This document shows positions 1 through 64,000 of a DNA stretch of 64,000 nucleotides, in pieces (position 1 is the first letter of the stretch; every line of letters begins with the position of its first letter). The position numbers and the translations under genes were made by a program. Under the pieces are notes generated by a model. That model had not been told where the DNA came from. It saw nothing but the letters and a program-made list of their open reading frames with translations, and did not search any database. Source of the stretch: Neiella litorisoli (lineage in GTDB: Bacteria; Pseudomonadota; Gammaproteobacteria; Enterobacterales; Neiellaceae); assembly GCF_014773395.1 (NCBI RefSeq), contig NZ_JACXAF010000015.1, positions 1 through 64,000 of the forward strand, read 5' to 3'.

Positions 1-2
1 AA

Positions 3-37
3 GAAAAAGGTCCTAACTGAAGAAGTTAAGACCTTTA
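3..37 (-). terminator. Terminator of the chemoreceptor gene
   Basis: An inverted repeat (AAAGGTC at 6-12 with GACCTTT at 30-36, extended by partly paired AACT/AGTT) is followed, read on the minus strand, by a T-rich run. It lies about 95 bases after the stop of the minus-strand chemoreceptor gene. No gene lies between. Confidence 0.6.
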
Positions 38-132
38 TATAGCCTGCGGAAGATCGGTCAACCGATCAGTTTGTCGTTAACTGATCGGCATTAGCCCGGA
101 GGCTGGTTCTATTGTCGTGCTTGGTCGCTTCG

Positions 133-1608
133 TTAAATTCGGAAGCGGCTAATGCTGCTCGATAGCTCGTTGTTGTATTGCTCAAGCTCATGCACTTGGG
201 TCGATACCGCCTGAGCATTATCAGACACCGATTGCGACAAGTCATTCACCGCAGTCACGTGCTGGCTAATGTCGGTCGCCACATGGCTTTGTTGCTGAGC
301 GGCCGTTGCAACTTGGCTGTTCATGTCATTGATCGTGACAATGTGCTCTAAGATTTCCTGCAACACTTGGCTGACACGAGACGCAGCATCATTAACCTCT
401 TCACTGGAGCCTAGGCTTTGCGCCATTGAAGTGTTAGCGGCTTCAGCGCTTTGCTGCACTTCAGTCACAATGGATTCAATTTCTTGGGTTGACTCTTGGG
501 TCTTCTGAGCCAATGAACGAACCTCATCGGCAACCACTGCAAAGCCTCGGCCTTGTTCACCGGCACGAGCAGCCTCAATCGCGGCGTTCAATGCCAACAG
601 GTTGGTTTGTTCGGCAATACTCCGAATCACCTCAACCACGGAGCCAATTGCGGTACTGGCACTGCGCAAAGTGGTAATGCGCTCTGCAGTTGCACTGATT
701 TGTTCCGACAGGCTGTGAATGGTTTCGGCATTGGCTTGCACTTGGTCAACACCGCTATTGACTTGAGCCATCGCTTCTTGGGTGCGGTCGGAGGTATCTT
801 CCGCATTTTTAGCAACTTCCATCGCGCTGGCACTCATTTCTTGTAGTGCGGTTGCGACTTGTTCAATCTGGCTACGCTGATCACGAGTGTTCGATTCGGT
901 CTCATCAGCACCTCGGGCCAACGAATCAGAAACCAAGGTTACTTTGCTCGATACCGACGCCACGTTAGACATCAGGCTGGCGAGGTTATCCATCAACAAG
1001 TTGAAGTTCGCGGCCAAGGTACCAATCTCATCGCCGCGTTGCTCATTGAGGCGTTTGGTCAGATCACCATCACCCGAAGCAATTTCATACAAGGACTCGG
1101 CCACATGGTTAATCGGCTCAACCACCATTTTACGCAGCGCAATAAACGCCGCCACAATGACGATGGCGAGGATCAATGAGATAGCAACCACCATGAACAA
1201 CATCTGCTCGCCAAGCTCGTCGGAGACAATCGACTTGTTAAAGGCAATTTTAAACTTACCGATTGCTTTACCGTCGCGGACTACTTCCTGCTCAACCACA
1301 TTGCCCATCGACAAATCACCGATACGAGCAATGTCTTTGCCGCGGTGATCGGTAATATCAATACCATCGACCATCACTGACTTGGTCACCGCTTTGGCAA
1401 TCGATTCACTTTGCTCAAAATCGTAAGTAAAAACGGGTTCAATCAATGACGCGGTCGCAAGTTCGACCATGGCTTTTTGATCGGCGTCGTAGGAGTCCTG
1501 CAAACGAGATTGCAGGCTGAAATAGGAAAAAGCACAGCCCAGGATTAGTCCCAGAAGGCCGAAGCCAACCAAGACAAAAACGAGTTTGTTATTCAGGCTC
1601 ATTTTCAT
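133..1608 (-). CDS. Methyl-accepting chemotaxis protein
   Basis: Inner-membrane chemoreceptor, 491 aa. Visible parts are TM1 (about residues 8-30), a short periplasmic region of about 100 residues, TM2 (136-158), a HAMP domain (159-211), and the cytoplasmic MCP hairpin with the conserved tip motif [19 protein letters not shown] near residues 335-355. Receptors of this class control the CheA kinase through CheW. The sensor region is small and does not reveal the ligand. The C-terminus ends in SRFRI and lacks the NWETF-type CheR/CheB tether. A GAGGT ribosome site precedes the ATG. It is monocistronic with its own terminator, and no che genes are nearby. Confidence 0.95.
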
Positions 1609-2048
1609 TGTTGGTACCTCATTGAAAGCAATCGGTGCGTGCTTTCGTATACATGCTTGCTGTTGGTTAGCAGGTTCTAATTATATGAATGACATTTATT
1701 GACGAGCGGATTTATGATTCTCAGCCGATCATTATTTCCGTATAGCTACGCTGGCTTGCCAAAGGAGTGCGGAAGACGGCGTATTTCCTTAGATTTCATA
1801 AACCCTGCGGCTCAATGAACCTCTGCAACTTTAGCAGCTTTCCAATTGAGCAAAATACGCATTGCCAACAAATGTGACTTCTGTATCGACAAATAGTCAC
1901 AGAAGCTTTAACAATTTATTTTTTGAGCAAAAAGGCACCAAATTTTGATTTTAGTGCTGCTTTTTGACTGTGTTTTTTTGGCCCCGATCAAGCTCACGTT
2001 CAGATTCACGTCCTAAGCTTATTGGAGCCTCTCACTCTCTAGGTTCGC
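1609..2048. other. Divergent intergenic region, chemoreceptor / glgC
   Basis: This 440-base gap separates the divergent chemoreceptor and glgC starts. It must hold both promoters. It is T-rich on the glgC side (about 1915-1980), with a TTGACT hexamer but no convincing -10. I found no small gene, tRNA or strong hairpin. Confidence 0.5.
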
Positions 2049-3305
2049 ATGATGCGTCTGATCAATCCCCCTGGTCGCTACATTGATCAAGTAGCCCGAA
2101 ATACCATTGCCTATGTACTCGCGGGCGGCAAAGGAACCCGCTTGGGCAACTTAACCCGAGTCCGCGCCAAGCCAGCCACGCCGTTCGGTGGCAAATACCG
2201 AATTATTGACTTCACGCTATCCAATTGCATTAACTCAGGCATTCGCCGTATTGGCGTCATGACTCAGTACAACGCCATTGGTTTAGTTCAGCATATTCAG
2301 CGCACTTGGAGTCATTTGGTTTCGGAAATGGGCGAATTCGTCAACTTGTTGCCCGCCCACCTCGGCACCTCAAACAGTTGGTACACCGGCACCGCAGATG
2401 CCATCTGGCAAAACATCAAAATGCTGGAAATGGCCAACACCGAATATGTCCTGATCCTCGCTGGAGACCACGTCTATTCGATGGACTACTTGCCGATGAT
2501 TCAAGCTCATGTCGACCGTGGGGCCGATGTCTCCATTGGCTGCGTCGAAGTGCCGCAACGGCTGGGGCACCAGTTTGGCGTGATCCAAAGCGATCATGAG
2601 GGCAACATTACTCAGTTTGTTGAAAAGCCATCCGATCCGTCGCCATATGCCCAACCCTCGGGCAATGTATTGGCATCAATGGGTATTTATGTGTTCTCGA
2701 AAAAAGTGCTGCTGGAGCTACTTGAGGCTGACCATAGCGACGAAAATTCCAGCCATGACTTTGGCCACGACATCCTGCCCAAAGCGCTGTCCAGTCACAA
2801 ACTGGTGACCTATCACTATGTTGATGAAGATGGTCAGCCTGGCTATTGGCGCGATGTTGGAACCATCGAATCCTACTACGACGCCAGCATGGATCTAGTC
2901 ACGGCTATGCCGCGGCTCAACCTGTACGATGCCAACTGGCCGATTTGGACCTACCAAGAACACTTACCGCCGGTGAAGTTGTCTCATGATAGCTGTGGTC
3001 AGCACGCCCTCGCTCAGGATTCGCTGATATCAGCGGGCTGCGTCTTTGTTGGCTCACAAATTAGCCGTTCGCTGTGTTGTTATAATGTCCGTGTGGAAGC
3101 GGGCTCTGAAGTTCACCAGTCCATTCTGCTGCCGGATGTGCACGTGGGCAGCAATTGCAGTATTCACCATGCCATTATCGATGAAGGATGCGAGATCCCC
3201 GACAATACCGAGATTGGTGAAGATGTGGAGCTCGACGCACAACGGTTTGCCATTACCGAAAATGGCGTGGTGGTGGTCACTCGTGAACATCTAGAGCAGT
3301 TGTGA
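2049..3305 (+). CDS. glgC: Glucose-1-phosphate adenylyltransferase
   Basis: Makes ADP-glucose from glucose-1-phosphate and ATP, the committed step of bacterial glycogen synthesis. The 418-aa protein is close to the usual 420-430. The N-terminal nucleotidyltransferase fold carries the pyrophosphorylase signature [12 protein letters not shown] (residues 22-33), then [17 protein letters not shown]. The C-terminal third has the hexapeptide-type left-handed beta-helix ([17 protein letters not shown]) that carries allosteric sites in this family. It stands alone: no glgA, glgB or glgP is adjacent, so the rest of the pathway must be elsewhere. The ribosome site is weak (TAGG six bases before ATG), and a second ATG follows directly. 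Confidence 0.95.
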
Positions 3306-3321
3306 TTCTCCCCTTTAGCGC

Positions 3322-3351
3322 ACAAAAAAAGCCCAGCATGTTGCTGGGCTC
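3322..3351 (-). terminator. Terminator of the rph-pyrE operon
   Basis: AGCCCAGCA / TGCTGGGCT hairpin (3330-3350). Read on the minus strand it ends in eight T residues, 27 bases after the pyrE stop. It lies in a convergent gap and may also stop glgC transcripts. Confidence 0.85.
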
Positions 3352-3377
3352 TGCAGTCATTGTCGTTTCGCTAACGA

Positions 3378-4019
3378 TTAAATGCCGTACTCTGCACGGT
3401 AGGCGTTCACTTGCGCCAGATGCTCGGCCATTTCAGGCTGCGCTTCAAGGTAGGTCACCAAGTCGGCAAGGCAGATAATCGAGGTCACATGACATTGGTA
3501 ATCACGCTCAACTTCTTGGATTGCCGACAATTCACCCGTGCCGCGCTCTTGACGGTCAAGGGCAATTAACACACCGGCTAATTCAGCCTGGTTCGCCTCA
3601 ATAATTGTCATCGACTCGCGAATCGCGGTACCGGCGGTGATGACATCATCGACCAGCATGATCCGGCCGGCTAATGGTGATCCCACGAGGTTGCCGCCCT
3701 CACCATGATCTTTGGCTTCTTTGCGGTTAAAGCAGTACGGCACATCCAAATCATGATGATCCGCCAATGCCACCGCGGTGGTGGTTGCAATCGGAATACC
3801 TTTATATGCAGGGCCAAAAAGCACATCAAAGGCAATGCCACTTTCAGCCAATGCGGCCGCATAAAAACGCCCTAATTTAGCGAGATCACGGCCAGTATTA
3901 AACAAGCCAGCGTTAAAGAAGTAAGGGCTTTTACGGCCTGATTTAAGGGTGAATTCGCCAAACTTCAGCACTTGCTTTTCCAGCGCGAATTCAATAAATG
4001 CTTGCTGATAAGGTTTCAT
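3378..4019 (-). CDS. pyrE: Orotate phosphoribosyltransferase
   Basis: Joins orotate to PRPP to make orotidine 5'-phosphate in de novo pyrimidine synthesis. It is 213 aa, the same length as the E. coli enzyme. The PRPP-binding motif is visible as [16 protein letters not shown] (about residues 120-135), and the catalytic loop contains [11 protein letters not shown] (about 98-108). It begins 3 bases after the rph stop, so the two are co-transcribed as in E. coli. I saw no pyrE attenuator leader, which fits its place behind rph. Confidence 0.97.
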
Positions 4020-4022
4020 TGC

Positions 4023-4739
4023 TTAGTCCTCCAGCGCCTGTTTTTGCGCCGCAATGATGGTATCAATGCCACCTTTGGCTAGGCCAAGCAACTGTTGCAA
4101 TTCTTCGAACGAGAACGGTTCGCCTTCGGCAGTGCCCTGCACTTCAATCAACTTGCCATGCTCGGTCATCACCACATTCATGTCGGTTTCGGCAGCGGAA
4201 TCTTCAACATATTCCAAATCACACAGGGCATCGTCACCGACGATGCCAACCGATACAGCGGCAATCATAAACTTCAGCGGACTTTGCTTGAGTTTCCCTT
4301 CGGCCACCATCCAGTTCAGCGCATCGGCAAGGGCCACACATGCGCCGCTAATCGCTGCGGTGCGCGTGCCGCCATCGGCTTGAATGACATCGCAATCAAG
4401 GGTAATGGAAAAATCGTTGAGTGCTTTCAAGTCAACTGCGGCTCGCAGCGCGCGAGCAATCAGCCGTTGGATCTCAAGCGTTCGGCCACCTTGCTTACCA
4501 CGGGCAGCTTCGCGATTGCCTCGGGTGTGTGTTGCCCGCGGCAACATGCTGTACTCAGCGGTAACCCAACCCTGACCCGACCCTTTTAAGAAGCGCGGTA
4601 CTGACTCCTCAACAGAAGCAGTACACAGTACTTTGGTATTGCCAAACTCAACCAACACAGAACCTTCTGCGTGACAGGTATAGTTGCGAGTAAAGCGAAT
4701 CGCTCGGGGTTGCTCGGGGGCTCTTTCGTTCGGGCGCAT
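4023..4739 (-). CDS. rph: Ribonuclease PH
   Basis: Phosphate-dependent 3'-5' exoribonuclease that trims tRNA and other RNA 3' ends. The reading frame opens at 4757, but the ATG at 4739 ([10 protein letters not shown]) is chosen because a GGAG lies five bases before it and it gives 238 aa, matching E. coli RNase PH. Family motifs present include the [12 protein letters not shown] region and the phosphate-site arginines, ALRAAVDL, and [13 protein letters not shown]. It is upstream of and nearly contiguous with pyrE. Confidence 0.96.
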
Positions 4740-4912
4740 GCCAGCTCCAAATGTCATTCAAAATAAAACCGCAATAGTATAACGGCGTCGTCAGCAGTTT
4801 TCTCGATTAGTTCATGGGATTTCGGCAAACTCTGGTTTCTGTGATAACAAATTTGCAGCTAGGATTAAGGGCACAGGTAATGGATGTAAACGCAGTGCAA
4901 AAGGAATATCGG

Positions 4913-6529
4913 ATGATGTCTGCAATTCGGCTGTTAGTACTCGCCTTTGTGGCTGTTTGGAGTAGTTGCGCTTGGGCGGAGCCTCCCACGCTTCAAACCA
5001 TGCTCAATGCTGAATCAGCGAAACAGCAAGCCCCCGCCGAAGCGACTCAGGACAATATGGCCGTGGTGGTTGATGATTACAATCGCGGGTCACCTCGAAC
5101 GTCGATGGAAGGCTATTTAAATGCCGCCAACCGCAATGATTTCGAGCGGGCCAGCCACTATCTTGATGTCCGCAACCTTCATAGCGAAGCCAGTCAGATT
5201 GCCCCTGATGTATTAGCCAAACAGTTAAAACAAGTGCTCGACCGGCAATTGTGGGTTGATCTTCATGCCCTCAGCCAATCTAACCTTGGCGCCGCCAACG
5301 ACAGTCTGCCGGGCTATCGTGATTTAGTCGGCAAAATCGCCACACCAGACCGCACCGTGAATATCTACATGCAACGGGTACCGCGAGACGATGGCGTGTT
5401 TATCTGGAAGATATCCAATGCCTCGGTGTCACAAATCCCGCACTTATACGCCATTTATGGCGACGGCCCAATTGGTGAGGCGCTATCACCCTACTTGCCG
5501 GAATTTGTGTGGCTCGGCATGCAAAGCTGGCAATGGCTGATGATCGTCGCGTTATTCGTCGGCACCTTCGTTGTCACTTGGCCAATGTTCTGGCTGGTAC
5601 AACGTATCATCAGTCAGCGCCACGCCAATCCTGAGTTGCTCAATCATTTTATTTCCGGCCCCCTTCGCCTGCTCACAGTGGTGCTCATTGTTCGTAGTCA
5701 ATTTGAATTACTGCGACCGTCCATCGAAAGTCGCGCCATTGCTGAGGGCCAAACCTTACTTATTATCGCGATCACTTGGGTCATAGTGATCAGCCTAGAA
5801 TTGCTGCGCCAACGCACCCACCGCAAACTAATTCGCACCAACCGTGATCAAGCCGCCTTGTTGTTACGGCCACTGTTTAACGTGCTGAAAACCTTTGTGG
5901 TGCTGTTTGCTTTTCTGATTTGGCTGGAAAATCTCGGTTTTCAGGCCACCACAATTTTGGCTGGCTTAGGTATTGGCGGCTTGGCGGTGGCGCTGGCCGC
6001 GCAAAAGTCGGTGGAGAATATTATTGGCGCCATCACCCTATATATCTCCACGCCGGTCAAAGCTGGTGATTTTTGCCGCTTTGGCGATCAAACCGGCATT
6101 GTTGAAGAGATCGGTTTGCGCTTCACCCGCGTGCGGACGCTCGACCGCACGGTCATCAATATTCCCAACGCCACTTTTGTCGATTTGCATTTAGAAAACT
6201 TCGCCGAGCGGGAGAAGATCCGCTACAACCCGGAAGTTCAATTACGACTCGACAGCAAAGCCAGCCAAGTCGAACAAGTTTTGGCGGATTTAAAGCAGGC
6301 CTTGATTGATCATCCCATGGTGGATCTCGAGCCACTCAGGGTGCGCTTGCAAAATTTTGCCACCCACGGCCTTAAACTCAATGTCTTGTGCTACATCAAG
6401 ACCACTGATTTTAATGAATATCTAGAAGTAGCAGAGGCGCTTAACTTGACCATCCTCCGGATTCTGGAAGAAAACCAAGTGTCACCGGCTGATTTGACCC
6501 ACTACAGACTGGTGCAGGGCGAAAGCTAA
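4913..6529 (+). CDS. MscS-family mechanosensitive channel
   Basis: Predicted mechanosensitive ion channel that releases solutes on osmotic downshock. The start at 4913 (MMSAIRLLVLAF) is chosen because AAGGA lies seven bases upstream and it begins a clean signal peptide ending near CAWAEP. A periplasmic domain of roughly 170 residues follows, then several membrane segments, then the MscS pore helix and beta domain (LAGLGIGGLAVALAAQKSVENIIGAI). From that start it is 538 aa, much longer than MscS and shorter than MscK. It lies between divergent rph and co-directional yicC. Confidence 0.88.
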   Translation: MMSAIRLLVLAFVAVWSSCAWAEPPTLQTMLNAESAKQQAPAEATQDNMAVVVDDYNRGSPRTSMEGYLNAANRNDFERASHYLDVRNLHSEASQIAPDVLAKQLKQVLDRQLWVDLHALSQSNLGAANDSLPGYRDLVGKIATPDRTVNIYMQRVPRDDGVFIWKISNASVSQIPHLYAIYGDGPIGEALSPYLPEFVWLGMQSWQWLMIVALFVGTFVVTWPMFWLVQRIISQRHANPELLNHFISGPLRLLTVVLIVRSQFELLRPSIESRAIAEGQTLLIIAITWVIVISLELLRQRTHRKLIRTNRDQAALLLRPLFNVLKTFVVLFAFLIWLENLGFQATTILAGLGIGGLAVALAAQKSVENIIGAITLYISTPVKAGDFCRFGDQTGIVEEIGLRFTRVRTLDRTVINIPNATFVDLHLENFAEREKIRYNPEVQLRLDSKASQVEQVLADLKQALIDHPMVDLEPLRVRLQNFATHGLKLNVLCYIKTTDFNEYLEVAEALNLTILRILEENQVSPADLTHYRLVQGES

Positions 6530-6623
6530 CGCCTATAATGGGCCGCTTTTTTCATCAAATAATTTTATTAACGCTCGATCCTTTGCTGCTGCCAGCAACG
6601 ATTTGAGCAACAAGGAACTGAAC

Positions 6624-7493
6624 ATGGGCATTCACAGCATGACGGCGTACGCGCGCCACGAAATCAAAGCCGACTGGGGCAGCGCCGTTTGGGAAATTCG
6701 TTCAGTCAATCAGCGTTACTTAGAAACCTTCATGCGCTTACCCGAGCAATTTCGTAGCCTTGATCCGGTATTGCGCGAACGATTCCGCAAAGCCATGCAA
6801 CGGGGCAAAGTCGAATGCAGCCTGCGCTACGAATTTCAGCAAGCTGCCAGTGGCCAATTACAACTCAATGAAACGCTGGCACAAGAAGTTATCTCCAAAG
6901 CACGCTGGGTGAGCGATCACGTCGGCGGCTCCATGCACGTCAATCCACTGGAAGTGATGCAATGGCCTGGCGTCATGATGGCTCAAGAGCAAGATTTGGA
7001 TCAGATCACCAAAGACGTGCTGGCTGGCTTTGACGAAACCCTAAAACAATTCCTCGAATCTCGAGCCAACGAAGGCCAAGCCCTGCGCGAGCTAATCGAA
7101 GCTCGATTAAACGGTGTTGATGAGCAAGTCAAATTGGTCCGCGAGCATTTACCAACAGCCGCCCAATGGCAACGCGATCGCATTATGACCCGCTTGGAAG
7201 AAGCCAAAGTCGAACTGGAAGCAGGTCGTCTCGAGCAAGAAATGGTGATGCTGGCACAAAAATCGGATGTTGCCGAAGAGCTCGACCGCCTCGACACCCA
7301 TGTTTCAGAAAGCTTGAAGATCCTCAAAAAAGGCGGCGCTTGCGGCCGTCGTTTGGACTTTATGATGCAAGAGTTTAATCGCGAAGCGAATACCCTTGGT
7401 TCCAAGTCCATTACCTCGGATATCACTCAAGCAGCAGTAGAGCTGAAGGTGCTAATCGAGCAAATGAGAGAGCAAATTCAGAATATCGAGTAA
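6624..7493 (+). CDS. yicC: YicC-family endoribonuclease-like protein
   Basis: YicC-family protein; E. coli YicC has been linked to RNase activity and sRNA turnover. The start at 6624 (MGIHSMTAYAR) is chosen because AAGGA lies eight bases before it and the family begins with an SMTAYAR motif; an in-frame ATG at 6603 lacks this support. The 289 aa match the family (287 in E. coli). N-terminal YicC domain, then the DUF1732 C-terminal region with EFNREANTLGSKS, a strongly conserved signature. Proximity to rph is the ancestral gammaproteobacterial arrangement. Confidence 0.95.
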   Translation: MGIHSMTAYARHEIKADWGSAVWEIRSVNQRYLETFMRLPEQFRSLDPVLRERFRKAMQRGKVECSLRYEFQQAASGQLQLNETLAQEVISKARWVSDHVGGSMHVNPLEVMQWPGVMMAQEQDLDQITKDVLAGFDETLKQFLESRANEGQALRELIEARLNGVDEQVKLVREHLPTAAQWQRDRIMTRLEEAKVELEAGRLEQEMVMLAQKSDVAEELDRLDTHVSESLKILKKGGACGRRLDFMMQEFNREANTLGSKSITSDITQAAVELKVLIEQMREQIQNIE

Positions 7494-7522
7494 TATCCAC
7501 CAACACTCATAACCATCCATTA

Positions 7523-7549
7523 AGCCCTGAATTTTCAGGGCTTTTTTTC
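7523..7549 (+). terminator. Terminator of yicC
   Basis: AGCCCTGAA / TTCAGGGCT hairpin followed by seven T, 30 bases after the yicC stop. It marks the end of the core block and the start of the accessory island. Confidence 0.9.
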
Positions 7550-7710
7550 ATTAAAATAACAAATAGACTTGGAGCGGTAAGCCTTCAAGTTGTATGCACT
7601 TGTTTGGCATTAGTGCTGGAAAACGTACAACATTTCGCCTTGTATGACTTGATAATATTCGAGTGAGTACATGGGCCATGTACTGCCATCCACAACATAC
7701 GAAACTAATA

Positions 7711-7829
7711 ATTCATCACTATTGGTGAATTATTAATATAAAACTGCCATCCACCTATAAAATCACCACTAACGGTGAATAAAATTGTTATTCATCAGAT
7801 TCCACCTATAATCACCGATACTAATGAAT
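7711..7829. promoter_or_regulatory. Three operator-like dyads before hipBA module 1
   Basis: Three related 20-base imperfect palindromes lie at 7711-7730 (ATTCATCACTATTGGTGAAT), 7761-7780 (AATCACCACTAACGGTGAAT) and 7810-7829 (AATCACCGATACTAATGAAT). Their starts are 50 and 49 bases apart. The flanks are also partly repeated (CTGCCATCCAC and TCCACCTATA). Autoregulated HipB antitoxins bind such repeated dyads in known systems. The arrangement puts the hipB start downstream of the third copy. Confidence 0.65.
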
Positions 7830-7840
7830 ATTGGCACAGA

Positions 7841-8134
7841 ATGATGGCAAAGAAAGTCACTACTTCAGAAATGCCCCAAACACATTTTATTGAGAATACA
7901 AACGTGCTGGGGCAATTGATTAAAGCAAAACGCACGGCGATGGGCATGAAGCTCGCCGATTGCGCCGCACTTTGCAATGTGGGGATCAATACCTTGTCTC
8001 GCATCGAAAATGGTAACTATAATTGCACACTTGCCGCCGTATTTGCTGTGCTACACGGACTGGGTATTAAGCTCACCTCTCCATCGCTTTCAAGCCAAGC
8101 CAGCTCAAGCGTCACTGATGACGAGTGGGTATAA
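7841..8134 (+). CDS. HipB-like antitoxin (module 1)
   Basis: Predicted DNA-binding antitoxin of a HipBA module. A helix-turn-helix XRE domain covers most of the protein (LGQLIKAKRTAMGMKLADCAALCNVGINTLSRIE, about residues 22-55). The frame is open from a GTG at 7775, but that codon sits inside the second operator dyad, so the ATG at 7841 (or 7871) is more likely; 97 aa from 7841. No strong ribosome site marks either. Its stop lies four bases before the hipA start. Expected to neutralise the kinase and repress its own promoter. Confidence 0.8.
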   Translation: MMAKKVTTSEMPQTHFIENTNVLGQLIKAKRTAMGMKLADCAALCNVGINTLSRIENGNYNCTLAAVFAVLHGLGIKLTSPSLSSQASSSVTDDEWV

Positions 8135-8138
8135 AAAT

Positions 8139-9503
8139 ATGCCCGCAGATAACATCGACCAGCCATCAGAATATACCTTGCTCATCCATTTGGCAGACCA
8201 ACGTATTGGCACGTTAACCTTGGATAGAAGCACCAACCTGCTCAAGCTTGAATACGAGCCAGATTGGCAACAATCCGGCTACCCACTGTCACCCGCTCTG
8301 ACGTTGGATAACCTCCACTCTCCCGAAGTCGCCTACAACTATCTCGACAACGTACTTCCCGAGGGGGCAGCGCGGAAACTCCTATCAGAGCACCTTGGTG
8401 TCTCAGAAAAAAATGTCTATTCCCAAGTCAGGGCCATCGGCAATGATCTGGCGGGTGCAATTACGTTTAAGGCGAATGAGCAAGGTGCTGACATTTCACC
8501 AAAGGCAAGTGAGCCACAATTTAGAGTTATCGAGCCCGACGAGCTAACCAAGCGCCTTGCCAGCAAGGAAGACATTGGCCTGTTAACATGGGACGACAAA
8601 CCACGTCTAAGTGTGGCTGGCGTACAAGACAAGCTCAACATATTCATTAATGAGCAAGGGCAGATCGGATTTGGCGATGGGGCTTTATGTTCAACGCATA
8701 TTCTCAAGTTTGAAAAGCACAACTGCCCCAACCTTGTACTAAACGAATACTTCTGTATGAAACTGTCAAAGGCCGTAGGATTGCCTACCGCAGAAGTCGA
8801 GTTCACTCGATTTGAGCAATATCCGGCTCTGATTGTGGAACGGTTTGATCGTAAGTATGTGTCTGATCAGTCCAAAGTCTTTCGCAGGCATGTGATTGAT
8901 GGCTGCCAAGCACTTAACCTGCCACGCGACTATAAATATGAGCGGAACCTTGGTGATGGCAGGGATGTACAGCATATTCGCGATGGCGCAAGCTTACCCC
9001 GGCTTTTTCAACTGGCAAAAACTATGACGTCGCCTGTTGAGAGTCTTCAATGGCTTATCAACTGGCAGCTATTTAATTTATTGATCAGCAACTACGACAG
9101 TCACGGTAAAAACGTCTCGCTGTTTTTTGATAAGCGCAATAATCAATTCACGCCCGCTTATGATCTAGTGAATATTGCGATGTTCCCACAATTCAAGCAC
9201 ATACTGGCAATGGCAATGGCGATGGGGGATGAGTTTGAACCTGAGAGCATAAACGCCTATCAACTGGCTGATTTCGCAGAAACCTGCGGGGTGAATAAAA
9301 AGCTTTTGTCTCGCCAGTTGACTGTTTTGGCGAATAAGGTCATCGAAACACTCTCACAAACAGGCTTTATTGAGAGCATTACGCAAGAAGCACATTTTAC
9401 CGAAGTCGACCTAAAATACATGACAGCGGTAAAAGAGCACGTATTGACCCGAGCGCAACATTTGCGGTCACAAGCACCATTGATACCTGACATCGAAGTT
9501 TAA
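8139..9503 (+). CDS. HipA-like Ser/Thr kinase toxin (module 1)
   Basis: Predicted HipA-family kinase toxin. E. coli HipA phosphorylates GltX and causes persistence; the target here is unknown. The start at 8139 (MPADNIDQ), four bases after hipB, gives 454 aa. N-terminal HipA domain with YNYLDNVLPEGAAR; P-loop-like RLSVAGVQDK (156-165) carrying the serine equivalent to HipA Ser150; catalytic NYDSHGKN with Asp320 and Asn325; metal-binding Asp342 in AYDL. All key residues are intact, so it should be active. This is the classical VAGxQ(D/E)K subtype, unlike the other two HipA proteins of the island. Confidence 0.92.
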   Translation: MPADNIDQPSEYTLLIHLADQRIGTLTLDRSTNLLKLEYEPDWQQSGYPLSPALTLDNLHSPEVAYNYLDNVLPEGAARKLLSEHLGVSEKNVYSQVRAIGNDLAGAITFKANEQGADISPKASEPQFRVIEPDELTKRLASKEDIGLLTWDDKPRLSVAGVQDKLNIFINEQGQIGFGDGALCSTHILKFEKHNCPNLVLNEYFCMKLSKAVGLPTAEVEFTRFEQYPALIVERFDRKYVSDQSKVFRRHVIDGCQALNLPRDYKYERNLGDGRDVQHIRDGASLPRLFQLAKTMTSPVESLQWLINWQLFNLLISNYDSHGKNVSLFFDKRNNQFTPAYDLVNIAMFPQFKHILAMAMAMGDEFEPESINAYQLADFAETCGVNKKLLSRQLTVLANKVIETLSQTGFIESITQEAHFTEVDLKYMTAVKEHVLTRAQHLRSQAPLIPDIEV

Positions 9504-9571
9504 TAATTGATATGAAGTGACCTAATACTAATTTTTCGATGACGCTTCGGAGCGGATATGCTGAAAAAACA

Positions 9572-10882
9572 CTAATTCGTTCTACCTTCATTCCTGCACA
9601 ACAATCCCTTGTTCTCCGCCCTGCGGCTGCCCAACGTTTTTACAATAGCGGTTACCGTACTCTCCTTCACTCCAAGCTCTTTCGCTAGAGGAGCGAAGCC
9701 AGACAGTGCTTCTAGGATCTCTTCAATGCACCGCTGAGCCAGTTTCCAATTGGCAAAGCCAGCAGAAGCTGCGAGCTTCTGGATAACCTTCAGCGGAGGC
9801 TGGTGGCCGTATCCTGCAAACGCCGTGGCGTGTTCGTTAAAAGGGTGGGGGCTAAAGGTCGCATCGTAAAACGGAGCGGGTTGCCATTGCCCTTGATCGT
9901 TTTGTAGAAACGACCAGTTCTTGGAGTGATCATCCTGATTACTGGCAAACAAGTTGAACATGGCACGTTTGAATTGCAGCTGACCAACAGCAGGAGATTT
10001 GCAAAGCTGACGACTCGCTTTGATCAGATCTTGATAATCCAAGCTGGGTGTTCGGTAGTCCGCATCAAGCAATCCGCAGGCACTGTGCATATGTAGCCGC
10101 CCCGCAGAGCCATCAGCATGGTTGACCCAGTCAAAACGCTTTACCGCCAGCCAAGCTTTAGCGCCACTTTTAGCCGGTGCTTCCAGCAGCTTCCATGTCG
10201 GAGGCTGAAGCCCTGCCATTTCAGCCATCTTCAGATAGGCCGCTTCACACAAACCTTCTTCATGGCCGAGGGCCAAGTTCTGTGACGTGAACTTCACCAA
10301 CCAAGCTTCATCTCTAGGTCGAGCATGTGTGTGGCACTGTTCAGGTGTTTCTGGAGGAATGAAGATTTGCGCTTTGGGCCGGGCACCGCCCGAGCTACCA
10401 GCAGCAACTAAGGCAGCAAGCACCTCTTCTGTTTGGCCGTCAAACAACGCCTGAGCCTGCAATCCTAACGTTGCTAAATCTTCTTCCTCCGCCTCTTCAG
10501 CGCAATAGCTTGATGCTGGGGAAAACGTCAATGCTCCCATCCCTCTTTCACCAACAAAGGCCAAGCGATCCATTGCGGTGATCTGAGCGGGCAAGATACT
10601 GTGCTGACGAAACACTCTGTCTTGAAGCAACAAACCCCAGCCATCAGGCAAACTATCAGCAAAAAGTCCATGCACGCCACCGTGAGGTATGCGCGGTGCC
10701 AATTGAAGTTCATTGCTACTTTTCAGAGTGAACGGAGATAGATTGCCAAAACGACTTAGGTAGTCAGCTTCATATTGGAAGAAAACGCCTTGCCTGTTCT
10801 GCGCAAGAGTTCCCACAATCACCTTCTCGCCTGTTGAAAGCGTTCGGCTGACAATCAGCTTTTGTATTGGCTTAAAGCTCAT
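9572..10882 (-). CDS. HipA-like kinase (module 2)
   Basis: HipA-family kinase, 436 aa. The N-terminal domain has HGLFADSLPDGWG (71-83). The nucleotide-loop motif is AGSSGGARPK (161-170), not VAGAQEK. The catalytic motif NQDDHSKN (315-322, Asp317) and FYDAT with Asp340 are present. The GGARPK class is a separate branch of HipA-fold proteins and its targets are largely unknown. It starts inside the 3' end of its antitoxin gene (11-base overlap) and converges on module 1, with 68 bases between the two hipA stops. Confidence 0.9.
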   Translation of the reverse strand: MSFKPIQKLIVSRTLSTGEKVIVGTLAQNRQGVFFQYEADYLSRFGNLSPFTLKSSNELQLAPRIPHGGVHGLFADSLPDGWGLLLQDRVFRQHSILPAQITAMDRLAFVGERGMGALTFSPASSYCAEEAEEEDLATLGLQAQALFDGQTEEVLAALVAAGSSGGARPKAQIFIPPETPEQCHTHARPRDEAWLVKFTSQNLALGHEEGLCEAAYLKMAEMAGLQPPTWKLLEAPAKSGAKAWLAVKRFDWVNHADGSAGRLHMHSACGLLDADYRTPSLDYQDLIKASRQLCKSPAVGQLQFKRAMFNLFASNQDDHSKNWSFLQNDQGQWQPAPFYDATFSPHPFNEHATAFAGYGHQPPLKVIQKLAASAGFANWKLAQRCIEEILEALSGFAPLAKELGVKESTVTAIVKTLGSRRAENKGLLCRNEGRTN

Positions 10883-11165
10883 CTTTTAACACCTCATCAA
10901 TTGAGGTTGGCAATTTGGGGATCGACTTGGACTCGAGGGTCAGATCATAGAGCCGTTTCAAATCATCCAGACACTGCCACAGCAACAGCAGCTGTCGAAA
11001 AGAGATCTGTCCGGTGAGCTCAAATTTCTTGATGGTCGGGGCTGGCACACTACTCCGCTCAGCGAGCGCATTGCGGGAGAGTTTTTGCTGTTCGCGTAGT
11101 TTTCTGAGGTGCGCGGCAAAGGCTTGTTGAATATCAGTATCATCGAGGAGTAGAACAAGAGACAT
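10872..11165 (-). CDS. HTH antitoxin (module 2)
   Basis: Helix-turn-helix protein, 97 aa from the ATG at 11165 (MSLVLLLDDTD); the frame is open to 11186 but that start gives an unlikely leader. The XRE-type HTH spans about residues 16-60 (LRKLREQQKLSRNALAERSSVPAPTIKKFE). Its end overlaps the hipA start by 11 bases, the coupling expected of an antitoxin-toxin pair. Function is inferred from domain and position. Confidence 0.82.
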   Translation of the reverse strand: MSLVLLLDDTDIQQAFAAHLRKLREQQKLSRNALAERSSVPAPTIKKFELTGQISFRQLLLLWQCLDDLKRLYDLTLESKSIPKLPTSIDEVLKDEL

Positions 11166-11248
11166 AAACACACCAAAAAGACACAATAATATCCATTATA
11201 GCCTTTATATAGATTTTTTGGATGCTATGATGCCTCTAATTAACTCAA

Positions 11249-14200
11249 CTAGCCCACTGCCAACTTAGCTGCTTGTTGCCACATGAAGTGCGGCATCGAC
11301 ACTTTTAACTGCCAAGTAATACTCATCGGCTGTGAACCTGTATGCGATACATACTCCACTTCTCCATAATTAACAAAACCCATAGTACGCCCGAATTCAT
11401 CTTTGCTTTGCTCTCGCACAAATAAAAACAAACGCTTACCCGCTCTTTGATGTTGGATATATTCCAAACCACGCCCCTTGTCGGGCCGAGCGCTATTTTG
11501 TGACTGCCAATGGAAAAGATGTTCGTTAATCGCGTAATCGTGGTACATAGTTGTTGGCGAAAACTGCTTTTCATTTTTATCTAAGGTGACAAACATCAGT
11601 TCAATATTCTGATCTTTCAGAACAAACACACCTTCGCGTGCTGGCGACTGACGCTCAAACGTGGTCGCACCAAATGCAACTAATATTTGTTCACGCGCAT
11701 AACGTGCATGTAGCCTCAATGAAACCTCAGGCAAAGCATGCATGGTTGGCTGCTCATGCTTGGTTTGTGCTAGTTGCCAGTTAACAACGTCCAGTAGTTC
11801 CACTTTTAACTCGCCAGAATTTAGTTTCCACAAGCTCTGCTCAATGGAATCGAATCCACATTCAGGCCCCGTTTTCTGCCAGAAATCATAATGACACATC
11901 AGAGCATGACGATGGCTCGAATCCTCTAATGCAAAATTGCTATGGCAAAGCTGCTTTAAGAAAGTTAAATAGGCATGATCATCACAGGTCAAAATTCGGT
12001 TGTGGATGGCTTTTTTAAGCATGCTCAGCAGTTTTTCATCTAGCCTATTTTCGTTGATTTCATCTTTGGCTTGCTGAACCAACTGAGACCAACTGCCTCG
12101 CTTATAAAGGTCATTCAGATCTATATGCGGATTTAGGGTTAAGAAATTCGACAGCGTTAGCGGCAGTGTGGAGTGCTGAGGATATTGACGGATCATCGCG
12201 ACTAGGCACTTCAAAGTTAATGAAGCTGAGCGAATATTGCTGAGTACCATTTCTTGCGTTCGCTTACTCAACTCAATGCGACAGCCCAATGGCGCGTGAG
12301 GAAATCCTTGCTTTATTTCGTCACTGATCGCTCGGTGACTTTTGCCAACTAACGCTCTAAATTTATTGGCAAAGTCATATTCAGGGCGTGAGTTGCCGAC
12401 AAAATCCAAGACAGTGCAACACTCCTTGCCGTCGGCTAAACGCAAACCGCGGCCAAGCTGTTGCAGGAAAATAGTTAAGCTTTCGGTCGGGCGCAAAAAC
12501 AATAACGTATCCACTTCGGGTATATCGACACCTTCGTTGAATATATCGACCACACACAGCACGTTTATATCGCCGGAGCGAATGGCCTGCTGCTTTTGTT
12601 GCCTCTCGTGAGAGTTATCGCTAGTCAACACATCCGCTTTAACGCCTTTCAATAGAAGCTGTTGCGTCATGTACTGCGCATGTTCTTTGCTCACACAAAA
12701 GGCTAATGCTTTCATTTTACCGGTATCGGTGATGAGCTCCTGGACACTCAGCACTATTTTGTCGACGCGAGCTTGGTTATGAGTGTAAAGATTGGTCAAT
12801 TGAGCAATGTCATAGCGCCCACGACTCCATGCGATGTTGCGAAGGTCAGTATCATCGTCAATACCAAAATACTGAAACGGGCAAAGGTGGCGACGATTAA
12901 TCGCTTCCGGCAAACGGATCTCAGCGGCAATCACACCACCAAAATCCGCTAGGATATCTCCACCATCATGGCGCTCTGGCGTTGCGGTGAGGCCGAGCAA
13001 TATGGCAGGGGAAAAATGTTGCAGCAGTTCGCGGTAGCTAGTCGCAGCAATATGATGCACCTCATCAATCACAATGTAGTCATAATAGTCAGCGGTTAGA
13101 CTAAGCTGATCCAACTGATTGTTCAGGGTTTGGATAGAAACAAACAGCTGTCGATAGTGCTCTGGCGTATGCCCGCCAACCCACAGCTCACCAAAATCGC
13201 CATTGCGCAATACGACCCGATACGCTGCTCTAGCTTGCTTAAGAATTTCCTCTCGGTGCGCGACAAACAGAAACTTAGCTTGCGGTATCTCTTTGACAAA
13301 GCGCGCAAAATCAAAGGCTGAGATCAGGGTTTTGCCAGTGCCTGTCGCCGCCACCACTAAATTACGAAAACGCTGGTGAACACTTCGCTCAACGGCAAGT
13401 TGTTCTAAGATTTCACTTTGATGAGGAAAAGGCGAAATATCAAAAAAATGGGTTGAATTAGTCTCGTAATCACCCCGTTGCTGACTCAAGGCTTTTTTGA
13501 GTTTGTCGCTGCTCTTTGCATCCCCACAGAAGTGTTCGAATTCGTTGGATGCCCAGTAGGTTTCAAAAGTACTTAATGACTTATCAATGATGTGTGGAAT
13601 TTCTTTCGAGGTAATTTTTAAATTCCACTCCAGTCCGTTAGTTAACGCTGAATGGGAAAGATTGGACGACCCGATGTAGCCGGTGTGATAGCCCGTATTA
13701 CGCAAGAACAAATAGCTCTTGGCGTGTAAACGCTCTCGTTCAGTGTTGTAACTCAGCTTCACTTCGGTATTGGGTAAACTCGCCAAATACTCAACCGCTT
13801 TTGCATCAGTTGCCCCCATATAAGACGTGGTAATAATTTTTAGCTCGCGGCCGCTAGACGTAAACTCTTCTAACTCTTTACGAAAAATTCGTATCCCTGC
13901 CCACTTAATAAATGACACTAACCAGTAGATCTTATCCGCAGACAAAATCTCTCTCTTTAATTCAGATTCAAGCGACAATCCCGCATTGCTTCCACAAAAC
14001 AGTTCGCTTTGACTCAGTCCGGTCAAAGGAAAAATGTCGTTGATGTAATTTTTTAAATCGGACGAGACAGGATTTTCTAATTCGTATAGAGCAGTCAGAA
14101 TTTTGCCTTGGCTGGCCAGTAAATTGTCTTCGATAAAATCCTTATCTTGAATTTGTGTTTTTAGCCATAGTAACAGTTGGTTGGATAAAGCTATTTGCTG

Positions 14201-14389
14201 TTGCAGGCGATCATCGCCCGTAGGAACAGACTCAATCGCATATTCAAGCATGTGCGATAAGAAACGGGACAGCCAGACGGATGCTTCACTACTATTAAGC
14301 TCTCGTTCGCCCACATAGAATCGGCTTCGGTCAATTCGGCTCTCGATAAGCTGCGTTATAAGCTGCTCATAAATTCCAACTTGTTGCAT
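11249..14389 (-). CDS. PLD nuclease / SF2 helicase, DUF3427-type
   Basis: Large putative nuclease-helicase, 1046 aa. A PLD-like nuclease domain (about 130-260) carries HAK (222-224) and GSSNLS (240-245), a single HxK half-site. An SF2 helicase follows: Walker A ATGTGKT (348-354), DEVH box (442-445), LLGLTATPERHDGGD and QQLGRGLRLADGK. A C-terminal DUF3427-type region ends the protein. Such proteins are common in accessory and defence islands, but no role is proven here. It starts 11 bases after an HTH remnant and follows hipBA module 3, so it may be co-transcribed with both. Start supported by AAGGGA five bases upstream. Confidence 0.88.
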   Translation of the reverse strand: MQQVGIYEQLITQLIESRIDRSRFYVGERELNSSEASVWLSRFLSHMLEYAIESVPTGDDRLQQQIALSNQLLLWLKTQIQDKDFIEDNLLASQGKILTALYELENPVSSDLKNYINDIFPLTGLSQSELFCGSNAGLSLESELKREILSADKIYWLVSFIKWAGIRIFRKELEEFTSSGRELKIITTSYMGATDAKAVEYLASLPNTEVKLSYNTERERLHAKSYLFLRNTGYHTGYIGSSNLSHSALTNGLEWNLKITSKEIPHIIDKSLSTFETYWASNEFEHFCGDAKSSDKLKKALSQQRGDYETNSTHFFDISPFPHQSEILEQLAVERSVHQRFRNLVVAATGTGKTLISAFDFARFVKEIPQAKFLFVAHREEILKQARAAYRVVLRNGDFGELWVGGHTPEHYRQLFVSIQTLNNQLDQLSLTADYYDYIVIDEVHHIAATSYRELLQHFSPAILLGLTATPERHDGGDILADFGGVIAAEIRLPEAINRRHLCPFQYFGIDDDTDLRNIAWSRGRYDIAQLTNLYTHNQARVDKIVLSVQELITDTGKMKALAFCVSKEHAQYMTQQLLLKGVKADVLTSDNSHERQQKQQAIRSGDINVLCVVDIFNEGVDIPEVDTLLFLRPTESLTIFLQQLGRGLRLADGKECCTVLDFVGNSRPEYDFANKFRALVGKSHRAISDEIKQGFPHAPLGCRIELSKRTQEMVLSNIRSASLTLKCLVAMIRQYPQHSTLPLTLSNFLTLNPHIDLNDLYKRGSWSQLVQQAKDEINENRLDEKLLSMLKKAIHNRILTCDDHAYLTFLKQLCHSNFALEDSSHRHALMCHYDFWQKTGPECGFDSIEQSLWKLNSGELKVELLDVVNWQLAQTKHEQPTMHALPEVSLRLHARYAREQILVAFGATTFERQSPAREGVFVLKDQNIELMFVTLDKNEKQFSPTTMYHDYAINEHLFHWQSQNSARPDKGRGLEYIQHQRAGKRLFLFVREQSKDEFGRTMGFVNYGEVEYVSHTGSQPMSITWQLKVSMPHFMWQQAAKLAVG

Positions 14390-14399
14390 GTGATCCCTT

Positions 14400-14591
14400 T
14401 TACTCCAACGGCTGAATTAACAGTAACATTGACTGATATTGCAGCTTTACCGCTAATCCATTTGGTGATTTTTCCATTTCAACTAAGTTGTACTTACCCA
14501 ATGTTTTCAGTGTTCTCGACACATTACTGACCGTTCGCCCAGTAAGCGCTGCCAGCTCAGTCACCGATTGAGGCTGTTGTTCGGCGATCAC
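14400..14591 (-). pseudogene. Truncated winged-HTH regulator
   Basis: This 63-codon frame encodes only the C-terminal winged helix of a MarR/ArsR-like (HVO_A0114-type) regulator: SVTELAALTGRTVSNVSRTL, then LVEMEKSPNGLAVKLQYQ. Family members are normally over 100 aa. The only start is a weak GTG. Upstream, an ATG (ATGAGTAAGTGA) seven bases after the hipA stop hits a stop after three codons; a one-base shift would join it to this frame. It therefore looks 5'-truncated and perhaps frameshifted, although the fragment could still bind DNA if translated. It sits between hipA module 3 and the helicase gene. Confidence 0.5.
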
Positions 14592-14613
14592 TTTTTCACT
14601 TACTCATGAATCA

Positions 14614-15864
14614 TTAAACGTTAAACGCCGATTGTTTCATGGTTTGCTCGGCTCGGCTGAGCCCGAGCTGCTTAGCAACGCTTTGCCATTGCTTAACCGC
14701 CACTAATACTTCATCGTAAATTTGCGTAGCTTGGGCTTGCGAAAGTCGGAAGAACTCTTTTACGTCAAAGGCTAATTGGTAGTCTAAAGCGTTGGATGCA
14801 TCCGTAATATTCAGATGCAGGCCATGCTTACCTACTATCGGGTTTAAGTCATAAGCGGGTGATAACTTCCAACCCTTCTTTGTTAATAAAAACCCATGGT
14901 TACGCAGGTGATCATCCGTGTTGGACACCGCAATATTAAACACGATACGTCGCCATAACTGTGCTAAATCAGCTTCGGTTTGTGCACCACAATTGGAAAT
15001 AAATTCAGCAATTTCTAGGTAGCTGGCACCTTGAGATTGTTCACCATCATAGTATTGCAGTTGAGTCATGGCCGATGAAAAATGCAGCCGATTTTCGCCA
15101 TCGCGGTCAAACCGTTTTGTTAAAAAGGTATGATGCCCAGAGGAAAACTGCCTGATCTCACTTGGAAACATGTCAACACCTGCCGCCAAAGCCAACTCAT
15201 AACAGACCATCTCCCACGCCCCCAGGTCATGGGTATCATTTAAGTTGGGAAACTTGGCAATCCACAAGTGGCCTTGTTCATCTGTCACACAAGCCTTGGG
15301 CCTTGCACCGCCTAATGATGAGCCTGGAGAAATCAGCATTTTCAACCAGCGGTAATACTCGTCACTGTCGATGTTATCGTCTTTTTCAATCTGCATTGCT
15401 GCGTACTCTAGCTCTCGCAAAGAAGCCATTGGCGGCGCAGCAAATTCAGAATTGTCGTCCAAAAAAGCATCCGAGCCTGCTCGCTTAAATCGAATACCAC
15501 CCATCCGGTAAGAATCATGTACGCCCAACAGGTAATCCAACTCGTTTAATCGACTTGTTGCTCGAATGCCTTTGCGCGCTTCAATGGCCGCACGTCGCTG
15601 CATTAAAATACGCCCCCACCGATCAGGCGATGAGTCAAGAAATGCGCGAAAGTTTTTATCCGCTTCATCGTTGTAGAGTTCACCGGAGTGAAGCGTCAGG
15701 ATTGGATCAATTTGCAAGCGATAGGCTGAGGTTAAGAATGCTTTATCGTAGGAAAAACTAAACACGCCACCTCGGCTTGAGTCGCTGTAAGAAAGCAAAC
15801 CTATTAGCAAAGGCGCTTCAATCGGCTGCCAGTCGGCATAGACTTCGACGATATCTCGGCTCAC
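14614..15864 (-). CDS. HipA-like kinase (module 3)
   Basis: HipA-family kinase, 416 aa. FRAFLDSSPDRWG (72-84) matches the N-terminal family motif. SPGSSLGGARPK (179-190) is the nucleotide loop, NTDDHLRN (315-322, Asp317) the catalytic motif and AYDL (Asp339) the metal site. Like module 2 it is of the GGARPK class, but the two are clearly divergent, so they are not a recent duplication. It overlaps its antitoxin gene by four bases (ATGA). Expected to be a cytoplasmic toxin held by the HTH partner; target unknown. Confidence 0.9.
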   Translation of the reverse strand: MSRDIVEVYADWQPIEAPLLIGLLSYSDSSRGGVFSFSYDKAFLTSAYRLQIDPILTLHSGELYNDEADKNFRAFLDSSPDRWGRILMQRRAAIEARKGIRATSRLNELDYLLGVHDSYRMGGIRFKRAGSDAFLDDNSEFAAPPMASLRELEYAAMQIEKDDNIDSDEYYRWLKMLISPGSSLGGARPKACVTDEQGHLWIAKFPNLNDTHDLGAWEMVCYELALAAGVDMFPSEIRQFSSGHHTFLTKRFDRDGENRLHFSSAMTQLQYYDGEQSQGASYLEIAEFISNCGAQTEADLAQLWRRIVFNIAVSNTDDHLRNHGFLLTKKGWKLSPAYDLNPIVGKHGLHLNITDASNALDYQLAFDVKEFFRLSQAQATQIYDEVLVAVKQWQSVAKQLGLSRAEQTMKQSAFNV

Positions 15865-16166
15865 CTTGAACCTTCCAGCAATTTTATATTTTGCAGCTTG
15901 ATACCAACTTCATCATGAGCGGCCATTTCTGCAAAGTTGCTTTCCATGCCAAGAACGGCCATAACTTTTAAGTAAGTGCCTATGGCAACGCCCGGATCAC
16001 CTGCGAAGACTTTGTTCACGGTTTTATGATCAAAACCAGTACGTTCACACAGCAGCTTTTTTGTAAAACCACGTCGTTTCATCGCCAACAACAAGTCCTC
16101 ACCGAAATGAGTCAGGATTTTGCGTTGCTTTGGAAACAGTACACTGTGTAAGTCACGCTTAGCCAT
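15861..16166 (-). CDS. HTH antitoxin (module 3)
   Basis: Small HTH protein, 101 aa from the ATG at 16166 (MAKRDLHSVLFPKQ); an in-frame upstream codon at 16178 lies at the edge of the operator cluster and is less likely. The HTH is around KRRGFTKKLLCERTGFDHKT. The ATGA overlap with the kinase gene gives tight translational coupling. Probably represses its own promoter through the dyads immediately upstream. Confidence 0.82.
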   Translation of the reverse strand: MAKRDLHSVLFPKQRKILTHFGEDLLLAMKRRGFTKKLLCERTGFDHKTVNKVFAGDPGVAIGTYLKVMAVLGMESNFAEMAAHDEVGIKLQNIKLLEGSR

Positions 16167-16179
16167 ACCACCAACCAAA

Positions 16180-16305
16180 GGGACTATATTCCCACTATTT
16201 AGCCATTAATGGGATAATAGTCCAACATTGAAGTCCAAGCAATTCTAACGTACGAAAGATGGGACTGTATTCCCACTTTGCTGAATATTATCGGATTAAT
16301 ATCCC
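16180..16305. promoter_or_regulatory. Four operator-like sites before hipBA module 3
   Basis: Related sites are seen at 16180-16194 (GGGACTATATTCCCA), 16210-16223 (TGGGATAATAGTCC), 16260-16275 (TGGGACTGTATTCCCA) and 16293-16305 (GGATTAATATCCC). Each is a GGGA/TCCC dyad. The first two also form a larger inverted pair (GGACTATATTCCCA with TGGGATAATAGTCC). They resemble the TATCC-N8-GGATA operators of E. coli hipBA in layout. Likely bound by the module-3 antitoxin. Confidence 0.6.
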
Positions 16306-16377
16306 TCTTTTAGATTTAGCTTGCGCGTTGGCTAAGGCGATGATGTGAATCTCTGAATACCAAAGGTCATCAAATCT

Positions 16378-16431
16378 CACTTTTATGCGCGTAAAAGTGC
16401 AAGATACCTCATTTTTACGCGCATAAAAGTG
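16378..16431 (+). promoter_or_regulatory. Pair of near-identical palindromes before the DUF4143 ATPase gene
   Basis: Two 22-base imperfect palindromes, 16378-16399 and 16410-16431, each share the core TTTTAYGCGCRTAAAAGTG and have starts 32 bases apart, about three helical turns. The first 19 bases of copy 1 are the exact reverse complement of the last 19 of copy 2. They lie 48 bases before the ATPase start. This looks like a repressor site bound cooperatively; no dedicated regulator gene is adjacent. Confidence 0.6.
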
Positions 16432-16478
16432 TGTGTTGGATTATTATACAGGCCGTTAGCAATCTAAATTGGCGGTAA

Positions 16479-17798
16479 ATGACAATGCAGCGAAACTTAC
16501 TCAACGCCCTAATAGCATGGAAAGATCAGCCGGTGCGTAAGCCTCTATTGATTGATGGCGCAAGACAAACGGGTAAAACGTATCTGCTGCAAGAGTTGTT
16601 TGGTAACACCTTTAGTAACACCCTGCGTATCGACTTTCTTGAAAATCCCGCCTACAAAGAAGCGTTCGAAGACTCACTGTCACCAAGTGATCTATTAATG
16701 AACATTGAACTGATGACCAATCAGTCGTTCAACCCAGAAACCGATCTGCTGATATTAGATGAGATTGGGGAATGTGAACGTGCCGTCACTTCGCTTAAGT
16801 ATTTTGCCGAAAAATCACCGTCCTATTTTGTCGCAGCCAGCGGCTCGAATATTGGTTTGCTCAACACCTTCCCTGTGGGCAAGGTAGAACAATACAATCT
16901 ACGACCACTGACCTTCCAAGAATTTATTTACGCGTCAAACGAGCAAGCACTAATCAAAGCGTTTGATAGTCAAGCAAGCACACCGGCCGTGCACACTAAA
17001 TTGATGGACAAACTAACAGATTACTTTTTTACCGGCGGTATGCCGGAAGCCGTTTCTGTTTGGTATCAGTTTAAAGATTCAAGCATTTTAGAACGTGTTG
17101 AAAAAGTCACCAAAATTCATGCTGATTTAGTTGAGGGGTATCGCCGCGATTTTGGCAAGTACGCGGGTAAGGTCGATGCTACGCTGATTGAATCTGTGTT
17201 TAATAGCATTCCTGCTCAGCTATCACTTGTTAGCGACGAGTCCGTTAAACGCTTTAAATTTAAACATGTACATGAGCGTAAATCTCGTTATAGCGATTTT
17301 GAAACTGCTATCCATTGGCTTAACTGTTGCCGCTTAGCCTTGCCAAACTATCCAATTGATGGGTCGCCGAAATCACCTCTGGCGGCCTATAAAAAAGAAA
17401 ACATGGTTAAACTGTTTCTGTTCGATGTGGGGCTGCTCAATCATATGTTGGGCAGTAGTTACAAAGAGATTAAGCAACAACACTATGAATACAAAGGCTA
17501 TGTGGCTGAAAACTTTGTACAGCAAGAACTCACTGCCATTGGCGTTGACCCAAGTTATTCATGGAATGACGCACGCGCCGAAATCGAGTTTATTGTGGTC
17601 ACAGATGAAGGCAATATCATCCCTATTGAAGTCAAAAGTGGCAAACGCACAAGAGCAAAATCGCTGGCATCCTACGTTGAAAAATGCGCACCAAGTAAAA
17701 CCTTTAAGTTGACTGGCACACAAGGCTCATCAGCGTTAGAGCACACCAATATCGTAATGCCTTTGTACTTCACCCAGTATTTACCACAGAGGTGGTAA
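16479..17798 (+). CDS. AAA ATPase with DUF4143
   Basis: Predicted ATPase, 439 aa. Walker A is GARQTGKT (residues 24-31) and Walker B LLILDEIGE (about 89-97). A DUF4143 domain follows, and the C-terminus carries IEFIVVTDEGNIIPIEVKSGK, the D/E-xK pattern of a restriction-endonuclease-like fold. This family is widespread and mobile, and has been described as a toxin-like or defence-related ATPase, but its function is unsettled. GGCGG lies a few bases before the ATG at 16479; a second ATG follows two codons later. It is monocistronic between palindromic operators and a strong hairpin. Confidence 0.88.
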   Translation: MTMQRNLLNALIAWKDQPVRKPLLIDGARQTGKTYLLQELFGNTFSNTLRIDFLENPAYKEAFEDSLSPSDLLMNIELMTNQSFNPETDLLILDEIGECERAVTSLKYFAEKSPSYFVAASGSNIGLLNTFPVGKVEQYNLRPLTFQEFIYASNEQALIKAFDSQASTPAVHTKLMDKLTDYFFTGGMPEAVSVWYQFKDSSILERVEKVTKIHADLVEGYRRDFGKYAGKVDATLIESVFNSIPAQLSLVSDESVKRFKFKHVHERKSRYSDFETAIHWLNCCRLALPNYPIDGSPKSPLAAYKKENMVKLFLFDVGLLNHMLGSSYKEIKQQHYEYKGYVAENFVQQELTAIGVDPSYSWNDARAEIEFIVVTDEGNIIPIEVKSGKRTRAKSLASYVEKCAPSKTFKLTGTQGSSALEHTNIVMPLYFTQYLPQRW

Positions 17799-17807
17799 AT
17801 ACTGGGT
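17772..17807. terminator. Perfect 16-bp hairpin at the end of the ATPase gene
   Basis: ACCCAGTATTTACCAC (17772-17787) and GTGGTAAATACTGGGT (17792-17807) form a perfect 16-bp stem with the loop AGAG. The ATPase stop codon lies inside the second arm. There is no strong T run on either side, so termination efficiency is uncertain. It lies between convergent genes and may serve both or protect the mRNA end. Confidence 0.55.
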
Positions 17808-17823
17808 TGACTAAATCTATGCC

Positions 17824-18708
17824 TCAGTTTGCAGGCACTGGCTTGTAGAACCGAACCCAATCCACCAAGTAGGTGTTTTTGCTGTCGTCGGCTAACTCTT
17901 CATCAGTTGGGGTAATCGATGGCTCAACACCCGAGCGCCAATCTTGATCTTCGGTATTAATAATCACGTGCATGGGTTTGGTTAAGCCCTTGCCATTGGT
18001 GAAGTTATGCGGATCAATGACATCAACGCCTGAGGCCGTTCGAACTAACTTACCATCCACGTAATATTCCAAATGCCATGGGTCGCGCCAGTAAACACCA
18101 ATGCGGTGAAAATCCTCTTGCCACTTGGTCTTTCCATCGGTGTACCAAGTATCGGCCGAGGAAGGCTGATAATCCTGAAACGGATCGCGAATAAACACGT
18201 GATGACTGAGATGTAATCGCTCGGCAAACCAAGCTTGATCGGGCCGGTCACTGCCATAGGCCTCAAGCACGTCAATTTCTTCTGTCGAATCTGGGCTCAG
18301 TAACCAAAAATCCGAGGCCATGACCAAATTGCTAAGCTTGGCTCTTACTTCGAGGTAAAGCGGGTACACCACGAGCTGATGCGACGTGATGCTGCCGGCA
18401 TAGACTTTATTGGTGCCCGGCTTACGACCGGCTTTGATGTGGAGCATGCCGCCATCAACTTCAGAGTATTCAGGGTGCCATTCGGTCAATCCTGGGCCTT
18501 TCCATGGATTGATGAATCCTTCATGCCAACGGCTATAAAATTCATCACTTTTTCCAACAGCAGGCGCTTTGTAGTTAAAGTCATCAGATAGCGATTGCAG
18601 CTGCCAAATCATCCCTTCCCCAGCATCAGCAGGCACCGGGTAGTCATCCCAATCAGCTGCTTGTAGTGCTCCAGCCGATAGCAACAAGACACTCCATAAT
18701 CTCTTCAT
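17824..18708 (-). CDS. GH16 beta-agarase-like glycoside hydrolase
   Basis: Predicted secreted GH16 endo-hydrolase, most like beta-agarases that cut beta-1,4 bonds in agarose. The start at 18708 ([10 protein letters not shown]) is chosen because GAGG lies nine bases before it and it begins a signal peptide ending near LQAADW; codons at 18714 and 18723 are alternatives. From that start it is 294 aa. The GH16 signature EEIDVLE supplies Glu144 (nucleophile) and Glu149 (acid/base). [17 protein letters not shown] and WYTDGKTKW fit the agarase branch, but porphyranase or carrageenase cannot be excluded. No carbohydrate-binding module. It follows the GH2 gene but is separated by a terminator. Confidence 0.85.
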
Positions 18709-18764
18709 TGGCATAATCCTCAATGGAAAAACTGTTTAAAAAACGTCAAAACAAGCTGCAAAGC

Positions 18765-18795
18765 AAAAACGCCAGCGACAAACCTATCGCTGGCT
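18765..18795 (-). terminator. Terminator of the GH2 gene
   Basis: GCCAGCGA (18771-18778) pairs with TCGCTGGC (18787-18794). On the minus strand the stem is followed by GTTTTTGC. It lies 56 bases after the GH2 stop and before the agarase start, so the two glycosidase genes are separate units. Confidence 0.8.
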
Positions 18796-18850
18796 AACTT
18801 ACTACTGGATTGTTGTTATACAGGAGGGCTTATGCCTTCCCTTGGGGGGT

Positions 18851-21217
18851 CTATTCCTGATCCCAATGCTCCGGCCAGTAGCGATAAATGCTCAATCCGT
18901 ATTTGCTGGCACGCTCTTTCGCTTCAGCCAAGTATTTCAGGCTTTGCTCTTTCGCTTGGGCTTGATCAGCAACCAACAAGGTGTAGTGGTTGTAGCTCAT
19001 TTCGGTGCCGTCTTGGTCAATCAGTCGAATATCAATTTCGAACTCGCCTTCGGCATCTTCTGGCAACAACCAGCTCATGTTGCCAAATTGCACGCTGCTA
19101 TCGGCACCAATGGTGAGATCGGTTAGCGTGCCTGCTTCATGAGTAAATTCGCCTTGACGGATCACCCAGTCACAAGTGACATTCGTCAGTTCTTGTTGGT
19201 AGTCATTAACAATCCAAATGCCACCAGTGAAGGTTTCACCGGGCGCCCAACGGCGCTTATCAAACTGAACACTTGGCAACAGTGGCTGATAGGTCTGCTT
19301 CACATAGAAGTAAGACAGCTTTTTCTTGCCGTAGTAATCCACCAAGCCCCACTTAATGTCTGGCCAGTGAGTGATAAAGTGGCATAGCGACACCCCGCTC
19401 ATCTTAGGTTTGCGGCGACGGTAAGTTTCCAGCGCAAACTGAGCCACCGTGCCTTGGGCAATTTGAGTCGCTTCAACAAACTCTTCCAACGAGCCCATTT
19501 TGTAGTCACCAAAGACTTCAAAGTTGAGGTTTTTCAGAATGTCGATATCAGCCCAGTGGTAACCCCAGCTCAAACCCATTGGCCACAGTTCATCTTCAGG
19601 AATGAATTTTTTCAGGCTCTCAACGCTTGGTGCCGAAGCGGCGGTTAACTCAGGAATAATCGCGCAATCTAGTGACGGGTAGTATTCCTCCATGAATTCG
19701 GCGCCGCCTTGGTAGTAGTGTTCGTTGGCGTGAATCGACTCTTTTGGCTTGAAACCCATGTTCACTGCTGACGCTGAACTCAACGGTGATGCCAAGCCAT
19801 ACGGAATATTGGTTAATTCGGCAACTGTGTCACCGATGACTTCCATCAGGTATTTGTTGCCGCTTTCTTCGTGAGCGCCAGAGAAGAATACTTCTTCGCC
19901 GCCCATCCAGAAGATCTGAGACGGGTGATTACGACGCTTCTTGACGGTATGAATACACTCATGCAGCACGCCATTGACGAATTCTGGCTCCGCCGAATAA
20001 GCCTGAGTGGCAAGGGTGAAGTTGGTCCACACGGTAATACCCAACTCATCACAGATGCGATAGAAATCTGGGATCTCTGGTGGATGCCAACCGAAAATAC
20101 GCAGGTTGTTGATATTACATTCTTTAACAGCATCCAAGCGGTCTTGATACTTCTTCAGGCTGTTACGGCCATAAAGGAATGACGGCTGCCCACCCCAACA
20201 CGCCGAGCGCAAGAAATGACGCTTGCCGTTAATCACAAATGTCCAAGGGTACTCATTGTCGCCCGGCTCAAAGCCCGGGTTCATTTCCATCACGACTTCA
20301 CGCAAACCGATCACGTCATCAGTCTGGTCCAATACGGTATCGCCAGCAGTAAGCGTGGCATTTAACGCGTAAAGGTTCTGATCACCCATGTCCCATGGCC
20401 ACCACAGCTCAGCATTGGCGACGCGAATTGTGGTTTGGTAAGTGTTTAGCCCAGGCTTGGCTTGCTCCGTGAGTTTAGCGCTATGGACTTGATCGGAATC
20501 GAAGTTGTGAGCCGCTAGATTCACAGCAACCTCAACCGCCACCTCGGTATCGCCGTGGTTTTCAACTTCATAGAACAGCTCAACAATGGCATCGTCGCCA
20601 TCAAGTTTGACATCGGCGCGCTGACTGGCAATTCGCACTGGCTCAGTAATTTCGACCTTCACCGGGCGCCAAATACCAAATGGCACTAGACCGGTAAAGT
20701 AGTCACCGGAGAAGTTAACCTTCTTACCGCCACAATTACGGTAGTTCTTAGGTGGCGGATTGAGTTTAACCATCAGCATGTTCGAGCCATCGCGCCAGTC
20801 GTCGTAATTGACCAAGTCAGAGATATCGAACTCAAACTCCGAGAACATCCCTTCGTGCGAGCCTAATAGATGGCCGTTTAACCAAACTTCACAGCTGTAA
20901 TCGACACCTTCAAACACTAAGCGGATGGTTTTGCCTTTCATGCTCGGCTCAACACTGAAACGGCGGGTGTACCACCATTCATAATCCTGCACCCATTTGG
21001 CTTTGTGCATGTTACGACCGACATATGGGTCATCAATCTCACCAGCTTTATGTAAATCGGTATAGACATCACCCGGAATCGACGCATGGTTCCAACTAAA
21101 TGTGGTGCCCTGATATTCCGCCGGTAATAAGTGGAAGCCTTCGTCAACACCTTGGCCCGGACGCATCCGCTCCATTTGCCAGTGGTTGCCGCTCAAATCA
21201 ATCGTGTGCAGTGCCAT
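18851..21217 (-). CDS. GH2-family glycosidase (beta-mannosidase-like)
   Basis: Predicted cytoplasmic exo-glycosidase, 788 aa, no signal peptide. Sugar-binding N-domain with VDYSCEVWLNGHLLGSHEGMF (about 105-125), immunoglobulin-like domain, then a TIM barrel. The acid/base region is FWMGGEEV, aligning with the family WxGNNE so that Glu442 is the expected acid/base. The nucleophile region IIPELTAASAPSVESL gives Glu523, where mannosidases have SEFG. The asparagines of GNNE are replaced, so specificity may differ from beta-mannosidase. A dyad about 105 bases upstream matches one at the iclR promoter, suggesting IclR control. Confidence 0.85.
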   Translation of the reverse strand: MALHTIDLSGNHWQMERMRPGQGVDEGFHLLPAEYQGTTFSWNHASIPGDVYTDLHKAGEIDDPYVGRNMHKAKWVQDYEWWYTRRFSVEPSMKGKTIRLVFEGVDYSCEVWLNGHLLGSHEGMFSEFEFDISDLVNYDDWRDGSNMLMVKLNPPPKNYRNCGGKKVNFSGDYFTGLVPFGIWRPVKVEITEPVRIASQRADVKLDGDDAIVELFYEVENHGDTEVAVEVAVNLAAHNFDSDQVHSAKLTEQAKPGLNTYQTTIRVANAELWWPWDMGDQNLYALNATLTAGDTVLDQTDDVIGLREVVMEMNPGFEPGDNEYPWTFVINGKRHFLRSACWGGQPSFLYGRNSLKKYQDRLDAVKECNINNLRIFGWHPPEIPDFYRICDELGITVWTNFTLATQAYSAEPEFVNGVLHECIHTVKKRRNHPSQIFWMGGEEVFFSGAHEESGNKYLMEVIGDTVAELTNIPYGLASPLSSASAVNMGFKPKESIHANEHYYQGGAEFMEEYYPSLDCAIIPELTAASAPSVESLKKFIPEDELWPMGLSWGYHWADIDILKNLNFEVFGDYKMGSLEEFVEATQIAQGTVAQFALETYRRRKPKMSGVSLCHFITHWPDIKWGLVDYYGKKKLSYFYVKQTYQPLLPSVQFDKRRWAPGETFTGGIWIVNDYQQELTNVTCDWVIRQGEFTHEAGTLTDLTIGADSSVQFGNMSWLLPEDAEGEFEIDIRLIDQDGTEMSYNHYTLLVADQAQAKEQSLKYLAEAKERASKYGLSIYRYWPEHWDQE

Positions 21218-21545
21218 AGTCAGTTACCTATTGGTTGTTGCTACTCATGCCAAACTCAATGAACTGCGGGTTCGGCATTCGCTGTATTTAGATGAGGCAA
21301 GAATACATCAAATTATTTATATGTGAATATCCTATTCATAAATGAATTTTAAAAGATCAATAAAGCCGATCCTGATCACAAATGCATTGGGCAAGGCGAA
21401 GCGGCGCCAACTGCGCAGAAATAATCTGAACAAGGATCGGTGCTTATCAAAAGGAAACGGGGTGGATTACTGGGAGCGAAGTAACGAGCGGTGTTAAACG
21501 AGGGTGAGTAGCAGCTTAGCCTAGTAACTAAGCTGCACGATTCTT
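21218..21545. other. Gap between the GH2 promoter and iclR
   Basis: This 328-base gap holds the GH2 promoter with its dyad and, next to iclR, a 9-bp hairpin GCAGCTTAG / CTAAGCTGC (21511-21536) placed to end iclR transcripts, though without a T run on that strand. No coding region is credible between them. Confidence 0.5.
21324..21338. promoter_or_regulatory. Dyad upstream of GH2, shared with the iclR promoter
   Basis: TGAATATCCTATTCA has the form TGAAT-N5-ATTCA. The flanking bases (TTATA before, and A-A-GA spaced after) also match the site at 22472-22486. It lies about 105 bases before the GH2 start. Proposed IclR-family operator. Confidence 0.55.
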
Positions 21546-22340
21546 TTATTGGTTGTTCAAAAAGCTGGCATCGCAACCAACACGCTCGGCGATTTGCCTA
21601 GCCGTCGCTGCCACTGCTTGAATCAACTCTTCTTTGTCGGTGGGCTGGCCTAGTGCAGAAGTAAGAGAGGATACTGCCAAAGCGGCAATCACCGTCCCTT
21701 CAGGTTGGCCGACAATCGCAGCGCAGTCAGTCACCCCCTCGGTCAAACCACTGGGACGAAAGCAAACTCCCTGCTCAACAATGCTATTGAGTTCGGCATC
21801 AAGTTGAGCAATCTCGGTCTTACTCATGTTTTGGTAGCTTTCATCACGCTCATACAGCATGGCTCGGACGTCAGCATTACTGTGAGCCAGAAGAATACGG
21901 CCAGAGGTTGAGGGTACCAGCGGAAAGGTGGTGCCTTCAGAGATCGATAGCGATACCGGTGCTGGTCCCCGAGCGTGAACGATCACCATGACTTTACTCT
22001 GATACAACACACTCAAATGGCATGAATGACCATAGGCGACAGCAAAGTCTTCCATGATGGGAATGGCGACCTGGCGCAATTTATCAACCGGCGACACTCG
22101 CTTGGCCAGAGTGAACAGCTTCAACGATATCCGGTATTTGCCCGATAGCTCGTCACGAATTAAGTAACCGCGCTGCTCCAAGCCCACTAGCACCCGATAA
22201 ATTTCATTCGCAGTTCTGCCAATGCCGTCGGCGATTTCTTTTTGCGACAACGGAATAGATTTGGTCGCTAGATACTCCAACACATCCAACCCTTTATCGA
22301 GGGCTGGCACGGCATACTTGGTCACTTTTGCTTCACTCAT
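21546..22340 (-). CDS. IclR-family transcriptional regulator
   Basis: Dimeric ligand-responsive regulator. The start at 22340 (MSEAKVTKYAVPALDKGLDVLEYLA) is chosen because it is the natural beginning of the IclR HTH; the frame is open to 22403. From there it is 264 aa, the usual length. N-terminal winged HTH (LSQKEIADGIGRTANEIYRVL), C-terminal IclR effector domain (about 90-255) ending in RQIAERVG. It is divergent from the solute-binding/CoA-transferase operon, so that operon is its likely target, and a matching site upstream of the GH2 gene extends the proposed regulon. Confidence 0.92.
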   Translation of the reverse strand: MSEAKVTKYAVPALDKGLDVLEYLATKSIPLSQKEIADGIGRTANEIYRVLVGLEQRGYLIRDELSGKYRISLKLFTLAKRVSPVDKLRQVAIPIMEDFAVAYGHSCHLSVLYQSKVMVIVHARGPAPVSLSISEGTTFPLVPSTSGRILLAHSNADVRAMLYERDESYQNMSKTEIAQLDAELNSIVEQGVCFRPSGLTEGVTDCAAIVGQPEGTVIAALAVSSLTSALGQPTDKEELIQAVAATARQIAERVGCDASFLNNQ

Positions 22341-22470
22341 TTGCTGTCTCAATTCCTGCAATTTGCCCGCGCCAAAACGTCGAAGAATCGTGCGGCAATT
22401 CACAACTCCATAAAAACTCAGTCGCTGTGCATTAAAACACAGGTTGACTCACTGACGCATAAATTTATAC

Positions 22471-22487
22471 TTGAATTTAATATTCAA
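22471..22487. promoter_or_regulatory. IclR operator candidate in the divergent promoter
   Basis: TTGAATTTAATATTCAA is a perfect 6-bp dyad with a 5-base spacer, between the divergent iclR and operon starts and 41 bases before the operon ATG. The same TGAAT-N5-ATTCA form with similar flanks occurs before the GH2 gene. Confidence 0.6.
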
Positions 22488-22527
22488 ATACGAATCACCT
22501 AAATTTCATCAAGCGAGACACCGAAAC

Positions 22528-23664
22528 ATGACTGCTATTACCGAACTACGCGGCATTACTTGGAACCATAGCCGCGGCTTCACCTCAGCTGTGGCCTCTG
22601 CTCAACGGTTTGAAGAACTGAATCCTTCCGTTCGCATTACTTGGGAAAAGCGCTCTTTGCAGGCGTTTGCCGACGAGCCGATCGATCAATTAGCAGCTCG
22701 TTATGATTTGCTGATCATCGATCATCCGTGGGCAGGCTTTGCCGCTGCCAATAATGTGATCTTGCCGTTGGATGATTACCTGCCCGCTGAGTTTCTTGCT
22801 GACCAAGCCGCCAATACAGTTGGTCATTCCCATGAAAGCTATCGCTTTGGTGATAAGCAGTGGGCGTTGGCAATTGATGCAGCAACACCGGTGGCGTCCT
22901 TCCGCCCAGACCTGTTGGAGCAAGCTCCGCAAACTTGGGATGAGCTGATGGCGTTGGCAGAGAAAGGTCAGGTCGCAGTGCCCAGCATTCCACAAGACAC
23001 CCTGATGAACTTTTACATGTTGTGCTGCACCTTAGGTGAAGACCCATGCGTGTCACCAGAGTATGTCGTCAGTGAGGAAATCGGCATCAAAGCACTGAAG
23101 ATGCTACGCGAACTGTCCGTTCATTTACCGGCAGAATGCTTCGACATGAACCCGATTCAGGTTTATGAAGCCATGACCCAAACCGACCAGTTTGCTTATT
23201 GCCCATTTGCCTACGGCTATGCTAACTACTCGCAAGATGGTTATGCCCGCAAGTTGCTGAACTTTGCCGATGTCGTGGCACTGGACAATGGCAACCGCTT
23301 GATCACCACCCTAGGCGGCACAGGTTTAGCGATTTCAGCATCCAGCAAACACATCGAGCCTGCAGCTCAATACGCTGAGTATGTTGCCAGCCCAGCTATT
23401 CAAGGCTCGTTGTTCTTCGATTTTGGTGGTCAGCCGGGCCACCGACAAGCGTGGCTGAGTGATCGCCTAAATAGCCGTTCTCACGATTACTTCAAAAACA
23501 CATTGCCGACATTAGATCGCGCCTTTTTACGCCCGCGCTATGCCGGCCACATGCAGTTCCAAGACAACTCTGGCGCGCCAATTCGTGACTATCTGATGAA
23601 CGGCGGTGACGAAAAGGCCCTGCTGGCACGACTTAACAAGCTCTACGTTGAAACCAAAGCTTAA
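22528..23664 (+). CDS. Solute-binding-protein-like, no signal peptide
   Basis: Resembles family 1 extracellular solute-binding proteins of ABC importers: two-lobed fold signs such as FEELNPSVRITWEKRSLQAFAD and LGGTGLAISASSK. The ATG at 22528 (MTAITELRGITWNHSRGF) has no signal peptide or lipobox; a longer frame from 22471 adds 19 non-hydrophobic residues and does not help. It should therefore be cytoplasmic, 378 aa. No permease or ATPase genes are nearby. It is the first gene of an operon with two CoA-transferases 17 bases downstream. It may act as a binding or sensing protein or a CoA-pathway accessory; function unknown. Confidence 0.82.
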   Translation: MTAITELRGITWNHSRGFTSAVASAQRFEELNPSVRITWEKRSLQAFADEPIDQLAARYDLLIIDHPWAGFAAANNVILPLDDYLPAEFLADQAANTVGHSHESYRFGDKQWALAIDAATPVASFRPDLLEQAPQTWDELMALAEKGQVAVPSIPQDTLMNFYMLCCTLGEDPCVSPEYVVSEEIGIKALKMLRELSVHLPAECFDMNPIQVYEAMTQTDQFAYCPFAYGYANYSQDGYARKLLNFADVVALDNGNRLITTLGGTGLAISASSKHIEPAAQYAEYVASPAIQGSLFFDFGGQPGHRQAWLSDRLNSRSHDYFKNTLPTLDRAFLRPRYAGHMQFQDNSGAPIRDYLMNGGDEKALLARLNKLYVETKA

Positions 23665-23680
23665 TCAGTAGGAGCCCATC

Positions 23681-24826
23681 ATGGCCTTACCTCTAGAAGG
23701 GATCACGGTACTGGAATTCAGCCAATACTTGGCTGGCCCTTATGCCGGTTTGCGCCTTGCTGATCTAGGCGCCCGTGTGATCAAAATTGAACGGCCTCGA
23801 GTTGGCGACGCCTGTCGCCAACTGGCAATTAAACACTTATTTGTTGATGGCGACAGCTTACTGTTCCACACCATCAACCGAAATAAAGAGTCTTATGCTG
23901 CCAACCTCAAAGACCCCGAGGATTTGGCCAAAGTGAAAGCCTTGGTCAAGCATGCCGATGTCATTACCCACAACTTCCGTCCTGGGGTGATGGATAAAAT
24001 CGGCCTTGATTACCAAACCGTGCGGCAGCTCAACCCAACCATTGTTTATGGTGAAGTCAGTGGTTATGGCAAAACAGGCCCTTGGGTCAACAAGCCGGGA
24101 CAAGACTTGCTCGCGCAATCGGTATCGGGCTTAGCCTGGCTATCGGGCAATGACAGTCCCGACCCAACACCTTTTGGCTTTGCCATTGCCGATATGATTT
24201 GCGGCACTCACTTAGCGCAAGGGTTGTTGGCTGCTTTGGTTCGTCGCCAACAACAAGGTATTGGCGCATTAGTGGAAGTGAGCCTGCTGGAGTCGATTCT
24301 CGATTTCCAATTCGAGGGAATTACCACCTATCTCAACAACGGTGAGCAACTGCCCAAACGGAGCCAAGTCGCTGGCGCGCATACCTTACTCGAAGCGCCG
24401 TACGGTGTTTATCAAACCGCTGATGGCTACTTAGCCATTGCCATGACCGACCTCGGCCAATTACTCGAACTGCTGGAATGCAATGTCACCAGCGAACAGT
24501 TGTCGCAGCCTTATGAGCAGCGCGATGCCATTAAAGCGGCGATACAGCGTCGTTTAGTCGCCCGCAGTACCGACCATTGGCTCACCACACTTGAGGCCGC
24601 CGACATCTGGTGTTCCGATGTCTATACCTACGCCACCCTGATGAACCAAAAGGCTTATCAGCAGCTGGATATGGACTTAACGGTCAGCCGCCCTAATGGC
24701 GCTTCGGTCACCACCACCCGCTGCCCCATCCAACTCAATGGCGACAAATTACGTTCGGATGTCGCCGCGCCAGCATTGGGCAACGCCAATGAACAATTAG
24801 CGTCGGAGGGTTTGCTTGATGACTAA
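23681..24826 (+). CDS. CaiB/BaiF family CoA-transferase (first copy)
   Basis: Class III CoA-transferase, predicted to move CoA between carboxylic acids. 381 aa. N-terminal [28 protein letters not shown] is the family signature. Asp171 in AIADMICG aligns with the catalytic Asp169 of formyl-CoA transferase. It overlaps the next gene by eight bases. The paired paralogs may form a heterodimer or handle two acids. The substrate is not evident. AGGAG lies ten bases before the ATG. Confidence 0.92.
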
Positions 24827-25982
24827 GTTACTCGAAGGCATCACCATTCTCGATTTCACCCAGTTTTTGTCCGGTCCATCAGCCAGTTTGCGACTCGCTG
24901 ACTTTGGCGCTCGGGTCATCAAAGTAGAACAACCGAGTGGCGATTTGTGCCGCTCTCTTTATGTTTCCAACTGCGATATTGAAGGCGAATCGTCGTTGTT
25001 TCAGGCCATTAATCGCAATAAAGAAAGCATTGTGCTCGATCTCAAATCAGCCGCCGATCAAGACAAAGCACAGCAGTTAGTGAAACAAGCCGACGTGGTG
25101 CTGAATAATTTCCGCCCCGGTGTGATGGCCAAACTGGGTTTTAGCTATGAGCAAGTTAAAGCCCTTAATCCAAGTGTGATTTACGGTGAAATCACCGGCT
25201 ATGGCGCCGATAGCGATTGGGCAGCCAAGCCCGGCCAAGATCTGTTGCTGCAAGCACTTTCTGGACTGACTTGGGCATCAGGCAATGGTGATGATGGCCC
25301 GGTCCCCATGGGCGTGGCGATTGCCGATATTCTCGCTGGCGGCCAGTTGGCCCAAGGCGTATTGGCTGCGCTCATTGGTCGCAACAAGACCAAGCAGGGC
25401 AACGAAGAACCTGCTGCAACCTTGGTGCAAGTGAGTATGCTCGAAGCCATTTTGGATTTTCAGTTCGAAGCGATCACCACCTTCCATCATGACGGCCAGC
25501 AACCACTCAGCCGCAGCAAAACCAATTGCGCTCAACCTTTGGTTGGCGGCGCATACGGATTTTATGCCACGGCCGACGGCCATATTTGTATCTCGATGGG
25601 GGCAATTCCGAAACTCGGTGAGTTGTTGTCTTGCCCTGCTCTGCTGGCGCTTGACGATGCCAGCTTGTGGTTTGAGCAGCGTGAAGCCATCAAAGCCATT
25701 TTGAATGACCACCTGCGCAGCCAAACCACCCAGTATTGGCTCGATATTCTTGAACCCGCCGATATCTGGTGTGCCGATGTCTACAACTGGCAACAACTGT
25801 TTGAACACGAGGGCTTCAAAACACTGAAAATACTGCAAACAGTGACACTGGCCAACGGCGCCCAATATCGCACCACCCGCTGCCCAGTCCGCATCGATGG
25901 CGAACGGTTATACAACGACAGGGGCGCACCTTTCCTAGGTCAGCATTCTCGCGCCATTGAACAAGAATTTCTGGAGTCTTAA
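24819..25982 (+). CDS. CaiB/BaiF family CoA-transferase (second copy)
   Basis: Class III CoA-transferase, 387 aa from the ATG at 24819; GGAGGG at 24805-24810 sits eight bases before it, and a TTG at 24816 is unlikely. It is related to the preceding gene along its whole length: shared [30 protein letters not shown] and DIWCADVY. Catalytic Asp170 in AIADILAG is intact. Both copies keep the active site, which argues for two working subunits rather than one relic. Two bases separate its stop from the enoyl-CoA hydratase gene. Confidence 0.92.
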
Positions 25983-25984
25983 TC

Positions 25985-26770
25985 ATGTCGACAACAGACG
26001 AAATTGGCTATCAAAAGAAAGGCAAGGTTGCGGTTATCTCGCTTAATCGCGGGCCAGCTAATGCTTACTACTTAGGCTTTCTTGAACGCTTTTATGACTG
26101 CTTAATGATGGCCGAACAAGACGCTGACGTGGTCAGCGTGCTGATCAATAGCACCTCCACCAAGTTCTTTTGTGCTGGCGCAGATATCAAAATCTTCGCG
26201 CACAACAGCACCGCGGAAAATCAGCAAATGGTCATTCAGGCTCGCGAAAACCTTCGCCTGATTGAAGCCAGCTCAAAGATCTTTATCGCTGCAATCAATG
26301 GTCACTGCCTGGGCGGTGGATTAGAGCTAGCGCTAGCCTGTGACATTCGCCTCGCAGCCGAAGGCAGCTATTTGCTCGGACTACCGGAAATCAATCTAGG
26401 CCTGATCCCCGGCAATGGCGGCAGCCAGCGCCTGACCAAGCTAGTGGGAGTGGCGCAAGCGATGGACTTGCTGCTAACCGGCGACTCCATCGGCCCAGAC
26501 AAAGCCGCCGCGATCTCGCTCATCAACCGCCTCTATCCTGCAGCGACCTTCCAAGATGAAGCGCTCGCCTATGCCACCAAGTTAGCCAACGGACCAGCAA
26601 AAGCACTGGCGGCGACCAAGGTGGCGGTATCTCAAGGCGCATTGATGGCAATGCCTGAAGCACTGGCGCTCGAAGCAGCTTTGGTCGACCAACTATACGA
26701 AACCGAGGACGCCGCCGAAGGCTTTCACGCCTTTATCGAAAAGCGCCCAGCTCAATTTTGTGGTCGTTAA
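25985..26770 (+). CDS. Enoyl-CoA hydratase/isomerase family protein
   Basis: Crotonase-fold enzyme, 261 aa. The oxyanion-hole motif is FFCAGADIK (61-69) and GHCLGGGLELALACD (107-121). Both acid-base glutamates of true hydratases are present, Glu114 and Glu135 (LPEINLGLIPGNGG). It should hydrate an enoyl-CoA made after CoA transfer, then pass a product to the aldehyde dehydrogenase. Same operon as its neighbours; specificity cannot be read from sequence. Confidence 0.92.
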   Translation: MSTTDEIGYQKKGKVAVISLNRGPANAYYLGFLERFYDCLMMAEQDADVVSVLINSTSTKFFCAGADIKIFAHNSTAENQQMVIQARENLRLIEASSKIFIAAINGHCLGGGLELALACDIRLAAEGSYLLGLPEINLGLIPGNGGSQRLTKLVGVAQAMDLLLTGDSIGPDKAAAISLINRLYPAATFQDEALAYATKLANGPAKALAATKVAVSQGALMAMPEALALEAALVDQLYETEDAAEGFHAFIEKRPAQFCGR

Positions 26771-26821
26771 CTGAGCCAGTAGTCCAGCTCAGACACGACA
26801 GATAAAACCAAGGACAACAAC

Positions 26822-28294
26822 ATGACTACAGTCAGCCAAGATAAGCCTTATCAAGACAGCTATCAGTGTTATATCCACGGCCAGTGGATCAGTGCCGCTT
26901 CGGGCCAAACCACTCCGGTAGAAAACCCAGCAACCGGCGCAGTATTTTCTCAGGTGCCAGATTGTTCGACCGAGCAAGCCCAAGCGGCATTGGAATCATC
27001 ACAATCGGCGTTCGATGCATGGCACGATTTGCCGGCGATTGAGCGGGCCAAGTACCTGTTTGCGATGATTGAAAAACTCAAGCAGCGACGCGAACAATTT
27101 GCTCAGTTGTTGGTGCTCGAACAAGGTAAAACCTTGGTTGAGGCTCGCTTTGAAGTCGATGACACCATTAATTATCTGGAGTATTCGGCACAGGCTGCTC
27201 GCCGTATCCAAGGTGATATTTTCCCAGCTGATAACGTCAATGAGCAGCTGTTTATTCAAAAAGTGCCTTACGGCGTCACAGTCGGCTTATGTGCCTTTAA
27301 CTACCCGCTGGCACTGATTGGCCGTAAGGTTGGTCCTGCTTTGGTAACCGGCAACACCATGGTGTTAAAACCACACGAAGCAACACCAATCACGGCGATG
27401 GAATTCGCCAAAATCATTGATGAAATTGGCTTGCCGCCGGGCGTACTGAACATCATTTCTGGCTCGGGTGCGGGCATTGGTGCTTATTTGGTGGAAAGTC
27501 CAATCACTAAGCTGGTCACCGTCACCGGCAGTATTCGCGCCGGGCAGGCGATCTATAAATCAGCATCAGAAAACATTACGGCCCTGTCACTGGAGCTTGG
27601 CGGCAAAGCGTCGTTCATCGTCATGGACGATGCTGATATCGATAAAGCCGCTGAAGCCGCGGTGATCTCTCGCTACGCCAACTGTGGCCAAGTGTGTATT
27701 TGTAATGAGCTGGTGCTAGTCCACAAAGATGTGGCCGCCGAGTTCACCCAGAAAGTCATCGAGAAAACCAAGCAACTGACCGTTGGCAACCCAATGGGTG
27801 ATGTCAACATGGGCCCGAGTGTGACTGCCCAAGGTTTGGCGCGAATCGAAGACATTGTTCGCCAAACCGTCAATGAAGGGGCAACTGTTGCGTTGGGTGG
27901 TAAACGCCCCCCAGGACCGGAGTTCAAAAACGGCAACTGGTACGAACCCACCATTTTGACTGGCGTAAGCGCCGATATGACAGCGGCGAAAGAAGAAATC
28001 TTTGGCCCTGTGATGCCGATTGTTGAAATTGATAGCTATGAACAAGCATTGGAAATCACCAATCGCCGTAACGACGGTTTAAGCGCATACCTGTTCACCA
28101 ACAACTACAAAACCTTTATGCATGCGGCAAAGAAAATGGAGGTGGGCACCATCTTCATCAATCGCCAAATTGTTGGTTACATCCAAGGCTATCACTCAGG
28201 TCATAAACAAAGCGGCGTAGGTGGTGAAGATGGCATTTACGGTATCGAAGGCTACCTGCAAAAACGCGTGCTGTATTTGAGCTACGACGACTAA
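26822..28294 (+). CDS. Aldehyde dehydrogenase, AldA-like
   Basis: NAD(P)-dependent aldehyde dehydrogenase, 490 aa. Conserved residues: Asn160 (CAFNYPLAL), Glu258 in LELGGK, and nucleophile Cys292 in [10 protein letters not shown]. Overall pattern is close to E. coli AldA (lactaldehyde/glycolaldehyde dehydrogenase), with matching [20 protein letters not shown] and YINR-like segments. Likely oxidises an aldehyde made in the CoA pathway. AAGGAC lies nine bases before the ATG, 51 bases after the hydratase gene. Confidence 0.92.
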
Positions 28295-28327
28295 GGCAGG
28301 CCAACCCAACAAGCAAGCGTTCAATGC

Positions 28328-28405
28328 AGCGCTCAGACGCCGTAAATATATCCATATAGGCTCGGAGCTGGCATCCATGCCAGCTACGCTTCGCTAACGC
28401 ATTGA
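28328..28405. repeat. Short palindromic intergenic repeat, copy 1
   Basis: Contains AGACGCCGTAAA (28335-28346) and the hairpin AGCTGGCATCCATGCCAGCT. This looks like the small GC-rich intergenic repeats common in marine gammaproteobacteria. A divergent copy in the opposite orientation lies on the other side of the cupin gene. Confidence 0.5.
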
Positions 28406-28484
28406 TCTCTTGCCTGTTGTGCCCCTGATGTTGTCGTCGCTTTTTCATTATTTACGCCCAATTGGGCATCGTTGGAGTTCATCC

Positions 28485-28853
28485 ATGGGACGTATCTTTG
28501 ATATTTCAATCAAACAAGGGATTGCCATTAGCACCTTATTTGGCGACACCGAGCCTACCGCTTTGCCGCATCAAGGCTGGCAAATTGAAACGCACAGCGC
28601 TGCTGGCATCGACTACGCATTACTGACAGCCATCGAATCGGCAGCGGAATTTCCGCTGCATGCTGATGAAAATGCTTGGTTTGGCTATGTCGTCGCTGGT
28701 GCTGGTGAATTACTGCTAGGGGACCAAGACTCAGTAACCGAGTCTGTTACCTATCAAGCGGGTGATGTGATTGTGTTTCAGCCAGATACCTTTCATGGCT
28801 GGAAAGTGGCGAGTAGCGAAACCAAGTTGTTGTTTGCCAAGCCCACCTGCTGA
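28485..28853 (+). CDS. Small cupin-domain protein
   Basis: Single-domain cupin, 122 aa from the ATG at 28485 (MGRIFDISIKQG), which has GGAG eight to nine bases upstream; an upstream frame to 28410 runs through a repeat and is not used. Motif 1 is FPLHADENAWFGYVVAGAGEL, motif 2 GDVIVFQPDTFHGW. Some metal ligands of active cupins are present (His in motif 1, His in motif 2). Such proteins are sugar isomerases, dioxygenases or ligand sensors. It follows the aldehyde dehydrogenase by 190 bases and may be part of the same catabolic locus. Confidence 0.85.
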   Translation: MGRIFDISIKQGIAISTLFGDTEPTALPHQGWQIETHSAAGIDYALLTAIESAAEFPLHADENAWFGYVVAGAGELLLGDQDSVTESVTYQAGDVIVFQPDTFHGWKVASSETKLLFAKPTC

Positions 28854-28866
28854 GAGTGGATTTAAA

Positions 28867-28949
28867 GCAGGAAGAAACAGGCAGCTCAGCGAGCATCTGC
28901 CGCAGGGACGTTTTTACGGCGTCTCGCTGATGTGATTGTTTCTTCCTGC
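28867..28949. repeat. Structured repeat, copy 2, between cupin and gltS
   Basis: GCAGGAAGAAACA (28867-28879) pairs exactly with TGTTTCTTCCTGC (28937-28949); inside are CAGCGAG/CTCGCTG and GCCG/CGGC pairs, giving a long interrupted hairpin. It includes TTTACGGCGTCT (28913-28924), the reverse complement of the core of copy 1. It lies between convergent cupin and gltS genes and may act as a shared terminator. Confidence 0.55.
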
Positions 28950-28965
28950 CCTTGCGCAAAGTAAC

Positions 28966-30195
28966 CTAAAAGTTCGCTAAGAAGAATGGGATCATCAGCG
29001 CGTTCACTAGGTCGATAAAGAATGCACACACCAGCGGCACGATAATGAAGGCTAGGTGTGAGTTACCGTAGCGTTGCGATACCGCCGACATGTTGGCCAT
29101 TGCCGTTGGCGTTGAACCAAGGGAAATCCCGCCAAAGCCGGAGCACACCACCGCGGCGTCATAGTTTTTGCCCATCGCTGGGAACACCACGAAAATATTA
29201 ATCAATATCGCCACCAAGAATTGCGCGGCCAAAATAGTGAAGATTGGGCCTGCGAGGTCAATCAGGGTCCACAGCTGCATACTCATCAGCGACATCGCCA
29301 AAAAGGTACCCAGTGATAGATCAGCAATCAGCGCGACGGCAGGAGTGCGGCTGGGCCACTTAGTGCCAGAAATGCGTGGGAAGTTGTCCGGAATAATGTT
29401 GGAAATAATAATACCGGCGAACAAGCAGGTCACAAACAGCGGTAAATCAAGGCCAGCAGTTTCGATCAATTCGTTCAATAAAATGCCGAAAATACCGCAG
29501 ATATGAATGGCGAATACCGCATCAAGAAATTCAAACGCGGTAATCTGGCGCTCGCTCTTTTTGTCAGAGACACCAATATCCAGCGCTTCATGCTTTTCTG
29601 GTGTCAGGTTGTGGCGAGTGATTAGGAACTTAGCAATAGGGCCGCCCATCAACGAAGCCAAAATAAGACCGAACGTGGCACTGGCGATGCCAATTTCCAT
29701 TGCATTGGTAACACCAAAGCCTTCCTGTATTTTTGGCGCCCACGCGATCGCGGTACCGTGACCGCCAATCAAAGAAACAGAACCACCTAGCAAGCCAACA
29801 GGCGCTTCAAGACCAAAGATTGACGCAATACCAATGCCGGTTAAGTTTTGGATCGCCATGTAACCGATGGTTACCGCCAGCAGAATGATCAGTGGCATGC
29901 CGCCTTTGAGCAGGTCTTTGAGGCTGGAGTTGATGCCAATGGTGGTGAAGAAGTAAATGAGGAGAATATCTCGGGCTTCCAGATCAAAATGCACTTCGAC
30001 CGAACTCAATGCGTAGATCAATCCAAAAATGAGAGAAAACAAGATCCCACCGGTAACCGGCTCCGGAATACTGAATTCACGTAAAAAGCCGACTTTTTGA
30101 TTGAGTCGGCGCCCGACAAAAAGCACCACAATACCGATGGTGACGGTTAAAAAGCTACTGAGGCGAAGCACGCCGTCGACAATTTCTAATTCCAC
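28966..30195 (-). CDS. gltS: Sodium/glutamate symporter
   Basis: GltS-family Na+-coupled glutamate importer in the inner membrane, 409 aa (401 in E. coli), about ten membrane segments. Visible family features include EPVTGGILFSLIFGLIYALS (about 44-63), GGHGTAIAWAP (143-153) and CSGFGGISLGSTPTAMANM in the C-half, the inverted re-entrant repeat. It is convergent with cupin and divergent from nhaD. In E. coli gltS lies after recG; here it has moved. The substrate could also be another dicarboxylate related to the neighbouring operon, but that is inference. Confidence 0.93.
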   Translation of the reverse strand: MELEIVDGVLRLSSFLTVTIGIVVLFVGRRLNQKVGFLREFSIPEPVTGGILFSLIFGLIYALSSVEVHFDLEARDILLIYFFTTIGINSSLKDLLKGGMPLIILLAVTIGYMAIQNLTGIGIASIFGLEAPVGLLGGSVSLIGGHGTAIAWAPKIQEGFGVTNAMEIGIASATFGLILASLMGGPIAKFLITRHNLTPEKHEALDIGVSDKKSERQITAFEFLDAVFAIHICGIFGILLNELIETAGLDLPLFVTCLFAGIIISNIIPDNFPRISGTKWPSRTPAVALIADLSLGTFLAMSLMSMQLWTLIDLAGPIFTILAAQFLVAILINIFVVFPAMGKNYDAAVVCSGFGGISLGSTPTAMANMSAVSQRYGNSHLAFIIVPLVCAFFIDLVNALMIPFFLANF

Positions 30196-30347
30196 GAGAT
30201 TAGCCTTTAATTACAATTCTATTGGCTAAGGTTAGTACATATTTTTTACATTTCAGGCGCACATTTTTTAAATAAAAATCAATATTTTTCACATTGCTAG
30301 CGACGCCGTTGACTAAACTGATAACGGAACAACATCAAGGAAATTCA

Positions 30348-31730
30348 GTGCGCTTTTATGCTTTTGCTTCGGTGTTGCTGGCATTGTTTCCGTTGACTGC
30401 CAGTGCTCAGGCGCCGACCCCGACCAACCTAAACGCAACCCAAGAACCCTTGGCAATCGCTGCCGCTTTGGTGTTTGTCATCGCCTATGTGCTGGTGATC
30501 TTCGAAGAACGGCTCAATTTGCCTAAATCCAAACCCATGATCCAAGCCGCCGCCGTGCTTTGGGTACTCGCGGCGCTGGTCGCTGCGCAGCAAGATATTT
30601 CCCACCAGCAGTTGCAAGCAGCGGTGATCCACAACTTGTCAGAATACTCAGCACTGTTTTTATTTATGTTGGTGGCCATGCTGTACATCAATGTCCTTGA
30701 AGAACGCCATGTCTTCGAATCGTTAAAAAGCAAATTGGTGCGGCGCGGCTGGAGCTATCAACAGCTGTTTTGGGCGACAACCGGCATCGCATTTTGCTTA
30801 TCACCGATTGCCGATAACCTGACCACCGCCATGGTTATGGGCGCGGTGGTGCTGAGCGTTGGTCGGCAGCAACCCAAGTTTGTGACGTTAAGTTGCGTTG
30901 GTATTGTCGTGGCAGCCAATGCTGGCGGGGTATTTTCGCCATTTGGCGATTTGACCTCGTTAATGGTTTGGCAAGCCGGCAAACTCGAATTGCCCCAGTT
31001 TTTATCCTTGCTGCTGCCTGCTCTCGCGACCTATGTGGTGCCAGCCTGCTGCCTAGCGCTATTTATCCCCAAAGGCCGGCCGGATACACAAGGCCATCAC
31101 ATCTCCTCGAAACGTCATGGCCGTTTGGTCTGTGGTCTATTTTTGCTGACCATCATCATGGCATTGAGCTTTGAAACCCTATTTGGCCTGCCAGCTTATT
31201 TGGGCATGATGACGGGGTTGTCATTTCTGTTTACCACCACTTACTTTTCAAGACGTAGCGAACCCAACAAACACCCAAGCCAAGACTTTAATATGTTCAG
31301 CCGACTGGCCGTACCGGAGTGGGATACGCTGCTGTTCTTTTTCGGTGTGATTCATTGTGTTGGCGCTTTGGCTTTCCTAGGCTTTCTGAGCCAAGCATCC
31401 GATTTTATGTATGGTAATTGGGGCGCGAGCGCAACTCACATCATTGCTGGCGTCGCCTCTGCGGTCGTCGATAACATTCCGATCATGTTTGCCATTCTGA
31501 CCATGGACCCACAAATGAGCCAGTTCCAGTGGCTACTGATCACCTTAACCGCAGGCGTTGGCGGCAGCTTGCTGGCGGTGGGTTCTGCTGCTGGTGTGGC
31601 GCTGATGGGTTCGGCATCGGGATACTACAGTTTTATGAAACACCTGAAGTGGAGCTGGGCAATCGCCCTGGGCTATGGTGCTGGAATTGCCTGCCATTTC
31701 GTTATCAATGGTCTATTGTATGTCCCTTGA
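30348..31730 (+). CDS. nhaD: Na+/H+ antiporter NhaD
   Basis: Ion-transporter superfamily antiporter that exports Na+ (or Li+) for H+, typical of marine Vibrio and relatives. The GTG at 30348 is chosen because AAGGAA lies six bases before it and it begins a signal-peptide-like N-terminus (RFYAFASVLLALFPLTASA); an in-frame start at 30294 has no such support. 460 aa, about twelve membrane segments. Conserved SPIADNLTTAM (about 165) and SAVVDNIPIMFA (about 390) carry the acidic and polar residues of the family. Confidence 0.92.
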   Translation: MRFYAFASVLLALFPLTASAQAPTPTNLNATQEPLAIAAALVFVIAYVLVIFEERLNLPKSKPMIQAAAVLWVLAALVAAQQDISHQQLQAAVIHNLSEYSALFLFMLVAMLYINVLEERHVFESLKSKLVRRGWSYQQLFWATTGIAFCLSPIADNLTTAMVMGAVVLSVGRQQPKFVTLSCVGIVVAANAGGVFSPFGDLTSLMVWQAGKLELPQFLSLLLPALATYVVPACCLALFIPKGRPDTQGHHISSKRHGRLVCGLFLLTIIMALSFETLFGLPAYLGMMTGLSFLFTTTYFSRRSEPNKHPSQDFNMFSRLAVPEWDTLLFFFGVIHCVGALAFLGFLSQASDFMYGNWGASATHIIAGVASAVVDNIPIMFAILTMDPQMSQFQWLLITLTAGVGGSLLAVGSAAGVALMGSASGYYSFMKHLKWSWAIALGYGAGIACHFVINGLLYVP

Positions 31731-31811
31731 CGCCTTTGTTTTGTTTCATTAGGTTGTTGATGTTAGCCAATATTTTTTCGGTAAGCCGATCCAAGGTGGG
31801 GAGCTAAATCA

Positions 31812-32951
31812 GTGCAAGGAGAAGAGCGAAAGCTAGCGCTAAGCGTTGCTGCTGATGAAACTCAGGTGCGCTTGTCGCTACACGGCGACTGGCGGCTCGA
31901 AGACGGTTTATTGAGTAAAGAACAGCTGCGGGCTCAACTCGATCCAAAACCGAATTGGCGCAGCTTGGTGGTCGAGGGGCAACATTTAGGACGCTGGGAC
32001 TCTTCCTTAATGAGCGCGCTTCGAGAACTCAAAGCACTCACTGACGAACTCAACATCGCCTTGGAGCTCAACGAATTGCCACAAGGCGTGATCCGCTTAC
32101 TCAACCTAGCCGATAGTTATCCCAGACGCCAAGTCAGCACCGAACAAGCGCCGCAACTGCCCTTTTTCGAACGCGTCGGCCGCCGCACTCGCAAGGCCTT
32201 CAAACGGTTTGATTTTACCCTCGAATTTCTCGGCCTATTAACCATGGCGAGCATGCGCTTGATTAAAGGTCAGGCGCGCTATCGAGCTGAAGACGTGCGC
32301 TTGTTTATGCTTGATGCTGGTCCCGGCTCTTTCAAGATCGTCGCCCTGATCAGCTTCCTTATTGGTATCATTCTCGCGTTTGTCGGTGCCGTCCAGTTAC
32401 GCCAGTTTGGCGCTGAAATATATGTCTCAAGCTTAGTCGGTCTTGCCATGGGCAGGGAAATGGGCGCCGTGATGACCGCTATCATTATGGCGGGCCGCAC
32501 CGGTGCCTCATACGCCGCACAAATCGGCAGCATGCAAGTCAATGAAGAAATTGATGCGCTGAAAACCATGGGGTTGTCCGATGTCGAATTTCTGGTGCTG
32601 CCGCGGGTCACCGCCATGCTGATCATGTTGCCCTTGTTGACCGTCTTTTCGATCGCCATGGGCATCTTAGGTGGCGCCGTGGTCTCATCGTTAATGCTCG
32701 ACATTAGCTGGCAGCTATACATCAAACAAATGTCCGACACCGTGGCCTTGTATCACTTCGCCATCGGCTTGGTGAAGTCGATTCTGTTTGCCGTGGTGAT
32801 TGTCATGGCCGGCTGTATCCACGGGCTGAATTGTGGCCGCAGCGCTACTGCCGTCGGTAAAGCGACCACCCTAGCCGTGGTTCACTCCATTGTTGCCATT
32901 ATTGTGGTCGACTCGCTGGTCACTGTGATGCTGACGGTATTGGGCCTATGA
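31812..32951 (+). CDS. MlaE-family ABC permease with N-terminal STAS domain
   Basis: Permease of an MCE-type lipid transporter, 379 aa from a GTG with GGGAG eight bases upstream. Residues 1-110 form a STAS-like domain (VEGQHLGRWDSSLMSALREL), equivalent to a fused MlaB. The MlaE permease follows (about 125-375) with GREMGAVMTAIIMAGRTGASYAAQIGSM and EEIDALKTMGL. It probably moves phospholipid or another lipid between membranes. First of four tightly coupled genes (four-base overlap with the next). Confidence 0.92.
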   Translation: MQGEERKLALSVAADETQVRLSLHGDWRLEDGLLSKEQLRAQLDPKPNWRSLVVEGQHLGRWDSSLMSALRELKALTDELNIALELNELPQGVIRLLNLADSYPRRQVSTEQAPQLPFFERVGRRTRKAFKRFDFTLEFLGLLTMASMRLIKGQARYRAEDVRLFMLDAGPGSFKIVALISFLIGIILAFVGAVQLRQFGAEIYVSSLVGLAMGREMGAVMTAIIMAGRTGASYAAQIGSMQVNEEIDALKTMGLSDVEFLVLPRVTAMLIMLPLLTVFSIAMGILGGAVVSSLMLDISWQLYIKQMSDTVALYHFAIGLVKSILFAVVIVMAGCIHGLNCGRSATAVGKATTLAVVHSIVAIIVVDSLVTVMLTVLGL

Positions 32952-33727
32952 CCAAATCAACCCACATCGAAGTCAATGACTTAACCATGGCCTACGGCAG
33001 CATGGTGGTGCAGCGCGATTTATCCTTTGCCATCCAGCGCGGCGATATTTTTGTCATCATGGGCGGTAGTGGCTGCGGCAAAAGTACCTTGATGAAGCAT
33101 CTGATTGGTCTGAATCGCCCTGCCAAAGGCGAAGTCTTGTTTAGCGGTCAGAGCCTGTGGCAGGTGAGCGCCGAGCAACAGCGTGAATTATTGCGTCGTT
33201 TTGGCATTACCTACCAAGCTGGCGCTCTACTTAGCTCGCTCACCCTCGGCGAAAATGTCGCCTTGCCGTTGCAGCAATTTACTCAGTTAAGCGCCGCTGA
33301 AATCGACGATCTGGTGCGCTATAAATTAGCCCTCGTTGGCTTAGAGCCCTATCAACACTTTATGCCGTCGGAGATCAGTGGCGGCATGAGAAAGCGGGCA
33401 TCACTTGCTCGCGCCATTGCGCTCGATCCAGAAGTGCTGTTTTTTGATGAACCATCTGCCGGTTTAGATCCGGTCAGTGCCAGACTGTTGGACGATTTAA
33501 TTCTAGAGTTAAGAGACAGCTTGGGTGCCACTGTGGTGATCGTGACCCACGAATTAGCGAGCATCTTTGCCATTGGTAACAATTCGGTGTTTCTTGATCC
33601 GGAGACCAAAACCCAAATCGCCACCGGCGCTCCGAAAGAACTGCTGGCCCATTGTGACGATGCCAAAATTCAACGCTTTTTAACCCGCGGCGAGCGAACT
33701 TCACCGAAGGAGACGACCACCCCATGA
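32948..33727 (+). CDS. MlaF-family ABC ATPase
   Basis: ATP-binding subunit, 259 aa. Walker A GGSGCGKST (about 38-46), signature SGGMRKRASLARAIA (about 139), Walker B VLFFDEPSAGLDP, and the switch histidine in VIVTHEL. Powers the permease encoded just upstream. Overlaps both neighbours by four bases, a translationally coupled operon. Confidence 0.94.
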   Translation: MTKSTHIEVNDLTMAYGSMVVQRDLSFAIQRGDIFVIMGGSGCGKSTLMKHLIGLNRPAKGEVLFSGQSLWQVSAEQQRELLRRFGITYQAGALLSSLTLGENVALPLQQFTQLSAAEIDDLVRYKLALVGLEPYQHFMPSEISGGMRKRASLARAIALDPEVLFFDEPSAGLDPVSARLLDDLILELRDSLGATVVIVTHELASIFAIGNNSVFLDPETKTQIATGAPKELLAHCDDAKIQRFLTRGERTSPKETTTP

Positions 33728-34719
33728 ATGAACATGCCAAAGCCCGCTCCATCGGTATCTTTGTGTCAACGGCACTACTAGTGTTAGTGGTGGGTGTCGC
33801 ACTACTTAGCTCCGGTTCGTTATTTAAAAAAACCGATCGCTTCGTGGTGGTGTTTGACCGCTCGATTAAAGGCCTCAACATCGGCTCCACCGTCACCGCT
33901 CAAGGTGTACCGATAGGGCAAGTCGTTGACATTCAAGTGGTCTACTCAGAGTCGCTACAAAAAATCGTGCTGCCTGTTTTTCTCGAAGTCAAAGACATTG
34001 GTTTAAAAACTTCTCGCGGCGTGGATTTGGATATGACCGCTGAGCACGACGCCATTATCAGTAATATTCAAGCGCGGCTAGTGCCTCGCAGTTTGGTGAC
34101 CGGACAATTGGAAATTGAGCTGGAAGTGAATCAGTCTCAGGTCGGCCGGACCATCCGAGTGAACACCGACATACCGCAACTGCCGCTATTGCCATCACAA
34201 TTTGATGAAGCGGGCGCGGCCATTGAAGGAATTTTACAGGATATCAGCGCAGTTGATTTTGCAGCCATCGGCGCCGATTTACGCCGATTAGTGAACAACA
34301 TTAATGCGCAGCTTGAATCCGATTCACTCACTACTTTTCGCGAGGAAATGGTTTCCGCCAGTCGTGAACTGACCGTTTTACTGAAAGGGTTGAACAGGGA
34401 GTTTCCGCAAACCGTTGAGCAATTTCATGCCAGCATGGCATCGGTACAAACGTCTTCCGAGCGCTTTCGCCAGTTTAGTAACCGAGGCATTGAACTGATG
34501 CCACAGGTCGAACAGACCTTGTTACAGCTCAACGAAACGCTGATACAAACCGAGGCAACGCTGAAAACTTACCAAGGCATTGCAAGCTCAGACTCAAATT
34601 TACGCTACCAAGCACAACAAGGTCTTAACCAAATGAATCAAACGTTGCAGTCCATGAATGAATTAATGGAAAACTTGCAGCGCCAACCTGAATCCATGAT
34701 TTTCGGCAAATCGGAGTAA
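33724..34719 (+). CDS. MlaD/MCE-domain lipid-binding protein
   Basis: Single-pass inner-membrane protein, 331 aa. One N-terminal TM helix (about 14-34), one MCE domain (about 42-125: FDRSIKGLNIGSTVTAQGVPIGQV), then a long helical tail, about 150-325, rich in Q, L and N (LLQLNETLIQTEATLKTYQ). MCE proteins form hexameric tunnels in the periplasm; the long helices may extend the tunnel as in PqiB or LetB. A single MCE domain places it with MlaD, but the tail and the PqiC-like partner downstream resemble Pqi systems. Confidence 0.9.
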   Translation: MNEHAKARSIGIFVSTALLVLVVGVALLSSGSLFKKTDRFVVVFDRSIKGLNIGSTVTAQGVPIGQVVDIQVVYSESLQKIVLPVFLEVKDIGLKTSRGVDLDMTAEHDAIISNIQARLVPRSLVTGQLEIELEVNQSQVGRTIRVNTDIPQLPLLPSQFDEAGAAIEGILQDISAVDFAAIGADLRRLVNNINAQLESDSLTTFREEMVSASRELTVLLKGLNREFPQTVEQFHASMASVQTSSERFRQFSNRGIELMPQVEQTLLQLNETLIQTEATLKTYQGIASSDSNLRYQAQQGLNQMNQTLQSMNELMENLQRQPESMIFGKSE

Positions 34720-34722
34720 CGC

Positions 34723-35319
34723 ATGCGTGTCATTATCTGCTTAATCGCCCTTATGCAACTTGTTGCATGCACATCCTCTAGTGCGCCGACTCGCTACTAT
34801 TTGCTCAACCCGACTGATTCGAGCCAAATTGATCATAGCGTCGACATAGAACTGATGGTGGGGCCAGTGCAAGTTGCCGACCACCTGCAACGGCGAGGCA
34901 TTATCGACCGCCGTTCTGACTATGAACTCAATTACTCGGGCGCTCAGCTTTGGGCTTCGGCATTGCCGCAGCAGCTGCCGGTGATCATTCGTCAATCCAT
35001 TCAACAGCAATTACCCAACGCACAGCTCAGTGATTTTACACAAGCACTACCAATGCTGAATACCAGTAGCCACCAGCTGATGCTGGAAATACTCCATTTC
35101 GATGGCCAACTCGGTGGTCAGGTGCACTTAACTGCCAGCTGGCAGTTGTATCATCGACAACAGCAAAAGGTGATTAGCCATGGCCTGTTCGATCAGCAAC
35201 TTTCGACCTCTGGTAATGGCTACAGTGAATTAGTGGCGGGCCACAATGAATTGCTCTCGGCGCTTACCCAACAACTAGTAGCCGCCGTCATTGCCGCGGA
35301 TCAAGCCAGCCAGCAATGA
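34723..35319 (+). CDS. PqiC-like outer-membrane lipoprotein
   Basis: ABC-type transport auxiliary lipoprotein family, 198 aa. The signal peptide ends in a lipobox (LMQLVAC; Cys at residue 16). The pattern TRYYLLNP close to the lipidated Cys and the C-terminal ELLSALTQQLVAAV are typical. It probably docks the MCE tunnel at the outer membrane. Last of the four-gene lipid-transport operon, three bases after the MCE gene. Confidence 0.85.
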   Translation: MRVIICLIALMQLVACTSSSAPTRYYLLNPTDSSQIDHSVDIELMVGPVQVADHLQRRGIIDRRSDYELNYSGAQLWASALPQQLPVIIRQSIQQQLPNAQLSDFTQALPMLNTSSHQLMLEILHFDGQLGGQVHLTASWQLYHRQQQKVISHGLFDQQLSTSGNGYSELVAGHNELLSALTQQLVAAVIAADQASQQ

Positions 35320-35372
35320 CAGCCAGTTCATTAGTTGCAAAAACAATGCGTTAACTAAATTTGATATAGATA

Positions 35373-35411
35373 AAGGCCATTGTCGGTAACAGCAACGCCG
35401 ACAATGGCCTT
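35373..35411 (+). terminator. Hairpin after the lipid-transport operon
   Basis: AAGGCCATTGTCGG (35373-35386) pairs exactly with CCGACAATGGCCTT (35398-35411), an 14-bp stem with an 11-base loop, 53 bases after the operon stop. Only a weak T content follows (AACATTATT), so it may be a weak terminator or processing signal. Confidence 0.6.
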
Positions 35412-35502
35412 AACATTATTGCAACAACGTGCTTGAACCTGAGCCGCGATGACGTAAAAATCGACCTCGATAACAAGAATTATTCACATTAAAGGTCGTA
35501 CC

Positions 35503-37251
35503 ATGTTTGCTGATTTTGGGCCGCCGTCCTCTCGGGGAGCGGTGTCTTGGCTGCCAGTCATTGCACTTGTCGTCGTGGTTACATCATTGCTGTTTGTTGC
35601 TGGTCAAAATGCTAAACACACTGAACCGGCAGTCGCCCAGCCAGCGGCGGCTATATCCACCTTAGATCTGAATGCAGTCACCAATATCCTACCTGTCGCA
35701 GCACTCTACGAAGATGTGAGCGGCGTTCTGAGCGCTACCGATGTGATAAAGCGCAATGAATTCACCCCCTGGCAACAGCAATCGGCAAACTTTGGTTTTA
35801 GTAAATCAGCCTGGTGGGTGCGAGTCACCATCACCAATAATGAATCAAAGACCCGTCAACTGGCATTTCGCCAAGATTACCCACTCATCGATCATTTAGC
35901 GGTTTGGCAGCTTGCCAAACTAAAACCGCTTAAAGTCACTGAAACCGGTGATTTTACCCCGTTCGAATCTCGTATCGTCAAGCACCGCGACTTCATCATT
36001 CCCATTGAGCTAGCGGCCGGTGAAAGCAAAACATATCTGTTTCGTTACCAAACCCAAGGCTCGTTGAATATTGGCCTGTGGCTCGCACCGATGGTGCCGC
36101 TGATGGAAACCATCGCCATTGAGCAACTGGCTTATGGTCTCTATTACGGTGGCTTTGCCGTATTAGTTATCTATAACCTTTTGTTATTTTTAACTATTGT
36201 GGATCGCGCACTGTTTTACTACTTGGCCTATGTGGTCAGCTACGGCCTTTATATGGCGACTCACAACGGCCTCACCTTTCAATTTTTATGGCCGCAATCA
36301 CCGGCATTGGCTAATCAAAGTCTATTGGTGCTACTGGCCCTGACGTTAGTGTTTGCACTGAAATTCAGCCGTCACATTCTGCAAATGCGGTCACTGTCGA
36401 TTTGGCTGGATCGCGCCTCAGAGTGGTTGGCGACCGCCTGCAGCTTGGCGTTAATCGGCTGTATTGTTCTACCGTATGACATGATGGTGTTGATTCAAGC
36501 CACGCTGACTACAGTGGTCACCGGTTTGATTTTAGTGATGGGCAGTTGGGCTTTGTTTAAACGCCACCCGATTGCCGGCTACTTCATGTTGGCTTGGGGC
36601 GCACTGTTAATTGGGGTGCTGATTTACATGGCGAAGAGTTTTGGCTATCTGCCCCATAACAGTTTGACTCAAAACGCCTTTCAAATTGGCGCCTTGGTTG
36701 AAATGGTGCTGTTGTCGTTAGCGCTGGGTAGCAGAATCAATACCCTGAAGCTCAAATCAGAAATCGATCCGCTCACCAACCTACTAAACCGGCGTCAATT
36801 CGATGAACGGATTGGTGATGAATTCCGCCGAGCAAAACAACGCAAACAAGCGCTATCACTGGTGATGCTGGATATTGATTGGTTTAAGAAGGTCAATGAT
36901 CAATTCGGTCACAGTGCTGGCGATGATGTTCTGCGCGAGTTAGGAAGGCAGTTGCTCTACCATATCCGCCAGCCGGCCATGGTTTGTCGCTTCGGAGGAG
37001 AGGAGTTCGCCATTATTGTGCCACGAACCAAAGAACATGAAGCCGTTGCCATGACCCGCCGCTTACTCACGCGAATACGCTGCTACTGCCCTGCCCAGCA
37101 ACCCATCACCCTAAGCGCTGGCGTGGCTTGCATGAGTGCGGAAATGAGTCAGGTTGATGATCTCATTAAAGCTGCCGATTCGGCGCTTTACCAAGCAAAA
37201 CAGCTTGGCCGCGACAAAATCTGTTGTTATCAGGACATGGCGCTGCTGTAA
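35503..37251 (+). CDS. Diguanylate cyclase with 7TMR-DISM sensor
   Basis: Membrane-bound c-di-GMP synthase, 582 aa. N-terminal TM (about 16-36), periplasmic 7TMR-DISM extracellular domain (about 70-190: NFGFSKSAWWVRVTITNN), seven TM segments (about 205-405), then a GGDEF domain. The active site reads GGEEF, and DIDWFKKVNDQFGHSAGDDVL is intact, so it should be active. The product-inhibition I-site RxxD is replaced by RQPA, so feedback inhibition may be absent. Its last 22 bases overlap the convergent acetyltransferase gene. Confidence 0.93.
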   Translation: MFADFGPPSSRGAVSWLPVIALVVVVTSLLFVAGQNAKHTEPAVAQPAAAISTLDLNAVTNILPVAALYEDVSGVLSATDVIKRNEFTPWQQQSANFGFSKSAWWVRVTITNNESKTRQLAFRQDYPLIDHLAVWQLAKLKPLKVTETGDFTPFESRIVKHRDFIIPIELAAGESKTYLFRYQTQGSLNIGLWLAPMVPLMETIAIEQLAYGLYYGGFAVLVIYNLLLFLTIVDRALFYYLAYVVSYGLYMATHNGLTFQFLWPQSPALANQSLLVLLALTLVFALKFSRHILQMRSLSIWLDRASEWLATACSLALIGCIVLPYDMMVLIQATLTTVVTGLILVMGSWALFKRHPIAGYFMLAWGALLIGVLIYMAKSFGYLPHNSLTQNAFQIGALVEMVLLSLALGSRINTLKLKSEIDPLTNLLNRRQFDERIGDEFRRAKQRKQALSLVMLDIDWFKKVNDQFGHSAGDDVLRELGRQLLYHIRQPAMVCRFGGEEFAIIVPRTKEHEAVAMTRRLLTRIRCYCPAQQPITLSAGVACMSAEMSQVDDLIKAADSALYQAKQLGRDKICCYQDMALL

Positions 37252-37670
37252 GCGCGTTTGCTCAGTACTTCAGTTCGCGGCAGTACCCAGCATTTATCAT
37301 GAGGCTGATAGCCCAGCTTAGGGTAATAGTCATTCGCATCAGGGGCAGACAGCAAAACAAGTTTGCAATGCTCGCCCAGTTGCTGCTGGGTCAGCACCTG
37401 CAAATTAAAGCCAACAGACTGGCCTTGATAGTCCTGACTGACTGCCAAATCTGATAAATAGCAGGCATAGTGAAAATCAGTCATCGACCGCGCAATCCCG
37501 ACTAATTCATTTTGATCCCACGCGGTGACCACCAGATTGCTGTTGCGAAGCATGCCATTGATGGCATGTAGATCATTGACGGGTCGGCGATTAGAAAGGC
37601 CCGACTGATGAAGGACATGAAGAAACTGGCCCACCGAAACTGGGGCATTAATACGATATTTTAGCGACAT
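37230..37670 (-). CDS. GNAT-family acetyltransferase
   Basis: Small N-acetyltransferase of unknown substrate, 146 aa from the ATG at 37670 (MSLKYRINAPVSV); the frame opens at 37685. The acetyl-CoA loop is visible as LAVSQDYQGQSVGFNLQ (the QGxGxG/A region is degenerate) and the C-terminal DANDYYPKLGYQPHDKCW is the usual GNAT ending. It overlaps the cyclase gene tail to tail. Confidence 0.8.
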   Translation of the reverse strand: MSLKYRINAPVSVGQFLHVLHQSGLSNRRPVNDLHAINGMLRNSNLVVTAWDQNELVGIARSMTDFHYACYLSDLAVSQDYQGQSVGFNLQVLTQQQLGEHCKLVLLSAPDANDYYPKLGYQPHDKCWVLPRTEVLSKRAYSSAMS

Positions 37671-37946
37671 AGCGTCCAAATCCATGGCAAACAGTGATTA
37701 CTCATCAATAAAAGACAACGCGCCGCATCCATTGCGGACTCAAGACAACAAACAAGAGTAATCAGGAAAAAGTACTCTATGAAAGTAGCACAGCGTCACC
37801 GAGCCTCAAGTTGAGTTAACAATCTTGTTTGATTTAGCCGTGATGTTTCTATTCAAGTTCAGCTTGTTGCGTCGGAATAATGGTTTACTTTAAGCCTGTT
37901 TTTCCTAGTATAAATAGTCATCAGTTCGTCTGGCTGGGTGGAACAC

Positions 37947-38327
37947 ATGAACTTAATTCATGGCCGCTATCAAGTGGATGTTGAAGACAACATCATCCAT
38001 ATCACAATGGCTGATTCATTCAATGAATTCACCATTGAAGCGATTGCCACCCTCATTAAACAGGCTGTCGCCTCCTTAAATGACCAACCTTTTTACTTGC
38101 TCGTCGATATCAGCCAAGTAGACGGTGGAACACCAGAAGCTTTTGCCGCCAGCGCCGAATTCAATTTGTGGCTAGATCAACAAAAATTAATCGCAAAGGC
38201 TTTGGTCACTCAATCCATTTTATTTCAACAGATTAACGAATCACGAGTTAGAGAAACGTCACCCCAACGGGTCGCCTACTTTGAAGACATTGGCGCCGCG
38301 AAACGTTGGTTTGAAACCTTCGAATAA
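37947..38327 (+). CDS. Hypothetical protein, STAS/SpoIIAA-like
   Basis: 126 aa from the ATG at 37947 (a GTG at 37938 is an alternative). Alternating strand-helix pattern with ITMADSFNEFTIEAIATLIKQ and PFYLLVDISQVDGGTPEAF resembles the SpoIIAA/STAS-like fold, but I see no named family signature. Soluble, no signal peptide. It lies alone between the acetyltransferase and the PQQ-type dehydrogenase, with a 250-base upstream gap holding its promoter. Function unknown. Confidence 0.65.
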   Translation: MNLIHGRYQVDVEDNIIHITMADSFNEFTIEAIATLIKQAVASLNDQPFYLLVDISQVDGGTPEAFAASAEFNLWLDQQKLIAKALVTQSILFQQINESRVRETSPQRVAYFEDIGAAKRWFETFE

Positions 38328-38345
38328 CAACGACCTAAACTCAGT

Positions 38346-39437
38346 TTATTGTGGCTTCGATTCGAGTAAACGATAAATACGACCCGTGTCGGCACTAAAA
38401 ATCACAGTGCCATCGGCTAACACCAGAATATCTCTGACTCGCTCCATCAAATCTTCCAGAATCCGCTCCTCATGGACAATCTGATTGTTTTCATCAAGCG
38501 TGAGGACGTTGATATGGGCCAGTTTGAGGGCACCGGCGAGCAGCTTGCCGGTCAATTGTGGGTATCGTGAATCGCGATACATGACCAGCGAGCTAGGCGC
38601 AATCGACGGTATGTATACATAGCGCGGCGACTCAATGCCCGGCAGCTCTTGCGCCTCGCCTGCATCCACCGGACCCCAATATTCCTTACCGTGAGAGGTC
38701 TTCGGCCAGCCATAGTTCTGGCCTGCTTTGATCAGGTTGATTTCATCACCGCCGCGAGGGCCATGTTCGATGGACCAAAGCACTTGACTCGGTTCATCAA
38801 AAAATAGCCCTTGGGGGTTACGATGGCCATAGCTCCAAATTTCATCCAGCACATCATCATCGCCGACGAATGGATTGTCTTTCGGTACCGAACCATCAGG
38901 ATTCAACCGCACAATCGTACCAGCGTGGGTTTGGGTGTCTTGACCGTTTCCTTTATGCCCTCGATCACCAATCGAAAAATACAAATGCTTGTCATCAAAG
39001 GTGATCCGGCTGCCAAAATGAACGCCTTTCTCCGAGCCTGATTTTGTCACCATGATATCGCGCCAGCCGGTCAGTTTTTGCTGCTGCAGTGTGGCCACGG
39101 CAAGCACCGTCTCTATCCCCGTGCCAACATCCTTGCTGTAGGTGAAATAGTATTCATCGGCCTTAAACGGTGACTTGGCAATGTCCAATGAACCACCTTG
39201 GCGAACTTGCTCAACATCAGGCACCTGAAAAATCGCCTGATACTTGCCAGAGCTTAAATCCAACAAGCCGATTTGGCCTTGTCGTTCGCTGACCATGACG
39301 GTGTTAGCATCAATCTGCTCCAAGCCCCAAGGGATTCCTAGGCCCTCCGCAATAATCTCTGCCTGCCACGATTGTGCAGCAACAGCGTTTACCACCAATA
39401 CCATAGCGAATGCGGTTAGTTGGACGATTTTTTTCAT
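38346..39437 (-). CDS. PQQ-dependent sugar dehydrogenase-like (YliI/Asd family)
   Basis: Periplasmic beta-propeller of the soluble aldose dehydrogenase family, 363 aa. The ATG at 39437 has GGGTGA upstream and begins the signal peptide KKIVQLTAFAMVLVVNAVAA; an earlier GTG at 39446 overlaps that site. Motifs include GLGIPWGLEQ, YGHRNPQG and EHGPRGGDEINLI, with His and Arg positions typical of PQQ and Ca sites. Oxidises aldoses with PQQ in known members; the PQQ supply is not visible here. Confidence 0.88.
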   Translation of the reverse strand: MKKIVQLTAFAMVLVVNAVAAQSWQAEIIAEGLGIPWGLEQIDANTVMVSERQGQIGLLDLSSGKYQAIFQVPDVEQVRQGGSLDIAKSPFKADEYYFTYSKDVGTGIETVLAVATLQQQKLTGWRDIMVTKSGSEKGVHFGSRITFDDKHLYFSIGDRGHKGNGQDTQTHAGTIVRLNPDGSVPKDNPFVGDDDVLDEIWSYGHRNPQGLFFDEPSQVLWSIEHGPRGGDEINLIKAGQNYGWPKTSHGKEYWGPVDAGEAQELPGIESPRYVYIPSIAPSSLVMYRDSRYPQLTGKLLAGALKLAHINVLTLDENNQIVHEERILEDLMERVRDILVLADGTVIFSADTGRIYRLLESKPQ

Positions 39438-39592
39438 GATGTTCACCCTGTCAGATCTTGGCGAGCGATAGCCCTAATTGCCTACTGCAAAAATCACTTT
39501 CAAGATCAGTAAACTGCAACAGACACAATCGGTTATGTTAGCGCCTCGGCACGTTTGTTTACCCGAGAGGCAAATACTGCCACATTCAATTG

Positions 39593-39606
39593 TTGATCTA
39601 AATCAA
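39593..39606. promoter_or_regulatory. FNR/ANR-type box before the regulator-cydAB operon
   Basis: TTGATCTAAATCAA matches the FNR consensus TTGAT-N4-ATCAA exactly. It is centred about 57 bases before the regulator start, with an AATAAT hexamer at 39625-39630. Downstream a dyad CTTTCA/TGAAAG (39620-39639) may be the regulator's own operator. Oxygen-responsive control would suit a bd oxidase operon. Confidence 0.7.
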
Positions 39607-39656
39607 TTTTCGCCATAAGCTTTCAATAATTTCTGAAAGTTCAAAACGTGCAATAA

Positions 39657-40202
39657 ATGAATTTAAGTCCAAAAATTGAAGCCTTTGTCATGCATTTTGG
39701 CGAGATGGGCAGTCGCTGGGGATTTAATCGCACCGTTGGCCAAATGTATGCCCTGCTGGTGATTAACGAAAAACCATTGACCGCCAATGATATTGCCACA
39801 GCGCTGAGCATCAGCCGAGGCAATGTCAGTATGGGATTAAAGGAGTTGCAGTCATGGCAGTTAGTCCAAGTGCAACATCAACCCGGTGACCGCAAAGACT
39901 ACTACTGCGCCGCTGGCGACATCTGGACCATGGCAAAACGCGTATTTGAAGAAAGGCGCAAACGAGAAATTGACCCGACACTCACACTACTGCGAGATCA
40001 ATTGCTCGACACTCCGGCCAATGACACTGAAGCCTTTGCGCAGCAACGCATGCGAGAGATCCATGATTTGCTCGAAGGCGTCACACAATGGTCAACAGAG
40101 TTACATAACATGTCGCCAGAAACCTTGCACAAGCTGGTAAAACTCGGATCAGGATTCAGCAAAGTGCTTGAGCTAAAAGATAAATTAGTTAACAAGTCCT
40201 GA
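39657..40202 (+). CDS. GbsR/MarR-family regulator
   Basis: Winged-HTH regulator, 181 aa. The HTH is LTANDIATALSISRGNVSMGLKELQSW (about 41-67), then a wing VQHQPGDRKDYY. The long C-terminal helical part is of the GbsR type. It sits 25 bases before cydA in the same direction, so it is probably co-transcribed and controls the oxidase operon. Whether it senses a metabolite or choline-like ligand is unknown. Confidence 0.85.
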   Translation: MNLSPKIEAFVMHFGEMGSRWGFNRTVGQMYALLVINEKPLTANDIATALSISRGNVSMGLKELQSWQLVQVQHQPGDRKDYYCAAGDIWTMAKRVFEERRKREIDPTLTLLRDQLLDTPANDTEAFAQQRMREIHDLLEGVTQWSTELHNMSPETLHKLVKLGSGFSKVLELKDKLVNKS

Positions 40203-40227
40203 TCAGTCAGGCATAGAGGAGAGACCT

Positions 40228-41595
40228 GTGCTCGATACCTTCATGCTGTCGCGGATCCAGTTTGCCGCGAACATCAGCTTTCATATTCTGTTCCCTACCA
40301 TCACCATCGCCATGTGTTGGTTTCTTTGCTATTTCAAAGTGCGATTTGACCTCTCCGGCCATCCAATGTGGATGCGGGCTTACCGCTTTTGGGTCAAGGT
40401 GTTTGCCTTAACCTTTGCTCTCGGCGTGGTTTCCGGCATCACCATGTCGTTCCAGTTTGGCACTAACTGGCCCGGCTTTATGGAAACCGTAGGTAATATT
40501 GCTGGCCCACTGCTGGGCTATGAAGTCCTCACCGCCTTCTTCCTCGAAGCGACCTTCCTCGGTGTCATGCTGTTTGGTATGGGCCGAGTCCCCAACAAGG
40601 TCCACACCTTCTCCACGTTTATGGTGGCCATTGGTACTAGCTTGTCAGCGTTTTGGATTCTGGCGCTCAATAGCTGGATGCAAACCCCAACCGGCTTTGA
40701 AATGCGCGATGGCGTAGCGCATGCCACCGACTGGTGGGCAATCATCTTTAACCCGTCATTCCCATACCGACTGACCCACATGCTGATCGCATCAGGCTTA
40801 ACCGCGTCCTTCTTTATCGCAGGTCTAAGTGCCTATCGACTGCTCAAGGGCGATGAGAAGAAAGCGCCTCGTGTAGCGCTCAAAACCGCCTTGGTGGTTG
40901 CTGCCATATTGGCTCCCACCCAAGCATTCGTTGGCGATCTCCATGGCCTCAATACACTGGAACATCAACCTCAGAAAATTGCTGCAATTGAAGGGGTTTG
41001 GCACACCGAAAAAGGCGCGCCTCTGGTGTTGTTTGGCATTCCAGATGAAGAACAGCAAACCACCCACTACGCCATTGAAATTCCCAAGATGGCATCGCTG
41101 ATCCTTACCCATGAGTGGGATGGCGAGTTGCAAGGGCTGAACGAATTTGAAGGCAACCACCCGCCGGTAGCGCCAATGTTTTTCGGCTTCCGCATTATGG
41201 TTGGGGTTGGCATGTTGATGATTGCCGCATCATGGCTGGGCTGTTGGTTCTGGTGGCGCAAGCGCGAGTTGCCGAGTTGGATGTATCGCGGCCTCATTGC
41301 GATGACCTTTTCTGGCTGGATCGCCACATTAGCGGGCTGGTACGTGACCGAAATCGGCCGTCAACCTTGGCTGGTGACTGGCGTGCTAACTACTGCCGAT
41401 GCCGTGACCACTGTGCCGAATACCTCAGTTGCAACGTCGCTGGCGCTTTACCTGACGCTATACACGGTACTGATTATCGCTTATCTGAGAACACTATTGG
41501 TAATGTCTAATCGCGCCATTGAGCTTGAGGAATACCAAAGCCCAACGGCAACGGCCATTCAATCATCAGCAATAAACGCGGAGGCAAAAGCATGA
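40228..41595 (+). CDS. cydA: Cytochrome bd oxidase subunit I
   Basis: Quinol oxidase subunit, 455 aa from a GTG with AGGAGAG upstream. Membrane respiratory enzyme that reduces O2 to water at low oxygen. The first heme ligand lies in RIQFAANISFHILFP; the quinol region contains GDLHGLNTLEHQPQKIAAIEG. The protein is shorter than E. coli CydA (522 aa), as in the short-Q-loop, cyanide-insensitive CioA branch. It overlaps cydB by four bases. Confidence 0.95.
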   Translation: MLDTFMLSRIQFAANISFHILFPTITIAMCWFLCYFKVRFDLSGHPMWMRAYRFWVKVFALTFALGVVSGITMSFQFGTNWPGFMETVGNIAGPLLGYEVLTAFFLEATFLGVMLFGMGRVPNKVHTFSTFMVAIGTSLSAFWILALNSWMQTPTGFEMRDGVAHATDWWAIIFNPSFPYRLTHMLIASGLTASFFIAGLSAYRLLKGDEKKAPRVALKTALVVAAILAPTQAFVGDLHGLNTLEHQPQKIAAIEGVWHTEKGAPLVLFGIPDEEQQTTHYAIEIPKMASLILTHEWDGELQGLNEFEGNHPPVAPMFFGFRIMVGVGMLMIAASWLGCWFWWRKRELPSWMYRGLIAMTFSGWIATLAGWYVTEIGRQPWLVTGVLTTADAVTTVPNTSVATSLALYLTLYTVLIIAYLRTLLVMSNRAIELEEYQSPTATAIQSSAINAEAKA

Positions 41596-42590
41596 GTGAA
41601 GCACAATGGTTACCAATCGTTTTTGTCGGCTTGATGGGATTGGCCGTGCTGCTGTACGCCATTTTGGATGGCTACGATTTGGGCGTTGGCATTTTGCTAC
41701 CCAATGATAACGAGCAGCAGCGCGACACCATGATCGCATCCATCGGGCCATTTTGGGATGCCAACGAGACTTGGTTGGTGTTAGCAATTGGGTTGCTGCT
41801 GATTGCCTTTCCCGAAGCCCATAGTGAAGTCATGCGCGAGCTGTATTTGCCCACGGCAATTATGCTGGCAGGCTTGATTCTTCGCGGCGTAGCATTCGAT
41901 TTCAGAGCGAAAGTTGCGCTCGAAAACAAGCGCATGTGGGATCATATTTTCCGCGCAGGCTCGTTAATCACCAGTCTGTCGCAAGGTTACATGCTCGGCA
42001 TGTACGTGATGGGCTTTGAATACACCGCAGAAGCAATTGGCTTTTCGATTCTCAGTGCTCTGGGTGTCACCGCCGCCTATGCCTACATCGGTGCCGCTTG
42101 GCTGGTGATGAAAACCGAAGGCGAACTGCAGGTGCGTGCCGCCAAATGGGGCCGCCGCTGCGGCTGGACCTGCTTAGCGGGAATTATCGCAGTCTGTGCA
42201 GTGAACCCATTGGTCAACCCAGCGGTGTTCGAGAAGTGGTTTACCTTCCCGTTTGTTGTTGCCATGGGCATGATCCCAATCACCTGCTTGGCCATGTTCG
42301 CCATCGTCGATCGTGTGTTGAAGAAAGTGCCGCTGCCGGATGACTTTGGTTGCTGGCTGCCATTTGTCTGTGCGGTGATTATTTTTGTGCTCTGCTTCCA
42401 AGGGTTGGCCTTTAGTTTCTACCCTTACATCGTGCCCGGAAAAATCGACATCTGGCAGGCGGCGAGTGCGCCCGAATCATTGATGTTTATTCTTTACGGC
42501 GCAGTCATTGTGGTGCCAGTGATTTTGGCCTACACCGCCTTTTCTTATCGCGTGTTCTGGGGCAAAGCCACTGAGTTGAAGTACTACTAA
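41592..42590 (+). CDS. cydB: Cytochrome bd oxidase subunit II
   Basis: Second subunit, 332 aa, about nine membrane segments. Starts VFVGLMGLAVLLYAILDGYDLGVGIL, the family signature (residues 10-35). GPFWDANETWLV follows. Length matches CioB/CydB of the short-Q-loop branch (E. coli 379). No CydX-like small gene is seen between its stop and the terminator, which fits that branch. Confidence 0.95.
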   Translation: MSEAQWLPIVFVGLMGLAVLLYAILDGYDLGVGILLPNDNEQQRDTMIASIGPFWDANETWLVLAIGLLLIAFPEAHSEVMRELYLPTAIMLAGLILRGVAFDFRAKVALENKRMWDHIFRAGSLITSLSQGYMLGMYVMGFEYTAEAIGFSILSALGVTAAYAYIGAAWLVMKTEGELQVRAAKWGRRCGWTCLAGIIAVCAVNPLVNPAVFEKWFTFPFVVAMGMIPITCLAMFAIVDRVLKKVPLPDDFGCWLPFVCAVIIFVLCFQGLAFSFYPYIVPGKIDIWQAASAPESLMFILYGAVIVVPVILAYTAFSYRVFWGKATELKYY

Positions 42591-42612
42591 TCGCGAGAAC
42601 AAAACAGCATAA

Positions 42613-42643
42613 AAAAAGGCCTGCCACAAATTGGCAGGCCTTT
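42613..42643. terminator. Bidirectional terminator after cydB
   Basis: AAGGCCTGCCA / TGGCAGGCCTT hairpin with A-run before and T-run after; it serves cydAB on the plus strand and the small minus-strand frame ending at 42661. Confidence 0.85.
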
Positions 42644-42660
42644 TCGCATAAAAACTTCTG

Positions 42661-42849
42661 TTAGGCGTTTTGAGTCTGACGCTTGACCGCATACGGAACT
42701 GACATTCGCCATTTTCCTTGCGACTTGCTGCGACTAGCCATGTAGGGGCGCTGATCGGGGATCAGCATCTCGTAACTTTTGCAATCACCACTGATGCGAA
42801 CGCATGCCATGCGTGGTGAATAAACATTTATTTGCCAACTTGAGTGCAT
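42661..42849 (-). CDS. Small hypothetical protein
   Basis: 62 aa, basic, with SRMACVRISGDCKSYEMLIPDQ-like features and no family I recognise. Support: it fills the gap before a bidirectional terminator, and an FNR-type dyad lies about 93 bases before its start. No clear ribosome site. Could be real or chance; conservation would decide. Confidence 0.4.
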   Translation of the reverse strand: MHSSWQINVYSPRMACVRISGDCKSYEMLIPDQRPYMASRSKSQGKWRMSVPYAVKRQTQNA

Positions 42850-42941
42850 GTGTGATCTTCCAGAGTTCGATTATAAATTTTGTGGGTCACTCATTAGATA
42901 TACTTAGTTTTAATTGGTTCAGAGCCGTATTAAATCCAAAT

Positions 42942-42955
42942 TTGATCTAGATCAA
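42942..42955. promoter_or_regulatory. FNR/CRP-type palindrome
   Basis: TTGATCTAGATCAA is a perfect palindrome and an exact FNR-type TTGAT-N4-ATCAA; its centre also matches the CRP consensus core. It lies between the small minus-strand frame and gmk, 93 and 158 bases from their starts. I cannot tell which promoter it serves. Confidence 0.55.
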
Positions 42956-43113
42956 CTTCCCACATTCAAAGAAAGTTTGGTTGTTAGAGCCTGTTGTTAG
43001 TCATTAGACCGAACCAAGTTGAACGGTTGCTGAACGAACGCTTCGCTAGATCATCATTGCGATCAGTGTTAATTTAAGGCGCTTTCTAAAACAGCCGGAA
43101 AGTGAATCAAACC

Positions 43114-43746
43114 ATGGCCGATCGCGGTTCTCTTATTATTGTCTCTGCGCCCAGTGGCGCCGGAAAGTCCAGCCTGATTGCTGCCATGATCGAAGCTCGC
43201 GGCCGCGACAAGGTTCAGGTGTCGATTTCGCACACCACTCGGGCGCCGCGTCCCGGCGAGGTCAACGGCCAGCACTACCATTTCGTCTCACAAAAAGAGT
43301 TCATGCAACTGATTGATGATCATGCATTCTTCGAGTGGGCTGGGGTATTCGGCAACTTCTACGGCACCAGCCGTCATGCAGTAGAAGCACAACAGGCACA
43401 AGGGGTCGATGTCATGTTCGACATCGACTGGCAAGGTGCCCAGCAAATTCGCAAGCACGAACCAGACGCCATCAGCGTCTTTATTCTGCCGCCAAGCCGA
43501 GCCGAACTTGAGCGCCGCTTGCGCAAGCGCGGTACAGATTCTGAAGATGTGATTGCCGGCCGCATGGCAAAAGCAGTGGCAGAAATGTCCCACGTTCATG
43601 AGTATGACTATGTCATCGTCAATGACGATTTCGACCAAGCGCTGGAAGAACTGACGGCCATTGTAGTGTCCAGCAGACTGCGTCGCGCTGGACAATCTTT
43701 GCGCCACAAAGCTATGCTCAACGAACTACTGGCGGAAGGCGCCTGA
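43114..43746 (+). CDS. gmk: Guanylate kinase
   Basis: Phosphorylates GMP to GDP, 210 aa. The ATG at 43114 ([20 protein letters not shown]) is chosen by alignment to E. coli Gmk (207 aa); an in-frame GTG at 43102 is less likely. P-loop [12 protein letters not shown]-binding [14 protein letters not shown], and lid [13 protein letters not shown] are intact. Heads the ancestral gmk-rpoZ-spoT block, but yicC, its usual near neighbour, is 35 kb away across an island. Confidence 0.97.
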
Positions 43747-43790
43747 TTTGGGTAGAATTTCGTCCCTTTTTTGAACAACAGGAGGCCGTC

Positions 43791-44066
43791 ATGGCTCGCG
43801 TTACAGTAGAAGATGCCGTTGATAAGATCGGCAACCGTTTTGATTTGGTGTTGGTAGCAGCCCGCCGTGCCCGTCAATTGGCCGTTCAAGGCAAAGATCC
43901 TTTGGTTGACGAGAACAACGACAAGCCAACGGTTTTGGCATTGCGTGAAATTGAAGAAGGCTATGTGACCGCTGAGTCACTGGACGCCGAAGAAGCCCGT
44001 GAGCAACAAGAGCAAGAAGCTGCTGAAATGGCATCTGTTGCTTCCATCACTCAACCAGGTTTCTAA
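43791..44066 (+). CDS. rpoZ: RNA polymerase omega subunit
   Basis: 91 aa, identical in length to E. coli omega. [20 protein letters not shown] and [14 protein letters not shown] are the family signatures. Assists RNA polymerase assembly and contributes to the ppGpp site. AGGAGG lies six bases before the ATG. Between gmk and spoT as in E. coli. Confidence 0.98.
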
Positions 44067-44090
44067 ACCACATTATCGCGGGGTTTGCGC

Positions 44091-46199
44091 TTGAAATTGT
44101 TTGAAGGTCTGAAACAACAGATAGCAGAGTATCTAGATCCCGCCCAGGTCGAGCTGGTACAACAGGCCTATATTGCCAGCCGCGATGCCCACGAAGGGCA
44201 GACTCGGTCTAGCGGTGAGCCCTATGTGACTCACCCAGTGGCCGTGACCCGCATTCTCGCTGACATGCGCCTCGATCACGAAGCGCTGATGGCAGCCTTG
44301 CTTCATGATGTCATCGAAGACACCCACCTCACCAAAGAAGACTTAGCCGAGCAGTTTAACGAAACGGTGGCTGAGTTGGTTGAGGGCGTGTCGAAACTGG
44401 ATAAAATCCAATTCGACTCAAAAGAAGAAGCGCAAGCGGAAAACTTCCAGAAAATGGTTATGGCCATGGTGGTCGATATTCGGGTGATCTTGATTAAGCT
44501 CGCCGACCGCACCCACAACATGCGTACCATTTTCGCCCTGCGGCCCGATAAACGTCGCCGTATTGCTCGCGAAACCCTCGAAATCTACGCGCCGATTGCC
44601 AATCGCCTTGGTATTCACGACATCCGCAACGAGCTTGAAGATCTCGGTTTCGAAGCCATGTACCCCATGCGTCACCGAGTGCTGGGCAACGTGGTTAAAC
44701 GTGAACGCGGCAATCGCAAGCAAATTACCGAAGCCATCGCTCAGGATATTGCTGGCCGCATTAGCGAAGCGGGGATCCCCGCCAAAGTCAAAGGCCGCGA
44801 AAAGCACCTTTTCAGTATCTATCAGAAAATGCGCAATAAAGAATTGCCATTTACTGAAGTCATGGACATCTACGCCTTTCGCGTGATTGTTGATGATGTT
44901 GATACCTGCTACCGCGTGTTGGGCTTGGTGCATAGCTTGTTTAAGCCCAAGCTCGGCCGCTTCAAAGATTACATTGCCATTCCCAAAGCCAATGGCTATC
45001 AGAGTCTTCACACCTCGCTGATGGGCCCGCATGGAGTGCCAGTGGAAGTTCAAATTCGGACTGAGCACATGGATCAAATGGCCGACCGTGGTGTTGCTGC
45101 GCACTGGCTATATAAAGATGAAAGCGAGACGGCTGGCACAACGGCGCAAGTTCGTGCCCGCCGTTGGATGCAGAGCTTGCTAGAGCTGCAACAAAGTGCA
45201 GGCTCGTCGTTCGAATTTATTGAAAGCGTTAAGTCCGATCTGTTCCCCGACGAGATTTACTGCTTTACCCCAGATGGCCGCATTCTCGAACTGCCAGAAG
45301 GCGCGACCGCGGTTGATTTTGCCTACGCGGTTCACACCGACGTCGGCAACGCCTGCGTTGGTGCCCGGGTCGACCGTCAGCCTCACCCCATTAGTCAGCC
45401 ACTGGCCACCGGCCAGACAGTCGAGATCATCACCGCCAAAGGTGCCCGACCCAATGCCGCTTGGCTTAACTTTGTCGTCACCAGCCGGGCTCGCATCAAA
45501 ATCCGTCAGTACCTGAAAAACCTCAAGTCTGAAGAAGCGCTCAAGCTTGGTAAGCGATTACTTACTCATGCGTTGGGCGGCCAAAAATCACTGCAAGACT
45601 TTGAACCGGAAATCGTGCAACAGTTGCTGCAAGAATATAAATTCGAGCATGGCGATGAGCTGTTGATCGACATTGGTCTGGGTAAAATCATGAGCCCAGT
45701 GATCGCCAAGCGACTCGCTGGCGACCTCAAACTCAGTACCAAAAAGCGCAAACGGCTACCAATTATCGGTGCCGAAGGCGTACTCACCACCTTTGGTAAA
45801 TGTTGCCGACCAATCCCTGGCGATCCGATCATCGCTTATATGAGTAAGGATCGGGGTCTGGTCATTCATCACGACCAATGCGCCAATGTTCGTGGTTATC
45901 AAAATGAGCCCGACAAATACATTGCCGTGCGTTGGGATGATGAGCACGAACAAGGTGACGAATACCTCACCGAGCTGCGTGTAGAAATGATGAATCACCA
46001 AGGCGCGCTGGCGACATTGACCTCGATTGTAGCTAACTGCGGCTCCAACATTCAGGGCATCAGCAGCGACGAAAAAGACGGTCGCCTCTACAGCGTGAAT
46101 TTAGTAATCACCACCACCAGCAGGATCCAACTGGCCAATGTCATGCGCCGTATTCGCGTCATGCCAGAGGTGGTGAAAGTCGTTCGCAATCGTAACTAA
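44091..46199 (+). CDS. spoT: Bifunctional (p)ppGpp synthetase/hydrolase SpoT
   Basis: Stringent-response enzyme, 702 aa, the same as E. coli. The start is TTG at 44091: GGGG lies seven bases before it and [10 protein letters not shown] aligns with the E. coli start; a TTG at 44085 is too close to that site. HD hydrolase motif LLHDVIEDT (about 71-79), synthetase domain (about 200-340: [13 protein letters not shown]), TGS ([26 protein letters not shown]), helical/ZFD region with CCRPIPGD, C-terminal ACT ([12 protein letters not shown]). The hydrolase site is intact. Confidence 0.97.
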
Positions 46200-46219
46200 C
46201 CCTCAGATCAGGAAGCATC

Positions 46220-46600
46220 ATGAGCAAAACTGTTATTTCTACCGACGCTGCACCAGCAGCCATCGGCACCTACTCGCAGGCCATCAATCACAACGGCACC
46301 GTGTATCTGTCTGGCCAAATTCCGTTGGTTCCAGCCACCATGGAATTAATCAGTGACGATTTTGAAGAACAAACAGTTCAGGTATTTGAAAATCTCAAAG
46401 CCGTCTTGGCTGCCGCTGGCGGCACACTGAATGACATGGTCAAAGTGCAGATTTATCTGACCGATTTGAGCAACTTTGCCAAAGTAAACGAAGTCATGGC
46501 GCGCTACTTTGAGCAGCCATACCCTGCCCGTGCTGCGATTGGTATCAATCAATTGCCACGCGGCGCGCAAGTTGAAATTGACGGTGTTGCCGTCGTCTAA
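46220..46600 (+). CDS. ridA: Reactive intermediate/imine deaminase RidA
   Basis: Hydrolyses reactive 2-aminoacrylate and related enamines, 126 aa. [24 protein letters not shown], and the C-terminal [25 protein letters not shown]; the catalytic arginine (equivalent to Arg105) is in YPARAAI. AGGAAG precedes the ATG. It sits 20 bases after spoT and ends at a terminator. This position between spoT and trmH differs from E. coli but is frequent in other gammaproteobacteria. Confidence 0.96.
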
Positions 46601-46623
46601 TTGCGCTCAACAGCCACCTTGAA

Positions 46624-46649
46624 ACACGCAGCTCAGGCTGCGTGTTTTT
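46624..46649 (+). terminator. Terminator of the gmk/rpoZ-spoT-ridA unit
   Basis: ACACGCAG / CTGCGTGT stem (46624-46631 and 46638-46645) followed by TTTTT, 23 bases after ridA. trmH begins 26 bases later, so it needs its own promoter or read-through. Confidence 0.85.
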
Positions 46650-46674
46650 GTTTGCGAAAAGATAGAGAAACACC

Positions 46675-47367
46675 ATGGCCACTGATGCCCGTTTTGAACG
46701 CATTAACTCTGTTTTAGATTGTCGTCAGATGGACCTGACTGTGCTGATGGAGCACGTCAACAAACCGCATAACCTATCAGCCATCGTTCGCACCGCCGAT
46801 GCCGTTGGTGTTCATGATCTCCATGCCATTTGGGAAGACTCTGAGCTGGAACGTTCTAACTTTTACAGCTCCGGTAGCAATAACTGGACTCGCGTCCACC
46901 GCCAGCCTGATATCGATACAGCGGTCAATCAACTCAAACAAAGTGGCATGCAAATCCTCGCCACCCATTTAAGCGATACAGCAATTGATTTTCGCGAGGT
47001 GGATTACACCAAACCGACAGCGATTGTTTTGGGCACTGAGCGATTCGGCATTTCCGAGCGAGCACTCGAGCTGGCCGACCAACACATTGTGGTGCCGATG
47101 ATGGGCATGGTGCAGTCATTGAATGTATCAGTCGCCAGCGCCATCATTCTGTATGAAGCACAGCGCCAACGCGCCTTGGCGGGCATGTATGAAGCGTCGC
47201 AAGGCGTTGAGCCGGAAGAAAAGCAACGCCTGTTGTTTGAAGGCTGCCACGAAATCCTTGCCAAACGCTGCCGTCAAAAGGGTCTCCCGTATCCGCGCGT
47301 CGATGACAAAGGTGATGTGCAGGCCAGTGATGACTGGTGGCAAGTCATGCGATCCCCAAGCAAGTAA
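46675..47367 (+). CDS. trmH: tRNA (guanosine-18-2'-O)-methyltransferase
   Basis: SPOUT-fold enzyme that methylates G18 in the tRNA D-loop using SAM, 230 aa (229 in E. coli). NKPHNLSAIVRTADAVGV is motif 1, VLGTERFGIS motif 2, MVQSLNVSVASAIILYE motif 3 (knot). C-terminal TrmH extension present. In E. coli recG follows directly; here about 3.6 kb of cassettes and an insertion sequence separate them. Confidence 0.96.
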   Translation: MATDARFERINSVLDCRQMDLTVLMEHVNKPHNLSAIVRTADAVGVHDLHAIWEDSELERSNFYSSGSNNWTRVHRQPDIDTAVNQLKQSGMQILATHLSDTAIDFREVDYTKPTAIVLGTERFGISERALELADQHIVVPMMGMVQSLNVSVASAIILYEAQRQRALAGMYEASQGVEPEEKQRLLFEGCHEILAKRCRQKGLPYPRVDDKGDVQASDDWWQVMRSPSK

Positions 47368-47609
47368 TCAGCTGACAAGTAGCCCCACGGCAATTCCAAC
47401 AAGGTCGATAGCAATTTGCGCGGTGTCGCTGATTTTTAGCAAGCAACAGGCTATATTGAAAGTCACGAAGGGAATCAATCGGTTAGCGCTTTCTGCCAAC
47501 GCCAAGCCTAAAGGACATAGGCGAACACTTTCCGAAACCATCCCCATTATCAAAAGAGGTATACAGCCGCCCCTATCTGGGTAGTTCGGATTCGGTATAC
47601 CTACTAAGC

Positions 47610-47617
47610 GTTAGTGC
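47610..47617. other. Gene-cassette boundary (recombination point)
   Basis: GTTAGTGC; recombination would fall between G (47610) and TTAGTGC. The reverse complement GCACTAAC starts the attC site at the far end of the same cassette (48453-48460), the hallmark of one integron cassette whose circular form would bring the two together. No clear attI or attC is recognisable upstream. Confidence 0.7.
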
Positions 47618-47634
47618 TACACAGGAGGTAAATT

Positions 47635-48453
47635 TTGAGTACAAACGAAAGCGTTCAGTTTCACCTTCGGTTTGTAAAAGAGAAACACAAAGAATTAGTT
47701 TCATCTCTAGACGATTTGGTAATAGCTCTTGTTGGAGAAAATGTAGAAAACAAAAAATCTAAGGCTGAGATAGCGTTTCGAAAAACGAAAGACCTCCAAG
47801 CTTCCATAGCTAAAACTGATGCTCCTCCTTGGCTTGGCAGTCTTTCCACTGGCCTTAACTATTTCATTGGTCCTACTTGGAACCAAAATCACATGATAGA
47901 TCACCTGATTAAAAATATTGAATTGATCAGAAATCATGTGTGGAAGTTTGAGAACCCAAGTGAGTCGGCTTTTGACTTCGATTCAATTTATGAGCATTAC
48001 CGTGCTGAAAGTAGGCTTCCTGAGCTTTTTGATGAGATAGTTAGCATACTAGAAGAGATTGAAAAATCTGGAGTGGTTGACAGCCTCACGATGATGAAAG
48101 GATTGGGTAAAGTAATTGCTACTCTGAAAAAAAATAGAGACGGCTCCTACTTCTCAATCAATAGTGCCTGGGAGTTTTTGGTCTCTTTTTTGAAGAACTA
48201 TATGTGGGCTGAACTATCCAACATCCCAATGCTGGGGACAGCCATGGAAGCCCTCGAGAAAACTATAAAAGAGACCAGTGATGAAATGTTCAAAGTCCAC
48301 ACAAGTGTGGAAAAAGAGATGAGAACAGTTGTTGAAGGTGAGGTCAAAGGCTTGAGAGATAAATCATCTTTCAACTTTGTATCCTATGACAAGCAAGGCC
48401 TCTCTTTACTTGGCGAGCCTTCATCAGCACTGTCGGTTAACGAAAAAGTGTAG
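47635..48453 (+). CDS. Cassette-borne hypothetical protein
   Basis: 272 aa, start TTG with a perfect AGGAGG six bases upstream. Base composition is more AT-rich than the flanking core genes, as usual for cassettes. Predicted largely helical and soluble, with a possible coiled-coil near the C-terminus (EALEKTIKETSDEMFKVHTS). A short hydrophobic stretch around NIPMLGTAMEAL is not a clear TM. No known family recognised. Gene cassettes often carry defence or stress functions, but nothing in the sequence shows which. Its stop codon overlaps the first base of the attC site. Confidence 0.75.
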   Translation: MSTNESVQFHLRFVKEKHKELVSSLDDLVIALVGENVENKKSKAEIAFRKTKDLQASIAKTDAPPWLGSLSTGLNYFIGPTWNQNHMIDHLIKNIELIRNHVWKFENPSESAFDFDSIYEHYRAESRLPELFDEIVSILEEIEKSGVVDSLTMMKGLGKVIATLKKNRDGSYFSINSAWEFLVSFLKNYMWAELSNIPMLGTAMEALEKTIKETSDEMFKVHTSVEKEMRTVVEGEVKGLRDKSSFNFVSYDKQGLSLLGEPSSALSVNEKV

Positions 48454-48578
48454 CACTAACAAACGCATCAAGTCGCTCGCAAGCTCGCTGGGACATCAAA
48501 ACTACGCGGCGACTAGTTTTGGTGCTTCGCCCAAGTTTAACCAATCGCCGCTTAAGTTTTTCTGTCCCTTATGCGGGC
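48453..48578 (+). repeat. attC site, interrupted by an insertion sequence
   Basis: Starts GCACTAACAAACGCATCAAG; the other end is CTTATGCGGGC (48568-48578) followed, after the inserted element, by GTTAAGTGCC (49943-49952). Internal pairs that form the attC hairpin: ACGCAT with ATGCGGGC-GTT, GGGACA (48490-48495) with TGTCCC (48563-48568), and CATCAAAACTA (48494-48504) with TAGTTTTGGTG (48514-48524). This is a typical large (about 130-base) integron attC like those of marine Vibrio and Shewanella cassettes. Confidence 0.85.
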
Positions 48579-48604
48579 TACATGGACGGCTCCGGTTGTC
48601 AAAC

Positions 48605-48847
48605 AACAGCTATAATTGAATGGATAGATAGTTGGGACTGCCGCTCTACATTCGGCCTGTTTACTGGCTTTAAGCCATGGCCCTGATGATCTTCGCTAGG
48701 TGTGGGGCCTCATTCGTTAGAAGGCGTATTATCGCCACCCGCATAAACAGGCTTACCCACGAACTGGTTCGAACCGTCTATCATTCAACTGCTATTGCAG
48801 TGACCCGGTAGGGTTAACTCGTAAAACCTCGTTCATATGCCGCCGCG
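48605..48847 (-). ncRNA. Candidate seekRNA/bridge RNA of the IS1111 element
   Basis: The non-coding part after tnp. On the transcribed minus strand: TTATGCGGG (48746-48738), identical to the left target half; a GGCG-ATAATA-CGCC hairpin (48737-48724); then CTAACGAATGA (48720-48710), the complement of TCATTCGTTA seen at the right junction (element end TCATTC plus target GTTA). Guides copying one half and complementing the other, around a hairpin, is the layout reported for IS110-type guide RNAs. RNA ends are not determined. Confidence 0.55.
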
Positions 48848-49870
48848 CTAGGCGGTATATGTTTGATAATCAGCTTGTTTGTTTAACATTGCCCAGATGA
48901 TTCGGGCATTCTTCGCTGCTAACGCAACAATGGCTCGCTTATACCCTCGTCGCTCGTACACGCCTTTCACCCAGATACTTAATCTATCGGTCTTGTTGCC
49001 ACAATTAGCAATGACGGCTCGCGCACCATCAACCAATAACGTTCGAATGTAGGTATTGCCTTTTTTACTGATGCGACCCATTCGAACCTTGCCACCGGTG
49101 GTGTATTGCCTCGGCACTAAGCCCAACCAAGCGGCAAAATCTCTAGCTTTGTCGAATTGCTCACCTTTACCAATGGAGGCCAGAATGGCGGTCGCGGTTT
49201 GAGCGCCAACACCTGGCACTTTCATGATGCGCTGCGCTGACGGGCTGGCTTTGACGAGCATACCGAAGCAGTCATTTTGTTCGTTGATGCGTTGATTCAG
49301 CACTAACAAATGGTGGTAACAATCATGAATGAGGGCTCGGGCTATATCAGGAAGTTGGTTGTCGGCATCTTCCAATACATCAGGTAGCTTGCGCTCAAGC
49401 GTTTCTCGGCTCTTGGGAATAACTAATCCAAACTCGGTTAAGTAAGCCCGTATTTGATTGATAAGCGCAGTTCGTTCTTGCACCCAATGCTGACGAGCAC
49501 GATGAATCAACATCAATGCTTGCTGCTCGGGTGATTTGATGGTGACGAATCGCGTATGAGGTCGGGTCACCGCTTCGCAAATGGCTCTGGCATCGTTGGC
49601 GTCATTCTTCGAGCCGGTGCAATAAGGGGCCACGTATTTAACCGGAATAATCTTCGGGTCGTGCCCAAGCTTAAGCAATTCGCGAGCCCAATAATGAGCG
49701 CCGCTGCATGCTTCCATACCGACGAGTGTGGGCGGCATGTTGGCAAATAATTCGAGTAAGTGAGAGCGCTTAACGGTTTTCTTAATCAAGCACTTGCCGG
49801 TTAAATCAATGACGTGGATACTGAACACATTCTTGGCCAAATCGAGGCCAGCAATTTGTTGAATGGACAT
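48848..49870 (-). CDS. IS110/IS1111-family transposase
   Basis: 340 aa, full length. N-terminal DEDD RuvC-like domain (AGLDLAKNVFSIHVID, VGMEACSGAHYWAREL, KNDANDARAICEA) and C-terminal Transposase_20 domain (VPGVGAQTATAILASIG, DFAAWLGLVPRQYTTGGKVRMGRISKKGN, with the catalytic serine region near LLVDGARA). Directs RNA-guided insertion without target duplication in this family. The frame is intact, so it may be active. Confidence 0.95.
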   Translation of the reverse strand: MSIQQIAGLDLAKNVFSIHVIDLTGKCLIKKTVKRSHLLELFANMPPTLVGMEACSGAHYWARELLKLGHDPKIIPVKYVAPYCTGSKNDANDARAICEAVTRPHTRFVTIKSPEQQALMLIHRARQHWVQERTALINQIRAYLTEFGLVIPKSRETLERKLPDVLEDADNQLPDIARALIHDCYHHLLVLNQRINEQNDCFGMLVKASPSAQRIMKVPGVGAQTATAILASIGKGEQFDKARDFAAWLGLVPRQYTTGGKVRMGRISKKGNTYIRTLLVDGARAVIANCGNKTDRLSIWVKGVYERRGYKRAIVALAAKNARIIWAMLNKQADYQTYTA

Positions 49871-49962
49871 GGATGCCTCCGCTCTGCAATGCCACTTCTC
49901 AAGTGTGGCACTTCTCCGGCCTAGGAGCCGTCCATATCATTCGTTAAGTGCCAAGGAAAAGC

Positions 49963-50367
49963 ATGAGACAAGTACTCTTATTCTTATCACTAGTAATGTG
50001 GGTATGCTCCGTAAGCGGTGCAACACTAACTCTCGATGAAATAGTTGGTCAGTGGGTGCCTTCTGGAGAAGCACCTCGTTCAGCCACCAACTATGTTTTA
50101 ACGGTAGCTGCAAACTATTCTGCAACATACACATCCGAGGATGGAAACTTAGTTTTAAAGTGTTCCTTTAAACCAAGTTCATCTCAGAAAAGCATTTTCA
50201 TTTTTCATTGTTCTAATAACGGAAATCACTTGATCACTCTATCTTTGGGGGGCTGGTCGAAGGAAAATAGTAAGTTGATTTTTGGCTACGAGTATTGGCT
50301 TAAGCCCCCAAATACAGGAGATATTTATGGTGGCTTGCCAGTTAGCCTCCGATATAAAAGCACATAG
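49963..50367 (+). CDS. Cassette-borne secreted hypothetical protein
   Basis: 134 aa from the ATG at 49963, with AAGG seven bases upstream; a GTG at 49948 is an alternative. Signal peptide MRQVLLFLSLVMWVCSVSGA. The mature part has an all-beta look (VGQWVPSGEAPRSATNYVLT, ATYTSEDGNLVLKC) and two cysteines. It begins 19 bases after the cassette junction. No family recognised. Insertion of the element separates it from the upstream cassette. Confidence 0.7.
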   Translation: MRQVLLFLSLVMWVCSVSGATLTLDEIVGQWVPSGEAPRSATNYVLTVAANYSATYTSEDGNLVLKCSFKPSSSQKSIFIFHCSNNGNHLITLSLGGWSKENSKLIFGYEYWLKPPNTGDIYGGLPVSLRYKST

Positions 50368-50427
50368 CAAACTGTTCGACATGGCACGCCAAAACTCCGG
50401 AAAGCGTCAACTGTTCAGGAAGCAACA

Positions 50428-50853
50428 ATGATCATCGAAGTCACATCATCTCCCTCAAAAGAAAATCTAAAAACGATTAGCGAGGGAATTCAAACCTATA
50501 ACCAAGACTATATCCCCGACGAGGTTGTCTTTGAGGAAGACACAAAATTCGCTGTTTTTGCTAAAGATGACAACGGGATAGTTCAAGGTGGTATTCGAGC
50601 TACCGCATTCTGGAACTATTGTATTATTGAATTGCTTTGGCTATCGCCAGAATCTCGCGGTTCAGGGATTGGTTCTAAACTAATGGCAGCTGCCGAGAAC
50701 TATGCTTGCGAAAAAGGCTTCAAATACATACGCACTGAAACGTTGAGTTTCCAAGCCCGCCCGTTTTATGAAAAACTCGGCTACAAAGTGTATGGTGAGC
50801 TGCCAGACTGTCCCAAAGGCCATACAACCTACTGCCTCGTAAAAGAGTTATAA
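50428..50853 (+). CDS. GNAT acetyltransferase, cassette-type
   Basis: 141 aa. Acetyl-CoA loop ESRGSGIGSKLMAAAENYA (about 79-97), C-terminal ARPFYEKLGYKVYGELPDCPKGH, the type often annotated as histone acetyltransferase HPA2-like and very common in gene cassettes. AGGAAGCAAC precedes the ATG. After its stop comes TAACAAGCCGCTCGA, which resembles the start of an attC, but the rest cannot be recognised. Substrate unknown. Confidence 0.88.
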   Translation: MIIEVTSSPSKENLKTISEGIQTYNQDYIPDEVVFEEDTKFAVFAKDDNGIVQGGIRATAFWNYCIIELLWLSPESRGSGIGSKLMAAAENYACEKGFKYIRTETLSFQARPFYEKLGYKVYGELPDCPKGHTTYCLVKEL

Positions 50854-50987
50854 CAAGCCGCTCGATTTTGAGTTCGATGGTTCACTCCCAAACCAGACAG
50901 ATCACTCACTAAAGCCTGTTGCAGCTTGATGCACTGGTTGTATATCCAGTACACTCGTTACATTGACTGTTCCACCGAGATAAAGGC

Positions 50988-53072
50988 TTGTCTGCTCATA
51001 CACTTGCCAAGCTGCCACTGACCGATTTAAAAGGTGTCGGCAAAAGCCTTGCGGCGAAACTTGCCAAAATTAGCTTGGTATCGGTTCAAGATCTGCTCTA
51101 TCACCTGCCTTTGCGATACGAGGATCGTACCCGCGTTTTTGCTATTGACGATCTATTACCCAATCAAACCGGCACCATCATCGGTGAAATTCTCTCATGT
51201 GACATAAAATTCGGCCGCCGCCGCATGCTGGTGGTTCGCGTCAGTGATGGCACCGGTAGCTTAACCCTGCGCTTTTTTAGCTTTAGCGTCAGCCAGAAAA
51301 ACGGCTTTATCATCGGCAAGCAAATCCGTTGTTTTGGCGAGGTCAAACGCGGTCCGAATGGGCCAGAAATGGTTCACCCCGAATATAAAATTAGCGATAA
51401 CCTTGACGAGCCGCCGCAGGTTGAAGAAACCCTAACACCGGTTTACCCAACCACCGAAGGCGTGCGCCAAGCGAGTTTGCGCAGCTTAACCGAGCAAGCG
51501 TTGCAAATGCTCAGGCGCCACCCGCTGCCCGAGTTAATGCCCGATGGCTTGTACCACAGCCAAATCCAGCTAAACGATGCTATCGCTCTATTACACCGTC
51601 CAGGCGCAGATGTATCTGCCACTATGCTGGCCGAAGGCGAACACCCAGCGCAGCAGCGCCTGATCATTGAAGAATTGCTTGCCCATAATCTCAGCATGCA
51701 GCAACTCAGGCTGCAACAGCAGCAAGTAGCGGCGCCAGCACTAGCCGCCCAAACACAGCTGCAAAAACAGTTACTGAGCACCTTGCCGTTTGCGCCAACC
51801 AATGCCCAGCAACGCGTGGTTCAGGAGATCCAAGCCGATTTAGCGAAACCTCACGCCATGATGCGGCTAGTACAAGGTGATGTTGGTTCGGGTAAAACAC
51901 TGGTTGCGGTACTCGCAGCGCTATCGGTGATCGGCCACGGTTATCAGGTGGCATTAATGGCGCCAACTGAATTACTCGCCGAACAGCATGCAGCCAATTT
52001 TAATAACTGGCTCGAACCGCTCGGCATTTCTGTGGTGTGGCTGGCGGGCAAAACAAAGGGCAAACAGCGACAACAAGCACTGGACGCCATCGCCAATGGC
52101 AGTGGCCAAATGATTGTTGGCACTCATGCGCTGTTTCAGGATCAGGTCAGTTTCGCCAAACTAGCACTGGTAATCATCGACGAGCAGCATCGGTTTGGCG
52201 TTCATCAGCGATTAACACTGCGAGAAAAAGGCGCGACCGAAGGATTTACGCCGCATCAACTGATCATGACCGCAACGCCGATCCCAAGAACGCTGGCGAT
52301 GACCGCCTATGCCGACTTAGACACATCAGTAATTGATGAGCTGCCACCAGGCCGAACACCGGTGACAACGGTTGCGCTACCCGATACCCGCCGAGAGCAA
52401 GTGTTGGAGCGAGTTCGCTCCGCTTGTATTAACGACAATCGGCAGGTTTATTGGGTTTGCACCCTGATTGAAGAGTCAGAAGTGCTTGAAGCGCAGGCCG
52501 CCGAAGATACCCAAGCGGCGCTCACCGAACATTTACCTGAATTACGCATTGGCTTGGTCCATGGCCGAATGAAAGCAGCGGAAAAGCAGCAGGTGATGGC
52601 GAGTTTTAAGGCCGGAGAGTTGGATTTATTGGTGGCAACAACCGTGATAGAAGTCGGTGTCGATGTGCCCAATGCCAGCTTGATGGTGATTGAAAACCCA
52701 GAGCGCTTGGGCTTAGCCCAATTGCATCAGTTGCGTGGCCGCGTAGGGCGAGGCTCCGTCGCCAGCCATTGTGTATTACTTTATAAAGCGCCACTGTCAA
52801 AAACGGCAACCAAGCGCCTCGGCGTATTGCGCGATTCTAATGATGGCTTTGTGATTGCACAGCGTGACCTTGAGATCCGCGGTCCCGGTGAAATTCTGGG
52901 TACCAAACAAACCGGTCTAGCCGATTTAAAAATTGCCGATTTAGTCCGTGATCAACACTTGTTGCCACTCATTCACCAGCTTGCCAACCAACTTCATCAA
53001 CAACACCCTCAGCTTATTCAGCCGCTCATTGACCGCTGGATGGCTGGGCGCAGTCAATTTGGCTCGGCATAA
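50988..53072 (+). CDS. recG: ATP-dependent DNA helicase RecG
   Basis: Branch-migration helicase for stalled forks and recombination, 694 aa (693 in E. coli). Start TTG at 50988 (GAGA seven bases upstream) aligns with E. coli RecG; no ATG is near. Wedge/OB domain (about 50-150), Walker A GDVGSGKT, DEQHRFGVHQR, MTATPIPRTLAMTAYADLD and QLRGRVGRG. Complete. The rare start and the cassette-rich upstream region may mean its promoter was replaced. Confidence 0.97.
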   Translation: MSAHTLAKLPLTDLKGVGKSLAAKLAKISLVSVQDLLYHLPLRYEDRTRVFAIDDLLPNQTGTIIGEILSCDIKFGRRRMLVVRVSDGTGSLTLRFFSFSVSQKNGFIIGKQIRCFGEVKRGPNGPEMVHPEYKISDNLDEPPQVEETLTPVYPTTEGVRQASLRSLTEQALQMLRRHPLPELMPDGLYHSQIQLNDAIALLHRPGADVSATMLAEGEHPAQQRLIIEELLAHNLSMQQLRLQQQQVAAPALAAQTQLQKQLLSTLPFAPTNAQQRVVQEIQADLAKPHAMMRLVQGDVGSGKTLVAVLAALSVIGHGYQVALMAPTELLAEQHAANFNNWLEPLGISVVWLAGKTKGKQRQQALDAIANGSGQMIVGTHALFQDQVSFAKLALVIIDEQHRFGVHQRLTLREKGATEGFTPHQLIMTATPIPRTLAMTAYADLDTSVIDELPPGRTPVTTVALPDTRREQVLERVRSACINDNRQVYWVCTLIEESEVLEAQAAEDTQAALTEHLPELRIGLVHGRMKAAEKQQVMASFKAGELDLLVATTVIEVGVDVPNASLMVIENPERLGLAQLHQLRGRVGRGSVASHCVLLYKAPLSKTATKRLGVLRDSNDGFVIAQRDLEIRGPGEILGTKQTGLADLKIADLVRDQHLLPLIHQLANQLHQQHPQLIQPLIDRWMAGRSQFGSA

Positions 53073-53101
53073 ATCGCGCCTGACAAACTTTTTGCGGACA
53101 T

Positions 53102-53131
53102 AAAAAAAGCCTCGATTTTATCGAGGCTTTT
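53102..53131. terminator. Bidirectional terminator, recG and small gene A
   Basis: GCCTCGA / TCGAGGC stem with seven A before and four T after; 29 bases after recG and 30 after the minus-strand small gene A. Confidence 0.85.
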
Positions 53132-53160
53132 ACTTTGGTGAGGTCTTGCAATGATGACAA

Positions 53161-53250
53161 TTAGGCATCGTTGCGAAGAGCTTGACTGCGACGACGGCTA
53201 CGGCCAGTGCGACCTACGCTGTAGCTACCTTTTACGCCGAAGATATTCAT
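53161..53250 (-). CDS. 29-aa Arg-rich peptide A (tandem pair)
   Basis: Begins MNIFGVKGSYSV and ends GRSRRRSQALRNDA; residues 13-15 are G-R-T. Strong AGGAG seven bases before the ATG, own terminator. It matches small gene B in 27 of 29 residues, but 12 codons differ silently and only two change an amino acid (G13S, T15S), both conservative. That is the mark of selection on protein. Very basic, no TM or signal. Family not recognised. Possible roles: nucleic-acid or ribosome binding, or a peptide signal; none is shown. Confidence 0.8.
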   Translation of the reverse strand: MNIFGVKGSYSVGRTGRSRRRSQALRNDA

Positions 53251-53567
53251 ATTGTCTCTCCTTTGGTTTGTTTTAAGTGACGACTTAAATATACACCAAA
53301 TTCTAAAAATGAACAGATTTTTTTGAACTTAATCACACTTTTTTTATTTGGTTTGAAAATTAATAAAAACGAGATCTTCATCACTTGTGAAAAAGAAGCC
53401 GAAATACCATTAATTTATTCATTAAAACAATTAGTTAGATGTATTTAAACTCGACGTTCTGGTTCTGCTGAGATTTTTATTCGGGTTAGGTTGGTCAGAT
53501 TTCAGGCAATAAAAAGCCCCGATTCAATCGAGGCTGTTAACGTTGTTTTTGAGTTTGCGCTGGCAGA
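53251..53567 (-). promoter_or_regulatory. Promoter region of small gene A and end of gene B unit
   Basis: Minus-strand promoter candidates for gene A: -10 TATATT (53293-53288), -35 TGTTCA (53315-53310), and the dyad TGTGA-N6-TCAAA (53337-53322). The same dyad TGTGA-N6-TCAAA occurs at almost the same distance upstream of gene B. The rest of the gap is AT-rich without another gene; the gene B terminator is listed separately. Confidence 0.5.
53509..53535 (-). terminator. Terminator of small gene B
   Basis: AGCCCCGAT / ATCGAGGCT stem (one mismatch) followed on the minus strand by TTTTTATT, 33 bases after gene B. It is similar in sequence to the gene A terminator, so the duplicated unit probably included it. 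Confidence 0.8.
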
Positions 53568-53657
53568 TTAAGCATCGTTGCGAAGTGCTTGGCTGCGACG
53601 ACGGCTACGACCAGAACGACTGACACTATAGCTACCTTTAACACCAAATATATTCAT
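53568..53657 (-). CDS. 29-aa Arg-rich peptide B (tandem pair)
   Basis: Paralog of gene A, same length: MNIFGVKGSYSV, then S-R-S at 13-15, then GRSRRRSQALRNDA. AGGAG nine bases before the ATG; separate promoter and terminator. Both copies keep start, ribosome site, stop and amino acids, while third bases have drifted, so both are maintained. See gene A for interpretation. Confidence 0.8.
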   Translation of the reverse strand: MNIFGVKGSYSVSRSGRSRRRSQALRNDA

Positions 53658-53695
53658 CTCTTTTCTCTCCTGTTCTTTAGCTTTCGAATGTAAGT

Positions 53696-53743
53696 ATATT
53701 ACACAAAACCGAGAGATCAAGAATTTATTTGAGATTGATCACA
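53696..53743 (-). promoter_or_regulatory. Promoter region of small gene B
   Basis: Minus strand: dyad TGTGATCAATCTCAAA (53743-53728), -35-like TTCTTG (53723-53718), -10 TAATAT (53701-53696). The dyad has the same TGTGA-N6-TCAAA form as in gene A and resembles a CRP half-consensus site. Confidence 0.5.
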
Positions 53744-53784
53744 TTTATTTCAGCTCTATTCTGTAATTAAATTACACAATAAGA

Positions 53785-54513
53785 CTATTTTGCACTCTCT
53801 TGTCTTTCGGCGTAGGAAGGCGGCGGAAAGATCAATCGGTAGTTTTTATAATGTTGAACTGTGTTTTGGGCGAAGACATTAAGGCCGTTCACTTGCCCGC
53901 CGAAGCGCATTTTGACCTGCTCTGGAAGAATAAATCCTTGCTCTCGGGCGAACGATAACTCCAGATTGAAGTAAGGAAAGGTAACACCCGCTTTGCTTTC
54001 TAGCGGCGCGGTCGACTTGATTATTACCCTATAAATGTGCTGGTGCCTAACGTCAAACCACAGCTCGCCTTCTAAATGGTGCTGCGAATCGACGGTAAAA
54101 CTCTTAAGGGTGGGTTTAAACCGGTAGTGAGCAGTACTTTCCGTTTGCTGCAACAACTGAAGCGTTGCTGGTTGAATCAATCGGGTTAGCCGATTTTCAA
54201 CCAAGCTGCGTCGCTCAGATTGGGCAGGTTCAAAACTCTGCAAAAACTGCCATTGCTCATCGATAGATGGTTTGACTCCATCCACAGAGACAAGACTCCA
54301 GCCGTTGTCGTGATGTTGGCGCGGCTCATAGCGAACCACTCGAATCTGTTCGTCAGACGCCAGTTCACGGTCGAACGCCCAGCGATGTAGCTCCGCCTCG
54401 TCAATCATTAACATACTGTGTTCAATTGCCGCTTGGTTTGCCAAAGCGTTCGCTGAATTCAGCACGAAAGTTAGAATTAACCCAACAACTAGCCAATAAG
54501 TCCTTGTCTGCAC
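53785..54513 (-). CDS. Periplasmic hypothetical protein
   Basis: 242 aa. Signal peptide (YWLVVGLILTFVLNSANALA). The mature part is beta-rich with HYRFKPTLKSF, LEGELWFDVRHQHIYRVIIKS and MRFGGQVNGLNVFAQNTVQHYKNYR, which resembles outer-membrane lipoprotein-carrier-like folds (LolA/LolB-like), though no signature is clear. Monocistronic; its neighbour upstream is co-directional with a 53-base gap. Function unknown. Confidence 0.75.
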   Translation of the reverse strand: MQTRTYWLVVGLILTFVLNSANALANQAAIEHSMLMIDEAELHRWAFDRELASDEQIRVVRYEPRQHHDNGWSLVSVDGVKPSIDEQWQFLQSFEPAQSERRSLVENRLTRLIQPATLQLLQQTESTAHYRFKPTLKSFTVDSQHHLEGELWFDVRHQHIYRVIIKSTAPLESKAGVTFPYFNLELSFAREQGFILPEQVKMRFGGQVNGLNVFAQNTVQHYKNYRLIFPPPSYAERQESAK

Positions 54514-54566
54514 AGACTTTACTCATTCAAACATTGATAGCAATTGAGTTTAGTTGGCTCTTGCCG

Positions 54567-55520
54567 CTAATCAAATGGCAATGAGCCTTGCGGTGTGGAA
54601 AGTGATTCTGCGTGGGGATTATCTTGTTCTGGGTACAAGATGAATTTGCCGGTGAACTCGGCTGCCAGCTGGCTGCCACAATAAAGCGAAACGGGTACGG
54701 TCAGGACGACCTTTTTATCGCGGATCAACGGCCAAATGCTGCCACCGATTTGCTTGCGATTTGATTCCGCCGCAGCGTCACCATCAACAGAATTCAGGTA
54801 GCGAATGTCGCCGTGGACTAACATGATGCGAGCGGCAATATTGCGCTCTTTGAGCATCAGATAGAGCAAGCCCCAGCCAGTCAAACTACCCAGAGCATAC
54901 ATACTACCTGCAAACATGCCGCCATGGAGATTGGCGTTGGGAGACGATGGCGCGGTAACACGCAGTTTATCGCCGGTATAGTCTTCGACTGAAATCCCCA
55001 TTTGGCCGGTCAACGGAATTTGCTCGCGCCAAATAGTGGCTAGTTCATCGCACCATTCGCCGTATTTGGAGTTCGTTGATTTCGGCGTGATGTCTTTTTG
55101 CATCTGTTGATGCTTGATTTTGCCGAAGTGGGTTGGCCCTTCACCAACAGCATGATAGCCATTGCGCTGGTAAAACGGCACCGCACCGAGACGAGCATTC
55201 ATCATCACGCGCTTGATTGAGTTAGCCCGCGCCAGCTCTTCAAGCGTCGCAATCATGCTAGAGCCAATGCCTTTACCACGGTGCTGTTCGCACACCGCCA
55301 TGTAACGGATTTGTCCTTCATCGGCACTGATTTGATACAGTCTTCCAACAGCTACCGGATTGCCTTTGCGATCCAGTATCATGCGGTGCTGACTGTACTG
55401 ATCATATTCGTCTTTTTCCGAGCCTTTGGGTAAATTAAACGGCGCGCGAAGCTGCTCCCATCGGAACTGGTAGTATTTTTCGAAATCTGTTTCCGAGACC
55501 GGCTCGATGACCTTGTACAT
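54567..55520 (-). CDS. GNAT-thioesterase fusion, YiiD-like
   Basis: Bifunctional protein, 317 aa from the ATG at 55520 (MYKVIEPVSETDFEKYY; GGAG ten bases upstream). N-terminal GNAT domain (about 1-140: CEQHRGKGIGSSMIATLEELA), C-terminal YiiD/hotdog domain (about 165-305: NANLHGGMFAGSMYALGSLTGWGLLYLMLKE). Homologs in proteobacteria include enzymes reported to act in fatty-acid initiation as malonyl-ACP decarboxylases; I infer rather than prove that role here. dtd and yihY lie close by, as in E. coli yihY-dtd-yiiD. Confidence 0.88.
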   Translation of the reverse strand: MYKVIEPVSETDFEKYYQFRWEQLRAPFNLPKGSEKDEYDQYSQHRMILDRKGNPVAVGRLYQISADEGQIRYMAVCEQHRGKGIGSSMIATLEELARANSIKRVMMNARLGAVPFYQRNGYHAVGEGPTHFGKIKHQQMQKDITPKSTNSKYGEWCDELATIWREQIPLTGQMGISVEDYTGDKLRVTAPSSPNANLHGGMFAGSMYALGSLTGWGLLYLMLKERNIAARIMLVHGDIRYLNSVDGDAAAESNRKQIGGSIWPLIRDKKVVLTVPVSLYCGSQLAAEFTGKFILYPEQDNPHAESLSTPQGSLPFD

Positions 55521-55568
55521 GCAGCAAATACTCCGGTTCACTAAACCGTTTAACGTTAGGAAAATTCA

Positions 55569-56249
55569 ATGCCTTCAATTAATTGGCAAGAAGTAACCCG
55601 CCACGGCAGTATTGTCCGCTTAATTCGGCAGGGTGACCACTGTATTAAGGTTAAGGAAAACGATCAATATCGTTGGCTGGAAATTGATGGGATCATGCAA
55701 AGTTTGATGAAGTTGAACGAACCGGCCAATCCAACCCTGCCACCTCACCAAGCAATCAGCCAAATTTTTCCACCGGCAAAGTCTGCTGGCGTGGCCTTAG
55801 AGCTGGGACTTGGGGGCGGCACCATGCAGCGTTACTTCGCCCATCATCGCCCCAACTGGCAACTCACCTCGGTCGAAATTGATCCACTGATCCTCGAGCT
55901 GTTCCGCGAACATTTCGCCCCGCCACAATCGAACAACAGCTCAATATTGGAGCGCGCTGAGCGGATTATCACCCGTTTTGATGACAACTCAGTGAATGGC
56001 TTAATTATTGATATTTGCACCGACGAAGGGCTGCCAGAGTTTCTATCGGATCGCTACTTTTGGTTCGAAGTGGAGCGCGTGTTAGCGCACAATCCAACCG
56101 TTGCAGTCAACCTGATCCCCAAAGACGAGCAAGAGTGGCTTAGAGTCACCGACCTGATGCGAGCGATTCTCAGCGTGCCGCTGGGTTGGATCCAAATCCC
56201 TAACCACCTTAATATGTTGGTTGTCTCAGAACCTGAAGCAGCGGATTAA
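55569..56249 (+). CDS. Spermidine-synthase-like methyltransferase
   Basis: 226 aa. SAM/decarboxy-SAM binding motif [14 protein letters not shown] (about 78-91), acidic [16 protein letters not shown] (about 101-116), and [22 protein letters not shown] matching the catalytic-Asp region of SpeE-like proteins. Lacks the N-terminal tetramer domain of true SpeE and is shorter, so it may methylate rather than make spermidine. Its stop codon overlaps the convergent dtd stop by two bases (TTAA). Confidence 0.8.
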
Positions 56250-56680
56250 ACCTGCAACCAAAACGTGACCGGACCATCATTGAGTAATGATACTTTCATA
56301 TCGGCAGCGAACTGGCCGGTTTCGGTGGTGACTCGCTCAGCACAGGCCTTGGCAAACTTCTGATACAAGTCATTGGCAAAGTCGCCTGATGCTGCTGATG
56401 AGAAGCTTGGTCGGTTACCTTTTCGAGTATCGGCGGGTAAGGTAAATTGCGAAACCACCAGAGCAGAGCCGCCAGCTTGCTGAACATTCAAGTTCATCTT
56501 GCCTTGTTCGTCCTCGAATACGCGGTAGTTGCACACTCGCTCGGCCAAACGCTTAGCTTTGGCTTCATCGTCCGTCTTTTCAACGCCAAGGAAAATCAGT
56601 AGGCCCGCATCGATTTTTCCGACCACCTGTTCATCAACGACCACTTGTGCATGTTGCACACGCTGAATTAACGCAATCAC
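56246..56680 (-). CDS. dtd: D-aminoacyl-tRNA deacylase
   Basis: Removes D-amino acids wrongly attached to tRNA, 144 aa (E. coli 145). The GTG at 56680 ([16 protein letters not shown]) is chosen because AGGAAG lies seven bases before it and it overlaps the yihY stop by four bases; the open frame to 56770 adds an unlike leader. The motifs [17 protein letters not shown] and [11 protein letters not shown] at the C-terminus (Gly-cisPro) are intact. Coupled to yihY. Confidence 0.95.
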
Positions 56681-57552
56681 TCGGTTACTTCCTCTTGTTC
56701 TGCCCGCTCGCCCAATGTGGCGGTAAATTCCGCCCCAAGCAGCACGATATACCAAGATAAATACACCCAAACGAAAATAATAGGTACTGCCGCCAAGGCG
56801 CCATAAATGGCCTGATAGGACGCAAAGTGAGCAATGTACAAAGCAAAGCCGCGTTTGCCTACTTCAAACAGGAACGCCGTTAACAGCGCCCCATACAGGC
56901 CATGCTTCCACTTCACTTCCTTGTTCGGCACCAACAAATAGAGCAACATAAAAATAAGCGTTGAGAGCACAAACGGCAGCACTTTGAGCATTTGTGTTTT
57001 CAGCCAACTAACGTCTTCCATCACATTTAAGCTGACTAAATAAGAGGTCGCCGCCAAACTGACACTGGCGAGGATCGGGCCAAGTGTCAGCACCATCCAA
57101 TAAATCGACAACGACATTGCCAAGCGGCGTTTTTGTTTGACTCGCCAAATCCGGTTCAGCGCGGTATCAATCGCCGACATCAACATAAACGCAACAAACA
57201 CCAAGGCCAGAATACCAATGGAAGTGGCTTTTGAGGCGTTGTTAACGAAGTCATTCATGTACTGTGCAACGACTTCACTGGCGGTCGGAACAAAGTTTTC
57301 GTAGACAAAGGCTTCGATTTCACCACGCAGCTCTTCAAACACCGGAAAGGCAGAGAACATGGCGAATGACACGGCAATCATCGGCACCAATGACAACAAG
57401 GTGACGTAAGCTAAGTGGCCGGCTGTAATCGAAACCTGATCGGCACTACAACGTTGGAAAAAGTGCTTAAGCACATCCAGAGCCCTAAGCCCTGCGTGCA
57501 ACAGGTATTGGAATATTTTTTGCCGATCGAACGACTTAAACGCATTCATCAT
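56677..57552 (-). CDS. yihY: YihY-family inner-membrane protein
   Basis: 291 aa from the ATG at 57552 ([11 protein letters not shown]), chosen because the upstream frame to 57624 has no membrane or family features; the ribosome site is weak. Six membrane segments; [18 protein letters not shown] is the YihY/RNase BN-like signature, though the RNase assignment has been withdrawn. Role in the envelope is unknown. Translationally coupled to dtd. Confidence 0.92.
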
Positions 57553-57679
57553 GAAGCTCAATTTGGTTGGGCGGAAATATCTGCAAAAATAGTAACAATT
57601 CAGTGGCTTTTGCGTCACTGTCAATTCAGGTTAAGCTAACTAAAGTGAAAGTGATAGCGAGTTACAAGGATAAAACAAT

Positions 57680-57910
57680 ATGTCAGGTCAAGGTTCAGGC
57701 GGCAACGTCGTTGCTGCATTGTGTAGCTTTTTCATCCCAGGTTTAGGGCAACTGGTTCAAGGACGAATTATTCCAGCAATTTTATTCTTCCTAGTGATCG
57801 GTGCCTGCTACATCGGCTGGGTTCTGGTGGTGCCGGGCATTATCGGCCTGTTCATTCACTTGTGGTGTATTATTGATGCAGCGAAATACAAAGGTCCGGC
57901 AGGAGGATAG
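57680..57910 (+). CDS. Small TM2-like membrane protein
   Basis: 76 aa. Glycine-rich start (SGQGSGGN), then FFIPGLGQLVQGRIIPAILFF and two to three membrane segments (about 10-70). The PGLGQ-GR pattern resembles TM2/PspC-type small membrane proteins. AAGGA precedes the ATG. Its stop lies four bases before the next gene, so the two are co-transcribed. Function unknown. Confidence 0.75.
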   Translation: MSGQGSGGNVVAALCSFFIPGLGQLVQGRIIPAILFFLVIGACYIGWVLVVPGIIGLFIHLWCIIDAAKYKGPAGG

Positions 57911-57914
57911 CCCC

Positions 57915-58553
57915 ATGTATAAAGCTCTTATTGCAGCCAGTTTGCTTTTGTTAGCTGGCTGCGAAAGCACCTACTATTCAGCCATGGAATCGGTTGGTGT
58001 TCACAAACGTGACATCATGGTCGATCGCGTCGAAGAAGCGCGTGATGCTCAGTCAGATGCACAACAAGAATTCCAATCAGCGTTGGAGCAATTTCAGGCA
58101 CTAACCAATTTTGACGGTGGCGATTTGCAACGCATGTATGAATCGGTCAGCGATGCCTACGACGATAGCGCCGCTTCTGCCGCTCAAGTCAGCAAACGCA
58201 TTGACGATGTCGAAAGCGTGGCCGATGCCTTGTTTGAAGAATGGCAAGACGAGCTCGATCAAATCAGCAACGATCGCTTACGCCGCGATAGTGCAAGCAA
58301 GCTGAAAGCTACGGAGCGTAACTATAAGAGTTTGATTCGCTCTATGCGTCGCGCCGAAGCAAAGATGGATCCGGTACTCACTGCCTTGAAGGACAACATG
58401 TTGTACCTCAAGCACAACCTGAATGCAGCGGCAATTGGCTCGCTCGATCAGGAATATAAATCGATCAAGAGTGACATTGATGCGCTGATTGCTGAGATGA
58501 ACGCGTCGATTAGTAGCTCAAATGAGTTTATTGAGAGTTTACGCGGGAACTAA
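57915..58553 (+). CDS. DUF2959-family lipoprotein
   Basis: 212 aa from the ATG at 57915; GGAGGA lies seven bases before it. The frame is open from 57801, but the ribosome site and signal peptide decide. Lipobox LLLAGC (Cys17). The mature part is almost all helical, rich in D, E, Q and R (QSDAQQEFQSALEQFQAL), and probably a coiled-coil. DUF2959 proteins are conserved in marine gammaproteobacteria; role unknown. Ends at a strong bidirectional terminator. Confidence 0.88.
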   Translation: MYKALIAASLLLLAGCESTYYSAMESVGVHKRDIMVDRVEEARDAQSDAQQEFQSALEQFQALTNFDGGDLQRMYESVSDAYDDSAASAAQVSKRIDDVESVADALFEEWQDELDQISNDRLRRDSASKLKATERNYKSLIRSMRRAEAKMDPVLTALKDNMLYLKHNLNAAAIGSLDQEYKSIKSDIDALIAEMNASISSSNEFIESLRGN

Positions 58554-58571
58554 CCATCAATCCCCGCAACC

Positions 58572-58602
58572 AAAAAGGAGCACTATTTAGTGCTCCTTTT
58601 TT
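58572..58602. terminator. Bidirectional terminator between DUF2959 and typA genes
   Basis: GGAGCAC / GTGCTCC stem, with AAAAA before and TTTTTT after; convergent genes end 19 and 21 bases away. Confidence 0.9.
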
Positions 58603-58622
58603 CATGCTTGGTTCGCTTCGAA

Positions 58623-60437
58623 TTAGATGCGACCGGCGCGCTTGCGATCGCTTTCAGTCAGTAACTTCTTGCGAATGCGAATGCTTTCTGGCGTCACTTC
58701 AACCAGTTCGTCATCATTGATGAATTCCAGCGCTTGTTCCAAGGTGTAAACTACCGGCGGTGTTAACACTTGCGCATCATCCGTACCGGATGCACGGACG
58801 TTAGTCAATTGCTTACCTTTCAGGCAGTTAACGGTTAGGTCATTGTCACGGCTGTGAATACCGATGATCTGGCCTTCGTACACCTCATCAGCGTGCTTGG
58901 CAAATAGCTTGCCGCGCTCTTGCAGATTGAACAGGGCATAGGTCAACGCTTTACCAGTTGCATTCGAGATCAATACGCCATTGTTACGCTGACCGATAAT
59001 GCCACCTTTGTACGGACCATAATGGTCGAAGGTGTGATAGAGCAAACCCGAGCCTGAAGTCATAGTCATGAATTCAGTTTGGAAGCCAATCAAGCCACGG
59101 CTTGGGATCATGAAATCAAGACGAACACGGCCCTTGCCATCTGGTGTCATATTGCTCATCTCGGCTTTGCGCAAGCCAAGTTGCTCCATGACGGAGCCCT
59201 GATGCTCATCTTCAATGTCAACGGTCAGTGTTTCGTACGGCTCGAGCTTTTCACCATTTTCTTCTTTGATGATTACCTCAGGGCGCGATACCGCCAACTC
59301 AAAGCCTTCACGACGCATGTTTTCAATCAAGATGCCTAAGTGCAGCTCACCGCGGCCAGAAACACGGAATTTGTCCGGATCATCGGTCTCTTCAACACGC
59401 AGGGCAACGTTGTGAACCAACTCTTGCTCCAAACGCTCAAGGATGTTGCGCGAGGTAACGTACTTACCTTCTTTACCTGCAAATGGAGAGGTGTTGACCT
59501 GGAACGTCATGGTCACAGTCGGCTCATCAACGCTCAGTGGCGGCAATGCTTCAACTGTATTCTGATCGCAAATGGTGTCAGAGATCTTCAGTTCACCCAG
59601 ACCTGTAATGGCAATGATGTCGCCAGCATGGGCTTCAGTGACTTGATGGCGCTCTAGGCCCAGATAGCCCAGTACTTGGCCAACCTTGCCGTTACGAGTT
59701 TTGCCATCAGCACCCACGATAGTGACTTGTTGATTGACTTTGGCGGTACCGCGTTTGATACGACCAATACCAATAACACCAACATAAGAGCTGTAGTCCA
59801 GCTGCGAGATTTGCATTTGCAGCGGGCCAGCAGCATCGGCCTCTGGTGGCTCAACGTTGTCAATAATGGCCTGGAATAATGGCTCCATTGAATCAGATTC
59901 TTGATCCATATCGAGCGTCGCCCAACCGTTGATGGCCGAGGCGTACACAGTGATGAAGTCTAATTGCTCATCAGTTGCATCTAGGTTATCGAACAAGTCA
60001 AAAACTTGGTCCATGACCCAATCAGGACGAGCACCAGGCTTATCGACCTTATTGATGACAACAATTGGCTTCAAACCGCGAGCAAATGCTTTTTGCGTTA
60101 CAAAGCGAGTTTGCGGCATCGGGCCATCAACCGCATCAACCAGCAACAGCACGCAATCAACCATCGACATCACGCGCTCTACTTCACCGCCGAAATCGGC
60201 GTGGCCCGGAGTGTCGACGATATTAACGTGGTAACCGTTCCACTCGATGGCGGTGTTTTTCGCCAGAATGGTAATACCGCGTTCTTTTTCCAAATCATTG
60301 GAATCCATGACGCGTTCGCCTGAGTCGGCGCGCACGTCTAATGTGCCCGACTGCTGCAACAGCTTATCAACCAAAGTGGTCTTACCATGGTCAACGTGGG
60401 CAATGATCGCGATATTGCGAATTTGTTTGGTTTGCAT
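58623..60437 (-). CDS. typA: Ribosome-associated GTPase TypA/BipA
   Basis: Translation-factor GTPase for ribosome assembly and stress, 604 aa (E. coli 607). G1 [10 protein letters not shown]2 with RGITI, G3 [12 protein letters not shown]4 NKVDKPGA and G5 are intact. EF-G-like domains II, III and V and the BipA C-terminal domain ([19 protein letters not shown]) are present. Divergent from glnA as in E. coli. Confidence 0.97.
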
Positions 60438-60708
60438 GTGCTTTTTACTCTGTCATCTCAGCAAGTGCTGGCGAGGCGAGCGAATTCGCAGCTCTGGCCA
60501 GTAGCGTTAGCGACATAATCATAGTTATGCCTCATCTTTGGGTGCGTATTATGCACAAAAAAAAGACGATTGCTCGGTCTTTGTGATCTTGATCGATCGG
60601 AAGTGTTTTCGGCGCAGTGACAATAGTGCGATCCAGATCACTCCGAAAAACTGAGATTGCTGTAAAAGTAATGGCGCTTTGCACTCATATGGACAGCCGC
60701 TAGCTCAG

Positions 60709-60737
60709 GCACCATTTTTGTGCATTACGCACCATTT
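60709..60737 (+). promoter_or_regulatory. NtrC-binding sites upstream of glnA
   Basis: GCACCATTTTTGTGC (60709-60723) is a good NtrC-type dyad (GCACCA...TGGTGC family); a second half-site GCACCATTTT follows at 60729. They lie about 100 bases before the sigma-54 promoter, the usual enhancer distance. The glnL site is almost the same sequence. Confidence 0.75.
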
Positions 60738-60818
60738 TAGTTCTTTTTGTCCACTTCCAAAGCATGGTTTTGTTGCATTGATTTCGACAACTAATTGTTA
60801 TCAAACAAAATGTCCATT

Positions 60819-60835
60819 TTGGCACACAATTCGCT
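60819..60835 (+). promoter_or_regulatory. Sigma-54 promoter of glnA
   Basis: TTGGCAC-ACAAT-TCGCT matches the -24 GG and -12 GC elements (consensus TTGGCAC-N5-TTGCW) with one change in the -12 element. About 79 bases from the glnA start. Confidence 0.7.
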
Positions 60836-60913
60836 TTGAAGTCAGACCCCATTTAAAACAACAACGTGGATTGACCAGAATTTCCTAGTATGGAAATCGG
60901 AGGTATTTAAAGG

Positions 60914-62323
60914 ATGTCCGTAGAAAACGTACTAAATCAGTTAAAAACTGAAGAAATTAAATTTGTTGACCTGCGCTTTACTGATACTAAAGGTAAAGAG
61001 CAGCACGTAACTATCCCATCTCACCAAGTTGACGAAGATTTCTTCGAAGACGGTAAGATGTTCGATGGTTCTTCAATCGCTGGCTGGAAAGGCATTAACG
61101 AATCAGACATGATTTTGATGCCAGACCCAAGCACTGCGCTGCTTGACCCATTCTCAGACGAAGCAACTCTGATTGTTCGCTGTGACATCCTTGAGCCAGC
61201 GACTATGCAAGGCTACGACCGCGACCCACGTTCTGTTGCTAAGCGCGCAGAAGAGTACTTGAAGTCTACCGGTATCGGTGATGCTTCTTACTTCGGTCCA
61301 GAACCAGAATTCTTCATGTTCGACGACGTTCGCTTCACTTCAGACATGTCTGGTGCAAGCTACAAAGTTGATTCAGAAGAAGCAGGCTGGAACAGCGACA
61401 AAGAATACCCAGAAGGTAACTTGGGTCACCGTCCAGGCGTTAAAGGCGGTTACTTCCCAGTACCACCAGTCGATTCTGGCTACAACATCCGTCACGCCAT
61501 GTGCATGATCATGGAAGAGATGGGCCTGACTGTTGAAGCGCATCACCACGAAGTTGCGACTGCTGGTCAGAACGAAATCGCTACTCTGTTCAACAGCTTG
61601 GTTAAGAAAGCTGATGAAATCCAAGTGTACAAGTATGTTGTTCACAACGTTGCACACGCTTATGGCAAGTCTGCTACTTTCATGCCTAAGCCGCTTGTTG
61701 GCGACAACGGTTCTGGTATGCACTGTCACCAGTCTATCTATAAAGAAGGCGAAAACACCTTCTCTGGCGACAAGTACGGCGGGTTGTCTGAAACTGCTCT
61801 GTACTACATCGGTGGTATCATCAAGCACGCTAAAGCAATCAATGCTTTCGCCAACGCTTCTACCAACTCTTACAAGCGTTTGGTTCCAGGCTTCGAAGCC
61901 CCAGTAATGCTGGCTTACTCTGCTCGTAACCGTTCTGCTTCTATCCGTATCCCATTCGTTCCTTCTCCGAAGGCTCGTCGTATTGAGGTACGTTTCCCGG
62001 ATCCAACAGCTAACCCATACTTGGCGTTCGCTGCAATGTTGATGGCTGGCCTTGACGGCATCCAGAACAAGATCCACCCAGGCGATGCAATGGATAAAGA
62101 CTTGTACGATCTGCCAGCTGAAGAAGCTGCAGCAATCCCACAAGTTGCATCTTCTCTGGAAGAAGCGCTGTCTGCACTAGACGCAGACCGTGAGTTCTTG
62201 AATGCTGGCGGTGTATTCTCTAACGACATGATCGACGCTTACATCGAGCTGAAATCTGCTGAAGTTGAGCGCCTGAACATGACAACTCACCCAGTTGAGT
62301 TCGAAATGTACTACAGCGTATAA
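60914..62323 (+). CDS. glnA: Glutamine synthetase, type I
   Basis: Makes glutamine from glutamate, ammonia and ATP; 469 aa, same as E. coli. [39 protein letters not shown] and metal/ammonia-site motifs are intact. The adenylylation tyrosine is in [10 protein letters not shown] (near residue 398), so GlnE control is expected. GGAG sits before the ATG. Strongly biased, highly expressed codon use. Confidence 0.98.
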
Positions 62324-62351
62324 GACCAAAAGTCTGGTACGAACTGTGAAC

Positions 62352-62382
62352 AAAGCCCGTGCATCGCACGGGCTTTTTTTTA
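62352..62382 (+). terminator. Terminator of glnA
   Basis: AAGCCCGTGC / GCACGGGCTT stem (loop ATC) followed by eight T, 30 bases after the stop. Confidence 0.92.
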
Positions 62383-62416
62383 TACTGAGCACAGGATTTG
62401 TTGCGCAGACATTAAC

Positions 62417-62968
62417 ATGAAACCAGTAGTCGTCATTTCGTGCTTGTTGAGCAGCTGGATGCTGACAAGCCACGCTACAATCTACAGCTGGACTGACGAA
62501 AACGGCAATGTCGTCTATTCCGACATGCCCCGTCCTGGTGCAGATGCAATCGACCTGCGAGCACGAGTGCAAAATGTATCCGATGGTCAATCGGCAGTAG
62601 CCGGTTACCAACCGCAGCAAGAGTCAGCTCCACAAGCCCAACCTGCCATTGCGATTAGCGATCCAGCCCATGAAGCCACAATCCGCAGCGCTGAGGGTAA
62701 TCTGATGGTCACCGCTCAATTGTCGATCCCTGCTGGCGTTACACAACGACTGCAATTATTAGTGGATGGCCAAAAACAAGGCGAGCCGCAAGCCTCATCT
62801 GTGTTTGCACTAACGGGCGTCGAGCGTGGTAGCCATCAATTGCAGTTACAATTAGTGAATAATCAAGGCTCGGTACTGGCGTCCTCCGAAGCGATCCAAA
62901 TCCACATGCACCGCCCTTCGGTACTACACCCGAAAAATAAACCACCGGTTCCAACGCCACGCAATTAA
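62417..62968 (+). CDS. DUF4124-domain protein
   Basis: 183 aa. Signal peptide ending near TSHA, then TIYSWTDENGNVVYSDMPRPGAD (about 21-43), the DUF4124 signature. Low-complexity QQESAPQAQPA follows, then a beta-sandwich-like C-terminal part. Envelope protein of unknown role; a DUF4124 gene between glnA and glnL is a frequent arrangement in marine gammaproteobacteria. Confidence 0.88.
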   Translation: MKPVVVISCLLSSWMLTSHATIYSWTDENGNVVYSDMPRPGADAIDLRARVQNVSDGQSAVAGYQPQQESAPQAQPAIAISDPAHEATIRSAEGNLMVTAQLSIPAGVTQRLQLLVDGQKQGEPQASSVFALTGVERGSHQLQLQLVNNQGSVLASSEAIQIHMHRPSVLHPKNKPPVPTPRN

Positions 62969-63084
62969 TCACTTGCCTGATTGAGGTTTGTTCCAAGATA
63001 ACGCCCCAAGATTAGGCATAAATTTTGCTGGGTTTGTATTTGGAACAAAATTCGGGAGTTATTCCAGTTTCAATAACATCTCCC

Positions 63085-63099
63085 GCACCACTATTGTGC
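63085..63099 (+). promoter_or_regulatory. NtrC-type site before glnL
   Basis: GCACCACTATTGTGC differs from the glnA site by two bases. It lies 88 bases before the glnL start, consistent with NtrC control of glnLG (repression in E. coli). Confidence 0.65.
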
Positions 63100-63187
63100 A
63101 AACCATGTTAAGGTGACTTGAGGCTTTAGCCAAAAGTTCCTTATTGGTGCACAAACACGATTCAGATATTGAGCGACAAGCAGCATT

Positions 63188-64000
63188 ATGATTAGCGACT
63201 CAACACAACAAGTTATACCAGGTCTGTCCGAAACATTACTGGAACACTTGTCAACGGCAGTGATCTTACTCGACCACCGCCTACTCATCCGCTACATCAA
63301 CGCTGCTGGCGAACAAACTCTAGCGCAAAGTGCCCATCGTTTGATTGGCGAAAAGTTCACCACCCTGTTCGAGCATTGCTCGCTGCAATCAGACTTACTG
63401 CAAGCAGTGTTCAGCAAGGCTCAAGGATTTACCGATTCGGAAGTGTCTTTGGTGCCAACCGATGCCGAACCTCTACTGGCAGACATTGCCGTCTCACCGA
63501 TGATCATTGGCGATCAAATATACGCACTGATGGAATTGCGTCGTGTTGACCAACAACGTCGGATCAGCCAAGAAGTCATTCAATCGGCTCAACAAACCGC
63601 CGCGCGAGATTTAGTTCGCAGCTTAGCCCATGAAATTAAAAACCCACTCGGTGGTTTGCGCGGTGCCGCCCAGCTTTTACAAAAAGAGCTGGTTAACAAT
63701 GAGTTAAGTGAATTTACCCGCATCATTATCGAGCAAGCCGACCGACTACGAAACTTAGTCGACCGGTTATTGGGGCCCCAGCGCCCGGGCGAACGCGGCG
63801 AGCACAACATTCACAAAGTACTGGAAACCGTGCGCCAGCTGGTCAGTATGGAGAAGTCTGAAGACTTAGCCATCATTCCCGATTATGACCCCAGCATTCC
63901 GGAATTCCCGATGGATCCGGAACAAATGCAGCAAGCCATCCTGAACATCGTTAAAAACGCCGTTGAAGCGCTGGAAGGCAAGGGCACCATTACCATGTCG
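63188..64000 (+). CDS. glnL: Nitrogen regulation sensor kinase NtrB (partial)
   Basis: The first 271 codons of NtrB/GlnL; the frame continues beyond the window. N-terminal PAS domain (about 15-115), then the HisKA motif RSLAHEIKNPLGGLRGAAQLL with the phosphorylated His near residue 154, the H-box proline region, and the ATPase domain beginning with NIVKNAVEAL. Controls NtrC by phosphorylation in response to PII. The expected glnG/ntrC should follow outside the window. Confidence 0.95.
   Translation, partial: MISDSTQQVIPGLSETLLEHLSTAVILLDHRLLIRYINAAGEQTLAQSAHRLIGEKFTTLFEHCSLQSDLLQAVFSKAQGFTDSEVSLVPTDAEPLLADIAVSPMIIGDQIYALMELRRVDQQRRISQEVIQSAQQTAARDLVRSLAHEIKNPLGGLRGAAQLLQKELVNNELSEFTRIIIEQADRLRNLVDRLLGPQRPGERGEHNIHKVLETVRQLVSMEKSEDLAIIPDYDPSIPEFPMDPEQMQQAILNIVKNAVEALEGKGTITMS

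Follow-up and report, generated by a model that had tools for sequence, protein, structure and literature searches.

The window, i.e. the whole stretch of 64,000 nucleotides analysed here, contains two small genes on the minus strand, each comprising an ORF of 29 amino acids. They are flanked by recG on the plus strand (50988-53072), whose product shows the RecG domains, and on the other side by a gene for a 242-aa protein on the minus strand (53785-54513), for which no match was obtained in Pfam at E<=0.001. The source genome, that of Neiella litorisoli (4.32 Mb), carries exactly these two copies, designated copy A (the leading copy) and copy B. The features of the locus are as follows:

53762-53776, palindrome: HexR box 1 of copy A, TGTAATTAAATTACA, exact motif match
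53725-53746, minus strand: CRP-like site of copy A, AAATGTGATCAATCTCAAATAA; score not reached by any of 500 shuffles
53693-53720, minus strand: predicted promoter hexamers of copy A (TTGATC, 16, TATACT), consensus match at chance level
53689-53703, no strand assigned: HexR-like box 2 of copy A, TGTAATATACTTACA, 1 mismatch, overlapping the predicted -10
53568-53657, minus strand: copy A, ORF of 29 aa with stop, MNIFGVKGSYSVSRSGRSRRRSQALRNDA
53515-53535, minus strand: predicted terminator hairpin of copy A, with T-run
53319-53340, minus strand: CRP-like site of copy B, AAGTGTGATTAAGTTCAAAAAA; 1 of 500 shuffles scores as high
53161-53250, minus strand: copy B, ORF of 29 aa with stop, MNIFGVKGSYSVGRTGRSRRRSQALRNDA
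53105-53131, minus strand: predicted terminator hairpin of copy B, with T-run

The coordinates and the strand of both genes given by an earlier reading of the letters (the sequence-only reading) were correct, and so was its description of two separate genes, each copy standing alone. A GGAG-type ribosome site was found upstream of each ATG, and two terminator-like hairpins were observed compared to 0.7 expected in shuffles, which confirms the ribosome site and the terminator proposed for each copy. The promoter likewise proposed for each copy was not borne out by the sigma-70 hexamers, which occurred no more often than expected by chance (2 observed, 1.8 expected). With a -10 picked automatically, the predicted transcripts are short (167-192 nt) and end in the terminator, while the predicted leader comprises roughly 30-43 nt. 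A role of the ORFs as leader peptides was rejected, since each copy possesses its own terminator and recG is oriented tail to tail with copy B.

Selection on the peptide and distribution of the family

The peptides of copies A and B are identical in 27 of 29 residues, while 14 of the 87 coding bases differ. A recount reproduced the 12 silent and 2 replacement differences reported before; all silent differences lie in third positions and the replacements at residues 13 and 15. This corresponds to a dS of 1.21, a dN of 0.030 and a dN/dS of 0.025. When 14 substitutions were placed at random, none of 100,000 trials resulted in two or fewer peptide changes without a stop. Each of the six pairwise comparisons among the four Neiella copies gave a dN/dS within 0.025-0.064 at a dS of 0.85-1.76, values that are rough due to the only ~20 synonymous sites and a dS near saturation. 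Across these pairs the view of the sequence-only reading, that the protein is what is conserved, was upheld. Between the Neiella copies and those of a sister genus (see below) the dN/dS amounted to 0.16-0.48, and the tail of the peptide differs. Furthermore, all 39 arginine codons of the small genes are CGT or CGC, compared to 59 of 88 in four neighbour genes, a codon use that resembles that of highly expressed genes. By the dN/dS values, the peptide is under purifying selection within Neiella. Copies A and B are almost certainly real protein genes, for which translation is predicted.

Among 197 genomes, the source genome included, true copies were found in two others, namely Neiella holothuriorum with two tandem copies and a member of a sister genus of the same family (G004) with three. 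In all three genomes the locus lies between recG and a gene like that of the 242-aa neighbour, which adjoins the small genes, and the tandem copies are ~390-410 bp apart. Compared to N. holothuriorum, copy A is identical in 25 of 29 residues to its counterpart and copy B in 27 of 29. Sixteen residues are invariant across the six distinct peptides and form the head MNIFGVKGSYS and the tract RSRRR. The sequence-only reading had named a lack of homologues, or broken homologues, as the outcomes that would count against it; homologues are present in two genomes and their frames are open, with no internal stop in any copy. As a side observation, the locus of the sister genus contains a 168-codon ORF of PPVSPPVVPPV repeats on the minus strand (L017:5959-6465).

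Neiella is placed in the Echinimonadaceae. In a further genome of the family (G005) recG is present and no copy of the small gene was found. In a second genome of the genus (G002) no copy was found either; since this recG and the GNAT/thioesterase neighbour are missing from its assembly as well, the absence is uninformative. In G003 and G006 a recG of this kind was not found. Matches at E<=1 were obtained in 11 of the 197 genomes, of which three are real (the source genome, N. holothuriorum and the sister genus), while those of the other eight (L005-L012) proved to be chance matches after reading of the loci. In a class-wide profile search, 199 of 369 genomes matched at E<=0.5, with a best E of 9.5e-4 outside the family, and the listed spans lie mostly over the middle and the arginine tract. 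Two of these loci (L092, L095) were inspected and the others discarded by E-value and partial coverage, so that a distant relative may be missed. A scan of the genome contigs with a relaxed head pattern gave seven loci, of which only that of N. holothuriorum is real and the other six are starts of unrelated frames; the scan is incomplete for this family, since the sister-genus record is absent although its copies fit the pattern. In the searches made, no convincing relative was found outside Neiella and the sister genus.

In agreement with the sequence-only reading, which did not recognise the family, the peptides showed no family match in Pfam, NCBIfam or PHROGs. No match to them was found in plasmids and phages, the PDB gave only two 9-residue matches at chance level (E 1.5 and 2.6), and none of the 16 Rfam matches at E<=10 reached the gathering score. 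The literature on Neiella, Echinimonas and Echinimonadaceae, as judged by titles and the beginnings of abstracts in a search outside most subscription journals, contained nothing on small proteins. As far as searched, the 29-aa peptides represent a new small-protein family, known so far from Neiella and a single sister genus, both in the Echinimonadaceae.

HexR boxes and CRP-like sites upstream of the small genes

The sequence-only reading had missed the HexR and CRP-like sites in its account of the promoters, and these sites are better promoter evidence than the sigma-70 hexamers. Box 1 of copy A, TGTAATTAAATTACA, corresponds to the predicted HexR motif of Vibrio parahaemolyticus, as given in the available part of PMC11906056. 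For TGTAATNWNATTACA, box 1 is the sole exact match in the genome (reversed control 0), and NNN allowed in the middle of the motif adds one match, TGTAATCGGATTACA. With up to one mismatch, 12 sites were found compared to 3 for the reversed control, while the scan at two mismatches is uninformative (121 sites, 306 in the reversed control). Of 20,000 shuffles of the 150-nt promoter of copy A, 0.19% contained one box at up to one mismatch and none contained two. Among the 10 other sites with up to one mismatch, three precede adhE, pflB (382 bases off) and galT; downstream of the remaining seven, no gene was recognised as a carbon gene. In N. holothuriorum the leading copy shows an exact box 2 and an upstream box with one mismatch, and in the sister genus it shows the exact upstream box only. 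Accordingly, in each of the three loci the leading copy is preceded by one or more exact HexR-type boxes. For the other four copies no box was found at up to two mismatches.

The regulator itself is encoded in the source genome, where the only match to PF01418 at E<=1e-5 is HexR (NF008451, 528 bits at a cut-off of 296). Its gene is divergent from zwf, and the gene beside it is presumably that of pyruvate kinase. Within the hexR-zwf interval the best box has three mismatches. The exact operator motif and the position of hexR beside zwf agree with the known HexR regulon, which in the available parts of PMC11906056, PMC5343134 and PMC3223726 consists of enzymes and transporters, with no mention of a small-protein member. 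A literature search for HexR together with sRNAs or small proteins, outside most subscription journals, gave nothing relevant by title or beginning of the abstract.

CRP-like sites were found upstream of 7 of 7 copies, with 0 or 1 of 500 shuffles scoring as high, and in copy A the site is located between the two HexR boxes. The sites were assigned as CRP-like by their match to the CRP consensus. The distance from site to ATG differs between the genera (77-79 compared to 60-62), which makes the sign of the CRP control uncertain. Based on these sites, copy A is probably a HexR target, and we infer membership of the leading copy in the HexR regulon and a response of all copies to cAMP-CRP. Through the HexR and CRP-like sites, the leading copy would be connected with carbon metabolism and with the VcdRP design described below.

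The combination of both sites was followed across the order as a composite, defined as a HexR box, 6-36 bases and TGTGA. It is present in 55 of 394 genomes, while the reversed control, counted from the matches listed, occurs in 6. It occurs once each in N. litorisoli and in the sister genus, in both cases at the small gene, and once in G005, elsewhere; in N. holothuriorum it is missing by the exact pattern due to the one mismatch in the upstream box. Thirty composite loci were opened, of which two belong to this small-protein family. Among the 28 others, a carbon gene is next in 12, namely pyruvate kinase (2), glycogen-type phosphorylase (2), PEP carboxylase (2), acetate kinase (4) and pflB (2), where one locus each was checked for the first four and the remainder assigned by like sequence. 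At the other 16, no carbon gene was recognised directly downstream. At one locus (L142), an ORF of 40 amino acids with a ribosome site lies on the minus strand ~103 bases past the composite, and the stretch examined contains no long ORF on this strand. This ORF could possibly encode another sugar-controlled small protein.

Comparison with VcdRP of Vibrio

The available part of PMC8672173 describes VcdRP of Vibrio cholerae as a dual RNA under repression by CRP. Its ORF begins at position 104 and encodes VcdP, a protein of 29 amino acids by which citrate synthase is bound and activated. Four cytosines form the end of a conserved stretch at 223-232. The standalone short transcript, the ORF of 28-30 codons, the terminator and the upstream CRP-type site described there for VcdRP (PMC8672173) are shared by the small genes, the CRP-type site being found by consensus in 7 of 7 promoters. 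The present analysis adds a HexR box upstream in both systems.

This box was found at 12 loci (L048-L059) of family f21, taken as Vibrionaceae, which lie between pepD (TIGR01893) and a permease gene. The orthologues of vc2278/vc2279 flanking vcdRP are taken to be permease and pepD. Eight of the 12 loci contain a 28-29-aa ORF M(K/Q)GL.SA.FW, and in seven of these eight the position of a TATATT points to a leader of 106-113 nt; ACCCC follows 116-132 bases past the ATG. Since this layout is close to that of the VcdRP paper, the ORF was taken as VcdP by its position, not by published letters. One further locus (L059) carries a relative of the VcdP-like ORF. At three others (L054, L055, L058), the ACCCC stretch and the VcdR terminator are kept while the ORF was not found, which would fit a loss of the peptide part or its divergence past recognition. 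The HexR box occurs at up to one mismatch in 12 of 12 loci, compared to a null mean of 0-0.025 per locus. TGTGA follows 35-37 bases after the box in eight loci and was not found within 60 bases in the other four. Of 13 composite sites in this family, at least six lie at the vcdRP locus, as judged by pepD positions. Since the box lies between pepD and vcdRP, it could also serve pepD. Control of VcdRP by HexR is thus a prediction from these boxes. HexR is not mentioned in the VcdRP paper (PMC8672173), and a search outside most subscription journals gave no publication joining the two.

Although the length of 29 amino acids and the CRP site suggested that the small genes belong to VcdRP, this assignment was rejected, since the peptides are unrelated, no free CCCC seed is present and the locus is a different one; the promoter comparison was retained. 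No local alignment of copy B to a VcdP-like peptide was obtained at E up to 100, and the VcdP-like peptide was not found in N. litorisoli, N. holothuriorum, G004 or G005, with G068 as positive control. None of the four Neiella transcripts contains CCCC, and in the sister genus CCCC occurs only inside the terminator stem. While VcdRP is located between pepD and the permease gene, the small genes lie beside recG and in tandem, and their leader of roughly 30-43 nt compares to ~104 in VcdRP (PMC8672173, available part). The small genes can also be likened to the SgrS/SgrT system of enterobacteria. SgrT inhibits the transporter PtsG, and sgrST is activated by SgrR. As predicted for the small genes, a small protein tied to sugar handling is under carbon-state control there (PMC8672173, available part), but with SgrR in place of the HexR and CRP-type sites.

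Possible functions of the small protein

The regulatory sites and the invariant residues are compatible with several functions. The short predicted transcripts with terminator and the VcdRP-like promoter layout could point to a dual-function RNA as in VcdRP or SgrS/SgrT, which would also act as a base-pairing sRNA and in which the RNA would be as important as the peptide. The stretch CCTCACCAA at 53135-53143 (minus strand) before the terminator, kept in both orthologues of copy B (also L016), is a possible seed, and the 5' UTR including the ribosome site showed identities of 0.80 and 0.82 between orthologues (null 0.62 and 0.60). Nevertheless, this explanation is quite improbable: besides the lack of a free CCCC, the identity in the 30 nt past the stop (0.63 and 0.67) hardly differs from that of shuffled sequences (0.58 and 0.57), while the ORFs reach 0.81 and 0.89. 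An unlikely function is also the binding of RNA, DNA or the ribosome by the arginine tract, by which growth would be matched to the sugar supply. The invariant RSRRR and the codon use of high-expression type agree with such a micropeptide, but composition is the sole support, the equally invariant head MNIFGVKGSYS is left unexplained, and no match to a ribosomal or nucleic-acid-binding family was found. For the same suggestion in the sequence-only reading, and for that of a peptide precursor, which had the RSRRR tract as their only basis, no evidence was found.

Tandem short ORFs are often found for type I toxins of toxin-antitoxin systems, and the small genes are arranged in this way ~400 bp apart. 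The peptide, however, is judged by reading to be basic and hydrophilic and not of membrane type, the predicted leader is short, and a scan by consensus showed no plus-strand promoter-like site in 53073-53800. Accordingly, a type I toxin appears very unlikely.

It is proposed instead, with about even confidence, that the tandem, standalone genes are induced by sugar and that their peptide acts on an enzyme or transporter of central carbon metabolism in a manner similar to VcdP. HexR is termed phospho-keto-deoxy-gluconate-responsive in the available part of PMC3223726. A flux of KDPG-forming sugars would release HexR, so that copy A is transcribed, while cAMP-CRP would adjust the expression of every copy, as a repressor if its action resembles that at vcdRP. 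Low cAMP would then remove CRP and result in more peptide. Since KDPG would free HexR and low cAMP would remove CRP, provided that it represses, the peptide should rise at high sugar flux. The further copies would add dose and a level of control by CRP only. For this regulatory part of the model the support from the sequence is good. The weaker step is the direct action on the central-carbon protein, with the invariant head MNIFGVKGSYS and the RSRRR tract as contact surface; that the peptide modulates such a protein directly is put forward tentatively. Still more speculative, and rather doubtful, is the idea that HexR and CRP together provide a promoter module that can be reused for small proteins of metabolism, into which VcdP in Vibrio, whose vcdRP promoters would themselves be HexR targets, and an unrelated 29-aa protein in the Echinimonadaceae were independently recruited.

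Few small proteins of central metabolism are known, and the regulatory sites supply a functional lead beyond the reach of a 29-aa sequence alone. This lead comprises a new family, a predicted inducing condition (sugars that yield KDPG, low cAMP) and a small set of candidate targets. The small protein could serve Neiella, a marine bacterium, as a minute regulator of carbon metabolism that has escaped annotation. If both HexR predictions are true, different lineages would have brought unrelated peptides under one common type of sugar-sensing promoter.
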